The notes beneath the pieces are model-generated. The model ran no database searches. It saw nothing but the letters and a program-made list of their open reading frames with translations, and was not told the DNA's origin. From the NCBI RefSeq assembly GCF_000158035.1, contig NZ_EQ973490.1, forward strand, positions 1,156,338 to 1,220,337: DNA of 64,000 bases, read 5' to 3'. This DNA is from Bacteroides cellulosilyticus DSM 14838. GTDB lineage: Bacteria > Bacteroidota > Bacteroidia > Bacteroidales > Bacteroidaceae. Position numbers and translations under genes: made by a program. Numbering within the stretch: the first letter of the stretch is position 1; each line of letters begins with the position of its first letter. Below are positions 1 through 64,000 of this stretch, piece after piece.

Positions 1-200
1 ACCTAAATAAATCAATTCCGCCAACAGGTTACAAATAAGGTATCTCCATAGTCTATATCTATAGAGTATCAATTGGTGAAATCAAGATAGAACCTGCATA
101 TGAGAATACTATAAATAAGAAGAGTGATAAGCCGCTGTAAATAAGACCAGTGCCTACTTCTTCAATAAGACATTATTAATCAGATATTGTTCTATTATGG
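1..200. other. Window edge, nothing recognised
   Basis: AT-rich sequence before the repeat array. A 34-codon open stretch ends with TAA at 138-140 but has no recognisable protein signature and no start in the window. It could be the tail of an upstream gene or chance. No promoter or RNA gene is visible. Confidence 0.4.
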
Positions 201-376
201 AGAAACGTAAGCTCCACTTTATCGGAACATTTGTCTCCTTATTGTGAAACAAGAGTTTCTTCTCTGAGAAACCTTTGTTTCTTACCTAAGAAACTTTTAT
301 TTCTTAACCAAGAAACTTTTGTTCCACAGGCAAGGCACTTTCGTTCCAAGAGGAAGAAACAAAATGGAACAAGTAG
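201..376. repeat. 22-bp tandem array, eight units
   Basis: Eight consecutive 22-bp units start at 201, 223, 245, 267, 289, 311, 333 and 355 with no spacers. The shared core is (A)GAAAC, four bases, then GTTTC or GTTCC, so most units contain a short dyad. The unit tails differ. The array lies 130 bp upstream of the promoter of the DUF3836 gene. It has the same period as five other arrays in this window, but a different unit sequence. Confidence 0.85.
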
Positions 377-503
377 AGGCGTGACAAAGCACCGCTGTCT
401 CCCTCCTCAACCACAAGGAAAGGCATAATCTTACGACTATACTTCCCGCTTGAAAACAGGCTTATTTGCAGAATTCCACCATCGGATTAAGAAACTCTTT
501 TTA

Positions 504-560
504 TTAACCTAACGATAACATTACGATAACATTCATCCTCATGCCCCTGCCCTATCTTTG
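504..560 (+). promoter_or_regulatory. Operator-promoter with three 11-bp-spaced sites
   Basis: TTAACC at 504-509, ATAACA at 515-520 and ATAACA at 526-531 lie exactly 11 bp apart. The -7 element TATCTTTG follows at 553-560, 27 bp after the start of the last site. There is no good -33 TTTG, and the third site sits where -33 should be, so an activator probably replaces it. The same layout recurs at 5786-5842 and 10238-10294. Direct repeats with 11-bp spacing are typical of OmpR/PhoB-family response regulators; that family assignment is inference. Confidence 0.75.
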
Positions 561-606
561 CAACATCAAAAGTAACGAAATGTATAACTTAAAAAATAAA
601 ATCATT

Positions 607-1092
607 ATGAAAGCTCTAGTATTATCAGTAGTATTCGCATTGACATCAGTAGTAAACGCAGTAAGTGGTAACAACGTAAAAGACTTCGCTTACAACAGTG
701 AAAAACAGGAAAACGGTGTAGAAACCCAGACAGTCTATAAAGTAAAAGAAGGCAAGTACCTGGAACGCCACCTGCAATACAACTACACACATGATGAAAA
801 AGGACGTGTATCCGCCAAGGAAATCCTGAAATGGAACCAGGACAACAGCCGATTTGAAAAACTGTATTGCCTCAACTTCAGCTACACCGACAACGAAGTA
901 AACGTGGAATATGTAGCATGGAACAGCAAAGCCGGTGACTACACAAATGTGAAAGCCAAAGCCGTTTACCAGATGAACGAGAACGGCATGAACTACATGG
1001 CTTACAACTGGAATGAGAAAGATAACTCCTGGAATCTGGTAACAGAGCACAATGCAACAAATTGGAACAGCGCTTTGCTGGCAAACAGATAA
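607..1092 (+). CDS. Small secreted protein, DUF3836-type (copy 1)
   Basis: The 161-aa protein has an N-terminal signal peptide of about 18 residues (MKALVLSVVFALTSVVNA) followed by a Tyr/Asn/Trp-rich domain with beta-strand-like alternation. A second copy of identical length is encoded at 10342-10827, and the two align along their whole length without gaps. I assign DUF3836, a Bacteroides family of unknown function, from memory of its appearance. An in-frame ATG at 541 lies upstream of the -7 box, so it cannot be the start; the ATG at 607 matches the paralogue. The gene is driven by the operator-promoter at 504-560 and ends at a bidirectional hairpin shared with the convergent protease gene. 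It probably acts in the periplasm or outside the cell, function unknown. Confidence 0.75.
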   Translation: MKALVLSVVFALTSVVNAVSGNNVKDFAYNSEKQENGVETQTVYKVKEGKYLERHLQYNYTHDEKGRVSAKEILKWNQDNSRFEKLYCLNFSYTDNEVNVEYVAWNSKAGDYTNVKAKAVYQMNENGMNYMAYNWNEKDNSWNLVTEHNATNWNSALLANR

Positions 1093-1131
1093 TTACTCTA
1101 ACAAGAATTCTCTCTTACAGTTTCCAATGAA

Positions 1132-1173
1132 AAACGCGGCTGCCGAAAGATAATCTTTCAGACAGCCGCGTTT
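1132..1173. terminator. Bidirectional hairpin terminator
   Basis: AAACGCGGCTG at 1132-1142 pairs with CAGCCGCGTTT at 1163-1173, and an inner GAAAGAT/ATCTTTC pairing extends the stem. It sits between the convergent DUF3836 gene and the protease gene. The flanking A and T runs suit termination in both directions. Confidence 0.8.
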
Positions 1174-1190
1174 GCAATTATCACTTAAAG

Positions 1191-2273
1191 TCAGTCTTCG
1201 TGTTTAGAATATTCAGAGAATTCGCAACCAAACTCTTCTACCATCATATTGTCCATCTCATCGGCCTTTAATGCCAGATTCACCAGATTAGTAAGGATCT
1301 CATCTTCCGATGCATCCGTAATGTCAGACAGATGTACACGATATACTATGTAAATCTGGCGTCCTTCAATACCCAGTTTGTAAGGACTAAAATCTTCACT
1401 CAGGATATAGTCGAGTACCCTTTCCACCTCTTTCTTTGGCAACAGATTGATAGGAGAAACAGCAAACAGATACGTATTTTCATAAACAAAGATACGCACT
1501 TCGGAACTGCCTTTATGGAATGTCCAGGAGTCATAACCGTCACGAGCAAGAATCGGATTAACTCCCATCTCACGGATGGCACGTTCGCAGAAAGTACTCA
1601 ATGAAGACGGTTCGCGCTCTTCAAAGATACCTTCGGGCAGCTCTTCGCCACATGAAGGGCAGAATTCTTCCTCTTCCGATATCAGTTCGTCACAACTGTC
1701 GCACTGCACCTGAAAAGCTGTACGGTCCGCAGCCTCCACAAATTCAAGCAGCTTCCGTAATGCTTCCACACGGATACCGAAACCCATATTGTCGGCATTA
1801 CTCAGCTTACTCACCGTTACTCCTACCACTTCGTTCTTTTCATTGAAGATAGGACCGCCGGAATTGCCGGGATTCACCGCCGCATCAGTCTGTATATAAT
1901 ACTTTCCATCCACCAGTTGTTTGGGCGAAGACACAGAGCCTTCGGTCACCGTAAAAGGCATACCGTAAGGATAACCGGCCACACAAACCTTTCCACCGAT
2001 GGACAAGGAATTATCTCCTGCCAGATTCAGGGAAGGCAGGGCCGAGAAATCACCGTCTACGGACAACAGGGCTATGTCCAATGAAGGATTCACCAATACC
2101 ACCTTAGCCAAATAAGGATTCCGGTCATTATCATGTACCGCCACTGCATGAAAGCCTTTCACCACATGGTAGTTTGTCACAAAAAGATCATAGTCTTTCA
2201 GATAGAAACAGCTGCCTGATCCACCTGCATGGGTTACTTTAAAAACCAACTGATATATATTGTTCTGTTCCAT
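1191..2273 (-). CDS. Cytoplasmic trypsin-like protease with zinc ribbon
   Basis: The 360-aa protein begins with a trypsin-fold domain (about 10-180) holding a complete triad: His36 in TNYHVV, Asp66 in PSLDIALL and Ser138 in PGNSGGP. This is the DegP/HtrA-type layout, but no PDZ domain follows. A zinc-ribbon motif comes next (Cys191-x2-Cys194 and Cys205-x2-Cys208). The last 140 residues resemble the small alpha/beta fold of YbjN-like or secretion-chaperone-like proteins; this part is uncertain. There is no signal peptide, so it should act in the cytoplasm or at the inner face of the membrane. It is the last gene of a four-gene operon (lemA, DUF3137, hypothetical, protease), 21 bp after the preceding gene. 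Substrate unknown. Confidence 0.8.
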   Translation of the reverse strand: MEQNNIYQLVFKVTHAGGSGSCFYLKDYDLFVTNYHVVKGFHAVAVHDNDRNPYLAKVVLVNPSLDIALLSVDGDFSALPSLNLAGDNSLSIGGKVCVAGYPYGMPFTVTEGSVSSPKQLVDGKYYIQTDAAVNPGNSGGPIFNEKNEVVGVTVSKLSNADNMGFGIRVEALRKLLEFVEAADRTAFQVQCDSCDELISEEEEFCPSCGEELPEGIFEEREPSSLSTFCERAIREMGVNPILARDGYDSWTFHKGSSEVRIFVYENTYLFAVSPINLLPKKEVERVLDYILSEDFSPYKLGIEGRQIYIVYRVHLSDITDASEDEILTNLVNLALKADEMDNMMVEEFGCEFSEYSKHED

Positions 2274-2294
2274 TGATTCATTGTTTTTAATCTG

Positions 2295-3608
2295 TTATTG
2301 TTGTCCGCCAAGTGCTTGTTGCATCATCTTCTGTTGAAGTTCCTGCGCCAAACGCATATATTCGGCCATATCTCCCTTCATCATGGCAGACTGCATATCA
2401 GCCTGTGCCTTCATGATTTCCTCTTGCAGAGATGCTGCCATGCCCTGTATTTGTTCGATGGCTTCTGCCGATATCTCTTCCAGGTCATCCTCATCCGGTT
2501 CCAGATCACCTTCCATTATTTTATCCATTGCGTTATAAAGGATTTCAGATGCATCCTCCATCGGCTTACCGCTTGCTTTCTTAAGCGCATGCGAAAGAAT
2601 TACGTTAATGTCATCCTGCACATCATTATAGAAGTAAGCCTCATAGAAGATATAGAGTAGACGTACCACACTCCGCTCATAGTTTTCCGTCTGAATGGCC
2701 TCAGTAGCTTCTTTATAGACACTCATAAAATTCTCCTGCATATTCTTCAGAGACGAACGTCGCTTGGTAGATACCAATGTATCTACGAAATAAAGATCAG
2801 CCGCCAGTTCCTCTTTAGTCATGGCAAGCAATTTTTCAAGGAAGGCCTTACCTTTCGCCACCACCTCGGCAGTAGGCAATTCGGCATCCATATCATCCAC
2901 CGCTTTATCGAGATCATTCAATAGCTGGCCTTGCGGACGGGCAAAGTAGGAAATCTGATAGAAAGTCGTATCGAGTACATTCCAGGAGTAGCCATATTTC
3001 CGGTCGGCATCATACTCTTTCACGGCTTCCAGTGTTTCGCGTCCCAAGATTTGCAGACCTTCATAAATGCGGTCTATCTCTTCCTGCGGATAAGAGGTGA
3101 CCTGCGGCTCATAGCACCGCGTAGCACCGAACTTCGTACAAAACTCGTCATCATATTTATCACCGATGTGGCAGATATTCTGTAACACGAAGTACATCTT
3201 ATGGGGATGGCTCTGCGAGAGAGAACACGTGTACTCCATTCTCAACTTATCGTTGTCCTTCACAAAGCGAGGCAACAGCAGTTTGTTCAGATTCAGGTCT
3301 GCAATCTGTCGAAGCATGGCTACACGCCCTTTCTCGGGCAAGTTCAGGAAGTCGGCACTGATACGGTAAAATCCGTCTTTTACAGAGATATGCACCAGGA
3401 TAGAACCGTGTGGAATATGAAATTCAGTACCATCCGTATTGCCATACTTCGTCCGGAAGTCCGCATTCAGGTAATCCAGCAAACTGTGGAAAGCTTGCAG
3501 ATACTCGCCTTGGTTATACAAGTCCACGCTCTTTTCGTAAGCCTCCGTATGAATGGAACTTTGCGTGGAGTCCACTACGGGAGGAATAAATGTAAGTGTT
3601 TGTTTCAT
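2295..3608 (-). CDS. Hypothetical protein, TPR/YbjN-like
   Basis: The 437-aa protein has no signal peptide and no membrane segment. Residues about 25-50 look like one TPR-type helical hairpin. A central alpha/beta region around 65-120 resembles the YbjN-like fold also suspected at the C-terminus of the neighbouring protease. The last 90 residues are an acidic, Met- and Gln-rich coiled-coil segment ending in LGGQQ. No catalytic motif is recognised. Position between the DUF3137 membrane protein (14 bp upstream) and the protease (21 bp downstream) suggests it is a cytoplasmic partner of a LemA-associated membrane system. Function is not assigned. Confidence 0.6.
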   Translation of the reverse strand: MKQTLTFIPPVVDSTQSSIHTEAYEKSVDLYNQGEYLQAFHSLLDYLNADFRTKYGNTDGTEFHIPHGSILVHISVKDGFYRISADFLNLPEKGRVAMLRQIADLNLNKLLLPRFVKDNDKLRMEYTCSLSQSHPHKMYFVLQNICHIGDKYDDEFCTKFGATRCYEPQVTSYPQEEIDRIYEGLQILGRETLEAVKEYDADRKYGYSWNVLDTTFYQISYFARPQGQLLNDLDKAVDDMDAELPTAEVVAKGKAFLEKLLAMTKEELAADLYFVDTLVSTKRRSSLKNMQENFMSVYKEATEAIQTENYERSVVRLLYIFYEAYFYNDVQDDINVILSHALKKASGKPMEDASEILYNAMDKIMEGDLEPDEDDLEEISAEAIEQIQGMAASLQEEIMKAQADMQSAMMKGDMAEYMRLAQELQQKMMQQALGGQQ

Positions 3609-3622
3609 GTTATAATATGGTT

Positions 3623-4645
3623 TTAAAGGATATCTGTCACCTGACAGGCAAGGTTTATGTCATTGTATATCTCTTCAAGCAGATGTTCATTGTCCAGTGC
3701 CTGTTTGCGAAGACAGAGGAAGCCGTCGGGCATCACTCCCGCATAGTAAAAAGTATCTTTGCTGAAAGAGAGCATCATATCGTGTCCGAATGTTTCGCGC
3801 AGACGGGTAATCTGACGCATGATTGCCGGTGTAAGTATCATACGGGCAGTTATTTCGTCATCGGCATAAACCACGAAGTACTTCTCGAAATCCGGGTCTT
3901 CCAGATGAACGAAACGGGCATTATAGCGTTTCTTCAAGCCCTGGATATTCTTTGCCAGATAGCCGACCTTTTGTTCCAGATGGTCGGGCAGGATAATCGT
4001 GCTACCTTTAAAACTACGTTCCAGACGACACCAGCCAAACATGCCGCGGAAGTTATGCGCACTGCTTTCATACCTGGAGGCAAACAGCGGACGGAGCACA
4101 TAGCGGTAAAGCATCACGATATAGCCCGCTACAGAGTTGAGCTCCAACTTATTCATCAGCCCATAGGAAACCCCTATATCGGCTATATAAAGGGTACGAT
4201 CCCCTCGCGGCACTTCCAGATAAGCATAGGTGGTAGCCGCCAATGCCGGATCGGAAAAAGAAGAATTAAAGAGCTTGCTACCGGATAATATACGTTGGTC
4301 CAGTTGCGAAGAGAAGGAGAAAAGAACGGATGGAAACATAGCAGACATAATGCTGCGCATGATATCATTTTCCTGCCCTTGGAATTTCATAAGAGAGCGG
4401 CTGAATGCAAAGTTCAGCACAATAAATCCCATAAAAACCGGGAAAATGTATTGCGTAACCACACTGTAGTTCTCTAATCCGATGTATCCAACAAGATAGC
4501 CCCCAAACAGGACGAACATCATCCAGCAAAAGACAAAGAGATAGACTATGATGCTCAGAATACGAACGATCTTCTGCCAGAAATATACGCGGGAAAGTTC
4601 AATACGAAGCCTTTCGGAAAGGCTTCTGAAGTCAATTGATTCCAT
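3623..4645 (-). CDS. DUF3137 membrane protein
   Basis: The 340-aa protein has two hydrophobic segments (about 25-50 and 65-82) and a cytoplasmic domain. The C-terminal block containing EKYFVVYADD and TPAIMRQI is characteristic of DUF3137, a family often encoded next to LemA. Only 7 bp separate it from lemA and 14 bp from the next gene, so the four genes should be cotranscribed. Function unknown; the context suggests an inner-membrane complex with LemA. Confidence in the family is good, in any function low. Confidence 0.8.
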   Translation of the reverse strand: MESIDFRSLSERLRIELSRVYFWQKIVRILSIIVYLFVFCWMMFVLFGGYLVGYIGLENYSVVTQYIFPVFMGFIVLNFAFSRSLMKFQGQENDIMRSIMSAMFPSVLFSFSSQLDQRILSGSKLFNSSFSDPALAATTYAYLEVPRGDRTLYIADIGVSYGLMNKLELNSVAGYIVMLYRYVLRPLFASRYESSAHNFRGMFGWCRLERSFKGSTIILPDHLEQKVGYLAKNIQGLKKRYNARFVHLEDPDFEKYFVVYADDEITARMILTPAIMRQITRLRETFGHDMMLSFSKDTFYYAGVMPDGFLCLRKQALDNEHLLEEIYNDINLACQVTDIL

Positions 4646-4652
4646 ATTACAT

Positions 4653-5225
4653 CTACTTTAAAAGTGCACTGACATCCACATTGCGCTGTTCCTGTTCGGG
4701 AATATCAATCAGTTCTTCCTGATGATGATTCTGCCGGCCGGCCACGATGGAAGAGGGAAACATCTCAATGGAGTTATTATAGTCGGTGACCGCAGCATTA
4801 TAGGTGCGGCGTATAGCTTGCAGTTGCAATTCCATATCTTCAATGCTCCTTTGCAGTCGGGTGAACTGTTCGCTTGCTTTCAGTTCCGGGTAATCTTCTA
4901 CGGATAATTGAAGTTTGGAGATTAAAGAAGAAAGCTCATTACCGGTTTTTATCTGTTCACTCTCTTGTGAAGGCTGAAAAGTTCGTGAACGAAGTTCTGC
5001 AATACGGGTTAGCGTCTCATTCTCATGTCCCATATAGGACTTTACGGCAGCTACCAAATTCGGTATCATATCGTTCCGCTGCTTCAATGCTACGCAAATG
5101 CCGCTACGGCATTGCTTTACCCGATTCCGCTTTGCAATCAGATTATTGGCAGTCCAGATATACCAAAGTACCAATAAGATGATAAGGGCTATTCCGATAT
5201 AAAGAAGTATTCCCTGGTTTTCCAT
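4653..5225 (-). CDS. lemA: LemA family protein
   Basis: The 190-aa protein has one N-terminal membrane segment (about 7-26) followed by a long helical domain. The motif with NRVKQC and then RNDMIPNLV is diagnostic of LemA, a widespread family of unknown biochemical role whose soluble part forms a helical bundle facing the periplasm. Length is normal for the family. It is first in the four-gene minus-strand operon and has a -7 box about 60 bp upstream. Pairing with DUF3137 is a common arrangement. Confidence 0.9.
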   Translation of the reverse strand: MENQGILLYIGIALIILLVLWYIWTANNLIAKRNRVKQCRSGICVALKQRNDMIPNLVAAVKSYMGHENETLTRIAELRSRTFQPSQESEQIKTGNELSSLISKLQLSVEDYPELKASEQFTRLQRSIEDMELQLQAIRRTYNAAVTDYNNSIEMFPSSIVAGRQNHHQEELIDIPEQEQRNVDVSALLK

Positions 5226-5285
5226 AATTTTACTTTCTGATATAGATTAATAATAGTTGTATCGTATCTACTTACGAGAACGGAA

Positions 5286-5293
5286 CAAAAATA
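5286..5293 (-). promoter_or_regulatory. -7 element for the lemA operon
   Basis: On the minus strand this reads TATTTTTG, matching TAnnTTTG. It lies 60 bp upstream of the lemA start. No convincing -33 TTTG is found at the usual 19-21 bp. Confidence 0.45.
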
Positions 5294-5514
5294 AGAAGAT
5301 AGACATAAAACAGGAAAGAAACAGGGGGGACAAATAAAGAGTCTCATTTTTATTATAAACCTATGTTTTTCAACTGATTATTATCATTAAGCAGAGAAGA
5401 AGCAAGGGGATATTTTCAATTATAATGGGAATAGTCCAATAGAATAACAAACAAAACTAAGGATAATGAGCTAATTTATGCTGAAATAGTAATGAATCAA
5501 ATGACGAGCAATAC
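5294..5514. other. AT-rich intergenic stretch, no gene seen
   Basis: No open reading frame with coding character, hairpin or promoter box was found here beyond the lemA promoter. The inverted-repeat element begins at its right end. Confidence 0.5.
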
Positions 5515-5674
5515 TATCTCAATTCTCCTCCTCCCCGGAGGAGGAGTACCCGAAGGGGGAGGTGGTAGGTAAGAAAAGAAGTCCTTAGGTATATGATTCA
5601 TAGGCATTTCTTGCTTTACCTACCACCCCGCCCTCTGGGCACCCCTCCTCCGATGGATGAGGGGAATTGAGATA
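5515..5674. repeat. 160-bp imperfect inverted-repeat element
   Basis: The ends TATCTCAATTC (5515-5525) and GAATTGAGATA (5664-5674) are exact reverse complements. Further in, the left arm runs through C/T-rich and then G-rich blocks to GGTGGTAGGTAA, matched by TTACCTACCACC on the right. The arms are about 60 bp with a loop of about 40 bp. No reading frame is present. It looks like a dispersed palindromic element, transcribable as a long hairpin; I believe similar sequences are common in Bacteroides intergenic DNA. Confidence 0.75.
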
Positions 5675-5785
5675 CTCGATTTATATTGGAATACCCATTT
5701 ACCTCATAATCATACAGAAAGGATTTGCCAGCAAGTTTTATTAGCTCTTTATACCTTACTAAACTTGCATATCAACTTATGATCG

Positions 5786-5842
5786 TTAACCTAAAGATAA
5801 CATTGCGATAACATTCCTTCTCTCCCTGCCGCCTTACCTTTG
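5786..5842 (+). promoter_or_regulatory. Operator-promoter with three 11-bp-spaced sites
   Basis: TTAACC at 5786, ATAACA at 5797 and ATAACA at 5808 are followed by TACCTTTG at 5835-5842, again 27 bp from the third site. It matches the elements at 504 and 10238 in site sequence, 11-bp period, distance to -7 and the following CAACATC. It drives the small peptide gene and the DUF3267-like gene. Confidence 0.75.
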
Positions 5843-5888
5843 CAACATCGAAATAACCCCAATGTATCACTTAAATAATAAACAAGTC

Positions 5889-6026
5889 ATGAAGAAATTT
5901 CAGAAAATAGGAATCGAATTAGCAAAAGGTATTGCAATCGTTTTGGCAGCTTACGTATTAATGGCCACAGTCAATCCTGCGTACACAGGACTCAAACACG
6001 CCATTGCAAATATATTCTTCAATTAA
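5889..6026 (+). CDS. 45-aa single-span membrane peptide
   Basis: The frame from ATG 5889 to TAA 6026 encodes 45 residues: a basic, amphipathic start (MKKFQKIGIELAKG), one hydrophobic segment (about 15-27) and a short tail ending in IFFN. It lies directly behind a full operator-promoter, and its start occupies the same position in the leader as the starts of the two DUF3836 genes. This supports it being a real gene despite its size. A gene follows 12 bp downstream. No family is recognised. It could be a membrane-bound regulator, a toxin-like peptide or a subunit of the DUF3267-like protein; none of these is shown. Confidence 0.6.
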   Translation: MKKFQKIGIELAKGIAIVLAAYVLMATVNPAYTGLKHAIANIFFN

Positions 6027-6038
6027 TAGAAAGAACGA

Positions 6039-6584
6039 ATGATGAAAGCGGATATCTCAATTGTACAAAGCAAGAAAGGAACCGAAATCATGGTTTCGGG
6101 AAATAAGATCAATAAGTATGGAATACTGGCTGCAATCCTTTTTACAGTACCCATACTGCTCTTATTCCGATGGATACATGGAGAAGATATGGCCCATGTA
6201 TCATTGCTGATATTCTGGTCGTGCGCCCTGGCAGGCTTTGGAGTAAATCTATTGCTTCATGCACTATTCTTCGGAATCTTTTCGCCCAAAGGTTTCCGGT
6301 CCATCTCTTTCGTAAAGCATAAGGGAGGCATACGTTTCTGTCACTGCAACGAACCCATCAGAATGTGGCAATATCGCACAACCTGCTTCTTACCTATTCT
6401 GTTGTTAGGCATACTTCCGCTTTTGTATGGCATGGCAACAGGGAATTATTATTTCACATTATTCGGAACATTCTTACTTATCGGTAGCATGGACGACATC
6501 TGCATCCTTTGGAAACTGCGTTCATTCAGCAAAGATGCATTTATCAACGACTGTTCACAGGAGTTACGATTCCATATATGGTAA
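6039..6584 (+). CDS. DUF3267-like membrane protein, HExxH lost
   Basis: The 181-aa protein has four predicted membrane segments (about 28-44, 54-80, 115-132, 138-152) and a C-terminal part with DD followed by SKDAFINDCS. This order resembles DUF3267, a family of putative membrane zincins. Where that family has HExxH, this protein has Asn70-LLL-His74, so the first His and the Glu are missing and it is probably not a metalloprotease. The assignment is from pattern memory and is moderate. It follows the 45-aa peptide gene by 12 bp and ends 2 bp from the end of the convergent histidine kinase gene, with no terminator between. Confidence 0.5.
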   Translation: MMKADISIVQSKKGTEIMVSGNKINKYGILAAILFTVPILLLFRWIHGEDMAHVSLLIFWSCALAGFGVNLLLHALFFGIFSPKGFRSISFVKHKGGIRFCHCNEPIRMWQYRTTCFLPILLLGILPLLYGMATGNYYFTLFGTFLLIGSMDDICILWKLRSFSKDAFINDCSQELRFHIW

Positions 6585-6586
6585 AA

Positions 6587-8809
6587 TCAGGATCGTGCCG
6601 GAAAATAAAGAGTAAACTCACTGAAACGGCCTTCTTCACTCTCCACCTCTACCCTGCCCTCATGTGCCAGCATCACTTGCTGCACATAGTTCAAACCTAA
6701 GCCAAAACCCGCGGCACCCCCTTTACTACTGCGTACTGCCGCCGCAGAGCGTTCAAAGCGATTGAAGATACGCGACTGGTCTTTCAAGGAGATACCCAAT
6801 CCGTTATCGCATACCTTAATTTTGCAAACTCCCCTTTCCGACTCACAGATAATGTCTATTTTCACCTCTTCACGAGAATACTTGATCGCATTGTCCAATA
6901 AGTTTCCCAGCACTTCACGCAGGCAGAAAGCATCCGCATAGACCGTCTCACAGCGATGATAAACCGTATTGAATTCCACCCTCTTACCGGCTTTCAGAGA
7001 AATCTTCGCAACCAGATCATCAATCAACGGACGCAGGGAAACATCTTCCTTATGCAGCTCCAAATGCCCTTCATCCAATTGTGTAAGCATCAATACCCTG
7101 TTTGATAAAGCCAGCAGATGCTCGCTCTCTTCCGTCATCACCAGGCGATATTTCTCTTCTTTTTCAGGTTTACCCGTCAGTTTCCCCCCTGCCAACACAT
7201 GTGCCGCCATCAATATGGAGTTCAACGGAGACTTCATATCATGAATCATGGCGTAAGTAAAGTCTTTCTGGAACTGCTCCAGACGATGTTGCATCCGAAG
7301 CACCTTCACCTGGCCGAAGATACAATCGAGCATTACCAGGAATGTAATCCACAAGGGAAGCAAAAGATACCAGATAGAAGTCGCCACATGACGATAAGGG
7401 TTCTTCACAACTCCCTGCACACAAAGCGTACTATCTTCTTTCAAAGGAATAAACAGAGAAGTATAATCACCATACTTCCTGGAAGCGTATCCAACCTCTG
7501 TAACCGTACTATCCGAAGAACGGAGAAACTGACGAATACCACTACGTGACTTTATACCCAACCGGCTTAAACGCTCCGCAAAAGCTGAATCCAGGTATAA
7601 AGAAGACAAGGGCATTTCTATGCTACTTTCATTGATCTCACGTTGCATAATCAAGGCTGCACGAAGACGATAATTCTGATCAATCGTATTATAGGTATGT
7701 ACCACAAACAAACGGTTTATGCTATACTCAGCCTCCTTTCCTTGTAGAAATTTCTGTTGTTCCTTGGCAAAAGGAGCTTCCTCTGGCAATTTCTGTTCTA
7801 CGGGCTTTTTCCCTCCTTTAGTCTGTAAAAGGAACAACGGATAACGTTCCACCACCTCGTCATAGAAAGCCGCTTCAAAGCAATCATTCACCTGATAAGC
7901 AGTCTCACGGGCAGCTGTGCGGTACAAATAAGCAAACCAGGCTACCATCAACAAACAACTTGCCAACAGGCTGACTATGAAGAATACCTTAAACGAATGT
8001 TGTTTACGGGCCTGACGTTTCCACTCCTCTTCTTTAGCCATGGAAAGTGTTTGCTCCGTCATATCCAGAATCTGCCTGCTCGATGTTTCTATGGCCTCCC
8101 ACTGTTGTTCGGGAATCTGCCTGCGCACCTTACCTATCGGCAACCTCATTTTCTCCGCCAGAGCATAGAAAGCAGAGCGCTGTTCCTCAATCCCCCGGCG
8201 CTGGCTGATGATATACTTCATCTGCTGTGCCCAACTGTAAATAAGGAAAGCAGTTAATAGCAGAGTAGGAAGGAACAGGAAAAACACATCCTTCACAAGT
8301 GGAAGGAAAGGAGAAATAATGGTAGCTTCTATCGCTTTACCCTTACTTTCATTCAGCCATGCCTGCTCCGAGATAACCGTTTTGAAACGCCTGTAAGCGG
8401 AATATTTACTGTGATCTTCTACCGAATCAATCCATACGGTCCTATCGATGTTTTTCCATTTCAGCTTCTTTTCCAATACCTTCTCCATCTCGTCCAGCGG
8501 TATCTCCACATGATAAACATCTTCCAGAAAAGAGGCTACTTGCTGATATCCCAAAAATACCATTTCATCGTAAGGCATCTTTTCATCCCTGCGGATGTAC
8601 GAATAGAATGGTACGGTATAATCAGGAAAAGGCAGGTTATTCACCCGGTTATCTACCGTTTCTATAAAAGCTTGCCGGAAACATTCGTTCAGTGTACGCT
8701 TCGCCTCATTTTTATAGCTGTCATAAGCATATATCATGCCTCCCAATTGTATTACCACAACGAAAAACAATCCTATAATAGAGAGGATATAGAGTGAGCG
8801 AAGCTTCAT
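6587..8809 (-). CDS. Sensor histidine kinase, internally duplicated
   Basis: The 740-aa protein has four membrane segments (about 7-27, 172-191, 274-296, 478-498), giving two periplasmic sensor regions (28-170 and 297-477). The kinase core is intact: His523 in AMIHDMKSPLNS, N-box LGNLLDNAIKYS (634-645), G1 CDNGLGIS (667-674) and G2 GFGLGL (701-706). The region 211-262 copies the dimerisation helix, but Glu219 replaces the phospho-accepting His (ALAEKMRLPIGKV against AMIHDMKSPLNSI). The periplasmic starts also match (LNECFRQAF and VNDCFEAAF). The gene therefore looks like a fused duplication with a dead first half. No response regulator lies next to it. It follows the AAA ATPase gene by 4 bp and converges with the peptide/DUF3267 operon. 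Confidence 0.85.
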   Translation of the reverse strand: MKLRSLYILSIIGLFFVVVIQLGGMIYAYDSYKNEAKRTLNECFRQAFIETVDNRVNNLPFPDYTVPFYSYIRRDEKMPYDEMVFLGYQQVASFLEDVYHVEIPLDEMEKVLEKKLKWKNIDRTVWIDSVEDHSKYSAYRRFKTVISEQAWLNESKGKAIEATIISPFLPLVKDVFFLFLPTLLLTAFLIYSWAQQMKYIISQRRGIEEQRSAFYALAEKMRLPIGKVRRQIPEQQWEAIETSSRQILDMTEQTLSMAKEEEWKRQARKQHSFKVFFIVSLLASCLLMVAWFAYLYRTAARETAYQVNDCFEAAFYDEVVERYPLFLLQTKGGKKPVEQKLPEEAPFAKEQQKFLQGKEAEYSINRLFVVHTYNTIDQNYRLRAALIMQREINESSIEMPLSSLYLDSAFAERLSRLGIKSRSGIRQFLRSSDSTVTEVGYASRKYGDYTSLFIPLKEDSTLCVQGVVKNPYRHVATSIWYLLLPLWITFLVMLDCIFGQVKVLRMQHRLEQFQKDFTYAMIHDMKSPLNSILMAAHVLAGGKLTGKPEKEEKYRLVMTEESEHLLALSNRVLMLTQLDEGHLELHKEDVSLRPLIDDLVAKISLKAGKRVEFNTVYHRCETVYADAFCLREVLGNLLDNAIKYSREEVKIDIICESERGVCKIKVCDNGLGISLKDQSRIFNRFERSAAAVRSSKGGAAGFGLGLNYVQQVMLAHEGRVEVESEEGRFSEFTLYFPARS

Positions 8810-8813
8810 CTTG

Positions 8814-10136
8814 CTATTGTTTTGGGGACAAATATAATGTTTTCAGCATCCATTTCCATACAGGAAGAACATGAATCGTATATTCACTCACATTTATTTC
8901 TTCTTCTTCTTCAAGAGTCAGAATAAATAATTCACGGCAGCCTGTAGTTTGAGCAGCCTCCAAAAGACCGTCTATCTCCCGTTGACGAGTATCTTCGTCG
9001 TGCAAAGTATAAGTCACTTGAATCAACTGATTCACTTCTTCATGGTTAGTAATTACAAAATCACACTCCTTCTTACCTTTATAATAATGCAAACCTTCCT
9101 GTATTTGCAAATTCCGGCGTAAATGAAGATAAACGGCATTCTCAAGTAATTTACCATTATCTTCACTTAGAGGATTAAGCAACACGGAACGTAAACCGTT
9201 GTCAATACAATAGTATTTCTTATCTCCACTACTCTCTTTTACGACCGAAGGCTCATACTTCGTTAATGAAAAAAACAAATAGATAGATTCTGTTTGTACA
9301 ATTACATCATACAGGGTATTCTTTCCGATACTAACCCCCTGTGACTTCAACTCATTATAAATACGATTGATAGAGGTCGGTTTCGTCAAATTACTCATTA
9401 CTCTCTTAATGAAGTAACGGACAGGTTCCGGATTCTTTATTTCATATCTTTCCACCAAATCCTTATAGAGCATTACGAAGAAATATTCCTGCAGAATACG
9501 GTCTTTCAACATAGGAATAGCAAGACTGACTTCGGGAAAACCACCTTGATGCAGGTACACTTTAAATGCATTTACAATGCGCGCCCTATATTCAGGTACA
9601 TAATAATTGGTATCCACGCCTACAAATGAACAATACTCCCGAAATGAAAGAGGAAACTCTTCGTACTGCAATGTACGTCCCCGCAAGGAAGTGGCAAGTT
9701 CCGACGAAAGCATATTTGAATTACTGCCTGTAATAAAGATGTGTCTACACTCCTGTTCATACACCCTACGCACAAATGGTTGCCAATCTTCCGCCATTTG
9801 TATTTCATCAAAGAACATATATACATCCTTCAAGGAAATATCAGGATATAGTTCCCGATAAGCCTGCAATATTTCATCTAAATTTTCAGCATCAAACTGC
9901 AAACGCTCATCATCGAAATTCAGAAAAAGTATTTGTTCCTTCCGGATGCCTTTCTCCGAAATCAATTGATTGATTACCAATAAGAATAAAGAAGATTTGC
10001 CACAACGTCTTACACCCGGAACCGTAATAATTTTGTTACTATCTACAGGTAGCATCAATTCACGGGGATATACTTCCACAGGTAAACCCGCCTGGAAACC
10101 TGCAATCAACTGTTTTAGTAATTCCTTCTTCTTCAT
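8814..10136 (-). CDS. AAA_14/DUF4143-type ATPase
   Basis: The 440-aa protein has a Walker A motif at 41-48 (GVRRCGKS), a Walker B at 105-111 (VYMFFDE) and a sensor-1 region TGSNS at 136-140. A winged-helix-like middle and a C-terminal domain with a nuclease-like EGLHYYKGKKECDFVI block follow, which is the usual DUF4143 order. Such proteins are common in Bacteroides and are suspected to act in defence or mobile-element functions; the role is unknown. The C-terminal Glu and Asp with nearby Gln could form a PD-(D/E)xK-like site. It lies 4 bp upstream of the histidine kinase gene, so they are probably cotranscribed, which is an odd pairing. Confidence 0.85.
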   Translation of the reverse strand: MKKKELLKQLIAGFQAGLPVEVYPRELMLPVDSNKIITVPGVRRCGKSSLFLLVINQLISEKGIRKEQILFLNFDDERLQFDAENLDEILQAYRELYPDISLKDVYMFFDEIQMAEDWQPFVRRVYEQECRHIFITGSNSNMLSSELATSLRGRTLQYEEFPLSFREYCSFVGVDTNYYVPEYRARIVNAFKVYLHQGGFPEVSLAIPMLKDRILQEYFFVMLYKDLVERYEIKNPEPVRYFIKRVMSNLTKPTSINRIYNELKSQGVSIGKNTLYDVIVQTESIYLFFSLTKYEPSVVKESSGDKKYYCIDNGLRSVLLNPLSEDNGKLLENAVYLHLRRNLQIQEGLHYYKGKKECDFVITNHEEVNQLIQVTYTLHDEDTRQREIDGLLEAAQTTGCRELFILTLEEEEEINVSEYTIHVLPVWKWMLKTLYLSPKQ

Positions 10137-10174
10137 AAAGATAATATATTGAAATTATTTCTTTCTTAAAAAGA

Positions 10175-10182
10175 CAAAAATA
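10175..10182 (-). promoter_or_regulatory. -7 element for the ATPase-kinase operon
   Basis: Minus strand reads TATTTTTG, 39 bp before the ATPase start. No -33 TTTG at the normal spacing. Confidence 0.45.
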
Positions 10183-10237
10183 GAAAAAACTTTCTTTTTG
10201 AAAAAGAAATAGTAGACAAATCAACGGATTTTCTTTG

Positions 10238-10294
10238 TTAACCTAAAGATAACATTGTAATAACATTCTTCCATGAGCCTCTGCCTTACCTTTG
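10238..10294 (+). promoter_or_regulatory. Operator-promoter with three 11-bp-spaced sites
   Basis: TTAACC at 10238, ATAACA at 10249 and ATAACA at 10260, then TACCTTTG at 10287-10294. The spacing is identical to the elements at 504 and 5786. It drives the second DUF3836 gene. In this leader the codons after ATGTATAAC give a stop, which confirms that translation begins at 10342. Confidence 0.75.
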
Positions 10295-10341
10295 CAACAT
10301 CGAAAGAAACAAAAATGTATAACTAAAAAAATAACACCATT

Positions 10342-10827
10342 ATGAAAACTTTAGTATTATCAGTAGTATTTGCAGTAACTTCAATCGTAAACGCAGTAAA
10401 TAACAACAGTCTGGAAGGTTTTGCCTACAACACCCGCATGGATGGAGATCGTGTAGAAACCAAAAACGTATACAAAGTGAAAGAGGATAAATATCTTCAG
10501 AATCATCTGCAATATAACTATGCGTATGATGCCGAAGGACGTGTATCCAGCAAAGAGGTATCGAAATGGAGTAAAGGCAACCAACGCTTCGAGAAACAGT
10601 ATTGCCTGAACTTCTCATACGACGGTGGAGAAGTAAACGTGGAATACGCAGCATGGAACAGCAAGGACAATGCCTACACTGATGTAAAGATCAAAGCCGT
10701 TTACCAAATCAACGGAATGGGCGTAAATTACCAAAGCTACGAATGGAACAAAAAAGAAAGTAGCTGGAATCTAATGGTAGAACACTCCACACAACCGGAA
10801 GAAATCATTCTGTTTGCAGAGAAATAA
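10342..10827 (+). CDS. Small secreted protein, DUF3836-type (copy 2)
   Basis: This 161-aa paralogue of the protein at 607-1092 has the same length and no gaps in the alignment. It has a signal peptide MKTLVLSVVFAVTSIVNA and conserved blocks such as YKVKE, YLQNHLQYNY, GRVSSKE, YCLNFSY and EVNVEYAAWNSK. The two copies stand about 9.2 kb apart, each behind the same operator-promoter, so an old duplication has kept its regulation. Predicted to be exported; function unknown. Confidence 0.75.
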   Translation: MKTLVLSVVFAVTSIVNAVNNNSLEGFAYNTRMDGDRVETKNVYKVKEDKYLQNHLQYNYAYDAEGRVSSKEVSKWSKGNQRFEKQYCLNFSYDGGEVNVEYAAWNSKDNAYTDVKIKAVYQINGMGVNYQSYEWNKKESSWNLMVEHSTQPEEIILFAEK

Positions 10828-10917
10828 ATTCAGGCATCGCAAATGCACAGTACCTTAATTGTGCATTTATCCTGCTTTTTTCCTAACTTTATCATTAAAT
10901 CATTTACCATTTTGACA

Positions 10918-11965
10918 ATGAAAAAAGAAAACCATATAGCCTTACATAGCACAAGTTTCATTCATGAAATCAAGCAAATTGTAACTGAAGCCCGACAGAA
11001 AGCCTACATCGCCATTAATTCGGCAATGGTAGAAGCCTATTGGCTGATGGGCAAGCGTATCGTGGAAGAGGAACAGCAGGGAAAAGAACGAGCCGACTAC
11101 GGAACACAACTGCTAAAAGAACTCTCGACAGAACTTACGCAAGAGTTCGGGAAGGGGTTCTCAGTCCCCAGTCTTTACAACTATCGACTGTTCTATCAAA
11201 CCTTTCCCGAAATATTCTCTACACCGTGGAGAATATTGAGTTGGTCTCATTACAAGCGCTTATTAACAGTTCCCAATCCTGAAGCCCGTGCATGGTATCT
11301 AAAAGAAGCACAAGAGCAGATGTGGAGTTACCGCACACTCAATCGCAACATCGGTTCACAGTATTACGAACGTCTGCTACTCTCGCACGACAAGGAAAAA
11401 ATGGAAACGGAAATGAAGTCGCTCACGCTTCCGTATCAGCAAGTTTATCAAGAATCCTACGGTAGCGGAGTTTATCGGATTGTCTCCAAATACCGACTTT
11501 ACCGAATCCAAACTAGAATCGGCTATCATCAGCAACTTACAACGTTTCTTGCTTGAACTGGGAAAAGGATTCTCGTATGTAACACGCCAAAAATTAGTGC
11601 GTACCGAGAAGAAAGACTATTTCATCGACCTCGTCTTTTATAATTATTTATTAAAATGTTTCGTCCTTATCGATTTGAAAACAAATCCTATAACACATCA
11701 GGACGTGGGACAAATGGATATGTATGTGCGGATGTATGATGAACGGATACGTGGTGAAGGAGATAACCCAACCATCGGTATCGTTCTCTGTTCAGAAACA
11801 GACGAAGATATAGCCCGCTACTCAGTACTACATGACAATAATCAACTTTTTGCTTCCAAATATATGTTGTATATGCCTACGGAGGAAGAGTTACGCAGGG
11901 AGATTGAGCTACAAAAAACATTTTACCGCCTGCAACACTCGGAGAAAGGTATCGAAGAAGAATAA
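10918..11965 (+). pseudogene. DUF1016 (YhcG-type) nuclease, frameshifted
   Basis: The N-terminal part (from ATG 10918, first frame to about 11443) carries the DUF1016 start with EARQKAYIAINSAMVEAYWLMGKRIVE-type content. The C-terminal part continues in the next frame from about 11444, beginning FIKNPTVAEFIGLSPNTDFTESKL and including the PD-(D/E)xK-like core KDYFIDLVFYN...VLIDLKT. The two pieces join exactly at 11440-11444 with one extra base (or two missing), so the gene is broken by a single frameshift or the assembly has an error there. Without it the protein would be about 348 residues, normal for the family. Members are thought to be nucleases linked to restriction systems or transposon defence; no partner gene lies nearby. 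Confidence 0.8.
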
Positions 11966-11993
11966 TACTATTTGCTGAAGAATAATCTGCCGG

Positions 11994-12872
11994 TTATTTC
12001 TTTCCTGCCATATATACTCCCCCCATAATACAAGCAGCCCCGATCAGTGCAATAACTGTCAGATGTTCATCTAACAGGATAGCCGATCCTACCAAAGTGA
12101 ACAGCGGATTGAGATAAATATAGTTGGAAGCGCGTACCGTTCCCAGATTTTTCAGTACGACATTCCAAACTGCAAAACAAATCAGGGAAGCAACCACACC
12201 CAGAAACAATAAATTCAACAGAACGGAAGGCTGAATGAGCAAAGAAAGGTCAGCCTTCCAAGGTTGAAACATAAAGACGGGAAGCGTAGTCAATATGCCA
12301 TAGAAAAAAATCTTGCGAGTAATAAAAATAGTATTATACCTTCCCGTCATCTTCTTCATTATCAGACTATAGAATGCCCATGAAAGAGCAGCAACCAAAG
12401 TAAGACAATCGCCCAACGGAGATATTTTCAAAACAAAACTCCCATTATAAACCACCATTGCCACCCCTATCAATGCCATCAGTGAACCGCCTATCAAAGT
12501 GCGGGTAGCCTTTTCTTTCTTATAAATCATCAGTGAAAAAATAGTGGTGAGCAACGGAGCCGTACAAACAATAAACGCCACATTAGTAGCCAGCGTAATG
12601 CCTAAAGCCATATTCTCCGTCAGAAAATAGACGGAACCGCCCGTGATACCACCCAACAACAACCAAAGTTCATCTTTCCAGTTATTTGCAAACAGCTTGC
12701 GGGGAGATATAAACCAGATACCAATATAAGCAATCAGAAAACGAAGCAGAAAGATTTCTTTCGGAGAAAGTCCATTGGCTATTAAAACTTTGGTGGAGAT
12801 AAAAGTTAATCCCCACACTCCTACGGTGAAGATCGCTATCAGATGATAGGTGTAATTTTTCTTCTCATTCAT
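11994..12872 (-). CDS. DMT superfamily permease (EamA type)
   Basis: The protein has ten hydrophobic segments in two EamA halves (about 5-135 and 150-290). It is the typical drug/metabolite transporter layout, probably exporting small metabolites; the substrate cannot be told. An upstream in-frame start at 12896 overlaps the -7 box, so the start at 12872 (MNEKKNYTYH) is used, giving 292 aa. It ends 28 bp from the convergent DUF1016 gene with no clear terminator between. Confidence 0.85.
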   Translation of the reverse strand: MNEKKNYTYHLIAIFTVGVWGLTFISTKVLIANGLSPKEIFLLRFLIAYIGIWFISPRKLFANNWKDELWLLLGGITGGSVYFLTENMALGITLATNVAFIVCTAPLLTTIFSLMIYKKEKATRTLIGGSLMALIGVAMVVYNGSFVLKISPLGDCLTLVAALSWAFYSLIMKKMTGRYNTIFITRKIFFYGILTTLPVFMFQPWKADLSLLIQPSVLLNLLFLGVVASLICFAVWNVVLKNLGTVRASNYIYLNPLFTLVGSAILLDEHLTVIALIGAACIMGGVYMAGKK

Positions 12873-12893
12873 ACGTTCCCGATAAATTGGAGG

Positions 12894-12925
12894 CAAAGAT
12901 ATACCATTTCTACTTTTTGTACAAT
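12894..12925 (-). promoter_or_regulatory. Promoter of the DMT permease gene
   Basis: On the minus strand, ATTG (12922-12925, close to TTTG) and TATCTTTG (12894-12901) are separated by 20 bp, the usual Bacteroides -33/-7 arrangement. Transcription should start near 12888, 16 nt before the ATG. Confidence 0.65.
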
Positions 12926-12953
12926 AAAACAGGGGATTTAATAGACGCCGGAA

Positions 12954-13019
12954 ACGTTTTTAATAAATAAGGGTGACGTTTTTTAAAAACTTTACCCACG
13001 TTTATTAACAACGTGATTA
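12954..13019. repeat. 22-bp tandem array, three units
   Basis: ACGTTT recurs at 12954, 12976 and 12998, exactly 22 bp apart. The third unit holds the dyad CACGTT...AACGTG (12997-13015), and the second holds GTTTTTTAAAAAC. It lies upstream of the DMT permease promoter. Same period as the array at 201 with an unrelated core. Confidence 0.65.
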
Positions 13020-13056
13020 GAGTGTTTTTCAGCAATCTGGCAGAAAAATAAACAAA

Positions 13057-13088
13057 AAGGGATGCAATCTTCTCAGACTTCATCCCTT
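13057..13088 (-). terminator. Rho-independent terminator, minus strand
   Basis: AAGGGATG (13057-13064) pairs with CATCCCTT (13081-13088). Read on the minus strand the stem is followed by a T-rich tract, so it would stop transcripts coming from the esterase and LacI genes. Confidence 0.6.
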
Positions 13089-13342
13089 GAAATATCCTAA
13101 AAACACTTTTGTGTAAAATCCTATTGAATTAACTTAGCCATTTTTTGTATTACATTACTTGAATTAGTTTTAATAAGCACTTCACAAATATAAGCAATAA
13201 AAATTAGAAATTGTTCTGAATTAACAAAAATATTTATCTGTTTATCGTTTTTTCTCGGCTGAGTACTAATAATTGTGCTTAGACCTGACATTATCAAAAA
13301 GTTCATTATGTTACCAAAAAAATAGATTGTAGAAAGAATATC

Positions 13343-14311
13343 CTATCTTTTATTCTTCAGAATTTTATTCATGAATTCAGTCATGTATTCGATTGTGGGA
13401 TCGAACCAGGGTCTGAAAAACCAATAAGGATGTGGGGTATCTTCAAATGTATGTATTTCGGTGTAAGTTCCATATTTATTAAGTAAAGCAATAGCTTCGT
13501 CCCGGCCATTATGAAAACGAGGAATGGAACTGTTAATAAAACAAACCGGTGCCGAATTCTTACTTATCCAGTATAAAGCGGAAGCCTCTTCCCAATTTTT
13601 CTTCTGCTCTTGATAGGTTCCACCCAGCCAGATAGCATCAATAGGCAATGGCTTGTTACTATCTCGTGCTTGTTTGGCTCGGTTTATCGATTCGTCTGTG
13701 ACAAAAGAAGAGATTCCATCCATATTGATGACAGCCCTAATCTTGCCGGAAGCATTCTTCATTCCAATTAACATCGCTAACTGACCACCTGCTGAACAAC
13801 CGGATACGGCAATCTTTTCTTTATCAATGCCGAATCTTCCTGCATTATTGTATATCCATTCAATAGCGTCTTCCAAATCCTCCACCCCTGCCGGATAAAG
13901 CGCTTCTGGAATTAAGCGGTATTCCACAGGAATAGTTACATAACCTTTAGTTGCAATTTGTTGTGCCATTGGTACTTGCAATCCCAAATTTCCAGAGTTC
14001 CATCCTCCACCGTGAATCATCATTAAAACCGGATATTCTTTACCGTCATTAGGACGGTATATATTCATCTTTAATTCATGCTTACCCCATGCATTTTCTA
14101 CTGTTTTATAAGTTACACCTTCATTGGCTAATACATTATCGGGTAGGCTAGCTCTTACGGGTTCAATGTAGGGACGGTAACGTAATTCTTTCTGATAAGT
14201 AGTGTTTAACGCAAAGGAAGTATCACGCGGAACACCGTCTATCACTACTGTTTGCGAAAAAGTGAATGATGTTGATAATAAACTGATTGCAAAAATTAAA
14301 TATGTTTTCAT
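13343..14311 (-). CDS. Secreted alpha/beta-hydrolase esterase
   Basis: The 322-aa protein has a signal peptide (about 1-19). Its alpha/beta-hydrolase domain shows the oxyanion motif HGGGW (100-104), the nucleophile motif GCSAG (171-175, Ser173) and a late catalytic His294 in TPHPYW. Asp271 in GRDEA is the likely third residue. It is of the BD-FAE or acetyl-esterase type, which removes acyl groups from plant polysaccharides. It starts 2 bp after the LacI gene stops, so it is cotranscribed with the repressor. The neighbours GH105 and GH95 suggest it removes acetyl or methyl groups from pectin fragments; that substrate is inference. Confidence 0.8.
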   Translation of the reverse strand: MKTYLIFAISLLSTSFTFSQTVVIDGVPRDTSFALNTTYQKELRYRPYIEPVRASLPDNVLANEGVTYKTVENAWGKHELKMNIYRPNDGKEYPVLMMIHGGGWNSGNLGLQVPMAQQIATKGYVTIPVEYRLIPEALYPAGVEDLEDAIEWIYNNAGRFGIDKEKIAVSGCSAGGQLAMLIGMKNASGKIRAVINMDGISSFVTDESINRAKQARDSNKPLPIDAIWLGGTYQEQKKNWEEASALYWISKNSAPVCFINSSIPRFHNGRDEAIALLNKYGTYTEIHTFEDTPHPYWFFRPWFDPTIEYMTEFMNKILKNKR

Positions 14312-14313
14312 GG

Positions 14314-15333
14314 TTAGCTATTTTTTGCAGTACTTTCCCTGCCGATTATTTCTGCTTGAATGATCTCTTCTTTTATTTCTACCGGATTATCATTTTTTCC
14401 GGCTAAAATTTCAAAATAAAGATTAGCAGCTTTTCTGCCGATCTCTATGCTTTTTTGATTGACTGCAGACAAAGTAGGTGTAGTAATCTCCGTCAGAATA
14501 TCATTTCCAGAGCCTATTATTCCTAATTCTTGGGGAACTTTAATACCTAAAGAGTTAGCTACTTGCAACACACATAGAGCTTGCTCGTCAGAAAAAGTCA
14601 AAAATGCATCTGGAGGAGTATTGGATGACAACAATAGAGTTATAATTTCCTTTGTTTTATCTTTCTGAATAGCATTGTCATAAATATGGCTGGTAAGCCC
14701 TGAAGTTTTCATTGCCTGCAGGTAGCCTCTTTTTCTTAACTGGTCAATAGTAAGCTGTTCTGTCCACCCCAAAAAAACTATATTTTGGTATCCTTGATTG
14801 ATCAGATGCATGGTTGCATTGTATGCAAGCTTTTCATTGTCATTAGTTACTTTATAACTATTAAAGTTTTCAATAAATCTATCAATCTGAATCAAGATAG
14901 TATCATGGTTTATGATATTCTGAAGATGTTCTGAAGAATTAGTCTCAGCAGATACAGAAATTAAAATACCATCTACATTTTGGCGTATTAACGTATCAAT
15001 AGCTCTACACTCCTTTTCATACGACTCTTGTGATTGACAGATAATTAAGCCATAATCATGTTCAAAACAAACTTCTTCAATGCCTGCAATCAATTCTGAA
15101 AAGAAACTCTTATTTATATGAGGAACAATTACTCCTATCGTTTTAGAAATTCCCATCCTGAGATTGGCAGCGTAAGAGTTATGTTTATAATTTAAATCCT
15201 TGGCAGCCTTTCTCACTTTCTCTTTCATCTTATCTCCCACCGAAGGATGATTATTTAATGCCTTGGAAATATAAGAAGGTGACAGGTTTATTGCTTTAGC
15301 AAGATCATAAATGGTTACTCTTTTATTATTCAT
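14314..15333 (-). CDS. LacI family transcriptional regulator
   Basis: The 339-aa protein has an N-terminal LacI helix-turn-helix (about 6-27, TIYDLAKAINLSPSYISKAL) and hinge helix, followed by a periplasmic-binding-protein-like effector domain (60-330). Length is typical. Three copies of the palindrome CAATCGATTG lie between it and the divergent GH105 gene, overlapping both promoters, so it very likely represses the cassette and itself. The inducer should be a sugar released by the cassette enzymes, perhaps an unsaturated galacturonide or rhamnose-containing fragment; this is inference. Confidence 0.9.
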   Translation of the reverse strand: MNNKRVTIYDLAKAINLSPSYISKALNNHPSVGDKMKEKVRKAAKDLNYKHNSYAANLRMGISKTIGVIVPHINKSFFSELIAGIEEVCFEHDYGLIICQSQESYEKECRAIDTLIRQNVDGILISVSAETNSSEHLQNIINHDTILIQIDRFIENFNSYKVTNDNEKLAYNATMHLINQGYQNIVFLGWTEQLTIDQLRKRGYLQAMKTSGLTSHIYDNAIQKDKTKEIITLLLSSNTPPDAFLTFSDEQALCVLQVANSLGIKVPQELGIIGSGNDILTEITTPTLSAVNQKSIEIGRKAANLYFEILAGKNDNPVEIKEEIIQAEIIGRESTAKNS

Positions 15334-15356
15334 CTTTGTTAATTCTGATTTGCTTG

Positions 15357-15389
15357 CAAAAATAGAGCTTTTTTTTGAATAATTTCAAT
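15357..15389 (-). promoter_or_regulatory. Promoter of the lacI-esterase operon
   Basis: On the minus strand the -7 TATTTTTG (15357-15364) is preceded by ATTG (15386-15389) at 21 bp. The -33 lies inside the first LacI operator, which points to autoregulation. Confidence 0.6.
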
Positions 15390-15456
15390 CGATTGAAAGA
15401 AATATAGGAAAAAGTTTGCAATCGATTGAAAAACCTATTATATTTGCAATCGATTG
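15383..15456. promoter_or_regulatory. Three LacI operators and the GH105 promoter
   Basis: The perfect palindrome CAATCGATTG occurs at 15386-15395, 15419-15428 and 15447-15456. The first extends to the 16-bp palindrome TTTCAATCGATTGAAA. On the plus strand TTTG (15415-15418), 20 bp and TATATTTG (15439-15446) form a full consensus promoter. The second operator lies between -33 and -7, and the third covers the expected start point. CG-centred palindromes of this size are typical LacI sites. Centre spacings are 33 and 28 bp, close to three helical turns. Confidence 0.85.
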
Positions 15457-15584
15457 AATTTTTTATTCTGAAATAAAAACAACTAAAAAGAAAATAACAT
15501 GGAATGGGAAAAGAGGTGAATATCTATCCCGGTAAATTTTACAACATATTATTTGAATAGTAAACAAAATAATATTTATCCAAA

Positions 15585-16967
15585 ATGAATAATAAAGTAT
15601 CATTGAAAAAACACCTTGTTCTTTTTTTGCTTCTTGGCTGCAATACTGTAGCTTTTTCGCAATTAGGAACAGGCATTTCAGCAAGGAAACCGGCATTGCC
15701 GACTTACAGTACCCCTTACGTAATACCTACGGTTAAAGATGTAAAAAATATCGTAGACCGGATACAACAAAGAGTAGAGAAAAACTCGCTTTTTTATCTT
15801 GTTGATTCTATTAACGGACAAACAATTTCATACTCTCAGCCTAATAAAAATGCGATTTATCCACAAGGAGCATTTTACTTTATAGAGTGGTCATATCCAA
15901 ATGGTGTCTCACTTTCTGCCTGCAACGATCTTTATGAAACTACCAATGATACGACATATTTCAATTATGCCATACGCTTTTTTGATTTCACTTTTAAAGC
16001 TATGCCTTATTTCCGGACAATGGAAGAAAACGGCCTGATACGACATCATCCGTATAAAAAAATGATCCATATGGCAGCATTAGACCATTGTGGTGCAATT
16101 GGGGCAGCGTTGATAAAAATCCAGAAAAGATATCCCGACCCTAGATTCAGGGAATGGATAGATACCATAGCAGATTATATTTATAACAAGCAGTATCGTT
16201 TGCGCGATAGAACAATAGCCCGCCAACGACCGCAACCTCAATCGCTTTGGGCAGATGATTTATATATGTGTATTCCTTTTCTGGCACAAATGGGATCTTT
16301 AACCGGCGATAAAAAATATTACGAAGATGCTGTTAGGCAAGTAGTACAATTATCTGCAAGACTCTTTGATCAGCAAACCGGCTTGTACGACCATGGTTGG
16401 AATGTGAACTCAGCAGCAGATGACCCACGATTTTATTGGGGACGGGCAAATGGCTGGTGTATTATGGCCATGGCTGAGCTATTGTCGGTGTTACCAGAAA
16501 ACTTTGAAGGTCGGGATAAAGTGTTAGCGCTATACCGCAGGCATGCACAAGCATTGGTACATTTGCAGGATGGAACCGGTTTATGGCACAATCTACTCGA
16601 CCAACCCCGATCATATCTGGAAACCTCAGCCAGTGCCATTTTCGTTTACAGTATTGCAAAAGGGGTAAATGAAGGCTGGCTCAGTCATATTTACGGCTCT
16701 GCTGCTCTTGCAGGATGGAATGCACTTGCTACAAAAGTTACTGAATCAGGCGAAGTGTGCGATATTGTGGAAGGTACAACGCTTGCTCATGATAATGTTT
16801 ATTATTTTAATAGAGGTAAAAGCTGTACCACCAATTTTCACGGAACCGTAATGAGAGCTGGTTCGGAAATTATTCGCTTATTAAACAATCCTCGATTCGT
16901 AATAGAATCTCCTGTGCCCAATAGCACTATTCACGTTAAGTTAAGAGCGGATATCCAATCAAAATAA
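15585..16967 (+). CDS. GH105 unsaturated rhamnogalacturonyl hydrolase
   Basis: The 460-aa protein has a hydrophobic N-terminal signal (about 1-26; a Cys at 19 makes a lipoprotein possible). The (alpha/alpha)6-barrel of GH105 follows, with LWADDLYM (221-228, catalytic Asp region), FYWGRANGW (283-291) and later GLWHNLLDQP and ETSASA. The family removes unsaturated galacturonic acid from the ends of lyase-generated pectin oligomers. A C-terminal extension of about 30 residues follows. It is the first plus-strand gene behind the LacI operators. The presence of a pectate-lyase remnant just downstream agrees with a pectin role. Confidence 0.9.
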   Translation: MNNKVSLKKHLVLFLLLGCNTVAFSQLGTGISARKPALPTYSTPYVIPTVKDVKNIVDRIQQRVEKNSLFYLVDSINGQTISYSQPNKNAIYPQGAFYFIEWSYPNGVSLSACNDLYETTNDTTYFNYAIRFFDFTFKAMPYFRTMEENGLIRHHPYKKMIHMAALDHCGAIGAALIKIQKRYPDPRFREWIDTIADYIYNKQYRLRDRTIARQRPQPQSLWADDLYMCIPFLAQMGSLTGDKKYYEDAVRQVVQLSARLFDQQTGLYDHGWNVNSAADDPRFYWGRANGWCIMAMAELLSVLPENFEGRDKVLALYRRHAQALVHLQDGTGLWHNLLDQPRSYLETSASAIFVYSIAKGVNEGWLSHIYGSAALAGWNALATKVTESGEVCDIVEGTTLAHDNVYYFNRGKSCTTNFHGTVMRAGSEIIRLLNNPRFVIESPVPNSTIHVKLRADIQSK

Positions 16968-16996
16968 GTAAAATATGAATATTGATTATATAATCT

Positions 16997-17185
16997 GTGC
17001 TACTTGATACAGACAATAATAGGATGCCGAATGCGTGGAAAATCATTCAGTATTCCAATCATAGTAATCCAACTGATGCAAATCTTATAACAGTTGACAA
17101 AATATATCCGAACATAGAAATTTATCTGAATAGTTTAGTCGAAAAAATAACAGTGATGAAAATACAATTATTTAATCAAATTTGA
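16997..17185 (+). pseudogene. C-terminal remnant of a pectate lyase
   Basis: A 62-codon open frame reads DTDNNRMPNAW, then DANLITVD, then IEIYLNSLVEKIT. This matches the conserved end of Bacteroides pectate lyases, usually D-D-GMPDAWE, followed by a NPNDASD-type loop and YTNLEVYLNSLV. The frame is closed by a stop at 16991 just upstream, and no catalytic part is left. It is therefore a decayed 3' end, probably left by a deletion between the GH105 and GH95 genes. The identification rests on motif memory. Confidence 0.65.
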
Positions 17186-17348
17186 AAACCCTTTTTTTTG
17201 ATGAAGTAGTTGCAATCAATGGTTCAGAAAATTATATCCAAGCACAGTAAACAAATAAGATAATTAACTGAATTACAAAATCTTAACAATGAATCAGTAG
17301 TAATCTTTCAACTTTTGATTCGCATGAATAACATAATAAAAACAATTT

Positions 17349-19679
17349 ATGAGAAATTTACTATTTGTAATTATCTTGCTTATGTCAAGTTTGCAGCTAA
17401 CGTTTGCACAAGACAAATGTAGCCATTTTTGGTATGCACAACCAGCATCTGATTGGAAATCGGCATTGCCAATAGGTAACGGTAGAATTGGAGGTATGAT
17501 TTTTGGTGATCCTTCAACAGAACAAATTGTGATTAATGAGAATACAATTTGGTGTGGTCCTCCACTTCCTCCAAACAATCCTAAAGGTCCCGAATTAATC
17601 AATAAAATGCGTAATCTTATTTTCAACGGAAAATATGAAGAAGCAGTAATCGTTTGTGAGAAAGAGTTCGCAGATGGAGTACACGAAAATGCGAGAAGTT
17701 ATCAACCTTTTGGATTCTTGAATATTGATTTTAAAGATAAAGGAGCAATAAGCAACTACAAACGATGGTTGGACTACACAAAAGCCATAACTTATGTAAG
17801 CTACACACAAAACGGTGTAACCTATACCCGTGAGGCTTTTGTAAGTAAACCAAATGAAGTAATGGTTGTGAGAATCACTGCCGACAAACCGGGACAAGTT
17901 TCGTTTAAATCTAAATATACACGTCCGTTTGGAGCAACTACAAAGGCAGAAAACAATCGTAGTCAATACGTACAAGGACAAGCCTATGCTGAAAATGGAG
18001 AGTTTGTAGGTGTGAAGTTTGAAGGAATAATTAACTATTATAACGAAGGCGGTAAAATAAAAGCTAACGAAACAGATATAGAAATAAACAATGCCAATAG
18101 TGTAACAATAATGATAGCTATTAGCACAGATTACAATATACACGATACGAAGAATGTTTTAACTCATAATCGTAAAAAGATTTGCGAAAAGCAATTATCG
18201 CAAGCACAAAAGTTAGGTTACAAAAAACTTAAACAAACTCACATTGACGAATATTCAGCATTATACAATCGTTCGTCATTTGATATTACATTTAACACAC
18301 CTGTTAATAATAACCCTATCGACAAGCGCATTCAGTTGGCGGCAAGTGGGCAGATAGATTCGGAACTACTGTTTGAATACTACAATTATTGCAGATATTT
18401 GTTTATCTCATCTTCAAGAAAGGGTGGCTTGCCTATGAATCTTCAAGGAATTTGGAATCCATTAATGTTAGCTCCTTGGAGATCTAATTTCCATATCAAC
18501 GTAAATATACAAGAAGCTTATTGGTTTGCCGAACAAGCTAATTTGTCTGAATGTCATGAACCTATATTTACATTGACAGAGAATCTTATTAAGAATGGAA
18601 AAGAGACAGCCCAAGTTATGTTTGGAACTAAAAGAGGCTCAGTTGCAGGTCATCGTACTGATGCCTGGTTTTATGCTCCTCCCACTTTCCTCAAAGCACA
18701 CTGGGGTATGTCTATCACAAATGCTGCATGGCTATGCTTACACCACATGGAACATTACAGATATACTCTTGACAAAGAATTTTTAAAAACAAGAGCTTTA
18801 CCTATATTAAGAGAAACTGCATTATTCTTCGTTGATTGGCTTGTCCCTGACCCACGAAGTGGAAAACTTGTATCTGGTCCTACTGCATCTCCCGAAAATC
18901 GTTTTAAAGTAAATGGAAAAGTTGCAAGTTTAACTATGGGCTGTACTTACGACCAAGAAATTATATGGAATACATTTAGAGATTTTCTTGAAGCATGCAA
19001 AATATTAGGCATTAACAACGAAGAAACAGTTGAAGTTGAAGCAAGTATGAAAAAACTTAGTATGCCAACTATTGCTAACGATGGACGTTTGATGGAGTGG
19101 ACAGAAGAGTCAGAAGAAACAGAACCGGGACATCGTCATATTTCGCACTTGTGGGGTATGATGCCAGGAAACAGAATTACTCAAGACAAAACTCCGCATC
19201 TTGTTGATGCTGTACGTAAATCTTTGGATTACAGATTAAATCATAATTATCATGCCCAAGGTTGGAGCTTAGGATGGGTTACTTCTATGCTTGCTCGTTT
19301 GAAAGAGGGTGATAAGAGTTTAGATATGATGCAGCACAATTATTTCACAAAAGCATACCCTAATATGTTTGTCGATGCTCACGGTCGTCCACAAGTAGGC
19401 GATATGATGGGAGTTCCTTTGGCAATGATTGAATTGATACTTCAAAGTCATACAGATTATATTGACTTGTTGCCTTCATTACCTACTGCCTGGAAAGATG
19501 GAAAAGTGACGGGCTTGTGTGCACGTGGTGCATTTGTTTTTGATATGGAATGGAAAGCCGGAAAACTCATCTCCACTAATATAAAATCCTTAAAGGGAGA
19601 GAAATGTCTTCTGCGGTATGAGGGAAAAGTAAAAGAACTATCAACGGAAGCAGGGAAAAGTTATCAAGTAACTTTCTAA
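17349..19679 (+). CDS. GH95 family glycoside hydrolase
   Basis: The 776-aa protein has a signal peptide (about 1-20), an N-terminal beta-sandwich with the opening PIGNGRIGGMIFG, and an (alpha/alpha)6-barrel typical of GH95 (alpha-1,2-L-fucosidase or alpha-L-galactosidase). NFHINVNIQEAYW carries the conserved Asn-x-Asn pair, and GRLMEWTEESEETEPGHRHISH (579-600, acid block from Glu583) matches the family. The usual catalytic-base motif FQIDGNFG is replaced by PQVGDMMG (681-688), with the acid shifted by one place to Asp685. Activity may therefore differ. Base composition is more AT-rich than in neighbouring core genes. A strong terminator follows. Its place in a LacI-controlled pectin cassette suggests removal of fucose or L-galactose from rhamnogalacturonan side chains. 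Confidence 0.85.
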   Translation: MRNLLFVIILLMSSLQLTFAQDKCSHFWYAQPASDWKSALPIGNGRIGGMIFGDPSTEQIVINENTIWCGPPLPPNNPKGPELINKMRNLIFNGKYEEAVIVCEKEFADGVHENARSYQPFGFLNIDFKDKGAISNYKRWLDYTKAITYVSYTQNGVTYTREAFVSKPNEVMVVRITADKPGQVSFKSKYTRPFGATTKAENNRSQYVQGQAYAENGEFVGVKFEGIINYYNEGGKIKANETDIEINNANSVTIMIAISTDYNIHDTKNVLTHNRKKICEKQLSQAQKLGYKKLKQTHIDEYSALYNRSSFDITFNTPVNNNPIDKRIQLAASGQIDSELLFEYYNYCRYLFISSSRKGGLPMNLQGIWNPLMLAPWRSNFHINVNIQEAYWFAEQANLSECHEPIFTLTENLIKNGKETAQVMFGTKRGSVAGHRTDAWFYAPPTFLKAHWGMSITNAAWLCLHHMEHYRYTLDKEFLKTRALPILRETALFFVDWLVPDPRSGKLVSGPTASPENRFKVNGKVASLTMGCTYDQEIIWNTFRDFLEACKILGINNEETVEVEASMKKLSMPTIANDGRLMEWTEESEETEPGHRHISHLWGMMPGNRITQDKTPHLVDAVRKSLDYRLNHNYHAQGWSLGWVTSMLARLKEGDKSLDMMQHNYFTKAYPNMFVDAHGRPQVGDMMGVPLAMIELILQSHTDYIDLLPSLPTAWKDGKVTGLCARGAFVFDMEWKAGKLISTNIKSLKGEKCLLRYEGKVKELSTEAGKSYQVTF

Positions 19680-19777
19680 TCTATACTGATTTATAAATTG
19701 TTTTAAACTAACAAAAGTGTTTATCAGTAAATAGTTTCTTTTCAATATTGCAGGAATATTCTTTCAATAGTAAAGCT

Positions 19778-19816
19778 AAAGCCAACTAATTCATTGTGAA
19801 TTAGTTGGCTTTTTTG
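19778..19816 (+). terminator. Strong rho-independent terminator
   Basis: A perfect 16-bp stem AAAGCCAACTAATTCA (19778-19793) and its reverse complement (19797-19812), with loop TTG, followed by a T run. It ends the GH105-GH95 transcript. Confidence 0.9.
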
Positions 19817-19882
19817 TGTCTTTAGATATCACTAAACAGGAAAAAATATATATTTTCAAATGTTCCGCTACCTGTCTGAAAC

Positions 19883-19985
19883 GTATCCGAACCGTACTTG
19901 CTCCGTACATTCTTCGGTCAAAAGTACTTCTACACGGAGAAAGTACGGCTTTGGTACGGAGCAAGTGTATCCCTGGTATGGTACA
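19883..19985. repeat. Palindromic repeat upstream of leuS
   Basis: ACTTGCTCCGTAC (19896-19908) and GTACGGAGCAAGT (19954-19966) are exact inverted copies around an inner dyad GTACTT...AAGTAC (19924-19946). Direct copies of the CGGAG core stand 22 bp apart (units at 19927 and 19949). GTAC-like motifs recur every 11 bp in each arm. It is about 50 bp upstream of the leuS -7 box. It may be a degenerate relative of the 22-bp arrays. Confidence 0.6.
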
Positions 19986-20034
19986 GACAAATACTTTTTT
20001 GTTGTACTAAGCTATGAATCTGAAAATAAACCCG

Positions 20035-20042
20035 TAAATTTG
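20035..20042 (+). promoter_or_regulatory. -7 element for leuS
   Basis: TAAATTTG matches TAnnTTTG, 59 bp before the leuS ATG. No consensus -33. Confidence 0.5.
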
Positions 20043-20101
20043 CACCGTTTAATAAAGTATATAACTAAGTATCAACCATAAAATAACGAAAGAAAACCAT
20101 T

Positions 20102-22939
20102 ATGGAGTACAATTTCAGGGAGATTGAAAAGAAGTGGCAGAAAAGGTGGGTAGAAGAGAAAACCTACCAAGTGAAGGAAGATGAGACGAAGCAGAAGTAC
20201 TATGTACTAAACATGTTCCCCTACCCCTCCGGTGCGGGCCTACACGTAGGACACCCGCTGGGATACATTGCTTCGGACATTTATGCTCGTTACAAACGAC
20301 TGCAGGGCTTCAATGTACTAAATCCCATGGGATATGATGCTTACGGACTTCCCGCCGAACAATATGCTATACAAACGGGACAACATCCTGCAATTACTAC
20401 GATCAACAATATCGACCGCTACCGTGAGCAGTTGGATAAGATAGGTTTCTGTTTTGACTGGAACCGCGAAATCCGTACGTGCGAACCGGAATATTATCAT
20501 TGGACGCAATGGGCATTCCAGAAGATGTTCAACAGCTATTATTGCAATGATGAAAAGCAGGCTCGCCCTATCGAAGAACTGATACAGGCCTTCGAACAAA
20601 TAGGTACCAACGGCATGAATGTGGCTTGTGGCGAAGAACTCAGCTTCACTGCCGAAGAATGGAAAGCCAAGAGCGAGAAAGAGAAACAGGAAATCCTGAT
20701 GAACTATCGCATCGCCTATCTGGGTGAAACGATGGTAAACTGGTGTGCCCAATTGGGTACGGTTCTGGCCAACGATGAAGTGATAGACGGTGTATCCGAA
20801 CGCGGAGGTTTCCCCGTAGTTCAGAAGAAGATGCGTCAATGGTGTCTTCGCGTTTCTGCCTATTCACAACGCTTGTTGGACGGACTGGATACCATCGACT
20901 GGACAGATTCTCTGAAAGAAACTCAAAGAAACTGGATCGGTCGCAGCGAAGGTGCCGAAGTACAGTTCAAAGTAAAAGACAGCGATCTGGAATTTACCAT
21001 CTTCACGACCCGTGCAGATACGATGTTCGGTGTTACTTTCATGGTGTTGGCGCCGGAAAGCGAATTGGTAGCCCAGTTGACTACTCCTGAACAAAAGGAC
21101 GAAGTTAACGCTTATCTGGAACGCACAAAGAAACGTACCGAGCGTGATCGTATTACAGACCGCAGCGTGACGGGTGTATTCTCCGGAAGTTATGCCATTA
21201 ATCCTTTCACAGGTGAGGCAGTGCCCATCTGGATTAGCGACTATGTACTTGCCGGTTATGGTACAGGTGCCATCATGGCTGTACCTGCACACGATAGTCG
21301 TGACTATGCTTTCGCCAAACATTTCGGATTGGAGATCCGTCCGTTGGTAGAAGGTTGTGATGTCAGCGAAGAAAGCTTTGATGCCAAAGAAGGTATCGTT
21401 TGCAACTCTCCGAGACCTGATGTAACTCCTTACTGTGATCTTACATTGAACGGACTGACCATCAAAGAAGCTATCGAAAAGACCAAGAACTACGTAAAAG
21501 AACATAATCTGGGACGCGTAAAGGTGAATTATCGTCTTCGTGACGCTATCTTCTCCCGTCAGCGCTACTGGGGCGAACCGTTCCCGGTTTACTACAAGGA
21601 TGGAATGCCTTATATGATCGACGAAAGTAGTTTGCCGCTTGAATTGCCGGAAGTTGCCAAATTCCTTCCTACCGAAACCGGAGAACCACCGTTGGGACAC
21701 GCTACCAAATGGGCTTGGGACACTGTAAACAAATGTGTGGTAGAGAATGAAAAGATAGATAACGTCACCGTATTCCCTCTTGAACTGAATACTATGCCGG
21801 GCTTTGCAGGTTCCAGCGCTTACTATCTGCGCTATATGGACCCGCATAACAATAAAACATTGGTTGATAAGAAAATAGATGAATATTGGAGAAGTGTCGA
21901 CCTCTATGTAGGTGGTACGGAACATGCTACAGGACACTTGATTTATTCACGTTTCTGGAATAAATTCCTGCACGATGTAGGAGTGTCTATCGTAGAAGAA
22001 CCATTCCAGAAGTTGGTTAATCAAGGTATGATACAGGGACGGAGTAACTTCGTTTACCGTATCAAAGACAGCAATAAGTTCGTTTCTCTGAATCTGAAGG
22101 ATCAGTACGACACTACCCCACTCCATGTGGATGTAAATATCGTATCCAATGATATTCTGGATCTTGAAGCTTTCAAAGCATGGCGTCCTGAATTTGCCAA
22201 CGCTGAGTTTATCCTGGAAGATGGTAAATACATCTGCGGCTGGGCTGTGGAGAAGATGAGTAAATCCATGTTCAACGTCGTTAATCCCGACATGATTGTT
22301 GAGAAATACGGTGCGGATACATTGCGTATGTACGAGATGTTCCTCGGTCCGGTAGAGCAATCCAAGCCTTGGGATACGAATGGTATCGATGGTGTATACC
22401 GCTTCATCAAGAAGTTCTGGTCACTGTTCTACGACCGTAACGGCAGTTATATAGTGACGGATGAACCTGCAACCAAGGAAGAACTGAAATCTTTGCATAA
22501 ACTGATTAAGAAAGTAACGGGTGATATTGAACAGTTCTCTTACAATACTTCCGTCAGTGCTTTCATGATCTGCGTAAACGAGTTATTCAGTTTGAAATGC
22601 AGCAAGAAAGAAATATTGAATCAACTGGTTATTGTATTGGCTCCTTTCGCTCCGCACGTATGTGAAGAGTTGTGGGATACACTGGGCCATGCAGACTCAG
22701 TTTGCGATGCCAAGTGGCCTGCTTACAACGAAGAATACCTGGTGGAAGATACAATCAACTACACCATATCTTTCAATGGCAAGGCACGCTTCAATATGGA
22801 ATTCCCTGCTGACGAAACATCAGAAGCCATTCAAAGCACCGTATTGGCAGATGAACGTTCATCTAAATGGATGGAAGGCAAATCAGTAGTGAAAGTGATT
22901 GTCGTCCCGAAGAAGATCGTAAACATTGTTATTAAATAA
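20102..22939 (+). CDS. leuS: Leucyl-tRNA synthetase
   Basis: The 945-aa class I synthetase attaches leucine to tRNA(Leu) in the cytoplasm. The HIGH-type motif is HVGH (48-51) after PYPSGAGL, the KMSKS loop is at 718-722, and the CP1 editing domain lies between (about 225-420, with [11 protein letters not shown]). An insert around 150-200 ([14 protein letters not shown] region) and the C-terminal anticodon-binding and zinc-free end are as in Bacteroidetes enzymes. Length is normal. It is the first gene of a probable run with the YitT and rdgB genes, separated from them by an inverted repeat. Confidence 0.97.
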
Positions 22940-22942
22940 ATT

Positions 22943-23019
22943 AGTTACGAGCTACGGGCTATAAGCTACAAGTAGAGAGAGAAAAGGTAACTTGACTCGC
23001 TCCCTTGTAGCTCGTAACT
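22943..23019. repeat. Inverted repeat after leuS
   Basis: AGTTACGAGCTAC (22943-22955) and GTAGCTCGTAACT (23007-23019) are exact inverted copies. Further partial copies of GTAACT and GCTAC lie between and after. It could form a hairpin in the leuS-YitT spacer. There is no T run, so it is not a classical terminator. It looks like a dispersed Bacteroides repeat. Confidence 0.6.
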
Positions 23020-23054
23020 TGTAACTCGTAGTTAATATCTTGTAACTGATTAAT

Positions 23055-23957
23055 ATGCAAATCACAAAACCAACCAAAGCCGAAATGATGAGAGAGTTGC
23101 GAGACTATATCTTCATCACTGTCGGTCTTATCAGTTATGCCTTGGGATGGGCGTTGTTTCTGATTCCTTATCAGATAACGACAGGAGGAACTACGGGTAT
23201 CGGTGCAATCATCTATTACGCCACGGACTTTCCTATTCAATGGTCATACTTCATCATCAATGCTGTCTTAATGACATTTGCCATTAAAATACTGGGTCCT
23301 AAATTCAGTATTAAAACCACGTTCGCCATCTTCGGGCTAACATTCTTTTTATGGTTTTTCCAAATGCTTGTGAATGGTCCCGACAATACACCACCGCTTA
23401 TACTGGGACCGGGGCAGGATTTCATGGCTTGTATGATAGGTGCCGTCATGTGCGGTGCAGGCCTTGGAATCGTATTCAATTGCAACGGAAGCACGGGAGG
23501 AACGGATATTATTGCCGCTATCATACATAAGTATAAAGACGTCACACTGGGACGTATGGTTATGCTTTGCGATGTGATTATCATCAGCTCCTGTTACTTC
23601 GTATTCCATGACTGGAGACGCGTGATATTTGGTTTTGTAACTTTGTTTGTTATCGGTTTCGTGTTAGATTATATTGTGAACAGTGCCCGCCAGTCTGTGC
23701 AATTCTTTATCTTCTCCAAAGAATATGAAAAGATTGCCGACCGCATTACGAAAGAGACACACCGCGGCGTAACCGTTCTGGACGGTATAGGATGGTACAG
23801 TAAACACAATGTAAAAGTACTCGTTGTATTAGCTTATAAGCGCCAGTCAATTGATATTTTCCGTTTGGTGAAAGACATTGACCCAAACGCATTTATCTCT
23901 CAAAGTTCCGTTATCGGAGTCTATGGAGAAGGTTTTGACCGACTGAAAGTGAAATAA
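23055..23957 (+). CDS. YitT family membrane protein
   Basis: The 300-aa protein has five to six membrane segments in residues 15-210, with the glycine-rich signature [11 protein letters not shown] early and [13 protein letters not shown] in the middle. A soluble C-terminal DUF2179 domain (about 220-295) contains [12 protein letters not shown]. This is the standard YitT/DUF161-DUF2179 build. The biochemical role is unknown. It lies 14 bp upstream of rdgB. Confidence 0.9.
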
Positions 23958-23971
23958 GAACCAATCAACAT

Positions 23972-24556
23972 ATGAAACATAAATTCGTATTTGCCACAAA
24001 CAATGCACACAAATTGGAAGAAGTAACCGCTATTTTAGGTAACAGAATAGAACTTCTTAGTCTGAAAGACATTCATTGCCATACGGACATACCTGAAACT
24101 GCCGATACTTTGGAAGGAAACGCTTTACTGAAAGCACAGTACATTTATGAAAACTACCAGATGGATTGTTTTGCCGATGATACCGGTCTGGAAGTAGAAG
24201 CTTTAAACGGAGAACCGGGAGTTTACTCGGCACGCTATGCCGGAGACGGACATAATGCAGAAGCAAATATGCTAAAACTGCTGTATGCCATGGAAGGAAT
24301 AGAGAACCGGAAAGCGCAATTCCGCACTGCATTTGCACTGATTATCGACGGAAAAGAGCATTTGTTCGAAGGTGTAATCAAAGGAGAAATTATCAAAACC
24401 AGAAAAGGAAACTCAGGTTTCGGATATGATCCTATATTTGTTCCCGAAGGATATACGCAGACTTTTGCAGAAATGGGCAACGAACTGAAAAACAAAATCA
24501 GCCACCGTGCCATAGCTACAAACAAACTTTGCAAATTCCTTAATAGCATACAATAA
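23972..24556 (+). CDS. rdgB: Non-canonical purine NTP pyrophosphatase
   Basis: The 194-aa protein of the RdgB/HAM1 family hydrolyses dITP, XTP and similar nucleotides to monophosphates, keeping them out of DNA. Visible motifs are [12 protein letters not shown] at the N-terminus, [10 protein letters not shown] with GVYSARYAG, and [10 protein letters not shown] near residue 150. Length is normal. It is 14 bp after the YitT gene, so the two are cotranscribed. Confidence 0.95.
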
Positions 24557-24568
24557 ACCCGTAAATAT

Positions 24569-24615
24569 AGAGTTATTAGTTTGTAAGTGTGTTGCTTACA
24601 AACTAATATAACTCT
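24569..24615. repeat. Hairpin between rdgB and the PorZ-like gene
   Basis: AGAGTTATTAGTTTGTAAG (24569-24587) pairs with CTTACAAACTAATATAACTCT across a 7-nt loop, with a small bulge. The stem ends just before the downstream ATG at 24622, so it may act in the leader. There is no T run. Confidence 0.6.
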
Positions 24616-24621
24616 GATTTT

Positions 24622-26655
24622 ATGAGATTTCAATATATATTTCTTCTCTGCTTAATCTATCTTCTGCCTGCCTATTCGCAAAATGCGATAGGAGAGTGGC
24701 AAACTTACCTTTCTTATCATAATCCTACCCGCAGTGAAGTCATTGGAAGTAAACTCTTCATCCTTGCCAATGGTGATTTATATGCTTATGATAAAGAAGA
24801 TACCAGCATACGAACTTATTCAAAATCTTTTCCACTAAGCGATACGGAAATATCTTATATTGCTTACCAGTCAGCCTATAAATCATTGGTCATTATTTAT
24901 TCCAATGCGAATATAGACCTGTTGGTGAATGAGGAGGATATCTATAACCTTCCCGATTATAAAAACAAGAATATGACACAGGATAAGACGGTCAACCACG
25001 CTTGTTTTTATAAGGAATACACGTATTTATCCACTGCATCGGGTATTCTTTGTATCAATCTGAAAAAGCGGGAAATCAGCAATTACTATCCTCTGAATAA
25101 AAACGTTCTGGCATGTAATGTATCGGATAATCATCTTTATGCCGCTACTTCCGAAGGATTGTTTGCAGGGTTATTGACAGATAATCTACTGGATATTAAG
25201 AACTGGAAGAAAGTGTCGGATAATACCTCTGAATTCCTCTCGCAATACCACGATATTCCTTTCAAAGGAGAAGTGCCCGAAAACATTACTCCGAATAGTC
25301 CTGTGCGGAACTATCCGTATTATATGAATTTTGCCGGAGAACGATTGCTGATTACCGGAGGAGGACATATAGCCAACAGACTTGACAGGCCCGGAACCAT
25401 TATGACCTTTGAAAATAATACCTGGAACAGTTTTCAGGAAGAAGGCATCAGTGAACAAACCAAACATCGATACGATGATATAAACTGTATTGTGCAGGAT
25501 CCTAAAGACGTTGCTCATCATTTTGCTGCATCGGCAGGAGAAGGGATTTACGAATTTAAAGATGGGAAGTTCATAAACTGGTATAGTATGCATAACAGTC
25601 CGTTGGAAAGTGCTGTACCTAATGAACCTTGGGCAGATAGTTATGTACGCGTGAACGGACTGATTTATGACAAAGAAAATAACCTTTGGATGGTGAGTTG
25701 CGAGACACAACATGCAGTGAGTGTATTGATGAAAAATGGTGACTGGGCAAGTCTTCATTATCCGGAAATAGTAAAGGCAAGTAATTTCGGACGAACTATC
25801 TTTGATAAAAGAGGTTGGCTGTGGGCTACTTCTTCGCGTATAGAGTCGGGAGGATTGTTCTGCTTGAATTATAACGGTACTATAGCGGATACTTCGGACG
25901 ACCAGCACAGGTTCATTACCCGGTTTACGAATCAGGACGGAGCCCTTTTAGAACAGTTGGCAGTTTATTGCATTGCCGAGGATAAAGAGGGAGTCATCTG
26001 GATCGGTACTAACAGAGGTCCTTTGGTACTGAATAATCCTTCCCGCTATTTCAATGATAATTTCTATTGTACACAGATTAAAGTTCCGCGCAATGACGAC
26101 AGCGGGTTGGCTGATTTCTTACTGGTGAACGAAGCGATTAATGCCATTGCAATAGATGGTGCCAACAGAAAGTGGATAGGTACAGCATCCAATGGAATTT
26201 ACCTGATAAGTGCGGATGGAATGGAAACGATTCATCACTTTACGGAAGAAAACAGTCCGCTGCTTTCCAATAGCATCGTATCTATTGCCATACATCCCCG
26301 TACCGGCGAAGTCTTCATCGGAACAGGTAAGGGGCTCGTTTCTTACCAAAGTGACGCTACAGAGGCTGAAAACAGCTTTAAAGAGAGTAATGTACGTGCT
26401 TATCCTAATCCGGTACGTCCGGACTACAGCGGAGTAATTACTGTTACGGGAATGGTTTACGACAGTGATGTGAAGATTGTAGATACTGCCGGACATCTTA
26501 TTTACCAAGGTACTTCCCTGGGAGGGCAATTCACCTGGGACGGAAGAAATAAACAAGGTAGGAGAGTGACAACAGGAATATATATGGTACTTGCCGCAGA
26601 CAGTGAAGGAAAAGAGGGGATTGTTACAAAAATTGCATTTATAAGAGGAGAATAA
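24622..26655 (+). CDS. PorZ-like beta-propeller protein
   Basis: The 677-aa protein has a signal peptide (about 1-19). The opening IGEWQTYLSYHN resembles the N-terminal domain of PorZ, a surface component of the type IX secretion system in Porphyromonas. Two beta-propellers follow, with repeats such as DKEGVIWIGTNRGPL and GANRKWIGTASNGIYLI. The end is a beta-sandwich (about 590-677) like a T9SS-type C-terminal domain, with YPNPVRP and then TTGIYMVLA. No other type IX genes are in the window, and Bacteroides generally lack the system, so the protein may have another surface role. The family match is from memory. Confidence 0.7.
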   Translation: MRFQYIFLLCLIYLLPAYSQNAIGEWQTYLSYHNPTRSEVIGSKLFILANGDLYAYDKEDTSIRTYSKSFPLSDTEISYIAYQSAYKSLVIIYSNANIDLLVNEEDIYNLPDYKNKNMTQDKTVNHACFYKEYTYLSTASGILCINLKKREISNYYPLNKNVLACNVSDNHLYAATSEGLFAGLLTDNLLDIKNWKKVSDNTSEFLSQYHDIPFKGEVPENITPNSPVRNYPYYMNFAGERLLITGGGHIANRLDRPGTIMTFENNTWNSFQEEGISEQTKHRYDDINCIVQDPKDVAHHFAASAGEGIYEFKDGKFINWYSMHNSPLESAVPNEPWADSYVRVNGLIYDKENNLWMVSCETQHAVSVLMKNGDWASLHYPEIVKASNFGRTIFDKRGWLWATSSRIESGGLFCLNYNGTIADTSDDQHRFITRFTNQDGALLEQLAVYCIAEDKEGVIWIGTNRGPLVLNNPSRYFNDNFYCTQIKVPRNDDSGLADFLLVNEAINAIAIDGANRKWIGTASNGIYLISADGMETIHHFTEENSPLLSNSIVSIAIHPRTGEVFIGTGKGLVSYQSDATEAENSFKESNVRAYPNPVRPDYSGVITVTGMVYDSDVKIVDTAGHLIYQGTSLGGQFTWDGRNKQGRRVTTGIYMVLAADSEGKEGIVTKIAFIRGE

Positions 26656-26657
26656 GG

Positions 26658-26726
26658 GTGGTAAAGTGATAGAGGTGATAGGGTGACATTACTCTTATCA
26701 CTTTATCACCTCTATCACTTTACCAC
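26658..26726. repeat. Perfect 23-bp inverted repeat between convergent genes
   Basis: 26658-26680 (GTGGTAAAGTGATAGA..., 23 bp) and 26704-26726 are exact reverse complements with a 23-nt loop. A partial third copy (CTACCACTTTATCA) overlaps the end of nadA's neighbourhood. It sits between the convergent PorZ-like gene and nadA and could block read-through in both directions, though it lacks T runs. Confidence 0.75.
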
Positions 26727-26747
26727 TCTTATCAATCTACCACTTTA

Positions 26748-27686
26748 TCAAAGCCCCAGTTTTGCCGAAATCTCCAGCATCCTCTTGATAGGCTTCACTG
26801 CTTTCTCAGCAATTTCAGGATCTACTGTTATTTCCGGAGATTCGTCTTTCAGGCAATTATAAAGCTTTTCCAGCGTATTTAATCTCATGAAGCTACATTC
26901 ATTGCAGGCACAGGTACTATCGTTAGGAGGAGCCGGAATAAACGTCGTTTGCGGACATTTCTTCTGCATCTCATGAAGGATGCCCGATTCGGTAGCAACA
27001 ATATACTCTTTCTCGGGATGATTCACTGCATACTTCAGCAATGCTGCGGTTGAACCTACCACATCAGCCAACTTCAAAACTACACTCTTACATTCGGGAT
27101 GTGCCAAGACCACTGCATCGGGATGCTGCGCTTTTAATTCAACAATCTTTTCAACCGAGAATTGTTCGTGTACATGGCATGCGCCGTCCCATAATAACAT
27201 ATTGCGCCCCGTGATAGAGTTAATATAATTCCCCAGGTTTCTGTCAGGACCAAAGATTATTTTCTCATCTTTGGGGAAACTTTCCACGATCTGCTTCGCA
27301 TTGGTAGAAGTTACCACAACATCCGTCACTGCTTTCACGGCGGCTGTCGTATTCACGTAAGATATCACCGTATATCCGGGATGCTCTTTGACAAACTGAC
27401 TGAACTTGTCCGCCGGACAACTGTCCGCCAACGAACAACCGGCTGCCATATCAGGAACCAGCACTTTCTTATTCGGACAAAGCACCTTGGCCGTTTCACC
27501 CATAAAGTGAACACCGCACATCACAATGATATCCGCTTCCGTTTTGGCTGCCCATTGAGCCAATGCCAGACTATCGCCGACGTAATCGGCTATATCCTGT
27601 ATTTCCCCTTTCTGGTAGTAATGCCCCAGAATAATCGCGTTCTTCTCCTTTTTAAGTTGCTTGATAGCTTCTATGAGATTATTCAT
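26748..27686 (-). CDS. nadA: Quinolinate synthase
   Basis: The enzyme condenses iminoaspartate with dihydroxyacetone phosphate to quinolinate in NAD synthesis and binds a [4Fe-4S] cluster. Counting from the start used here (312 aa), the cluster cysteines are expected at Cys84 (PDMAAGCSLADSC), Cys169 (GACHVHEQF) and one of Cys258/260/263 (STCACNECSFM). GHYYQ and AHPECK are also typical. A longer frame begins at 27761, but its extra 25 residues are unlike the family, so MNNLIEAIKQ is chosen. No nadB or nadC is adjacent. Confidence 0.93.
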   Translation of the reverse strand: MNNLIEAIKQLKKEKNAIILGHYYQKGEIQDIADYVGDSLALAQWAAKTEADIIVMCGVHFMGETAKVLCPNKKVLVPDMAAGCSLADSCPADKFSQFVKEHPGYTVISYVNTTAAVKAVTDVVVTSTNAKQIVESFPKDEKIIFGPDRNLGNYINSITGRNMLLWDGACHVHEQFSVEKIVELKAQHPDAVVLAHPECKSVVLKLADVVGSTAALLKYAVNHPEKEYIVATESGILHEMQKKCPQTTFIPAPPNDSTCACNECSFMRLNTLEKLYNCLKDESPEITVDPEIAEKAVKPIKRMLEISAKLGL

Positions 27687-28116
27687 AATTATATTTTTTA
27701 TTTCTCTTTCTAATTTAAAAATCCTTTGATGGTGATGATAGGCTGTTAATAGTGTCGACAAGTAAATACGATTTTTCTTGTCTATGAAGTTATTAGTATG
27801 AGATAAAACTTTATCCGTATGTTATCAACGGGCAAATAAAAGGTATATCTCTTGATAATAAGCCATCTATAAAACTCTTTCAACACCTTGTTGATAAAGT
27901 GCAAAGTTAATAACTTTATGGTTATAAACCGGTGTAATAGGGCTGAAAAATGTGTTTATATAACCTCGGAAAGTTTCTCTTAACTTTTTTGGAATGTTCA
28001 TTCTGGTGGGTGCATATACGTTGTTTTGAATATTGCAAGAATTATTTTTGAATTTCTTTCCCTACTCTTTTGACAGCTTTTCAACGGTTATTAACAGGGA
28101 TGTGAACGGAAAGAAG
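27687..28116. other. AT-rich spacer without genes
   Basis: No coding frame is supported. It contains short dyads such as AAAGTTAATAACTTT (27903-27917) and GGTTATAAACC (27920-27930) and several TTATCAAC/TTGATAA words that resemble, but do not match, DnaA boxes. No -7 box for nadA was found. Confidence 0.5.
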
Positions 28117-28124
28117 TATCTTTG
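28117..28124 (+). promoter_or_regulatory. -7 element for the SpoU gene
   Basis: TATCTTTG followed by CAACA, 178 bp before the ATG. It would give a leader of about 170 nt that contains the 22-bp array at 28168-28255. No -33 TTTG at the normal spacing. Confidence 0.5.
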
Positions 28125-28167
28125 CAACAGGAATAAAAAGATAACGTATAAGTACGTTGTTTGTTCT

Positions 28168-28255
28168 ACACTTGTGTGGCTTGTCTGTAATGCTTGTGTT
28201 GTATAAATGAAACACAAGTGTGGTGCAAATAAAACACTTGTGTTCAACAAGTCTT
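28168..28255. repeat. 22-bp tandem array, four units
   Basis: Units start at 28168, 28190, 28212 and 28234. Cores are ACACTTGTGT, ATGCTTGTGT, ACACAAGTGT and ACACTTGTGT. The third is the inverted form in the same register. The core is a 10-bp dyad. The array lies in the probable 5' leader of the SpoU methylase gene. Confidence 0.75.
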
Positions 28256-28301
28256 TGTAAATCAATCTATTAATAAAAGCCATTTAAAGAGTATAGTTGT
28301 T

Positions 28302-28829
28302 ATGCGTAAACTGAAAATAACAGAACTGAATCGTATTAGTATAGAGGAGTTTAAGGAAGCTGAGAAGCTGCCCCTGGTGGTGGTATTGGATAATATCCGC
28401 AGTCTTCATAACATTGGTTCTGTATTTCGTACTTCGGATGCTTTCCGGGTGGAATGTATTTACCTGTGTGGCATTACAGCTACTCCGCCCCATCCTGAGA
28501 TGCATAAAACAGCTTTAGGTGCTGAATTCACTGTCGACTGGAAGTATGTTGATAACTGTGTTGAAGCTGTTGATAACCTTAAAAAGGAAGGATATACTGT
28601 TTATTCTGTAGAGCAGGCGGAAGGCAGTATCATGCTGGATGAGCTGTCTTTAGACCGTACTAAGAAGTATGCAGTAGTTATGGGCAATGAGGTGAAAGGA
28701 GTTCAGCAGGAGGTTATTGACCATTCCGATGGATGTATTGAGATACCCCAATATGGTACGAAGCACTCATTGAACGTATCTGTAACTGCCGGTATCGTTA
28801 TCTGGGATTTATTCAAGAAACTGAAATAA
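28302..28829 (+). CDS. SpoU/TrmH-type RNA 2'-O-methyltransferase
   Basis: The 175-aa SPOUT-fold protein has the three family motifs: NIRSLHNIGSVFRTSDAF (motif 1, about 30-47), VVMGNEVKGV (motif 2) and YGTKHSLNVSVTAGI (motif 3, SAM-binding knot). It should methylate the 2'-OH of a tRNA or rRNA nucleotide; which one cannot be told. It has no N-terminal RNA-binding extension. It is preceded by a long leader holding a 22-bp repeat array. Confidence 0.9.
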   Translation: MRKLKITELNRISIEEFKEAEKLPLVVVLDNIRSLHNIGSVFRTSDAFRVECIYLCGITATPPHPEMHKTALGAEFTVDWKYVDNCVEAVDNLKKEGYTVYSVEQAEGSIMLDELSLDRTKKYAVVMGNEVKGVQQEVIDHSDGCIEIPQYGTKHSLNVSVTAGIVIWDLFKKLK

Positions 28830-29018
28830 CAAGGTGTTGATAAGTTGTTTGAACCCTGTTCAAACAGTGGTTATCATGTCCTTATCAATAGAGAAATGAA
28901 CAATGGTTCATAGAAGTTTTCAACATAGATAAGTATTTGAAATACATGGTTTTCTATAATGACTGTTTTTCATTACTAACAATGTTCTTAACATCATATC
29001 AACAGGAGGGTTCAAACT

Positions 29019-29846
29019 ATGAAAAAGGTTTTATTAATTCTTTTATTCTGTATTTTCCATAACTGGAATGGTAAAGCGCAAGCAGACTTTTATTCGTTGC
29101 AGCCATTGGGCGACAGGTATATTTATGACTCTGAATATTTCGATGATTCACGCGAACTACAAGTATACCGGAGTGGGGTAGATGCTATGTTGAAGAGTGA
29201 TTCATTGTTGACTATCTATGTATTCGACGCTCAATATCCGCCTACTTTCAATTTGTTTTGTTCCACCTTTGAATTGTTGTATCCGGGTGTTCCCTGTATA
29301 ATCGTTGGTATTTCGAATCCTAACAGGCAGAGTGAATTAACTCCTCCTTATACGGATGAAGAATCGGTAAAGGGGTATGATGATCCTGGAAAGGGAGATT
29401 CTTTATTGTTATCTCTGGAAAAGGAAATTATTCCTTTTATAAAGAGCAGATATAATACGGGTTCGCGGAATATACTGGTAGGACATTCGTTAGGCGGTAC
29501 GTTTGTGACGTATGCTTTACTTAGCAATCCCGGTTTGTTTCAATGTATTCTGTCTGTATCTCCTAACTATATGTATAGCAAGAAGATGATGATTGATAAA
29601 CTTTCAGAATTTACTAAAGAGTACAAAGGGGCTAACCAACTTTATATGTATCTGGCAAGCGGGAAGAAGGATAAAATAGAAGAGTCATTTAAGCCTGCCA
29701 CAGAGGAGGCAATAAAGATTTTATCCACTTGTCCGAAGATTGTTTTGAACTATGATTCTTTGAATATAGAAAAACACAGTCATACGATCTTTGAAGGTTA
29801 TTACAGGGGGTTGTTGGGATTGAAAAATTACATAAATAAGGAGTAG
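29019..29846 (+). CDS. Secreted esterase, PF00756-like
   Basis: The 275-aa alpha/beta hydrolase has a signal peptide (about 1-21). The nucleophile motif is GHSLGG (Ser157 at its centre), and the late catalytic His is in KHSHTIFEG (His255 or His253). The arrangement resembles the IroE/Fes-like esterase family (putative esterase, PF00756). Siderophore esters or feruloyl groups are common substrates in that family, but nothing here fixes the substrate. It stands alone, 189 bp after the SpoU gene, and is convergent with the DUF4294 gene. Confidence 0.75.
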   Translation: MKKVLLILLFCIFHNWNGKAQADFYSLQPLGDRYIYDSEYFDDSRELQVYRSGVDAMLKSDSLLTIYVFDAQYPPTFNLFCSTFELLYPGVPCIIVGISNPNRQSELTPPYTDEESVKGYDDPGKGDSLLLSLEKEIIPFIKSRYNTGSRNILVGHSLGGTFVTYALLSNPGLFQCILSVSPNYMYSKKMMIDKLSEFTKEYKGANQLYMYLASGKKDKIEESFKPATEEAIKILSTCPKIVLNYDSLNIEKHSHTIFEGYYRGLLGLKNYINKE

Positions 29847-29858
29847 GATACTTCTATT

Positions 29859-30458
29859 TTAAAGCTGTCCGCTTTCTACTAACAGAATAACCCGTTCGGT
29901 AAGCGCATCATCTCCAGTGGGATCATATTGTTTTTTCAGACTGGCACCGAACAGTGCGGCGAAAGTCTGATAGAAACCTGCTTTAAAAGGTCCCATGAAG
30001 GCTTTTACCAGTTCGTAACCCGTGGAATTGGTTTGACGGTCCACTAACTTGATTAATAACTTTCCTTGAGAGAAAGAAAGCTTTTTCATGCGTGGAGTAT
30101 ATTGTTCTTTCAGACTTTTCTCTACTGCTTTCATGTGTTTCTGACGGCTCTTCTCATCGGGTAAAGTCATCATATATTCGTAAGTTTCAATAACTGCACG
30201 GTTGATTTCTTTGGAGATAGGCAATACCTTCTTTACGTTATATACCAGTCGGTTATATTCATTCAACTGTTTCTTGTTCTTGAATTTGAGAGGTTTGAAA
30301 ATATAAACGGTGGGTATCTTTATATACGGGATAGTGTCTCCTTCGTAAACGCACATAGGAACCAGGTATCCTTCGGTTTTCGTTTCCTGTGCCTGGCATA
30401 GAGAAGTTCCGAACAGAAGGAAGACTACGATGATGAATATGTTCAGTCGTGCGTTCAT
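29859..30458 (-). CDS. DUF4294 protein
   Basis: The 199-aa protein has a signal peptide (about 1-23) and a helical, basic domain with the CVYEGDTIPYI and YNRLVYNVKKVLP blocks that mark DUF4294, a Bacteroidetes family of unknown function. Predicted periplasmic. The -7 box TAATTTTG (minus strand, 30463-30470) ends only 4 bp before the ATG, so the message may be leaderless. Confidence 0.8.
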   Translation of the reverse strand: MNARLNIFIIVVFLLFGTSLCQAQETKTEGYLVPMCVYEGDTIPYIKIPTVYIFKPLKFKNKKQLNEYNRLVYNVKKVLPISKEINRAVIETYEYMMTLPDEKSRQKHMKAVEKSLKEQYTPRMKKLSFSQGKLLIKLVDRQTNSTGYELVKAFMGPFKAGFYQTFAALFGASLKKQYDPTGDDALTERVILLVESGQL

Positions 30459-30462
30459 GCCA

Positions 30463-30470
30463 CAAAATTA
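30463..30470 (-). promoter_or_regulatory. -7 element for the DUF4294 gene
   Basis: Minus strand TAATTTTG, 4 bp upstream of the start codon. It is the only TAnnTTTG match in the divergent spacer on this strand. Confidence 0.5.
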
Positions 30471-30482
30471 AGTGTTTATCTT

Positions 30483-30490
30483 TATATTTG
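30483..30490 (+). promoter_or_regulatory. -7 element for the HHH barrel gene
   Basis: TATATTTG, 76 bp before the preferred ATG at 30567, divergent from the DUF4294 promoter. Confidence 0.5.
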
Positions 30491-30566
30491 GTCCGATTGT
30501 CGATGTTTTCCTTGTCGTGTTAACTTATTTATGGTAATTTCGCGACAATTAAACTTATTTACACGA

Positions 30567-32574
30567 ATGAAATTACTCAAGTTGGGAGTTTTTCTGAGTA
30601 TGCTGCTGATGACTCCTGTACTTGAAGCTCAAAATACAAATGTGTCCTTGTGGGAAGAGAATATAGAGCAACTCTCTATGGATGAAGAAGAAAAGAACTG
30701 GGAAGATGAACTTGAAGAGCTATCCAATCGCCTGCAGGAACCTGTTAATATCAATGTTACTACTAAACGTGAATTAGAGCAATTTCCTTTTCTTTCGGAT
30801 ATTCAGATTGAAAATATCTTGGCTTATGTGTATATACACGGGCAGATGCAAACCATTTATGAACTGCAATTGGTGGAAGAGGTGGATAAGCATACCATCG
30901 ACCTGCTTCTCCCTTTTGTTTGTGTACATCCTGTGCCCGAAAAGATAGGTTTTCCCCGGTTGAAAAGTCTGTTGAAATATGGTAAACAGGAGGTATTAAC
31001 CCGGCTGGATGTACCTTTCTATACCCGTAAAGGTTATCAGAAGAATTATCTGGGGCCTGCAATGTACCACTCTCTAAGATATGGGTATCGCTACGGAGAC
31101 TATCTTCAAATGGGAATTACGGCCGAAAAGGATGCAGGAGAACCTTTCTTTGCCCTGCATAATGAAAAAGGATATGATTATTATTCTATCTACTTTCTGC
31201 TTCGTAATCTGGGTAAGTTGAAAACGTTGGCATTGGGAAATTACAGATTAAGTTTCGGACAAGGGCTAGTAGTCAGCACTGATTTCCGTTTAGGGAAAAC
31301 TTATTCTCTCTCAACGGTGGATAACCGTAGTGGTGGCATCCGGAAGCACAGCTCAACGGATGAATATAATTATTTCAGGGGTGCTGCGGCAACAGTGGAG
31401 GTTATCCCTGCACTTCAACTATCCGGTTTTTATTCACATCGTTCTATGGATGGAGTCATAGAAGGGAATGAAATTACCTCTATTTATAAAACCGGATTGC
31501 ATCGTATGGAGAAGGAAGCGGATAAAGTAAATGCTTTCACTTTACAGTTGCTGGGTGGGAATATTACCTATGAAAAGAACAATCTAAAAGTAGGAATGAC
31601 AGGCATTTACTACTTTTTTAACCGTAGTTATCAACCGGAGTTAAGAACCTATGCCAAGTATAATTTGCAAGGGAATTACTTTCATAATGTGGGTGTAGAT
31701 TATAAATATCGCTGGAATCGATTTACTCTGACAGGTGAAGCGGCTATGGGCAAACAAGGTTATTCACTACTGAATCAATTGAAATATAATATATTAACCG
31801 GTTATCAACTGCTGATTGTTCATAGATATTATAGTCATGATTACTGGGCAATGTTTGCACGTTCGTTTGGTGAAAGTAGTACACCGCAAAATGAAAATGG
31901 CTGGTATCTGGCTGCCGAAGCATCACCTTTAGCACATTGGAAATTCTTCGCTTCGCTGGATTTGTTTTCTTTTCCCTGGTGGAAATACCGCATCAGTAAA
32001 CCGTCGCAAGGTGTGGATGGCATGTTTCAGTCAATCTATTCTCCTAAGCGAAATTTATCTATGTATGTTAACTATCGCTATAAGCGAAAAGAGAGAGACG
32101 TAGCGGGAACGGATGGAAAAGTTATCCTTCCTACTTATCAGCACCGCCTTCGTTACCGACTGGCTTATTCACCGGATCATCTACAGTTACGAACAACGGT
32201 GGATTATAATCATTTTCATTCCCGGGGGCAGGAGGGAAGCCAGGGATATCAGTTTACACAATCCTGCTCGTATGCTTTTTCTTTTCCCATAAAGATATCT
32301 GTGCAGGGCACTTATTTCCATACGGATGATTACGATTCCCGTATTTATGCTTCCGAAAAAGGTTTGCTTTATACCTTCTATACACCTTCGTTTTATTGGA
32401 CAAGGATTTCGCTTTTCTGCCTGTGCCCGGTATGATGTGAACAAAGTTTTTATGTTCCTTGTTAAATTCGCGCAGACTATCTACGAAGACCGTGAGAATA
32501 TTGGTTCGGGTAACGACCTGATACAAGGAAACAAAAAAGCCGACTTACAAATGCAGCTTCGTATAAAGATTTAG
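30567..32574 (+). pseudogene. HHH-domain outer-membrane protein, frameshifted
   Basis: The first frame encodes a signal peptide (from 30567), an acidic helical stretch, a ComEA-like helix-hairpin-helix region (about 60-120, PVNINVTTKRELEQFPFLSD) and then a long series of amphipathic strands expected for an outer-membrane barrel. At 32396-32397 one extra T (or two missing bases) shifts the frame. The first frame ends at 32435, while the next frame continues GQGFRFSACARYD to LQMQLRIKI at 32574, which is the natural barrel end. The intact protein would have about 668 residues. Either a real recent mutation or an assembly error. The alternative start is 30531. Confidence 0.75.
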
Positions 32575-32575
32575 T

Positions 32576-32583
32576 TAACTTTG
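32576..32583 (+). promoter_or_regulatory. -7 element for the radical SAM gene
   Basis: TAACTTTG overlaps the stop of the barrel gene and lies 84 bp before the radical SAM ATG. Confidence 0.5.
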
Positions 32584-32666
32584 CCGTTATAAACGCTGAA
32601 AATACTGTATCCGGTTTTTACAGTAATTCAGTAATTTGAATCGTCAATTGTCAAATCGTAAATAAA

Positions 32667-33440
32667 ATGACTGTAATTTATCCATCTCCCATTTTCGGTC
32701 CTGTTCATTCCCGCCGTTTGGGAGTATCCTTAGGGATTAACTTATTGCCGGAAGATGGTAAGGTGTGTTCATTCGACTGCATTTATTGTGAATGTGGTTT
32801 CAATGCAGACCATCGTCCCAAGAAAGCATTACCTACCCGCGAAGAGGTCCGCAATGCCCTTGAAGCCAGATTGCAGGATATGCAACAGAATGGGCCTCAA
32901 CCGGATGTATTGACCTTTGCCGGAAACGGTGAACCTACAGCTCATCCGCATTTCCCTGAAATCATAGAAGATACGTTGATGCTTCGTGATAAGTATTTCC
33001 CGAATGCCAAAGTCAGTGTATTGAGTAATTCCACCTTTATTCACCGCCCTGCGGTGTTTGATGCGCTGAATAAGATAGATAACAACATCTTGAAACTCGA
33101 TACAGTAGACAAGGATTATATTCATACTGTGGATCGGCCTACAGGGCATTATTCCGTAGGCGAAATCGTAGAACATATGAAAGCTTTTCAAGGCAACTGC
33201 ATTATTCAGACCATGTTCATGAAAGGCAGTTATCAGGGGAAAGACGTGGATAATACTTCGGATAAGTACGTTCTTCCGTGGCTGGAGGTTGTGAAAGAGA
33301 TAAAACCCCGTCAGGTGATGATTTATACTATTGATCGTGAAACGCCTGACCATGATTTATGTAAGGCTACTCATGAGGAACTGGACCGCATTGCCGCTTT
33401 AATTAAAGAAGCAGGCATTCCGGTTAGTGTTTCTTATTAA
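32667..33440 (+). CDS. Radical SAM protein
   Basis: The 257-aa protein has the [4Fe-4S] motif Cys34-x3-Cys38-x2-Cys41 (CSFDCIYC) and the GNGEPT motif near residue 90, which is typical for radical SAM enzymes of the wybutosine-synthesis-like (Elp3/TYW1-related) group. It uses SAM to make a 5'-deoxyadenosyl radical; the substrate is unknown. Length and the lack of extra domains suit the short uncharacterised bacterial branch. Confidence 0.85.
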   Translation: MTVIYPSPIFGPVHSRRLGVSLGINLLPEDGKVCSFDCIYCECGFNADHRPKKALPTREEVRNALEARLQDMQQNGPQPDVLTFAGNGEPTAHPHFPEIIEDTLMLRDKYFPNAKVSVLSNSTFIHRPAVFDALNKIDNNILKLDTVDKDYIHTVDRPTGHYSVGEIVEHMKAFQGNCIIQTMFMKGSYQGKDVDNTSDKYVLPWLEVVKEIKPRQVMIYTIDRETPDHDLCKATHEELDRIAALIKEAGIPVSVSY

Positions 33441-33454
33441 GCGGTTTACAGGAG

Positions 33455-33542
33455 CTATATATCCAACGTATTGGGCCTATATATCCAATGTGTCCGATCT
33501 ATATATCCAGCGCGTCCCATCTATATATCCAATACGTTGGGT
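33455..33542. repeat. 22-bp tandem array, four units
   Basis: Units start at 33455, 33477, 33499 and 33521, each beginning CTATATATCCA. The core of unit 1 is CCAACGTATTGG and of unit 4 CCAATACGTTGG, exact reverse complements; units 2 and 3 vary. It lies between the radical SAM and flavin reductase genes. Confidence 0.85.
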
Positions 33543-33618
33543 ATAGATATTCTGCGAACGGGAAAATAATAGAGTGAAAAGAGTTTGAATTAAGATTATA
33601 GTAAAATAAATAAGTAGT

Positions 33619-34128
33619 ATGAAACCTATTGCAATTAAAGACCTTTCAGAGAACTTCTTTGAAGTTATCGGTAAAGAATGGATGCTGGTGACGGCAGGTA
33701 ATAAAGATCATTTCAATACGATGACTGCCAGTTGGGGCGGTATAGGCTTCCTATGGAACAAACCGGTGGTCTATGTCTTTATCCGTCCGGAACGTTACAC
33801 GTTTGAGTTTATTGAGAAGAGTGAATACTTCACGCTCTCTTTCCTGGGAGAAGAGAACAGAGCTATCCATAAGATATGTGGAAGCAAGTCGGGTAGGGAA
33901 GTAGACAAGGTAAAAGAGACGGGACTGAAACCTATTATTACTGAAAAAGGAAATATTCTTTTTGAACAAGGACGTCTCAGTCTGGAATGCCGCAAGCTTT
34001 ATACGGATGTAATGAAAGAAGATTGTTTCATCGATCCAGGTGTTTGTAAGCAATGGTATGGTGGTGCCCATGGCGGTTTGCATCATATTTATGTGGCAGA
34101 GATTACCGGAGCATGGATGAGAGAATAA
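33619..34128 (+). CDS. Flavin reductase family protein
   Basis: The 169-aa protein has the split-barrel FMN-binding fold: TMTASWGGIGFLWNKP (about 34-50) is the FMN loop, followed by FIRPERYT. It probably reduces flavin with NAD(P)H or binds FMN in a partner reaction. There is no signal peptide. It ends at a strong bidirectional terminator shared with the convergent SulP gene. Confidence 0.85.
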   Translation: MKPIAIKDLSENFFEVIGKEWMLVTAGNKDHFNTMTASWGGIGFLWNKPVVYVFIRPERYTFEFIEKSEYFTLSFLGEENRAIHKICGSKSGREVDKVKETGLKPIITEKGNILFEQGRLSLECRKLYTDVMKEDCFIDPGVCKQWYGGAHGGLHHIYVAEITGAWMRE

Positions 34129-34135
34129 ATATCTT

Positions 34136-34186
34136 TAATAATATAAAGGAGGGAATGATTTTTTCATTCCCTCCTTTATATTATTA
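34136..34186. terminator. Bidirectional terminator
   Basis: A stem of at least 18 bp (34141-34158 with 34164-34181) extended by TAATA/TATTA pairs on both sides, loop TTTTT. It lies between the convergent flavin reductase and SulP genes. Confidence 0.85.
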
Positions 34187-34193
34187 CTTTGTT

Positions 34194-35876
34194 TTACTCA
34201 TCCAATAATTCTTTCGATCTTTCCAATGCTACATTGATATTCGGGCAGATATTCTTTTCGCCCAGCAGTTCGTAGAAGCCTGATTTCTCTAATGCTTTAT
34301 GCACTTTTTCATTCACGCCGGAAAGTACGATCGTCGTCTTCTCCCGTTGCGCCATCTGGCAAAGATTGGTTAGATTGTGGATACCTGTTGAATCGATGAA
34401 GGGTACTTTCCTCATACGTATAATACGCACTTTTGGACGGTCTCCCAGTCTGGACATGATTTCCTCGAACTTAGTGGCAATTCCGAAGAAGTAAGGGCCG
34501 TTTATTTCGTACACTTCCACACCTTTAGGGATAAACAGGTTTTCTTCATCTTCTTTACTGTTAGATTCTTCATTCAGATTAATTTCATCTTTGATAACAG
34601 AAATTTCAGTGGTTTCCATCACACGATGCATGAAAAGTACACAAGCTATGACAAGACCCACTTCAATAGCAATGGTTAAGTCGAAAATAACTGTCAGGAA
34701 GAAGGTAATCAGCAATACGGTGACGTCTGATTTCGGATTCTTCAGTAGTGCCTTGAATGTGCGCCAGCCACTCATGTTATAGGAAACAATCACCAGCACA
34801 CCTGCCAGACAAGCCATCGGAATGTATTGTGCCAGAGGCATCAGGAACAGAAGAATAAGTAATAGTACCACTGCATGTACCATACCTGCAACAGGGGTTT
34901 TACCACCATTGTTTATATTAGCCATTGTACGTGCAATGGCACCGGTGGCAGGAATACCGCCAAACAGGGGCGTTATTAGGTTGGCAGCTCCTTGTGCTAT
35001 CAATTCCGTATTGGAATCATGCTTATCGCCGATAACACCATCCGCTACCGTAGCGGAAAGCAGCGATTCGATGGCTCCTAATACCGCAATGGTAATGGCT
35101 ACAGGAAATAAGTCCTGAATAGCCTCCCAGTTTAGTGAAGGCATTACTGCATCCGGCAGTTCCGCCTTGATACTGAAGCGGTCGCCAATGGTATCTATGC
35201 AGTTGATTCCGGCATAAGTCTTCATCAGATATACCGCTACCGTTACTACAATAATGGCAATCAGCGACCCCGGTATCTTCTTTGAGAATTTCGGGGTTAT
35301 GGCGATAATTGCAATACTTACGATGCTGACAATTGTATTCCACCAGTTGATAGTATCGAAATGCTGGAAATAGATCATCCATTTCCCGACAAAATCTCCG
35401 GGAACCTTTTCACCACCGAAATTAAGTCCGAAGATATCGGCTATCTGCGTGGTGAAGATAGTGACGGCAATACCACTGGTAAATCCCACGATAATAGGAT
35501 AGGGGATAAACTTGATTACAGCACCCAGCTTGAATATCCCTAACAGAATAAGAATGACTCCTGCCATCAGCGTGGCAACAATCAGTCCCGCTTCTCCATA
35601 TTGCTGGATGATGCCATAGATAATGACGATAAAAGCTCCCGTGGGACCACCGATCTGTACTTTGCTACCTCCCAACATGGAGATAATGAATCCGGCAATG
35701 ATTGCCGTGATAATACCTTTTTCGGGTGATACACCGGATGCAATACCGAATGCAATGGCAAGCGGGAGAGCGACGATACCTACTATGATACCGGCCATCA
35801 GGTCTGCCATGAATAATTCTTTCGAGTAGTTCTTCAAAGCCGTGAATAGCTTTGGTCTGAATTCGAACGCTTTCAT
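34194..35876 (-). CDS. SulP family anion transporter
   Basis: The 560-aa inner-membrane protein has about 12 membrane segments (25-420) and the family opening ADLMAGIIVGIVALPLAIAFGIASG. A cytoplasmic STAS domain (about 440-555) carries IDSTG near 494-498. It should import or exchange an anion such as sulfate or bicarbonate; no carbonic anhydrase is adjacent to decide between them. It is divergent from the hybrid regulator gene. Confidence 0.93.
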   Translation of the reverse strand: MKAFEFRPKLFTALKNYSKELFMADLMAGIIVGIVALPLAIAFGIASGVSPEKGIITAIIAGFIISMLGGSKVQIGGPTGAFIVIIYGIIQQYGEAGLIVATLMAGVILILLGIFKLGAVIKFIPYPIIVGFTSGIAVTIFTTQIADIFGLNFGGEKVPGDFVGKWMIYFQHFDTINWWNTIVSIVSIAIIAITPKFSKKIPGSLIAIIVVTVAVYLMKTYAGINCIDTIGDRFSIKAELPDAVMPSLNWEAIQDLFPVAITIAVLGAIESLLSATVADGVIGDKHDSNTELIAQGAANLITPLFGGIPATGAIARTMANINNGGKTPVAGMVHAVVLLLILLFLMPLAQYIPMACLAGVLVIVSYNMSGWRTFKALLKNPKSDVTVLLITFFLTVIFDLTIAIEVGLVIACVLFMHRVMETTEISVIKDEINLNEESNSKEDEENLFIPKGVEVYEINGPYFFGIATKFEEIMSRLGDRPKVRIIRMRKVPFIDSTGIHNLTNLCQMAQREKTTIVLSGVNEKVHKALEKSGFYELLGEKNICPNINVALERSKELLDE

Positions 35877-35907
35877 AGATAATCTGTACTTTTTGTGAAA
35901 CGAGGTG

Positions 35908-35915
35908 CAAAATTA
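35908..35915 (-). promoter_or_regulatory. -7 element for the SulP gene
   Basis: Minus strand TAATTTTG, 32 bp before the SulP start. Confidence 0.5.
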
Positions 35916-35957
35916 GACAAAATAATGCATATATTGGTTGATTGCTTTCAAATATAT

Positions 35958-35965
35958 TATATTTG
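35958..35965 (+). promoter_or_regulatory. -7 element for the hybrid regulator gene
   Basis: TATATTTG, with ATTG at 35933-35936 as a weak -33 at 21 bp. The box lies downstream of the in-frame ATG at 35938 and so fixes the start at 35986. Confidence 0.65.
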
Positions 35966-35985
35966 CAGCAGCTAACTGTAATATT

Positions 35986-38900
35986 ATGAAATCACGACTG
36001 CTTATATTCTTTCTTTTTCTTTCTATTTTTAATATATATGCTTCGGATGTGAAGTTTTATAATATTAATGCGATGTATGGAATTTCCATGCGGGAGATGG
36101 CCTCTGTTTGTAAAGATGGGAATGGTTTTATCTGGGCTTCCTCTAAAACGGGTATATTGAGAATTACGGAAAGTGATTATCGCATTTATCAGCTTCCTTA
36201 TAAAACAGCCAATATCATAAATGTCAAATTGGCCTATAATAATTCATTTTTAATAGCATATACGAATAATGGGCAATTTTTTCATTATAATGAACTGTAT
36301 GACCGGTTTGATTTATTTCTGGATCTTAGAATATCTTTCAATAATACTTTTTTAAGTGTAGGTAAAGTTGTTATTGATGATGAACAGGCTCTCTGGATTC
36401 CTACGTCCGGGGGATTGTGCAAATATAAAAATGGAATATTTACCCAAATAAGTGAGGCGCCAATTCGAACACAGTGCATAACGTCTTATGATCAGACACA
36501 TCTGCTTGTAGCCAGTCAAGACAGTATTAGATTATTAAATACAAATACGTTGAAACAAAAAAGTATATGTGGAATAGAAGATATGTTTCAGATAAATACT
36601 CTTTTTTATGATCATAAAAGAGAGGTTGTATGGATAGGAACTTCCACTGATGGTCTTTTCTATCTGGACATGAAAAAGAAAACGTTATTGCCATTTTCTA
36701 ATTTCCCAAAGCAACCTATCGCAGTGATAACGGAAAGTTCGGATTCAACATTGTTAGTCGGAATCGACGGGCAGGGAGTATGGGAATTGGATAAGGATAA
36801 AAAAACGGTTCTGAATATTTTGAAAGAAGATATTGATAATCCTTTCTCTCTTCGTGGAGATGGGGTTTATGACATCTTTTGCGACGGTCAGCAGAGGGTG
36901 TGGGTTACTACCTATACTGGTGGGCTTTCTTTCTTCGACTGGAAATCTCCCTTAATTAATCAAATTACCCATCAGGTTAATAATCCGAATTCTTTAGGGA
37001 ATGATAATGTAAACAAGATATTGGAAGATAGCAAAGGGGATATCTGGTTTGCTACAAATAATGGGATAAGCAGGTGGAGAGTCGCCACTAATGAATGGGA
37101 TACTTATTATCAGAATAAACAGGAACAGGCACAGGTTTTTCTGGCTTTATGTGAAGATGACGAAGGAAATATCTGGGCAGGTTCGTTCTCATCCGGGTTT
37201 TATGTTTTAGATCGGAATACCGGAAAAGAATTGGTTCATTATCCGCGGAATACATCGGAACTGAAATCTGACGGTAAATTCATAATGAATATATATAAGG
37301 ACAGTGAGGGTGATATCTGGATTGGAGGTATCCAAGATGTAATATGTTATTTAACAAAAGAAAAGCGTTTTCATACGTATGGTGCACAGCCCATGCGTAC
37401 GTTTATGGAGTTTTCTCCGGGAAAAATGCTGTTGGCCTGTACTTATTCTGTGCTTTTGCTAGACAAGGAAACAGGGAAAATCACTTTCTTACCGGAATGT
37501 CTTGCACAGGATATTTTAGTAATGGGAGATGATATTTGGGTGGCTACTTCCGGAGACGGATTGCTGCACCATAACTACACGACTCGTGAAACTCATAAAA
37601 TAACAGTGGAATCCGGATTGCCATCTAACTATGTGAATAGTGTCATGTATGATAATGGATATTTATGGTTAGGAACGGAAAATGGATTGTGCCGCTATAA
37701 TCCTGCCGACAGCACGGTGCATGCTTATTATTCTACTTTAGCTCTCTCTAGTGCTTCATTCAATGTGAATGCCAGCTGCAAATTACGTAATGGCGAATTG
37801 ATGTGGGGTACAAATAATGGGGCGGTAATGTTTAACCCCGATAAATTATATCATACCCAGCTCAACGGGGAGATTTATTTCCAGAATATCACTATTTCCG
37901 GCAGTTCTATCAGAGAAAATCAAGATTTGTTGCGTGGAATTCCGGTGAATAAGCAAACAGATATTTCATTTAAATATGATCAGAATACTTTGACGCTTGA
38001 GGTATTGCCTATTGGCGTTTCTTCCAAAGAAATAAAATTTTCATGGAAAATGGAAGGGCTTGATACAGAATGGTCACATCCTTCCAGTCAGCAGATAATC
38101 ACTTATACCAATATTCCTAATGGGAATTTCCGGCTTAAAGTAAGAATGTACAATAATTCACTTTCTCAGATAGTCGATGAACGTACATTGGACATACACG
38201 TTATTCCGCTTTACTGGCAGACGTGGTGGTTCCGTCTGGTGGTATTCATTATTATAATGAGCATTACATTCTTTGTGCTTAAATTCTATATAAACCGTTT
38301 GAAACAGCGTCATGCTGAAGATAAAATCCGTTTTTTCACAAATACGGCTCATGATCTTCGTACATCGATAACGTTGATAAATGCGCCTATTCAGGAATTG
38401 AATAAAGAGAAAGAATTATCAGACAAAGGGCATTATTATCTGAATCTGGCTACGGAACAGTCTGAACGTTTATCTAATGTTGCAACCCAACTCTTGGATT
38501 TTCAGAAAGTGGATATGGGGAAAGGACAACTGTTTCTGGTAATGGTTGATATTGTTAAATTGGTGTACAGGCGGAAAACAATGTTCAAGTCTACGGCGGG
38601 AAAAAAGAATGTTATATTGGAGTTTGTCTCTAACAGGGAATCTTATATGTCAGCTGTCGATGAATTGAAAATAGAGAAAGTGGTTGATAACTTGATATCT
38701 AATGCTATAAAGTATTCTCATACGAATGGTAGGGTGGAACTTACATTGAATTGTAATGAGTACTATTGGAGCTTGGAGGTGAGAGATTATGGATTGGGTA
38801 TCTCGGATAATGCTCAGAAGAAGCTGTTCAAAGAGTTTTATAGGGGAGATAATAAGGTTAATTCACGCATGGTAGGTTCCGGGATAGGCCTGTTGTTGGT

Positions 38901-39852
38901 GAAGAATTACGTTTTGATGCATGAGGGAAAAGTCTCACTTGAAAGTAAGGAGAATGAAGGTTCTTTATTCAAAATAAACATCCCTTATAAAGAAGTGGTT
39001 GAGGTTGCACCTGCTGAACATGAAGAGCCGGGGAATATCACATCTGCTGATGGTCCATCTGATCAATCGGAATATAAAAAGGAAGATGATAAGTCCGAAA
39101 AGAAGAAATCTATATTAATCGTAGATGATAATAAAGATTTGCGGAACTTCCTGAAGTGTTCTTTTGAAAATCAATATAACATCTTAGAGGCTGGCAATGG
39201 CAATGAAGCATGGGAATTACTTCAAAAGGAATCTCCAGAATTGATTATTTCGGATGTGATGATGCCTGATATGGATGGCTTTGAGTTATGTAAATTGATC
39301 AAATCTACTTTTGAAACTTCGCATATTCCGGTGATTCTGCTAACTTCACTTTGTGATAAAAGTGACCAGTTGGAAGGTTTAGGCTTGGGAGCAGAGGATT
39401 ATATCACGAAACCTTTCGATATATCACTTTTGGAGCAACGAATAAAGTCCCTTATGCGGAACCGGGAGATCGTCAGAGAGAAAGCTTTGAAATTGATAAA
39501 GTCGGATAGTGATGAGCAACAGGTTATTTTGAACAATGAGCTTAACGATCATTTTGTGAAAAAAGCAGTGGAAGTGATCCATAATAATATGCAAAATCTA
39601 GATTTTGATAAGGAAAGCTTTGCTATGGAAATGCATGTGAGCGGTTCACTGTTATATAAAAAAATAAAAGCACTGACAGGTCAATCACCTATTGACTTTA
39701 TTAAATCCATTCGTTTAAACCGGGCTTTGGAATTACTCCAATCTCATAAGTACACTATCACGGAAGTTAGCGAACTTTGTGGTTATTCCAGTATTAGTTA
39801 CTTTAGTACGGTGTTTAAAAAGTACTTTGGCAAGTCTCCTACAGAGGTCTAA
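35986..39852 (+). CDS. Hybrid two-component system regulator (HTCS)
   Basis: The 1288-aa one-protein signalling system starts with a signal segment (about 1-20). Periplasmic two-component-type beta-propeller repeats (for example GNIWAGSFSSGFYVL, DIWIGGIQDVI) and a Y_Y_Y domain (about 650-740) follow, then a membrane span (about 749-771). The histidine kinase has His789 in NTAHDLRTS, then HATPase with NLISNAIKYS and GSGIGLLLV. A receiver carries Asp1090 in LIISDVMMPD, and the end is an AraC-type HTH (about 1185-1288). Such proteins sense oligosaccharides in the periplasm and activate polysaccharide utilisation genes. The adjacent susC operon and the GH2 gene carry matching operators. The start follows from the -7 box at 35958. 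Confidence 0.93.
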   Translation: MKSRLLIFFLFLSIFNIYASDVKFYNINAMYGISMREMASVCKDGNGFIWASSKTGILRITESDYRIYQLPYKTANIINVKLAYNNSFLIAYTNNGQFFHYNELYDRFDLFLDLRISFNNTFLSVGKVVIDDEQALWIPTSGGLCKYKNGIFTQISEAPIRTQCITSYDQTHLLVASQDSIRLLNTNTLKQKSICGIEDMFQINTLFYDHKREVVWIGTSTDGLFYLDMKKKTLLPFSNFPKQPIAVITESSDSTLLVGIDGQGVWELDKDKKTVLNILKEDIDNPFSLRGDGVYDIFCDGQQRVWVTTYTGGLSFFDWKSPLINQITHQVNNPNSLGNDNVNKILEDSKGDIWFATNNGISRWRVATNEWDTYYQNKQEQAQVFLALCEDDEGNIWAGSFSSGFYVLDRNTGKELVHYPRNTSELKSDGKFIMNIYKDSEGDIWIGGIQDVICYLTKEKRFHTYGAQPMRTFMEFSPGKMLLACTYSVLLLDKETGKITFLPECLAQDILVMGDDIWVATSGDGLLHHNYTTRETHKITVESGLPSNYVNSVMYDNGYLWLGTENGLCRYNPADSTVHAYYSTLALSSASFNVNASCKLRNGELMWGTNNGAVMFNPDKLYHTQLNGEIYFQNITISGSSIRENQDLLRGIPVNKQTDISFKYDQNTLTLEVLPIGVSSKEIKFSWKMEGLDTEWSHPSSQQIITYTNIPNGNFRLKVRMYNNSLSQIVDERTLDIHVIPLYWQTWWFRLVVFIIIMSITFFVLKFYINRLKQRHAEDKIRFFTNTAHDLRTSITLINAPIQELNKEKELSDKGHYYLNLATEQSERLSNVATQLLDFQKVDMGKGQLFLVMVDIVKLVYRRKTMFKSTAGKKNVILEFVSNRESYMSAVDELKIEKVVDNLISNAIKYSHTNGRVELTLNCNEYYWSLEVRDYGLGISDNAQKKLFKEFYRGDNKVNSRMVGSGIGLLLVKNYVLMHEGKVSLESKENEGSLFKINIPYKEVVEVAPAEHEEPGNITSADGPSDQSEYKKEDDKSEKKKSILIVDDNKDLRNFLKCSFENQYNILEAGNGNEAWELLQKESPELIISDVMMPDMDGFELCKLIKSTFETSHIPVILLTSLCDKSDQLEGLGLGAEDYITKPFDISLLEQRIKSLMRNREIVREKALKLIKSDSDEQQVILNNELNDHFVKKAVEVIHNNMQNLDFDKESFAMEMHVSGSLLYKKIKALTGQSPIDFIKSIRLNRALELLQSHKYTITEVSELCGYSSISYFSTVFKKYFGKSPTEV

Positions 39853-39893
39853 TTTACTTCTTTTTCCCGTTTTTTATCGTTTGTAGTATAGAT

Positions 39894-39958
39894 TATCTAA
39901 TATCTAAAATTATATATCTAATATCTAAAAGTGTATTGGGTACACTTCTGTAGCTTTG
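39894..39958 (+). promoter_or_regulatory. Putative HTCS operator and susC-operon promoter
   Basis: The 16-bp sequence TATCTAATATCTAAAA occurs at 39894-39909 and again, identical, at 39915-39930, offset 21 bp (two helical turns). Each contains two TATCTAA words. The -7 box TAGCTTTG is at 39951-39958, 36 bp after the start of the second repeat. The GH2 promoter at 61310-61374 has the same design and distances. Direct repeats next to a -7 without a -33 fit activation by the AraC-type domain of the HTCS. Confidence 0.75.
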
Positions 39959-40219
39959 TATATCGATGTACGGAATGTATGTCGATGGAGTTATTGTTAT
40001 GTTAAATCTAATCAAGTTAATCTTATGAAATGTATGTATGATGATGACGGTTAAGTCAACGATTATGTAAAGACTGTAAAATCAGAGATAACCGTAGTGA
40101 TGCATATCACTTTCGGTAATCTGTAATGAATTTCATGTGGCTTTGACATTTAAAGGGGGGCGTGGTGTCAATGGCTGCCGTTATGAATGAAAAACATAGA
40201 ACCCCATTACTTATATATT
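39959..40219 (+). other. Long leader of the susC operon
   Basis: About 250 nt lie between the expected transcription start and the first gene. A short frame (39975-40028, 17 codons) is present, but nothing supports its translation. No terminator or other gene is seen. Confidence 0.4.
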
Positions 40220-41548
40220 ATGAAGAACAACAAGCTTTATTTTGTTTTTCTTTTCTTAAGTATTTTGTTCGCAAGTTGCAATGGCGAAGAAGTAATTGAG
40301 AAATGGCCTGAAATAGGCAACTATTATGATTCGAGCAAGCCTATTGAGTTAAAATCCATGTCACCCGACTGGGGAAGAATCAACGATTCTTTTATTATCA
40401 AAGGAAACTTTCCGGTTGACACGACCGGAAAAGTCAAAGTTTTCTTTGCCGACAAGGAAGCTGTTATCGTAAACAGCAATGGAAATGAACTGTATGGGCT
40501 TATCCCCAAGCAGATGCCCGGTTATAACGAGATAATATTGGAAGTGGAGGGTAAAAAGTACACCTCTGACAATGTGAAGTTTAAGTACTATCAGACTCAA
40601 TCTGTGAAAACAATATTGGGAAAATTTGGTGAAGACGGCTGGACATCGTCAGATGACAGTAAAATAGAAGAATTCCGAATGAATGAGTGTACAGGAATTG
40701 TAGCTGTTGCAGGACAAAAGAGCGATAATTTCATTTTCGTTGGAGGAGGATGGGGCGACCGTACCTATTTTGTGTCATTAGAGGATAATGTGGTGATTCG
40801 TCTGATTAATATTGGTTATATGGGGGCTGTTGCAGTTGATAGTTCAAGGGAAAAAGTGAGTATCATGCCCCGTAATGGAGGTGCTTTATACACAGCTTCC
40901 CGTGCGGATGGATGGGTTTTAAACTCTCTTGGTCTCACAATACCTTTCCAAGGCGATTGCCAGGGGGCATTGGCTTATGCCGAAGATGACCGCTATTTGT
41001 ATGCAATGTCCGGTGATGGTCTTTATGAAATAGATTTGGAAGATAAAGGTTATACAAAGTTATTTGCTACATCAGATTACCCGGCTTTTGATGGAGTGAA
41101 CACCGGCCAGTGGAGGCATTATCTGACTTATAGTAAATATGATAAGTGTTTTTTTGCCTCTTATCCTGAGAGTAATGGTATTATGAAGATATGGAAAGAC
41201 ACTTCGGGCGCATGGCAAGTGGAACGCTATGCCGGCTTCCAACCGGGATGGTTGGCTACAGCTTTTGGAGATAGATTGACGGATGCCGTATTGAAAGAAC
41301 CTTGCGGAATGGCGGTGAATAGTAGTGGTGAACTCTATGTATGTTGCAAAAATAGCCATTGCATTGTGAAAATCAAAGGAAGGCTTGTCTCTTTGGTAGC
41401 AGGAGCTCCTGATCAGGCAGGAAGACTAAACGGATTCCCTACGGATGCATTGTTTGATAATCCATTGTGTATTGCTTTGGATTCGGAAGAGAACTTCTTC
41501 ATTGGTGAAGAATCTTCAAAGGCCATCCGGAAAATGACAATTGAATAA
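40220..41548 (+). CDS. IPT/NHL-repeat surface lipoprotein
   Basis: The start at 40220 gives a 442-aa lipoprotein with lipobox LFASC and Cys20; the in-frame ATG at 40187 would bury the signal peptide. An IPT/TIG immunoglobulin-like domain (about 40-125) is followed by NHL-type beta-propeller repeats ending with AGRLNGFPTDALFDNPLCIALD and AIRKM. Proteins of this build are common in Bacteroides sugar-use loci and probably bind glycan at the cell surface. It is the first gene after the HTCS operator and precedes susC by 28 bp. It takes the place often held by SusE/SusF-type binding proteins, but upstream instead of downstream. Confidence 0.85.
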   Translation: MKNNKLYFVFLFLSILFASCNGEEVIEKWPEIGNYYDSSKPIELKSMSPDWGRINDSFIIKGNFPVDTTGKVKVFFADKEAVIVNSNGNELYGLIPKQMPGYNEIILEVEGKKYTSDNVKFKYYQTQSVKTILGKFGEDGWTSSDDSKIEEFRMNECTGIVAVAGQKSDNFIFVGGGWGDRTYFVSLEDNVVIRLINIGYMGAVAVDSSREKVSIMPRNGGALYTASRADGWVLNSLGLTIPFQGDCQGALAYAEDDRYLYAMSGDGLYEIDLEDKGYTKLFATSDYPAFDGVNTGQWRHYLTYSKYDKCFFASYPESNGIMKIWKDTSGAWQVERYAGFQPGWLATAFGDRLTDAVLKEPCGMAVNSSGELYVCCKNSHCIVKIKGRLVSLVAGAPDQAGRLNGFPTDALFDNPLCIALDSEENFFIGEESSKAIRKMTIE

Positions 41549-41576
41549 AAGTAGAAATCATATAAAATGAATCAAG

Positions 41577-44500
41577 ATGAAGATTAAACATATATTACTG
41601 TTTCTCATGGCATGGGTAAGCTCTATGAGTTTGGCCTATGCGCAACAGACTGTGGTAGCTTCTGGTTCGGTTATGGACGAGAAAGGCGAACTCTTAATCG
41701 GAGTATCGATTTCTGTAAAGGAAGTTCCTTCTATGGGTGCCATTACGGATATTGACGGTCGTTTCAAGATAGGGGGTATCAAAGCCGGGCATACGTTGGT
41801 CATATCCTATGTGGGGTATGATCCTCAGGAGATAAAAATGAACAAGAGCAACGAGCGCATGCGCGTAGTGTTGAAGGAGAGTTCGAATGTAATGGACGAG
41901 GTTGTGATTACGGCATCGGGTAAGGTACAGAAGAAGATTAATGTGACAGGTGCCATTACCGGAGTTGAGGTGGCTACGCTGAAAACTCCTGCCACTTCCA
42001 TAAGCAACATGTTGGGCGGACGCGTTCCGGGCATCATTTCCGTTACACGTAGTGGAGAGCCGGGCAAGGATTTCTCCGAGTTCTGGGTACGTGGTATCAG
42101 TACCTTTGGTGCCGGACAGGGAGCTTTAGTGTTGATTGACGGTGTCGAAGGCAACTTGAATACGCTTGATCCCGAAGACATTGAGAGTTTCTCTATCTTG
42201 AAGGATGCCTCTTCTACGGCGGTTTACGGTGTACGTGGTGCCAACGGTGTGGTATTGGTAAGTACCAAGAAGGGTAAAGCCGGAAAACTGAATTTGCAGG
42301 TAAAGGCAAATGCCGGTATCTCTTATTCTCCTCGAATGCCCAAATATGTACGTGCTGCGGAATATGCGGCACTCGCCAACGAAGCTGCCGTGACACGTGG
42401 ACGTATTCCTGTCTATTCCGATGTGGATGTGGATTTGTTCAGGAACCACATGGACCCTGATTTTCATCCGGATGTGGATTGGAGGGATGTTATCTTGAGA
42501 GATTATACCTGGAACCAGCAATACTTCCTGAGTGCGTCGGGAGGTGGTGAAGTAGCTCGCTATTACATCAGTGCCGGTTTTACGACAAAAGATGCCATCT
42601 TTAAACAAGATAAGGGGGTAAACAAATACAATACGAACGTAAACTACAACAAGTTCAATTTCCGTGCTAATGTGGATGTGAATGTCACTTCCACCACTAC
42701 GCTTTCGCTGAATGAAGAGACTGTGATTGTTACTCAGAATTATCCGGGATATGGAAACGACAGTAAGGTATTGTGGCAGGCACAATCCAATCTGACTCCG
42801 GTGACAGTACCGTTGATGTACACCACAGGGCAGGCACCTGGATATGGCACTGATAAATCGAATATTAGTCCGTATGTATTGTTGAATATGACGGGTTATC
42901 GCAAGTTCTATTCCAATGATAATAAAATCACGATGCAGCTCAATCAGGATTTGAAGATGATAACTCCCGGACTGAGTATTGCAGGATTGGTCAACATTAA
43001 TTCGATAGGTGCGAGAACCCAAGTTCGCGAAAAAATGCCGGCCATTTATTATGCTCATGGTTATAAACGTGATGGAACACTCGATTTGGAGAAAATATCT
43101 GATGCAGTGGAGCCCTATTATACAAATTGGAATGACACTGAGCGTAGAATTTATTGGGATTTCCGACTGAATTACGACCAGACATTTAATAAGGTACATA
43201 AGGTGGGTGCTTTGGTGAAGGCCGAATGGAGCGATTATGAAGCATCGAAATATAATCAATTGCTGACTGCTATCCCTAAACGATATAATAGTTACTCAAG
43301 CCGTTTCTCTTATTCGTATGATGATACTTATATGGCCGAATTTAATATGGGTTACACCGGTTCGGAGGCTTTTGAGAAAGGTAAGAAATTTGGTTGGTTC
43401 CCTGCTGTTTCTATAGGTTGGGCTCCCACGCAATATCGCTTCTGGCGTAATAAGGACAATTTTATCAATTATTTCAAAATCAGGGCTTCGTATGGTATAG
43501 TAGGTAACGACCGCCTCACTTGGGACGACTCGGTACGTTTTCCCTATCTTACTTTGATTGGTTACACAGGTTCCGGCAGTTGGAATAACGGTTCCGGTTT
43601 GACCGAAACGCAAGTAGGTTCCAGCAACCTGCGCTGGGAAAAGGCCAAGAAAGCTGACATCGGTATTGATGCACGTTTCTTCCATGAACGTTTTGAGATG
43701 ACAGTCGATTTCTTCCAGGATATACGTTCCGGTATTTATCAGCAACGCCAGAGTGTACCGGAAGAGATGGGACTTCCGTCATTGCCTTGGGCCAATGTGG
43801 GTGAAATGAAGAGCTGGGGTATGGATGGACATATCTCATATACGCAACCTTTGGGTGACAATGACAAATACCTGATTGTACGTGCCAACTATACACAGTC
43901 CATGAACAAAATCACCAATTTCGAGGAAGACCTTAAGAAATACGATTACCAATCAGCCGTAGGATATCAAAGTGGAGTTAACCGAGGCTTGATAGCTTTG
44001 GGCTTGTTTAAAGACCAGGCAGATATAGATAATAGTCCTCGTCAGGATTTTGGCAATTACTTGCCGGGTGACATCAAGTATAAGGATGTCAATGGCGATG
44101 GCATTGTCAATTGGGATGATATTGTACCTTTGAAGTATTCTTATGTGCCTCAGATACAGTATGGATTTGCCACAGAGTTTAACTGGAAGAACTTCAATGT
44201 AAGTGTCCTGTTCGAGGGAGTAAGCCGCGTGACCTTTTTTAAAGGTGGAAATATGTATCAGCCATTCTCGGGTAGTACAGCCGGTAATGTGATTACAGAT
44301 TTTGCCAACCCGGCAAACCGATGGATTTCACGTGAAATCTCAGGCGACCCTGCCACTGAGAATCCGAACGCCAAGTACCCTCGTCTTTATTATGGAGGTA
44401 GCAGTAATAATAGTCAATCATCTTCTTTTTGGTTGTCTGATGGTAGTTACTTGCGTCTGAAGAATGTGCAAGTCTCTTATACACTCAAGAACCAATTCCT

Positions 44501-44660
44501 GAAAAAGTTTGGTCTCCAGAAAGCAGTAATTAGTGTGATTGGAGACAATTTGGCAGTTTGGTCTAAAGAGAAGATGCTGGATCCTGCACAAGCGGGAGAT
44601 AATGGAACAGTCTATCCTGTCCAGCGAGTGTATACTTTACAGCTTAATCTTTCATTCTAA
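41577..44660 (+). CDS. susC: SusC-type TonB-dependent outer-membrane transporter
   Basis: The 1027-aa protein has a signal peptide (about 1-22), a carboxypeptidase-D-like N-terminal domain (about 27-105, GSVMDEKGELLIGVSI), a plug (about 110-240, with WVRGISTFGAGQGALVLIDGVEG and VYGVRGANGVVLVSTKKG) and a 22-strand barrel ending in LQLNLSF. It imports oligosaccharides across the outer membrane with energy from TonB, in complex with the SusD lipoprotein encoded 15 bp downstream. Confidence 0.96.
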   Translation: MKIKHILLFLMAWVSSMSLAYAQQTVVASGSVMDEKGELLIGVSISVKEVPSMGAITDIDGRFKIGGIKAGHTLVISYVGYDPQEIKMNKSNERMRVVLKESSNVMDEVVITASGKVQKKINVTGAITGVEVATLKTPATSISNMLGGRVPGIISVTRSGEPGKDFSEFWVRGISTFGAGQGALVLIDGVEGNLNTLDPEDIESFSILKDASSTAVYGVRGANGVVLVSTKKGKAGKLNLQVKANAGISYSPRMPKYVRAAEYAALANEAAVTRGRIPVYSDVDVDLFRNHMDPDFHPDVDWRDVILRDYTWNQQYFLSASGGGEVARYYISAGFTTKDAIFKQDKGVNKYNTNVNYNKFNFRANVDVNVTSTTTLSLNEETVIVTQNYPGYGNDSKVLWQAQSNLTPVTVPLMYTTGQAPGYGTDKSNISPYVLLNMTGYRKFYSNDNKITMQLNQDLKMITPGLSIAGLVNINSIGARTQVREKMPAIYYAHGYKRDGTLDLEKISDAVEPYYTNWNDTERRIYWDFRLNYDQTFNKVHKVGALVKAEWSDYEASKYNQLLTAIPKRYNSYSSRFSYSYDDTYMAEFNMGYTGSEAFEKGKKFGWFPAVSIGWAPTQYRFWRNKDNFINYFKIRASYGIVGNDRLTWDDSVRFPYLTLIGYTGSGSWNNGSGLTETQVGSSNLRWEKAKKADIGIDARFFHERFEMTVDFFQDIRSGIYQQRQSVPEEMGLPSLPWANVGEMKSWGMDGHISYTQPLGDNDKYLIVRANYTQSMNKITNFEEDLKKYDYQSAVGYQSGVNRGLIALGLFKDQADIDNSPRQDFGNYLPGDIKYKDVNGDGIVNWDDIVPLKYSYVPQIQYGFATEFNWKNFNVSVLFEGVSRVTFFKGGNMYQPFSGSTAGNVITDFANPANRWISREISGDPATENPNAKYPRLYYGGSSNNSQSSSFWLSDGSYLRLKNVQVSYTLKNQFLKKFGLQKAVISVIGDNLAVWSKEKMLDPAQAGDNGTVYPVQRVYTLQLNLSF

Positions 44661-44675
44661 TATAACCTGACAATT

Positions 44676-46673
44676 ATGATAAAATTTGGAAATTATAAAA
44701 GAGAATTCGGTTTTCTCGGCAGAATAGCCGCAATAACCGTTATTTTGGTTTCAAGCATTATGTTCGGTTCGTGCGAAAAATACTTGGACATTGACCAATA
44801 TGTGTACGATCAGACCACACTGGACTCCATTTTCCTTTCCCGCTCCAGAACGGAAGAGTATATCAATGGAGCGGCTGCTCTTCTTCCCGATGAATCAATA
44901 CTTATGAATGGTTGGGGATGGTCTTCTACATTGCCCAGTGGATTGGGCTCAGATGAAGCAATCGTTCCGTTTGTAACGAATGGAAATGCTATACTTTATG
45001 ATGAAGTGAAAGAAACGAACTCATGGTTTAATCCGTGGCCCGATTGCTATAAAGGAATCCGTAAGGCCAACATCGTATTGGAGAATATATCCAAAAACCA
45101 GGAGCTTACCGAGATGGAAATGCGTGATTTCAAGGGAAGGGCTTATTTTCTGCGGGCTTACTTCTATTTCTATTTGGTAAGATTGTACGGGCCTGTGGTT
45201 GTACTTCCCGACCGTCCTTTCGATACGGACGAAGATGTAGCGTCAGTTTCATTCGAGCGTTCCACTTACGATGAGTGTGTAGAGAAAATCTGTGCCGACT
45301 TTGAAGAAGCAGCTAAATTGCTGCCTGCAAGTCGTATAGATGCATTGCAGTATATACCTACCAAGGGTGCTGCTTTGGCGTTCAAAGCTCGTATGCAGCT
45401 CTATGCTGCCAGCCCCCTTTTCAATGGTAACAGTTACTATTCCGATTGGAAAGACTCAGAGGGCAGGAATTTCATTGCCCAGACGGAAGACAAGGTTAAG
45501 TGGGGAAAAGCTGCCGCCACGTTCAAGCGGATTATTGATATGAATAAGTATGCCATTCATACTGTATCCAAAATAGTGAATGAAAAGGGTACAGGCACAT
45601 TGCCTCTTCCCGAGACGGTATCTGATGCCGACTTCCCTGATGGAGCCGGAGGTATAGACCCCTATAAGTCATACAAGACGCTGTTTGATGGTACTTACCA
45701 GCCTGAGTTGGTTAAAGAATACATCTATTTTTCAAAAAATAATGGAAACTATATTCTTGTGACACCTTCCAAATTGGGGGGAATATCTTCATTTAGTGTT
45801 ACTTTAGATATGATTGATGAATACCGGATGGCTGACGGTAGACCGTTTAGTGAAGCTACTCAGGCGGAAAAATCATGGCAGGCAGTGGGACAAGATAAAA
45901 CATTCTCGTCAGATTATCTTCTTTCCGGAAACAGAGCTCATCGTGATGATGGTCGCGAACCGCGTTTTTATGCGGCTATTGGTTTCAATGCTTGTATCTG
46001 GCCTACAACTTCCCACCGTGACGGTTTGTCAGCAGGTACCAGAAACTATGTTACCGACTATTACTACGGAGGTAGTGCATCTGATATGAATAATAATGAT
46101 AACAGAACCAGGACCGGATATACCTGCCGGAAATATGTGCATCAGGATGATTGTATCTTTTGGAATGGAGTGGTAAAAGCGAAGACTTATCCGATATTCC
46201 GCTATGCCGAAGTATTGTTGGGGTATGTAGAAGCGATGAACGAAATGGAAGGTTCGTATACGGACGAAGATGGGCAGGTGACGGTTACTCGTGATGTGGA
46301 TCAAATGGTGAAATATTTCAATCAGATTCGTTATCGTGCCGGTCAACCGGGAATCACAACTGCCGATGCAGCCGACCAAAGCAGGATGCGTGAACTAATT
46401 AAGCATGAAAGGTTGATTGAGTTTGCTTTCGAAAGTCATCGTTATTGGGATTTGCGCCGTTGGAAAGATGCCTATGACGCTTACAACAAACCCATCAGAG
46501 GATTGGATGTAAGTGCTCGCGAATCACAACGCGAACAGTTCTATACAGAAAGAATCTGGAATACAGAAAAAACCATGAAACGTATGTTTTCCAACAAGAT
46601 GTATCTGTGGCCGCTTGACAGAAATGTGCTGAGAAAGAACGGTAAGTTGGTACAGAACCCAGGATGGAATTAA
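44676..46673 (+). CDS. susD: SusD-type (RagB/SusD) glycan-binding lipoprotein
   Basis: The 665-aa surface lipoprotein has a lipobox ending at Cys33 (SSIMFGSC). The SusD fold has helical TPR-like repeats (GRAYFLRAYFYFYLVRLYG near 150) and the late RHERLIEFAFESHRYWDLRRWK-type block (about 570-590, here KHERLIEF...RYWDLRRWKDA). It lids the SusC barrel and binds the target glycan. It is somewhat longer than the usual 500-600 residues. The next gene begins within 30 bp. Confidence 0.95.
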   Translation: MIKFGNYKREFGFLGRIAAITVILVSSIMFGSCEKYLDIDQYVYDQTTLDSIFLSRSRTEEYINGAAALLPDESILMNGWGWSSTLPSGLGSDEAIVPFVTNGNAILYDEVKETNSWFNPWPDCYKGIRKANIVLENISKNQELTEMEMRDFKGRAYFLRAYFYFYLVRLYGPVVVLPDRPFDTDEDVASVSFERSTYDECVEKICADFEEAAKLLPASRIDALQYIPTKGAALAFKARMQLYAASPLFNGNSYYSDWKDSEGRNFIAQTEDKVKWGKAAATFKRIIDMNKYAIHTVSKIVNEKGTGTLPLPETVSDADFPDGAGGIDPYKSYKTLFDGTYQPELVKEYIYFSKNNGNYILVTPSKLGGISSFSVTLDMIDEYRMADGRPFSEATQAEKSWQAVGQDKTFSSDYLLSGNRAHRDDGREPRFYAAIGFNACIWPTTSHRDGLSAGTRNYVTDYYYGGSASDMNNNDNRTRTGYTCRKYVHQDDCIFWNGVVKAKTYPIFRYAEVLLGYVEAMNEMEGSYTDEDGQVTVTRDVDQMVKYFNQIRYRAGQPGITTADAADQSRMRELIKHERLIEFAFESHRYWDLRRWKDAYDAYNKPIRGLDVSARESQREQFYTERIWNTEKTMKRMFSNKMYLWPLDRNVLRKNGKLVQNPGWN

Positions 46674-46698
46674 AATGAAAACAATAAAAGCTGATAAT

Positions 46699-47625
46699 AT
46701 GAAGAGAATAGCATTTTTTTCGATAACCTTGCTGTTGGCATGTATGGCGGGTTGCGACAATAAAATACCTATGGAAGAGAATTTATGGCCCGAAACGGTT
46801 TATCTGGTTGGGGCAAAAGATAAGATTATAAATAGAGATCTGAATATAGGTTATGAAAAAGATACCATATATGCATCGGTTGCCATCAGCGGTTCGCTGC
46901 CTACCAAGGAAGATATAACTGTTACTGTTGAAGAATTTCCTTCTGGTATTGAAAGTTATAACCAGAAAGAACTTGGTTCGGATGATATAAAGTATCGTAC
47001 GTTGACAAATGGTATCTATAGTTTTCCGCAAGAAAATGTAATTGTGAAAAAGGGTGAAGCCTATGGCACGTATCCTGTTCACATTGACCCATCCACTTTG
47101 CATATAGATTCGCTCTATATGATGGCGTTTAAACTTAGTGGAACATCTCGTTTTGAACTGGCTAAAGAAGATACAGTGGTGCTAATCCGTCTGAATCTGA
47201 TGAATGACTATTCAGGGCTTTATTATATGGACGGTGTGATTAAGCCTGCTGATAATCCGAAGGATTCTGTTATCTATAAGTCGCCTCGCACGTTGCAAGC
47301 TGTAGTCGATGGTAACACTGTACGTATGTATCATCAAAAGAATGAATGGTCAAAAGGTGCTACAGACTACAGACCCGATTATTGCTTTAATATCACCGTA
47401 AATCCGGATAATTCAGTGACTTTGAAGTCTTGGGATAAGTTTAACCTTGTCAGTGGTGGCGGTAAGTATTATCCCGAAATGGAAGTGTACGATTTGTGGT
47501 ATACTTTCAAAGAGGATGGTATGTTGAAGAAGACCCGGGGATTTGTGTACAAAGAGCGTAAGAACGATGATGAAGTACGCAAGATAAACGACTGGATGGA
47601 AGAAAATAGAAAGTACGATTATTAA
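46699..47625 (+). CDS. DUF4361-type surface lipoprotein
   Basis: The 308-aa lipoprotein (start at 46699, lipobox ending at Cys19, LACMAGC) has an N-terminal DUF1735-like domain and a C-terminal DUF4361-like domain marked by DYSGLYYMDGVI. Members follow susD in many loci and probably bind glycan. An in-frame ATG at 46675 would add eight residues before the signal peptide. A hairpin terminator follows at 47685. Confidence 0.8.
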   Translation: MKRIAFFSITLLLACMAGCDNKIPMEENLWPETVYLVGAKDKIINRDLNIGYEKDTIYASVAISGSLPTKEDITVTVEEFPSGIESYNQKELGSDDIKYRTLTNGIYSFPQENVIVKKGEAYGTYPVHIDPSTLHIDSLYMMAFKLSGTSRFELAKEDTVVLIRLNLMNDYSGLYYMDGVIKPADNPKDSVIYKSPRTLQAVVDGNTVRMYHQKNEWSKGATDYRPDYCFNITVNPDNSVTLKSWDKFNLVSGGGKYYPEMEVYDLWYTFKEDGMLKKTRGFVYKERKNDDEVRKINDWMEENRKYDY

Positions 47626-47684
47626 AAGATTCTATTTTAAGGTAAAGTTAGATTGCATTTTTTATTACCATTAGTTTAAGAAGG

Positions 47685-47712
47685 TGGTGCTTCGTGAGAA
47701 GCACCATTTTCT
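47685..47712 (+). terminator. Hairpin terminator inside the locus
   Basis: TGGTGCTTC and GAAGCACCA form a 9-bp stem with a GTGA tetraloop, followed by TTTTCTGT. It separates the lipoprotein/susCD genes from the MG2-plug and GH5-GH43 genes and may lower expression of the latter. Confidence 0.7.
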
Positions 47713-47735
47713 GTAAATTATATAAAATCTATATC

Positions 47736-50387
47736 ATGAGAACCTATTTTTTCTCTTTATTATTCCTGTGTATGCAAAATGTATTTGCACAAGCACCATT
47801 AGCAGTGGAAACGGATTCTATGAGTGTAGAAAACCTTTTTCTACAGCAAATGTCGCATTTCCCTCAGGAAAAGCTTTACCTTCAGACAGACCGTGGCATT
47901 TACATGTCCGGTGAAACCCTTTGGTTCAGGGCACATTTAGTAGATGCTCTTATGTTAAAGCAAGCTAATGCCAGTCGATATGTATATGTAGAGTTGGTGA
48001 ATCCGTTGGGCAACTTGGTGGAGAGAGTGAAAATAAGACCGGACTCTTTGGGATGTTTTTACGGACATATTCCATTGGGTGAAGATCTGCCGGAAGGCAA
48101 CTATTCTCTCAGAGCCTACACTTGGTTCATGCAGAATATAGGTGAAGAGTACTTTCCCCATAAACTGATTTATATATCCGATCCCGTATCCGAAGCGATA
48201 TCTCCGGAAATCAGTTATTCTGCTGAAAACAACGATATTCATGCGGAAATACATTTTCTCAGTAAACCGGACAACCGATCCGTCACTCCCACACAAGCCA
48301 TTCTTTTCCCCGATGGAGACAGGGACAAAGAAGGAAAAGTCTTATCATTGGAAGGGGAAAATATCCATTACACTTTCAAGAAGAAGGAGATTCCTGCTTC
48401 GCGCACGTTTTTGTTACAGACAGTGTATGACGGAAAAATTTCCAATCGCTATTTCAGAATCCCCGAATTGAGTAAAACCTTTGATGTGGCTTTCTTCCCC
48501 GAAGGAGGTCATGCAGCTCAATCCACCACGATCAAAATGGCATTTAAGGCCATCGATGCAGATGGTTTGTCTACAGAGGTAGAAGGTCAAGTATTTGACG
48601 AAGAAGGTCAGGTATGTGCCGATTTCAAAAGCCAGCATTTGGGTATGGGGAGTTTTCGGATGTATTATGTTCCCGGAAAAAAGTATCATGCCGTTTGTAG
48701 TGACGGAACAGGTGTTTCCAAGCGTTTTGATTTGCCCGAACCTTCTCCGGATGCTATTTCCCTGAATACACTTTGGTCTAGAGATTATTTGCGGGTAAGT
48801 CTTTCCAAATCACCCGATACCCCATTGGGTACTTCGCTGACACTGGTGGCGCATTTGCGGGGCATCGTTCTGTATGCACAACCCTGGGATGATAAACAAA
48901 ATTATGTTGACTTTGAAAAAGACTTTTTTCCGGCGGGCATCGTTCATTTTCTGCTGGTTGATGAAGGAAGAAATATTCTGAGCGAACGTTTAGTGTTTTC
49001 TCTGCAAAAAAGTGCACTGGCGCAGACTGAAGTCCGGCTTGACCGTGAAAACTACTTGGCAAGAGAGAAGGTAGATATGGATATACAGATTAAAGATATA
49101 AATGGAAACCCCATGTCAGGCAACTTCGCACTTGCAGTTGTTGACAGAACAGACGTGAAGCCGGATACCGTTTCCAACATTGTTTCCACCTTATTGCTCA
49201 CTTCCGATCTTAAAGGACACATTGAGTCACCGTTGAGTTACCTGCAAGACAACCGCAGTTCTTCCTATGCCCTGGATTTGCTGATGATGACACAAGGCTG
49301 GCGGAAATACAACATACCGGAGGTCTTGAAAGGCAACGTAACCAGCGCATTACCCTATAATTTGGAATTGGGTGACGAAGTTTCCGGTAAAGTAGAGGGC
49401 TTGTTTTCTGCATTGAAAGAGGGAAATATCTCTTTGCTCGCCCTTAAAGATTCACTCATCGGGACAGAACTGACGAAGCCTGACCGGAATGGGCGGTTTG
49501 TATTCGATAAACTGGAATATCCCAGTGGTACTCACTATATTGTCCAGGCGCTCAGCAAGAAAGGTTCTTCAAAAGTTTTTATCGAACTGGATCCTTACAA
49601 ATCGTTTCCTGCTCCCCGAATCGGGTGTATTCCCCGCATTGAAAAGCCGCATATAGAAGAAAACTATATGGCAAAGATGGACCAAAAATATACTATAGAA
49701 AATGGAATGAGAGTCTATAATCTGGCGGAAGTGATAGTGACAGGTAGAAGAGAGAGAGTTGTAAAAACGGAATCTCCCTTTTATTCGGTGGGAGTTTCGA
49801 AGGTGCTGACGGAAGAGGATGTAAAAAAAGGACATTTTATTTCTACATACGACCTCTTGCGACGTTTGCCAGGTATTACTATCACGAATAATGAAGTGCG
49901 TTATCGATTTGCTCCGGTCATGGTGTTGCTGGACAATGTTCCCGAAGAAAACTTTGATTTTGACCTGTTGGACGTGGATGACATCAAAGATGTTTTTTAC
50001 TCCCCTGCCACTTCTGTCGGTCCTCTTTACGGGTCGGCTGCGGGAAATGGTGCCATAGTAGTCACTACGAAGAATGGGTTTATACAGAAAAATAAAATGA
50101 ACAGCAATATGCAGACTATTACGACTTTAGGTTATCAGCAAACTGTAGAATTCTACTCACCGGCGTATGACACGGAAGCAAAGAAAGAATCCGTCAAGCC
50201 AGACTTACGTTCTACGATATACTGGAATCCGAGCGTGCAGGTTGATGAATCGGGAACTGTTCACGTCAGCTTTTATACAGCTGATTCTGCTGCCGATTAT
50301 GGGGTAGTGATAGAAGGTGTTTGTACATCGGGTAATCTCATTTATTCAGGTGAAAAAGTAATATCGCGGCATAGCGATTCTTATTAA
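47736..50387 (+). CDS. MG2-plug protein without barrel
   Basis: The 883-aa exported protein (start at 47736, MRTYFFSLLFLCMQNVFAQ) begins with a macroglobulin MG2-like region (YLQTDRGIYMSGETLWFRAHLVD). Further beta-sandwich domains follow, and late in the protein there is a TonB-receptor plug (about 680-800: LAEVIVTGRRE, YDLLRRLPGITI, VMVLLDN, LYGSAAGNGAIVVTTKNG). No barrel follows, only about 90 more residues. Such proteins are common in Bacteroides and may sit at the outer membrane with a TonB system; the role is unknown. It lies between susCD and the GH5-GH43 gene. Confidence 0.75.
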   Translation: MRTYFFSLLFLCMQNVFAQAPLAVETDSMSVENLFLQQMSHFPQEKLYLQTDRGIYMSGETLWFRAHLVDALMLKQANASRYVYVELVNPLGNLVERVKIRPDSLGCFYGHIPLGEDLPEGNYSLRAYTWFMQNIGEEYFPHKLIYISDPVSEAISPEISYSAENNDIHAEIHFLSKPDNRSVTPTQAILFPDGDRDKEGKVLSLEGENIHYTFKKKEIPASRTFLLQTVYDGKISNRYFRIPELSKTFDVAFFPEGGHAAQSTTIKMAFKAIDADGLSTEVEGQVFDEEGQVCADFKSQHLGMGSFRMYYVPGKKYHAVCSDGTGVSKRFDLPEPSPDAISLNTLWSRDYLRVSLSKSPDTPLGTSLTLVAHLRGIVLYAQPWDDKQNYVDFEKDFFPAGIVHFLLVDEGRNILSERLVFSLQKSALAQTEVRLDRENYLAREKVDMDIQIKDINGNPMSGNFALAVVDRTDVKPDTVSNIVSTLLLTSDLKGHIESPLSYLQDNRSSSYALDLLMMTQGWRKYNIPEVLKGNVTSALPYNLELGDEVSGKVEGLFSALKEGNISLLALKDSLIGTELTKPDRNGRFVFDKLEYPSGTHYIVQALSKKGSSKVFIELDPYKSFPAPRIGCIPRIEKPHIEENYMAKMDQKYTIENGMRVYNLAEVIVTGRRERVVKTESPFYSVGVSKVLTEEDVKKGHFISTYDLLRRLPGITITNNEVRYRFAPVMVLLDNVPEENFDFDLLDVDDIKDVFYSPATSVGPLYGSAAGNGAIVVTTKNGFIQKNKMNSNMQTITTLGYQQTVEFYSPAYDTEAKKESVKPDLRSTIYWNPSVQVDESGTVHVSFYTADSAADYGVVIEGVCTSGNLIYSGEKVISRHSDSY

Positions 50388-50419
50388 TTTTTTGTTGAAG
50401 TAATTTAAATATATAGCTT

Positions 50420-53400
50420 ATGAAAAACATTACAAACGTATTTTACGAATTTCTTATAGCTTTATGTTGTTTGATGTCTTCTTCTGCACTTTGGGCATGG
50501 GAAGATATGTCGATGCCTCGACTGCATGTTGAAGGCCGTTACCTGGTAGACCCGCATGGGAATAAAGTGAACCTGCATGGGTTTGCGCAGACCTATAGTC
50601 CGTGGTTCAATGAGATGGGGCAGAAGTGGGACAATTATGATGTGGAGAAATGCTTGAAATACAATCAAGGGTTGATTGATGACATTATGGCTGCCGGTTG
50701 GAAAATGAATTTTCTTCGATTACATATGGACCCGTATTGGTCAAATTCTCCGGGAATTCATGTAGAAGGAGAGAATGACATTTCAGCATTCGATTTCAAT
50801 CGGTTTAAAAACTATCTTGATAGGGTATTTATTCCGATGGCGGAATATGCTGTCTCGAAAGGACTTTATGTAGTCATGCGTCCTCCCGGAGTATGTCCGG
50901 AAAAAATAGCTGTAGGAGATGAGTATAATCAGTATCTCATTAAAGTATGGACACACGTAGCCCAACATCCGAAATTGAAGAATCATCCCAACATTATGTT
51001 TGAACTGGCCAACGAACCGATTAATATACTTGGTCCCGATGGTACTTACGGAGCCGGTTCGCAGGGACACTTCGATAAACTGAAAGAGTATTTTCAGTCG
51101 GTGGTAGATGCGATGCGTGCACAAGGTTGCGGTAACATTCTTTGGATACCTGGTCTGGGTTATCAAGGGTTGTATAAAGGGTTTGCCGTCAATCCTATCG
51201 AAGGAGATAACATCGGTTATGCGGTACATCTCTATCCGGGTTGGATGGGAAGTGATGGAGAAAATGGGGATGGTGGTTCCAGTACGGGAGGCTATGAACC
51301 TTTCCAGAAGGGATGGGATGATTCCGTAGCTCCGGTAGCATCATTCGCGCCTATCATGATAACAGAAATGGATTGGGCACCGTCAAAATATAACGCTTCG
51401 TGGGGGAAGGCTCATACCGGTACATTCGGTGGTCCCGGTTTTGGAGCAAATATGAAACATATTGTAGATAATTCGGGTAATGTAAGCTGGCTTATTTTTA
51501 CGGGTGCTGATTTGTTGGCAAAATTTAAGGATACTCCACCTGCTGAGGGAGAAGCGTACACCTTCCTGACCGATCCCGAAGCCTGTCCGTGGCCTACCTA
51601 TCATTGGTATCAGGAGTATGCAAAGGAAAATTATCCACGTCCTGATTTTACTTATCAGTCACATAGTGATAATGGGGATGGCACATACACTAATCCTGTT
51701 ATATTCGGTGACTTTCCTGATCCGGATGTAATCCGTGTGGGTGATGTCTATTATATGGTATCCACCACCATGTACATTTTCCCCGGAGCCACCATTCTGA
51801 AATCTTATGATTTGGTGAACTGGGAGTATTGCTGTAATCCGTTGGAGCGCATAGAGGCATCCGATGGTTATAATCTTGAAAATGGTCAGAACCGTTACAG
51901 CCGTGGCCAGTGGGCAACAGCTCTTCAATATCATAACGGCAAGTTCTATCTCCTGTTTACTACACTGGATGAAGGTGGATACCTATTGACCACTACCGAC
52001 ATTGAAGGTGAATGGGAAAAGAAGAAGCTAAATGATGGCTTTTATGATTGCGGATTGCTTTTTGATAATGATAAAATATACGTAGTTTACGGTATCAACC
52101 AGCTTCGTATAGCCGAATTAGATGAAGATTTCAATAAAATTCCCGGCAGTGATAAGGATGTGGTTAAATGGTCTTTCCGCGAAGGGCTTGAAGGGAGCCG
52201 TTTGTATAAGATAGGTGAGTATTATTACATTTACTCTACGTATGGAGGATGGCCTGCTTTTCAAACTGTTTTCCGCTCCAAGGATATCTATGGACCTTAT
52301 GAGGAAAAGAAGCTGATAGACGATGACAACATTCATCAGGGAGCTTTGGTAGAAACGCAGACCGGAGAGTGGTGGACTATGCTTTTCTATGATAAAGGTG
52401 CTTATGGACGATTCCCTAACCTGCAACCCGTAAAATGGGTGGATGGCTGGCCTGAAATAGGTGAGAACGGAAAAGGAGTCACTACCTATCGTAAGCCCGA
52501 TGTTGGCAGGGAATACCCCATAAAGTCATTGCCTACCAATGATAATTTCAGGCATTATAAATTAGGACTACAATGGGGATGGAATCATAATGCGGACAGA
52601 TCAAAATGGTCGTTGACTGAACATGCCGGTTATTTGCGGTTGTATACGGCAAATGTTACCGACAGCCTGCATAAAGCCAAGAACACATTGACTCAGAGAA
52701 TTCTGGGGTATCCTCAGGACTTGGAACATTCCTATGGCACGGTCAGGATGGAGATAGGCGAGATGCAGGAAGGCGATGTGGCAGGATTGGCAGTATTTCA
52801 GGACCCTTATGCGTTTATTGGCGTTAAAGTCATAGATGGGCAGAAGCGGTTGGTTTATACCACTGCCCCTGTAGTATCGTCAGCTGCAAAATCGGAGCAG
52901 ATAGGAGAAGTGGTCACTGAACAGGTAATCTATTTGCGCGCTATTGCCAATTACAACACAAGTAGGGCAAGCTTCTATTACAGCCTGGACAACAAGACCT
53001 ATACGAAATTTGGGGATGACCTGAACATGAAGTATGATCTGACGGTATTCACGGGCAATAAGTTCGCTATCTTTAATTATGCAACTGTCCAGACAGGTGG
53101 CTATGTGGATGTAGACTGGTTCTCTACCGAACCGGAGTTTGATGAAGCATTCTATTTTGACGACTCTTTTGAGGGGTATAGTGAAGAATCATTGACCTTA
53201 ACCGAATTGACCATCAATGGAAAAGAAGAGCTCACTTTGCTTACCGGAAGTTCTTCTACAATTACAGTGAAAGGAATATATGCCGATGGCCATACGGAAG
53301 ATATTACCATGGCGGCCGATTATGAAAATCAGAATCCGGATGTCATACGTGTAACTAACGGACGTATAATGGCTTTGCAAGATGGAGAGAGTGATATAAT

Positions 53401-54037
53401 TATCAGTTATAAAGGCCCGTTGGGTGACCGTCAGTCTTTAAAGATTCACGTCACTTCTTCTACTTTTCCGCTAACTGCAGAACTGTTTAATCCCAATATT
53501 TGGGAGACTGGTTCTTTTGATGAGAATACACATACATTGGTGACCGGACAGTATGGTTTCGGTGGCTGGTGGTACGATAACGGTATTGATTTGTCGGAAT
53601 ATAAATACGTTGTGGCAAAAATAGGCAATGATAACTCAAACAACGGTGCTTCATTTCGTTTATTTGATGAGAATAGCTATTGGTCGGGAGCTGCTGAGTA
53701 TGAAGTTAGGAACAGTAAGCAAGTGGTTGTTGATTTGAATAATATGTATAAGAGTAATTCTAAAGTGAAACTTGATCCGAGCCACATTTATGGTGTAGGT
53801 TTCTGGTCGTTCGGCGGCAGCCCTATTATTATCGATAAAGTCTATCTGACTAATTCCGATGATTACGAAGATCCTACGGGCATCGAGGATGTGACCGTGG
53901 ATAAAGATCCTCTGGTAGATGTCTATACCATTACGGGAATCAAGCTTCGCACTCAGGTGCGCAGAAGTGAGGTGATCCGGGAACTACCTGCAGGAATTTA
54001 TATTGTGGGAAGAGAGAAGGTTGCCATATTGAAGTAA
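50420..54037 (+). CDS. GH5-GH43 fusion glycanase
   Basis: The 1205-aa exported enzyme has a signal peptide (about 1-26). The GH5 barrel (about 32-405) has acid/base Glu199 in FELANEP and nucleophile Glu316 in ITEMDW. The GH43 five-bladed propeller (about 420-690) has Asp434 in PDPD and acid Glu591 in LEGSRL. A DUF1349/beta-xylosidase C2-like sandwich (about 700-915), a Big-type domain (about 930-1015), a galactose-binding-like sandwich (1020-1150) and a C-terminal sorting-like domain follow (ITGIKLRTQ...LPAGIYIVGREKVAILK). The GH5 part should cut a beta-linked backbone and the GH43 part should remove arabinose or xylose. Together they suggest a substituted hemicellulose such as arabinoxylan; the exact substrate is inference. 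Confidence 0.88.
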   Translation: MKNITNVFYEFLIALCCLMSSSALWAWEDMSMPRLHVEGRYLVDPHGNKVNLHGFAQTYSPWFNEMGQKWDNYDVEKCLKYNQGLIDDIMAAGWKMNFLRLHMDPYWSNSPGIHVEGENDISAFDFNRFKNYLDRVFIPMAEYAVSKGLYVVMRPPGVCPEKIAVGDEYNQYLIKVWTHVAQHPKLKNHPNIMFELANEPINILGPDGTYGAGSQGHFDKLKEYFQSVVDAMRAQGCGNILWIPGLGYQGLYKGFAVNPIEGDNIGYAVHLYPGWMGSDGENGDGGSSTGGYEPFQKGWDDSVAPVASFAPIMITEMDWAPSKYNASWGKAHTGTFGGPGFGANMKHIVDNSGNVSWLIFTGADLLAKFKDTPPAEGEAYTFLTDPEACPWPTYHWYQEYAKENYPRPDFTYQSHSDNGDGTYTNPVIFGDFPDPDVIRVGDVYYMVSTTMYIFPGATILKSYDLVNWEYCCNPLERIEASDGYNLENGQNRYSRGQWATALQYHNGKFYLLFTTLDEGGYLLTTTDIEGEWEKKKLNDGFYDCGLLFDNDKIYVVYGINQLRIAELDEDFNKIPGSDKDVVKWSFREGLEGSRLYKIGEYYYIYSTYGGWPAFQTVFRSKDIYGPYEEKKLIDDDNIHQGALVETQTGEWWTMLFYDKGAYGRFPNLQPVKWVDGWPEIGENGKGVTTYRKPDVGREYPIKSLPTNDNFRHYKLGLQWGWNHNADRSKWSLTEHAGYLRLYTANVTDSLHKAKNTLTQRILGYPQDLEHSYGTVRMEIGEMQEGDVAGLAVFQDPYAFIGVKVIDGQKRLVYTTAPVVSSAAKSEQIGEVVTEQVIYLRAIANYNTSRASFYYSLDNKTYTKFGDDLNMKYDLTVFTGNKFAIFNYATVQTGGYVDVDWFSTEPEFDEAFYFDDSFEGYSEESLTLTELTINGKEELTLLTGSSSTITVKGIYADGHTEDITMAADYENQNPDVIRVTNGRIMALQDGESDIIISYKGPLGDRQSLKIHVTSSTFPLTAELFNPNIWETGSFDENTHTLVTGQYGFGGWWYDNGIDLSEYKYVVAKIGNDNSNNGASFRLFDENSYWSGAAEYEVRNSKQVVVDLNNMYKSNSKVKLDPSHIYGVGFWSFGGSPIIIDKVYLTNSDDYEDPTGIEDVTVDKDPLVDVYTITGIKLRTQVRRSEVIRELPAGIYIVGREKVAILK

Positions 54038-54151
54038 TAACGATGATAAAATCTGATTAGTTTACATAAGTGAACAACTAACTTTTTAGAAAACATATTT
54101 ATAAGGATGATATAATCCAGCCTACAGGTATTTATAACCCTGTTTTGAAAG

Positions 54152-54239
54152 GGCTACACCTTTTTGTCCGGATGGCTACACCCTTTTACTCTCATGGCTA
54201 CACCTTTTCATATAAAGGGTGTAGTCATTCCAAAAGGAT
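54152..54239. repeat. 22-bp tandem array, three direct and one inverted unit
   Basis: GGCTACACC occurs at 54152, 54174 and 54196, 22 bp apart, each followed by a T-rich run. The next 22-bp slot (54218) holds the inverted form GGTGTAG. The last two units form a hairpin (ATGGCTACACC with GGGTGTAGTCAT). It lies between the GH5-GH43 and TlpA-like genes. Confidence 0.75.
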
Positions 54240-54308
54240 ACTTTACTCTTAAATATAAGTTATTGAAAAATATTTATTTAAAATAAAAAGTCTTTCCTTT
54301 TTATTGCT

Positions 54309-54316
54309 TATATTTG
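54309..54316 (+). promoter_or_regulatory. -7 element for the TlpA-like gene
   Basis: TATATTTG, 55 bp before the ATG at 54371. The upstream TATTTATTTAAAA is AT-rich, but does not clearly match the HTCS operator. Confidence 0.55.
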
Positions 54317-54370
54317 TCAGAGTGAGCAACCTTTAAATTTTAGTAGAAATTAATCATATACAACTATACC

Positions 54371-56833
54371 ATGAGAAAACTTATTTTCCTTTTCCTGCTT
54401 TGCATCACTTGTATGCTTCAGGCACAAAATGTAATTGATAATCCTAAGTTTAAATTCCGTTCGGGCAGTATCTATAATATTACCCGCATTGAACGTACTC
54501 CGGATGCAACGAGGCTGCATATCCATGTTATTTTCCGTCCGCATTGGTGGGTGATGCTGGGTAAGAGTACTTATCTGGAGGATGCGGATACCGGTAAGAA
54601 ATATTATCTTACAGGGAGCGAAGGTTTTGAACTGGAGAAAGAAGTATATACGCCGGATTCGGGAACTTTGGACTTTGTGCTTCTTTTTCCACCGCTTCCT
54701 GAAACAACAAAAGAGATTCATTTCCTTGATGACGATGAAGGTGATGAGTCGCATACATTCTATATATCTTTGGAGAAGAAAGATGCCAAAGCCTCACTTT
54801 TCGATAAAGTCTCCGGCAACTGGATGGGAATGGACGACTATTATGAATGGGCTTTTGGCATATACGATTCTCTTGCTGTCATGGACAATCGTTTCTATCA
54901 GTACGAAGCAATCCGTCAGAAAGGTAAAAGTATGCTGTTGACTTTGAAAGATGACCGGGGCGATAAAGTGGAGCTGGAACTTACCCCGCAAAAGAATGGT
55001 TTGTGCCGGATAAGGAAAGATAAAGAACCTGCCCGGCTTTATTCGCGGGATACGGGAAGCATGAAGGCGATGCAGGTTGAAGAGAATGAGAGTCCGGTAT
55101 TCAGTCGGGATAGCGTTTGCCTGCAAGGATACATTGCCGGCTATGATCAGAAATTAGGCTTTACCAATGGTCTGATTTATGTTTCTAATGATTTGACAAG
55201 AGAAGATTATCCGATGGTGGTAACTCTGCAACCTAATGGAAGGTTTGAATGTAAGTTTGAGATCAACTATCCTATGGTAAGTTCGGTTGTGTTCAATAAT
55301 GATTGGTTGCCCTTTTATATAGAGCCGGGACAAACTGTAACAATGTATGTAGACTGGGAAGCTGTAATGGCCCGTAGCCGTGCCCGTGATCATTATTATC
55401 CTCTTCATAATGTCCATTACATGGGATCTACCGCATATATAGGAAAGGCATTGAAATATGTAGATGATTTATTCGTATTTCGTTATGAAGATTTCTCGAA
55501 AATGCAGAAAGAACTGACCCCTGCACAATTTGTAGAGCGTTGCGAACCCATGTTTCATCGTTGGTCGGAGCAGGCCGATTCACTTGTTGCTGCCAATCGA
55601 TATGTGGGAAGAGCGGCACGTTTGGTGAGAAATACGGCACGGATTTCTCAAGGTTATAAGATGTTCGACTTTGTTATGGACAGAAGTTATCTGGCGCGGG
55701 AGAATAAAGATAATGAGGTGCTGAAGGTTAAGGAAGATTCGGCTTATTATAACTTCTTACGACAGATGCCTCTTAATGACAGCATTATCGTAGCGGATAA
55801 GAATTTTAGTAGTTTTATCAATCGCCTTGAATATATGGATTTTGCAAGGGCTGTGGGTGATACGACGACTGTTGAAATGGGAAAGATTGCCTATAAATAT
55901 CCTGAAAAATCTGTCCTTACTTATTTGAAGAAGAATGGTGTAGTATTGACTCCTGAGCAGGAAAAAATGAGAAAAGATAGTGAAGACAGAGCTGGTAAGA
56001 CTGTGACAAGAGAGATAAGCGAACTCATTGCGGAGACGAAGATATGGGAAGAACTTAGCGAAAAATATAAGGATTTATTCGAAGCTTATCGAAAGGAAAA
56101 CGAGGTAAAGAATGATGTTTCTGTATCTATTGATGAAAATCAGAAAGCAGAAGATGAAAAAATAATGAGAATAAATCAATTCTTTGAAAATCAAAGAGAG
56201 AAATCGGGACGATTGGATACCATAGTCGGATATGTCCCGTTGGTTTCGCAGATCATTGCTTTGCGAAGTCTTCCTTTTGATTTAAAACAATTGGATAGAG
56301 AAGGTGCCCGTAGTCTGTTGGATAAAGAAAAGCAGCTAATCAATCATCCGTTCATGCTTGCTGAGGCGGAGCGTTTGTATGCCCAAGCTTTCCCGCTACA
56401 AAATGATAGCACGTATGCTTTGCCTGAAGGGCCTGCTACTGAAATCTTACGTAATATCATTAAAGCCCATGCAGGTAAAGCTTTGTTTATCGATTTCTGG
56501 GCAACGTTTTGTGGTCCCTGTCGTAGTGGCATTGAACACACTGCCGGTTTACGCCAACAGTATAAAGATCACCCGGATTTTCAGTTCATATATATCACCA
56601 GTGATCGTGAAAGTCCCGAAAAGACTTATAATGAATATGTAGAAAAGAATCTGAAGGGTGAGGCTTGCTATCGTATTCCTCAGGCAGATTACAACTATCT
56701 CCGCCAATTATTCCACTTCAACGGTATTCCTCATTATGAGTGGATAGAAAAAGATGGTACTGTATTGCGAAACTCTCCGGGAACTTATAACCTGGAGAAA
56801 TATTTGAAGAAGCGTTTCGGGAATAAAGATTGA
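54371..56833 (+). CDS. TlpA-like thioredoxin-domain protein, large
   Basis: The 820-aa exported protein (signal about 1-19) has an N-terminal beta-sandwich (about 25-125), a DUF4369-like region around 235-330 (FNNDWLPFYIEPGQTVTMYV) and a long helical middle. The C-terminal thioredoxin fold (about 685-815) has redox pair Cys714-Gly-Pro-Cys717 in WATFCGPC. It should reduce or exchange disulfides in the periplasm or at the outer surface. The N-terminal sandwich resembles the C-terminal half of the protein at 60432. It is followed by a sigma/anti-sigma pair. Confidence 0.8.
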   Translation: MRKLIFLFLLCITCMLQAQNVIDNPKFKFRSGSIYNITRIERTPDATRLHIHVIFRPHWWVMLGKSTYLEDADTGKKYYLTGSEGFELEKEVYTPDSGTLDFVLLFPPLPETTKEIHFLDDDEGDESHTFYISLEKKDAKASLFDKVSGNWMGMDDYYEWAFGIYDSLAVMDNRFYQYEAIRQKGKSMLLTLKDDRGDKVELELTPQKNGLCRIRKDKEPARLYSRDTGSMKAMQVEENESPVFSRDSVCLQGYIAGYDQKLGFTNGLIYVSNDLTREDYPMVVTLQPNGRFECKFEINYPMVSSVVFNNDWLPFYIEPGQTVTMYVDWEAVMARSRARDHYYPLHNVHYMGSTAYIGKALKYVDDLFVFRYEDFSKMQKELTPAQFVERCEPMFHRWSEQADSLVAANRYVGRAARLVRNTARISQGYKMFDFVMDRSYLARENKDNEVLKVKEDSAYYNFLRQMPLNDSIIVADKNFSSFINRLEYMDFARAVGDTTTVEMGKIAYKYPEKSVLTYLKKNGVVLTPEQEKMRKDSEDRAGKTVTREISELIAETKIWEELSEKYKDLFEAYRKENEVKNDVSVSIDENQKAEDEKIMRINQFFENQREKSGRLDTIVGYVPLVSQIIALRSLPFDLKQLDREGARSLLDKEKQLINHPFMLAEAERLYAQAFPLQNDSTYALPEGPATEILRNIIKAHAGKALFIDFWATFCGPCRSGIEHTAGLRQQYKDHPDFQFIYITSDRESPEKTYNEYVEKNLKGEACYRIPQADYNYLRQLFHFNGIPHYEWIEKDGTVLRNSPGTYNLEKYLKKRFGNKD

Positions 56834-56921
56834 TATTTTCCATTATTAAGTATTATTTTAGCTCTTGTTTATTGACCGGAAGTTTTTTCTTACGTATCAT
56901 ATAATAAACGAAGATATTATT

Positions 56922-57485
56922 ATGATGGACCAGAAAAAAATACAAGAGCTTATAAGTAGGAGCCAGCAGGAGGATGCAGTAGCATTCTCTCTGCTGGTTT
57001 CTACGTTTCAGCCACTTGTATTCCGGCTTGCTTTCCGATTGCTGTGCGACGAGGATGAAGCTAAAGATATGGTACAGGAAACCTTTGTAAAGGTGTGGCT
57101 GGCGCTGGGTAAATATAATGGTGAGTGCCGCTTCTCTACCTGGCTTTATAAAATCACTTGTAATACCTGTTATGACCGTCTGCGCTCCCTGCACCATTCA
57201 CCACTCGATAATGAAGCAGATTATTCCGTTTCCGCGAATATCTCGTCAGATGATAATGTAGAATTGGCAGTGGTGAACAAGCAACTGCGTGAACTAATCC
57301 TGAGATATACCGATGAGCTGTCTCCCCGGCAAAGGTTGATTTTTACATTACGGGATATTGAGGAACTGGATGTGCCGGAGGTGCAAATTATCACCGGACT
57401 TTCTGCCGGAATCATTAAAACCACCCTTTATCTGGCCCGGAAGAATATACGAAACAAAATGAATCAAATAGATGCTGGCTTATGA
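56922..57485 (+). CDS. ECF-type RNA polymerase sigma factor
   Basis: The 187-aa protein (start at 56922; 56865 would add 19 unlike residues) has region 2 (about 20-90, DEDEAKDMVQETFVKVWLALG and STWLYKITCNTCYDRLR) and region 4 (about 125-180, LSPRQRLIFTLRDIEELDVPEV). No further domain. It overlaps the next gene by 4 bp (ATGA), the common arrangement for a sigma factor and its anti-sigma. Confidence 0.92.
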   Translation: MMDQKKIQELISRSQQEDAVAFSLLVSTFQPLVFRLAFRLLCDEDEAKDMVQETFVKVWLALGKYNGECRFSTWLYKITCNTCYDRLRSLHHSPLDNEADYSVSANISSDDNVELAVVNKQLRELILRYTDELSPRQRLIFTLRDIEELDVPEVQIITGLSAGIIKTTLYLARKNIRNKMNQIDAGL

Positions 57486-57889
57486 AACAAGATGATAAAC
57501 TTTACAATGAATGGCTTGATGAGGTGAGAAATGTACAGCCTATATTGAGCAATCCGGATGAACTGACTACCGCCATTTTGCAGCAAGTGAGCAGGATCGT
57601 TCCCCAAAAGAAGAAAAGGAAAAGCCTGCTGATTGGCAGTTGGGTATCCGGGATAGCCGCAGGACTTTTGTTGTGCTTGTTGGTGAGTGAGACTCTTCTT
57701 AGTCCGGTTCCCGATGGTGTCAGAGTAGAAGAGGAATATCGTTTCCAGGAAAACAGTGCTTATTCCCTACCGGAAGGCTGGGAGAGGATGAGGCTTTCTG
57801 AAAAGAGCGATTACCTGTCCGGACAGTACGTGCAGTATAAGAAACTCAGGCAAAAGAGAGTAATGGAACTTACAAAGAAAACTTATTAA
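57482..57889 (+). CDS. Putative membrane anti-sigma factor
   Basis: The 135-aa protein has a cytoplasmic N-terminus, one membrane span (about 48-68) and a periplasmic tail. It has no clear zinc motif (no HxxxCxxC). The 4-bp overlap with the ECF sigma gene and its membrane topology suggest an anti-sigma role; this rests on context. Confidence 0.6.
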   Translation: MKQDDKLYNEWLDEVRNVQPILSNPDELTTAILQQVSRIVPQKKKRKSLLIGSWVSGIAAGLLLCLLVSETLLSPVPDGVRVEEEYRFQENSAYSLPEGWERMRLSEKSDYLSGQYVQYKKLRQKRVMELTKKTY

Positions 57890-57900
57890 ATTATATCATT

Positions 57901-58983
57901 ATGAGAACGTATAAATGGATGGCAGCCATTGTTTTGCTGCTCGGTATGACTTCTTGCGGTACCTATTACCGAATGGTTTCTCAGGTAAATAGTGATGGTA
58001 GCATGCACAGAGAGGTATATGCTTATGGCGACTCTGCTTTCCTTGCAGGAGACAGGAATCATAATCCGTTTTTATTCCGAATAGATTCGGGATGGGAAGT
58101 GAGTAATCTGGACTCTGTTGTTAAATTCAACTGCTGGGGAGATGAAGACAAACTGAATGTGAAAGTTTGCCGGACTTATCCAACGGTAGGTTCCGATAGC
58201 TTCAGTACTTTGGATGGAAAGGAATACAGTCTTCCTCTGGTAGTTCCGGTCGAAAAACTCCGGAAAAGCTTCCGCTGGTTCTATACATATTATCAGTATA
58301 CGGCTACCTACGGTGAATTACCCGATAAAGGTCCGGTACCTCTCGAAAATTATATGAATAAAGAAGAGCAGCGGATATGGTTTCGGGGAGATCAAGAGGC
58401 TTTGATCGGATTAAATGGTATTGAACAGAATAATAGGTTGGATGACATTGAAGCCAAATTCTGGAAATGGTATAACCGTAGTCAGTATGAACTGAGTTGT
58501 GAAGTAATTCTTCATTTCATTACGATAAAAGGAGATACGGGCTTTGTACATCAGTTGGCAGATCTGAAGGAACCGGTTTATGGGAAGTACTTTTCCGGAA
58601 AAGATACCGGTGATGACGGATCGCCCGAAGAGGTATGCAATTATCTGGATGAATTGAGTCAAACGAAATATTTCTCAAGTTTATATGCGGACAATAAAAA
58701 GCCAATGGATGATCTGTTTGAGGAAAAAGGGCGGATTGCAGAATTGTTTGGTTATGCTGTGCAGTTTGAGTTATCCATGCCGGGTAGAGTGGTTTCTACC
58801 AATGCAGCCATGCAAAAAGATGAGTCACTCATTTGGAAAGTAGATGCTTTTCGTCTTTTGGACAGTGATTATATGCTTGTTGCCGAATCCCGTGTAGTTA
58901 ATTATTGGGCTTTTGGCATTACATTATTACTGATATTGCTTATTGGTGGATACTGTTGGAGACTATATAGAAAGCTTTCATAA
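57901..58983 (+). CDS. Lipoprotein with C-terminal membrane span
   Basis: The 360-aa protein has a lipobox ending at Cys19 (LGMTSC) and a hydrophobic C-terminal segment (about 334-352). The middle has no family I recognise. It is the third gene of the sigma operon (11 bp after the anti-sigma), so it may be an envelope sensor or target of that regulon. A lipid anchor plus a C-terminal span is unusual and suggests an inner-membrane protein looped through the periplasm. Confidence 0.6.
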   Translation: MRTYKWMAAIVLLLGMTSCGTYYRMVSQVNSDGSMHREVYAYGDSAFLAGDRNHNPFLFRIDSGWEVSNLDSVVKFNCWGDEDKLNVKVCRTYPTVGSDSFSTLDGKEYSLPLVVPVEKLRKSFRWFYTYYQYTATYGELPDKGPVPLENYMNKEEQRIWFRGDQEALIGLNGIEQNNRLDDIEAKFWKWYNRSQYELSCEVILHFITIKGDTGFVHQLADLKEPVYGKYFSGKDTGDDGSPEEVCNYLDELSQTKYFSSLYADNKKPMDDLFEEKGRIAELFGYAVQFELSMPGRVVSTNAAMQKDESLIWKVDAFRLLDSDYMLVAESRVVNYWAFGITLLLILLIGGYCWRLYRKLS

Positions 58984-59016
58984 CTCTGTAGAATTCATAT
59001 ATATCATATTAATGCC

Positions 59017-59052
59017 GGGAATGCTACTCACCACTTGATAGTAGCATCTCCC
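59017..59052. terminator. Hairpin at convergent 3' ends
   Basis: GGGAATGCTACT (59017-59028) pairs with AGTAGCATCTCCC (59040-59052), followed by a T-rich stretch. It overlaps the 3' end of the YjbR gene and faces the lipoprotein gene. Confidence 0.5.
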
Positions 59053-59404
59053 GTTCTTTCTTTGTCAGGCTTTTGACAACAATGTCATAAGACTTGCTTA
59101 CGAGTTCTTTAATTTTCTCGTCAGGTACATCCTGATTAAAGTAAACACTGATCCAGTATTTTTTATTCATGTGCCATCCGGGCTTTATTCCTATATACGT
59201 GGTTTGTAATTCTCCTGATTCTTCCGGATTGCATTTGATACAGCAAAAGTCAAAGACTTCGATATTTACAAAGCAGAACCATTTATCCACTACATAAAAA
59301 CATAAAACATCACGACTGTATTTATCAGAAACATTTAGAAACGGCATTTTCTCACGAACACCTTTTAATGACAGGCAATATTCTCTAAATTCTTCAATAT
59401 TCAT
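59024..59404 (-). CDS. MmcQ/YjbR family protein
   Basis: The 126-aa protein (start at 59404, MNIEEFREYC) has the MmcQ/YjbR double-wing fold signatures: LSLKGVREKMPF near the N-terminus, then CVDKWFCFVNI-like strands, and GWHMNKKYWISVYF (late). The family is described as DNA-binding-like with no firm function. An in-frame start at 59446 lies at the far side of the -7 box and is rejected. Confidence 0.8.
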   Translation of the reverse strand: MNIEEFREYCLSLKGVREKMPFLNVSDKYSRDVLCFYVVDKWFCFVNIEVFDFCCIKCNPEESGELQTTYIGIKPGWHMNKKYWISVYFNQDVPDEKIKELVSKSYDIVVKSLTKKEREMLLSSGE

Positions 59405-59434
59405 TTTGATAGATTTTGAAACAGTATGCGAAGG

Positions 59435-59442
59435 CAAATATA
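59435..59442 (-). promoter_or_regulatory. -7 element for the YjbR gene
   Basis: Minus strand TATATTTG, 30 bp before the ATG at 59404. Confidence 0.55.
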
Positions 59443-59524
59443 GCACTTTTAGGGTAAATTCTGATTAAATACCTAATATATCTGATGTGTGAATATTTTA
59501 TCTTTTCTGTTGCAGAACACAATC

Positions 59525-59640
59525 ATGAGAGCCTCCTGAAGAAGGCATGTTTATTGAGTGATGATAACGACGACGTTTGGAATCGTAAGCCTTTTATTCT
59601 ATAGCGTAGGGCGATGCCCTATGCTATAAAATGAGAGCCT
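59525..59640. repeat. Direct ATGAGAGCCT repeats flanking a hairpin
   Basis: ATGAGAGCCT occurs at 59525-59534 and 59631-59640. Between them TATAGCGTAGGGC (59600-59612) and GCCCTATGCTATA (59616-59628) form a hairpin with a 3-nt loop and one wobble pair. No gene is present. It looks like a small intergenic element. Confidence 0.55.
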
Positions 59641-59840
59641 TTCAGGTTATATGTGAAACTTAAATAAGAAATAGAGGAGATCTTTGCATTATTTTTTCAA
59701 AAAAACTTCTGATCCTTTTTATGATATTAGGCAACAGAATACTTAGGAACAATGAGCAGAATAGCTAGAAGGTAGTATGAAAACTACACTTTGCTTTATT
59801 GTTTTTGTTCTTTTGCCTGTAGCAAAACTTCGTCCTACAG

Positions 59841-59906
59841 TTGCGGGCTCTACGTTTGCCAATTGTGGGCTGTTCATCCCGCAATTGCGGGCTACACAGC
59901 CCACAA
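59841..59906. repeat. 22-bp tandem array, three units
   Basis: Units start at 59841, 59863 and 59885. Each begins TTGCGGGCT or TTGTGGGCT and ends with CCAA, CGCAA or CACAA. In units 2 and 3 the dyad spans the whole 22 bp. The preceding 22 bp carry a weaker dyad, CTGTAG...CTACAG (59817-59840). Confidence 0.8.
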
Positions 59907-60108
59907 CTGAAAAACAAGATTTTGCTTATAGCATAATGACATTATTTTTAATACTTTATAGTAAAAAGGAAGTAGCATATCAAGTTTCTCCTCTGTAATT
60001 CAGCTTTCTATGATGATGGGATTATGTAGTTTAATTCTTTAATTTCTAACGAAGTGATCTCTTTTAACTCTTTCGATGAATAATTCAGGCTAAAAAGGAG
60101 GTATATGT

Positions 60109-60174
60109 ATGAATTTTGGTAAAGTTTGTATTGTACGTATTAAGATTTTGAAAACTAGTGTATTACAAACTTAA
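60109..60174 (+). CDS. Possible 21-residue peptide with Shine-Dalgarno
   Basis: AAAGGAGG (60094-60101) stands 7 bp before an ATG at 60109 that opens a 21-codon frame (MNFGKVCIVRIKILKTSVLQ..). Strong Shine-Dalgarno sequences are rare in Bacteroidetes genes, so this is either chance in A/G-rich DNA or a leader peptide or small gene. An overlapping ATG at 60105 stops after five codons. No conservation can be tested here. Confidence 0.2.
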   Translation: MNFGKVCIVRIKILKTSVLQT

Positions 60175-60218
60175 AAAACATCTTTTTTATCTGTTTTTGG
60201 GTGTAGGATGGAACTTTT

Positions 60219-60270
60219 CTACACTTTCCTACACCACTTCCTACACCACTTCCTACACCACTTCCTACAC
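60219..60270. repeat. 12-bp tandem array (CTACAC core)
   Basis: CTACAC occurs at 60219, 60229, 60241, 60253 and 60265. From 60229 the unit is a near-perfect 12-bp repeat, TTCCTACACCAC. Inverted copies GTGTAGG flank it at 60201 and about 60310, so the array can fold back on both sides. Confidence 0.8.
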
Positions 60271-60431
60271 CGCCTATCTGTTTGATAATCAAATGAAAAT
60301 GATAGTTGGTGTAGGATGTAGGAAAGATTGATGTAAACTCGACAGTATGTGATTTCCGCTTTTAATTAGTTTTTCTCATATAAAAACACTATCTATGCAA
60401 TAAATATAATGAACTATTTAAAAATGATATC

Positions 60432-61277
60432 ATGGGAAACAAAACTATTTTTAGAGTAGTGATGTGTATAATCATATTGTCGACTTTCATTCTGCCGGTT
60501 TCTGCGCAGCAGCCTGATAAGACGAATGAGTACGAAGTATCTTTGAAAAAGTTGATGGAAGTTACCGGCGCGTCGGCTTCTATTGATGAGGTTCTATCGT
60601 ATACTCTGTCTGTGGCAAAGATGAATGTGTCTGAATTTGAATCTCCTTTGGGCGAGCGGTATAAAGAGTCGGCAATGGGGATTATGCGCGAAGCCATGCC
60701 GCTGTTGGTTAATAGGCTACAGATGGATATGGGAAAGGAATTGCATCCGGAAATTGGCAGGAGTACGGAGGTAGTGGATCAAACAAGAAATCGGGATCAG
60801 GAAATATATGATGCAGCCTATGCGCTTCCTAAAGATAGCATTGAGGTTGCTGACAGACCCTATAACAGAGCAACAGGAACAAAACCTTTATTATATTCCA
60901 TTGAAAGAAGAGCAAAAGACACGAAAGTAACGTTTCTTCAACCTATTTACTTTGATTGGCAATGGTTGTATTACAGTCCCGGTTTTGTGATAATAGACAG
61001 AAAAACGGGTGATGAATACCATGTGAGAGGATATGACGGAGGAGCTCCCCAAGATCGATTATTGACTGTGGAAGGTTTTAACTCCAAATATATCTATGTC
61101 AGTCTGCTTTTCCCTAAACTGAAAAAGAGTGTAGAGGTAATTGATATTCTTGAGTTGCCGCATGAAAAAGACAAATTGCCTTCCAATGATGATGGAATTG
61201 CAAAGTCATACTATGATGTAAAGGTAAAAGATTATCTTTCCTTCTCCAATAAGAGAGGCAAGAAGATATATTATTAA
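60432..61277 (+). CDS. Secreted hypothetical protein
   Basis: The 281-aa exported protein (signal about 1-26, ending VSAQQ) has a helical domain (30-125) and a C-terminal beta-rich domain (about 150-245). That C-terminal part (YSIERRAKDT..., FVIIDRKTGDEYHVRGYDGG, SLLFPKLKKSVEVIDIL) lines up with the N-terminal sandwich of the TlpA-like protein at 54371 (ITRIERTPDAT, LEDADTGKKYYLTGSEG, VLLFPPLPETTKEIHFL). No function is known. It is followed by the GH2 gene, which has its own promoter. Confidence 0.65.
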   Translation: MGNKTIFRVVMCIIILSTFILPVSAQQPDKTNEYEVSLKKLMEVTGASASIDEVLSYTLSVAKMNVSEFESPLGERYKESAMGIMREAMPLLVNRLQMDMGKELHPEIGRSTEVVDQTRNRDQEIYDAAYALPKDSIEVADRPYNRATGTKPLLYSIERRAKDTKVTFLQPIYFDWQWLYYSPGFVIIDRKTGDEYHVRGYDGGAPQDRLLTVEGFNSKYIYVSLLFPKLKKSVEVIDILELPHEKDKLPSNDDGIAKSYYDVKVKDYLSFSNKRGKKIYY

Positions 61278-61306
61278 AAGCTATAAATAGGAGGAAGGAG
61301 TCTGAG

Positions 61307-64000
<2,694 letters not shown>

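Follow-up and report, generated by a model that had tools for sequence, protein, structure and literature searches.

The DNA analysed here (the window) is a stretch of 64,000 nucleotides from contig C62 of the Bacteroides cellulosilyticus genome (G000:C62:1156338-1220337; G000 comprises 6.87 Mb in 66 contigs). It contains six arrays which had been pointed out by a sequence-only reading; all six are present at the positions given there, and each can be written out in rows of 22 bp. Together with a change in GC skew, the features are as follows.

201..376, no strand: F1 array, eight slots of 22 bp, core GAAAC-N4-GTTTC
12001..20000, no strand: GC-skew change from negative to positive, probable replication-origin region and centre of the F2 cluster
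12954..13019, no strand: weak array, three slots, core ACGTTT / AACGT
28168..28255, no strand: ACACTTGTGT array, four slots, the third inverted (ACACAAGTGT)
33455..33542, no strand: F2 array, four slots, CTATATATCC(A), the complementary strand of GGATATATAG
54152..54239, no strand: F3 element, four slots, >>>< orientation of GGCTACACC
59841..59906, no strand: array, three slots, TTGYGGGCT...AGCCCRCAA

In each of the six spacers, none of 1000 dinucleotide shuffles equalled the best lag-22 segment. The weakest array is the one at 12954..13019 (score 14.1), whose score was matched at some lag between 15 and 30 by one of 120 shuffles; similar cores are found in L039 and L043. In the spacer of the 59841 array a different repeat outscores the array, at lag 24. 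Tandem Repeats Finder reported a period of 22 for four of the six arrays. The F1 array carries a second dyad 11 bp off (GTTTCTT...AAGAAAC), and this family has further matches at six other places of the genome, with flanks that are partly shared. The array at 28168..28255 is flanked by a promoter-like motif, TATCTTTG, and by a SpoU methylase gene at 28302; it falls inside a frame once the open-frame limit is lowered.

Several properties ascribed to the arrays beforehand were found in part. A unit inverted within the same slot, claimed for three arrays, is clear in 54152-54239 and 28168-28255. All six arrays precede some gene start, as described, but a genome-wide preference for such positions is absent: in the G000 sample defined below, divergent spacers hold 12 of 51 placed arrays compared to 35 of 188 background spacers. 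Dyads, said to be carried by most units, reached p <= 0.05 in 25 of 53 arrays of all families and failed to do so in the other 28. Among the five window arrays tested only 226-348 passed (the test accepts a dyad within 9 bp of a centre, and array 54152 was too short for it). The best dyad over these 53 arrays scored 0.63, against 0.53 with permuted columns.

Other repeats occur in the window, too. A perfect 12-bp tandem repeat, TTCCTACACCAC, is present in 3.8 copies at 60226-60271, in the spacer of the 59841 array. A 114-bp inverted-repeat element of CTTGTAGCTCGTAAC-like steps at 22940-23052 has matches elsewhere; B. stercorirosoris and B. oleiciplenus lack it, their orthologous spacers measuring 4 bp at that place. 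At 26646-26750 there is a palindromic array with periods of 8 and 17 bp (TTATCACTTTACCACTC...); the B. stercorirosoris spacer has an F2 22-bp array instead.

The genome-wide excess at lag 22 that a class of such arrays predicts was clearly detected. Our G000 sample consisted of the window plus 40 stretches, each 20 kb long and taken from three contigs (864 kb with 13,156 masked bases), of which L041, L048 and L049 were picked for a known F1 match and the remainder at fixed steps. Its 276 spacers of at least 60 bp (70.5 kb in total) gave 95 intergenic matches at lag 22 compared to a mean of 0.3 in ten shuffles. Lags 44 and 66 followed with 54 and 21 matches, the shuffle means at the three lags being 0.2 to 0.4, and lags 21, 23 and 11 yielded six, five and five. 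Only four lag-22 matches were found in 777 kb of coding sequence. Matches at lag 22 are spread over 43 of the 276 spacers, and 52 arrays outside open frames were catalogued; if the sample is typical, this would mean about 400 arrays in the whole genome. Among other lags, lag 7 showed 18 matches, and lags 76 and 77 were high due to one CRISPR-like array with a period of 76-77 (L043:7918-9469).

Ten other genomes of the same genus, pooled (35 stretches, 700 kb), showed 33 lag-22 matches in 18 of 221 spacers, whereas 87 spacers from 200 kb of E. coli K-12 showed none. G014, G017 and G004 gave no lag-22 match in the stretches sampled, although G014 contains 15 exact F3 pairs. Three other families of the order, of which 100 kb were read, gave 1, 0 and 1 matches. 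The 22-bp array class is real and a property of the genus, not of the window alone; the notion of one period with free sequence held in G000 and, pooled, in the ten other genomes.

The cores, described as unrelated in the window, are not all unrelated genome-wide. Five families recur between loci and between species: F1 (GAAAC-N4-GTTTC), F2 (ATATATAGATG; the CTATATATCCA of the earlier reading is its opposite strand), F3 (GGCTACACC), F4 (ACAAGAAGTTAACTTCTTGT) and F5 (ACTAA-NN-ATGTAAT). Many other cores were seen once or twice. Other genomes use further ones, e.g. TTGTACAA in all four stretches of G003 and TGTGCCA-N5-TGGCACA in G001. Among the matches listed, exact F3 pairs occur in B. timonensis, B. 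stercorirosoris, B. oleiciplenus, B. fluxus, B. muris, B. fragilis S82 and Q1F2 and in Prevotellaceae MAGs. Within 60 genomes of the genus, five have an exact F3 pair and four an exact F2 pair, compared to 0 (F3) and 1 (F2) matches of the reversed-pattern controls. Matches to the F3 pattern outside Bacteroidota (Ramlibacter, Streptomyces, Nocardioides, Anaerolineae, Propionibacterium, Panacagrimonas and one MAG named 'bacterium') were treated as chance, four of the seven lying inside open frames; they are excluded from the spacing counts below, and those among L146-L225 remain in the 107 chains.

Adjacent F3 cores lie exactly 22 bp apart in 240 of 261 cases and at 11, 33, 44 or 55 bp in 15 more; none lie at 21 or 23 bp. 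As many loci had been fetched with a same-orientation 22-bp pattern, neighbours of opposite GGCTACACC orientation provide the fairer count, and 69 of these 79 are at 22 bp. Units occur in either orientation on the 22-bp grid, rarely on an 11-bp one. The 107 F3 chains, counted with duplicates and including 21 that are pairs only, comprise 41 of the form ><<< or its reverse and 12 of the form <<<> or its reverse. The canonical F3 element has four slots, about 88 bp, and one inverted end unit. In 38 distinct >>>< elements the spacers are specific to their slots, so that these look like copies of one element; the flanks differ among the loci inspected.

Cores are conserved, spacers drift. In F2, positions 5 to 8 of the spacer (taken between exact cores of G000, G111 and G101) are purine, pyrimidine, purine, pyrimidine in 29, 29, 28 and 29 of 29 distinct spacers, with both bases of each class occurring. 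Such a pattern without fixed bases is as expected for indirect read-out. Over 97 arrays, transitions account for 47.5% of the differences between units compared to 33% expected from composition; this proportion is high mainly in F2 and in some others.

Comparison of orthologous spacers, which had been proposed as a check, revealed loss of units, inversion, and one array that grew in place. Where G000 and B. timonensis align over longer distances, identity is mostly 89 to 98%. The spacer 28127-28289 contains four ACACTTGTGT slots in the window, none in B. timonensis (G031), about one unit in B. stercorirosoris (G032), and in B. oleiciplenus (G033) a 22-bp array with the unrelated core TGAAGCTTCA. 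It is the one spacer in which two unrelated 22-bp families were observed. The junction in G031 shows a CTTTGCAA/CTTTGTAA repeat and fits a deletion as well as an insertion. The F2 array at 33455 is missing in G032 and G033, and B. timonensis has a gene at this place. Inversion is seen between B. fragilis S82 and Q1F2, where two inverted F3 units enclose a 13-bp spacer that is turned around, and between B. stercorirosoris and B. timonensis, where a middle F3 segment is inverted and one unit lost. Exact runs of at least 22 were encountered in 622 spacers only twice at lag 22 and three times at lag 44. Exact copies of whole units are hence rare, which suggests that most arrays are old or were not made by plain duplication.

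With regard to genes, F3 has a distinct position. For 53 F3 arrays the genes on either side are visible (21 at locus edges or within open frames are omitted), and of these 16 are in convergent and 4 in divergent spacers; the 224 background spacers of at least 150 bp from the same loci comprise 37 convergent and 53 divergent ones. In ++ spacers the median F3 array starts 30 bp past the stop codon and ends 149 bp ahead of the next start. All families together have 31 of 114 placed arrays in convergent and 13 in divergent spacers (31 at edges or within open frames omitted), the non-F3 families 17 and 11 of 74. In the G000 sample 9 of 51 arrays of all families are convergent compared to 23 of 188 background spacers. 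The 3' bias holds for F3 only; the idea that the whole class are 3' elements failed for the remaining families and was dropped.

Relative to transcription, the commonest F3 pattern runs one way in 8 and the other way in 9 cases, and the rarer <<<> form is uneven (5 against 1). RNA fold-back is strong and the same for either strand (mean z -3.65 and -3.74, 60 arrays). For the 36 co-directional arrays, the sense strand is the more stable one in 19 and the antisense strand in 17. The equal fold-back on both strands and the even direction of F3 favour a role at the DNA level. Rfam gave no match in the window at gathering scores.

F2 differs in its distribution along the chromosome. The sampled stretches of contig C62 have a negative GC skew as far as 1.12 Mb and a positive one from the window onward, and the sign flips inside the window, from the 12-16 kb bin to the 16-20 kb bin; judging from GC skew alone, the replication origin is probably near window positions 12001-20000. 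At about 13.3-19.8 kb of the window there is a block with genes for a LacI-type regulator, GH88 and GH95, and no long G111 match exists at that junction. C62, which makes up 32% of the assembly, carries 19 of the 26 loci at which F2 pairs with up to three mismatches were found in G000 (p 1.8e-5); the other seven lie on four other, unplaced contigs. In G111 (6.4 Mb, three contigs) all 12 F2 loci are on C1 between 0.80 and 2.17 Mb, and the orthologue of the window is at 1.51-1.56 Mb of this contig. The distances from 1.51 Mb do not exceed 0.71 Mb (KS against uniform, p 3e-8), whereas those of 17 F3 loci look uniform (KS p 0.75). Reversed-pattern controls of F2 gave 3 matches per genome compared to 80 in G000 and 34 in G111. 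Some F2 loci are orthologous between the two genomes, so that their results do not count as independent evidence.

For B. stercorirosoris, the stretches analysed came from contigs C58 and C51 only, were partly picked for F2 matches, and contained six F2 arrays. These arrays are in synteny to C62 at 0.9, 1.16 and 1.49 Mb. Contig C56 has F2 matches as well, and one stretch of it is syntenic with C63. Local copying could also produce such a clustering. F2 is perhaps a mark of the origin domain, a candidate which is concentrated near the origin and not exclusive to it.

No account of 22-bp arrays of several families was found in the open-access literature, the search not extending to subscription journals and preprints. 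CRISPR arrays, which are accompanied by cas genes, have unrelated spacers between near-identical repeats of about 24-47 bp. Judged on repeats alone, the arrays described here differ from them in that their period is 22 bp, their cores are degenerate and their spacers are often similar. Iterons and partition arrays of plasmids are rows of protein sites about two turns apart, as single loci with one protein each; the rows of sites are alike, but here they are dispersed over the chromosome. The REP/BIMEs of enterobacteria, associated with RAYT transposases, are extragenic, dispersed, often palindromic and different from species to species and occur in both orientations. The arrays are likewise dispersed, extragenic, often palindromic (a significant dyad in 25 of 53) and different among species, and F3 is found in both orientations and also 3' of genes; unlike REP/BIMEs, many unrelated families share one 22-bp grid. 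The RAYT domain Y1_Tnp (PF01797) had no match in G000 (96% complete) and was present in 5 of 14 control genomes. Assignment to REP/BIMEs therefore fails on the transposase, and the arrays resemble them in dispersal and symmetry.

Porphyromonas gingivalis belongs to the same bacterial order as Bacteroides. Its BrickBuilt MITE is likewise intergenic and built of short tandem units in strain-variable number, but it is a single family whose 23-nt units come with a leader and a tail (PMC4596501), compared to many families with a period of 22 bp here. Terminal inverted repeats on a short non-coding element, as in MITEs, are found for F3, in which the end units are usually inverted relative to each other. 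Confinement of sites to a chromosome region is known from MatP/matS and MaoP/maoS of E. coli, and maoS is a single 17-bp site (PMC5023128). F2 may be confined in a similar way (in G111 all 12 loci lie near the origin, in G000 19 of 26 are on the contig with the origin, and F3 is evenly spread), but it consists of arrays, is concentrated on the origin side and has no known protein. The TAACTGA direct repeats of Beggiatoaceae, Cyanobacteria and some Bacteroidetes form intergenic sets of short repeats of unknown function as well; they are contiguous heptamers of one sequence, located mostly just 5' of start codons in the main genome studied (PMC4679880).

Three mechanisms had been offered for a constant period with free sequence. 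A protein bound on one face of the DNA fits best because the grid is independent of core orientation (69 of 79), the cores are conserved while spacers drift, and F2 shows a purine/pyrimidine pattern without fixed bases. RNA hairpins are disfavoured since fold-back is equal on both strands and the GGCTACACC elements run either way along transcription. Copying by length is possible as the 28168 array grew in place, but near-perfect young 22-bp copies are rare. We tentatively favour the explanation that the arrays are REP/BIME-like DNA elements, in-phase rows of protein sites, with F2 perhaps marking or organising the origin domain. The arrays would act as double-stranded, extragenic DNA. Each would represent two to eight sites with centres on a grid of 22 bp, i.e. 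two helical turns (rarely 11 bp), and proteins on adjacent sites would share one DNA face and touch each other regardless of site orientation. Every sequence family would be read by its own binding protein. The arrays may spread as whole short elements (F3) or by growth in place from one unit (28168), and change via inversion between inverted units and loss of units. At least one family, F2, is concentrated near the origin and might contribute to organising or segregating this part of the chromosome. The grid, the families, the strand symmetry, the turnover, the 3' position of F3 and the clustering of F2 are observed; the binding proteins, their mutual contacts and the role of the arrays are inferred. 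A point against the in-phase reading is that 22 bp correspond to 2.1 turns of relaxed B-DNA, a drift of about 34 degrees per site. In a bolder form, Bacteroides would possess a large, so far unrecognised system for organising its chromosome: related oligomerising DNA-binding proteins with diverged specificities would keep one 22-bp geometry, each reading its own family of arrays, and the families would divide the chromosome among themselves, with F2 marking the origin domain. This form is speculative and in our opinion doubtful.

An alternative without any protein reader would be a mutational ruler, i.e. replication, repair or template switching that duplicates or inverts 22-bp stretches with the aid of palindromes. 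Unrelated cores indeed have only length in common, the four units of the 28168 array in G000 correspond to about one in G032 and to an unrelated 22-bp array in the G033 spacer, and inversions took place between inverted units. On the other hand, perfect copies of recent origin are rare (622 spacers contain 2 exact runs of at least 22 at lag 22), different species retain the cores but not the spacers, cores of opposite orientation hold the grid, F3 has a fixed four-unit design (38 distinct canonical elements) and F2 is regional; we consider this explanation rather unlikely. The compact F3 element of about 88 bp, with end units usually inverted (38 distinct >>>< elements) and differing flanks, and the orthologous spacers without an array would also be compatible with MITE-like families, non-autonomous elements with inverted ends moved by a transposase or recombinase whose footprint is 22 bp. 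Such an origin would require many enzymes of one spacing. G000 has no match to a Y1 transposase, the only transposase family tried, no clear target duplication was seen in the few comparisons made, and a search with one F3 element turned up nothing among 72,556 plasmids and a single weak match among 50,697 phages, making a MITE-like origin unlikely.

Transcribed hairpin arrays, serving as terminators, 3'-end stabilisers or RNA-protein sites, would explain the strong fold-back (mean z -3.6, 60 arrays), the 3' location of F3 and the position of the 28168 array in a probable 5' leader. They are very unlikely considering that stability shows no strand preference (19 vs 17 of 36), nor does the commonest F3 pattern prefer a direction, and that the window has no Rfam match at gathering scores. 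Operator arrays for ordinary transcription factors would account for dyads in about half of the arrays (25 of 53), for the gene start downstream of all six window arrays and for the lack of divergent-spacer avoidance by non-F3 families in the G000 sample. However, F3 avoids divergent spacers (4 of 53), several families are present in convergent ones (31 of 114) and no regulator family is in excess among the 25 commonest families beside the arrays, so that we regard this as the most improbable explanation.

Candidates for proteins reading the arrays were sought among their neighbours. For 103 proteins flanking arrays in G000 and relatives, the 25 commonest of 187 Pfam families showed no excess of DNA-binding or transposase families; the commonest one, the response regulator, was found in four proteins. 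In B. timonensis (L284), a gene which by eye resembles an AAA_14-type ATPase, with two TTCGATTATAATCGAA copies upstream, stands in place of the F2 array of 33455 in the orthologous spacer. AAA_14 ATPases were considered as partners of the arrays on account of this gene and rejected: of 24 G000 matches, 20 were checked (one without open frame), and none of these had a 22-bp array upstream.

A ruler shared without a shared sequence separates geometry from specificity, and hence suggests that one protein architecture or one way of copying, so far unassigned, is common to the arrays. Little is known about the organisation of the Bacteroides chromosome, and the origin-clustered F2 would offer a direct handle on it. 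Furthermore, arrays differ among close species and may therefore serve as ready-made markers; they may also mislead the annotation of intergenic regions.

Between two array-bearing spacers it is often mainly the array that is common, F1 and one paralogous block sharing flanks as well. This non-coding block of about 880 bp (L025:1273-2135 and, in reverse, L027; 73% identity) carries F2, F5 and F3 arrays in identical order. In B. timonensis, a dispersed element of about 470 bp was observed in L156, L166, L191, L206 and L218 with roughly 89-96% identity, and its GAAACTGTCGTTCCCATTAAGA-type 22-bp array is three units (66 bp) longer in L218 than in L156.
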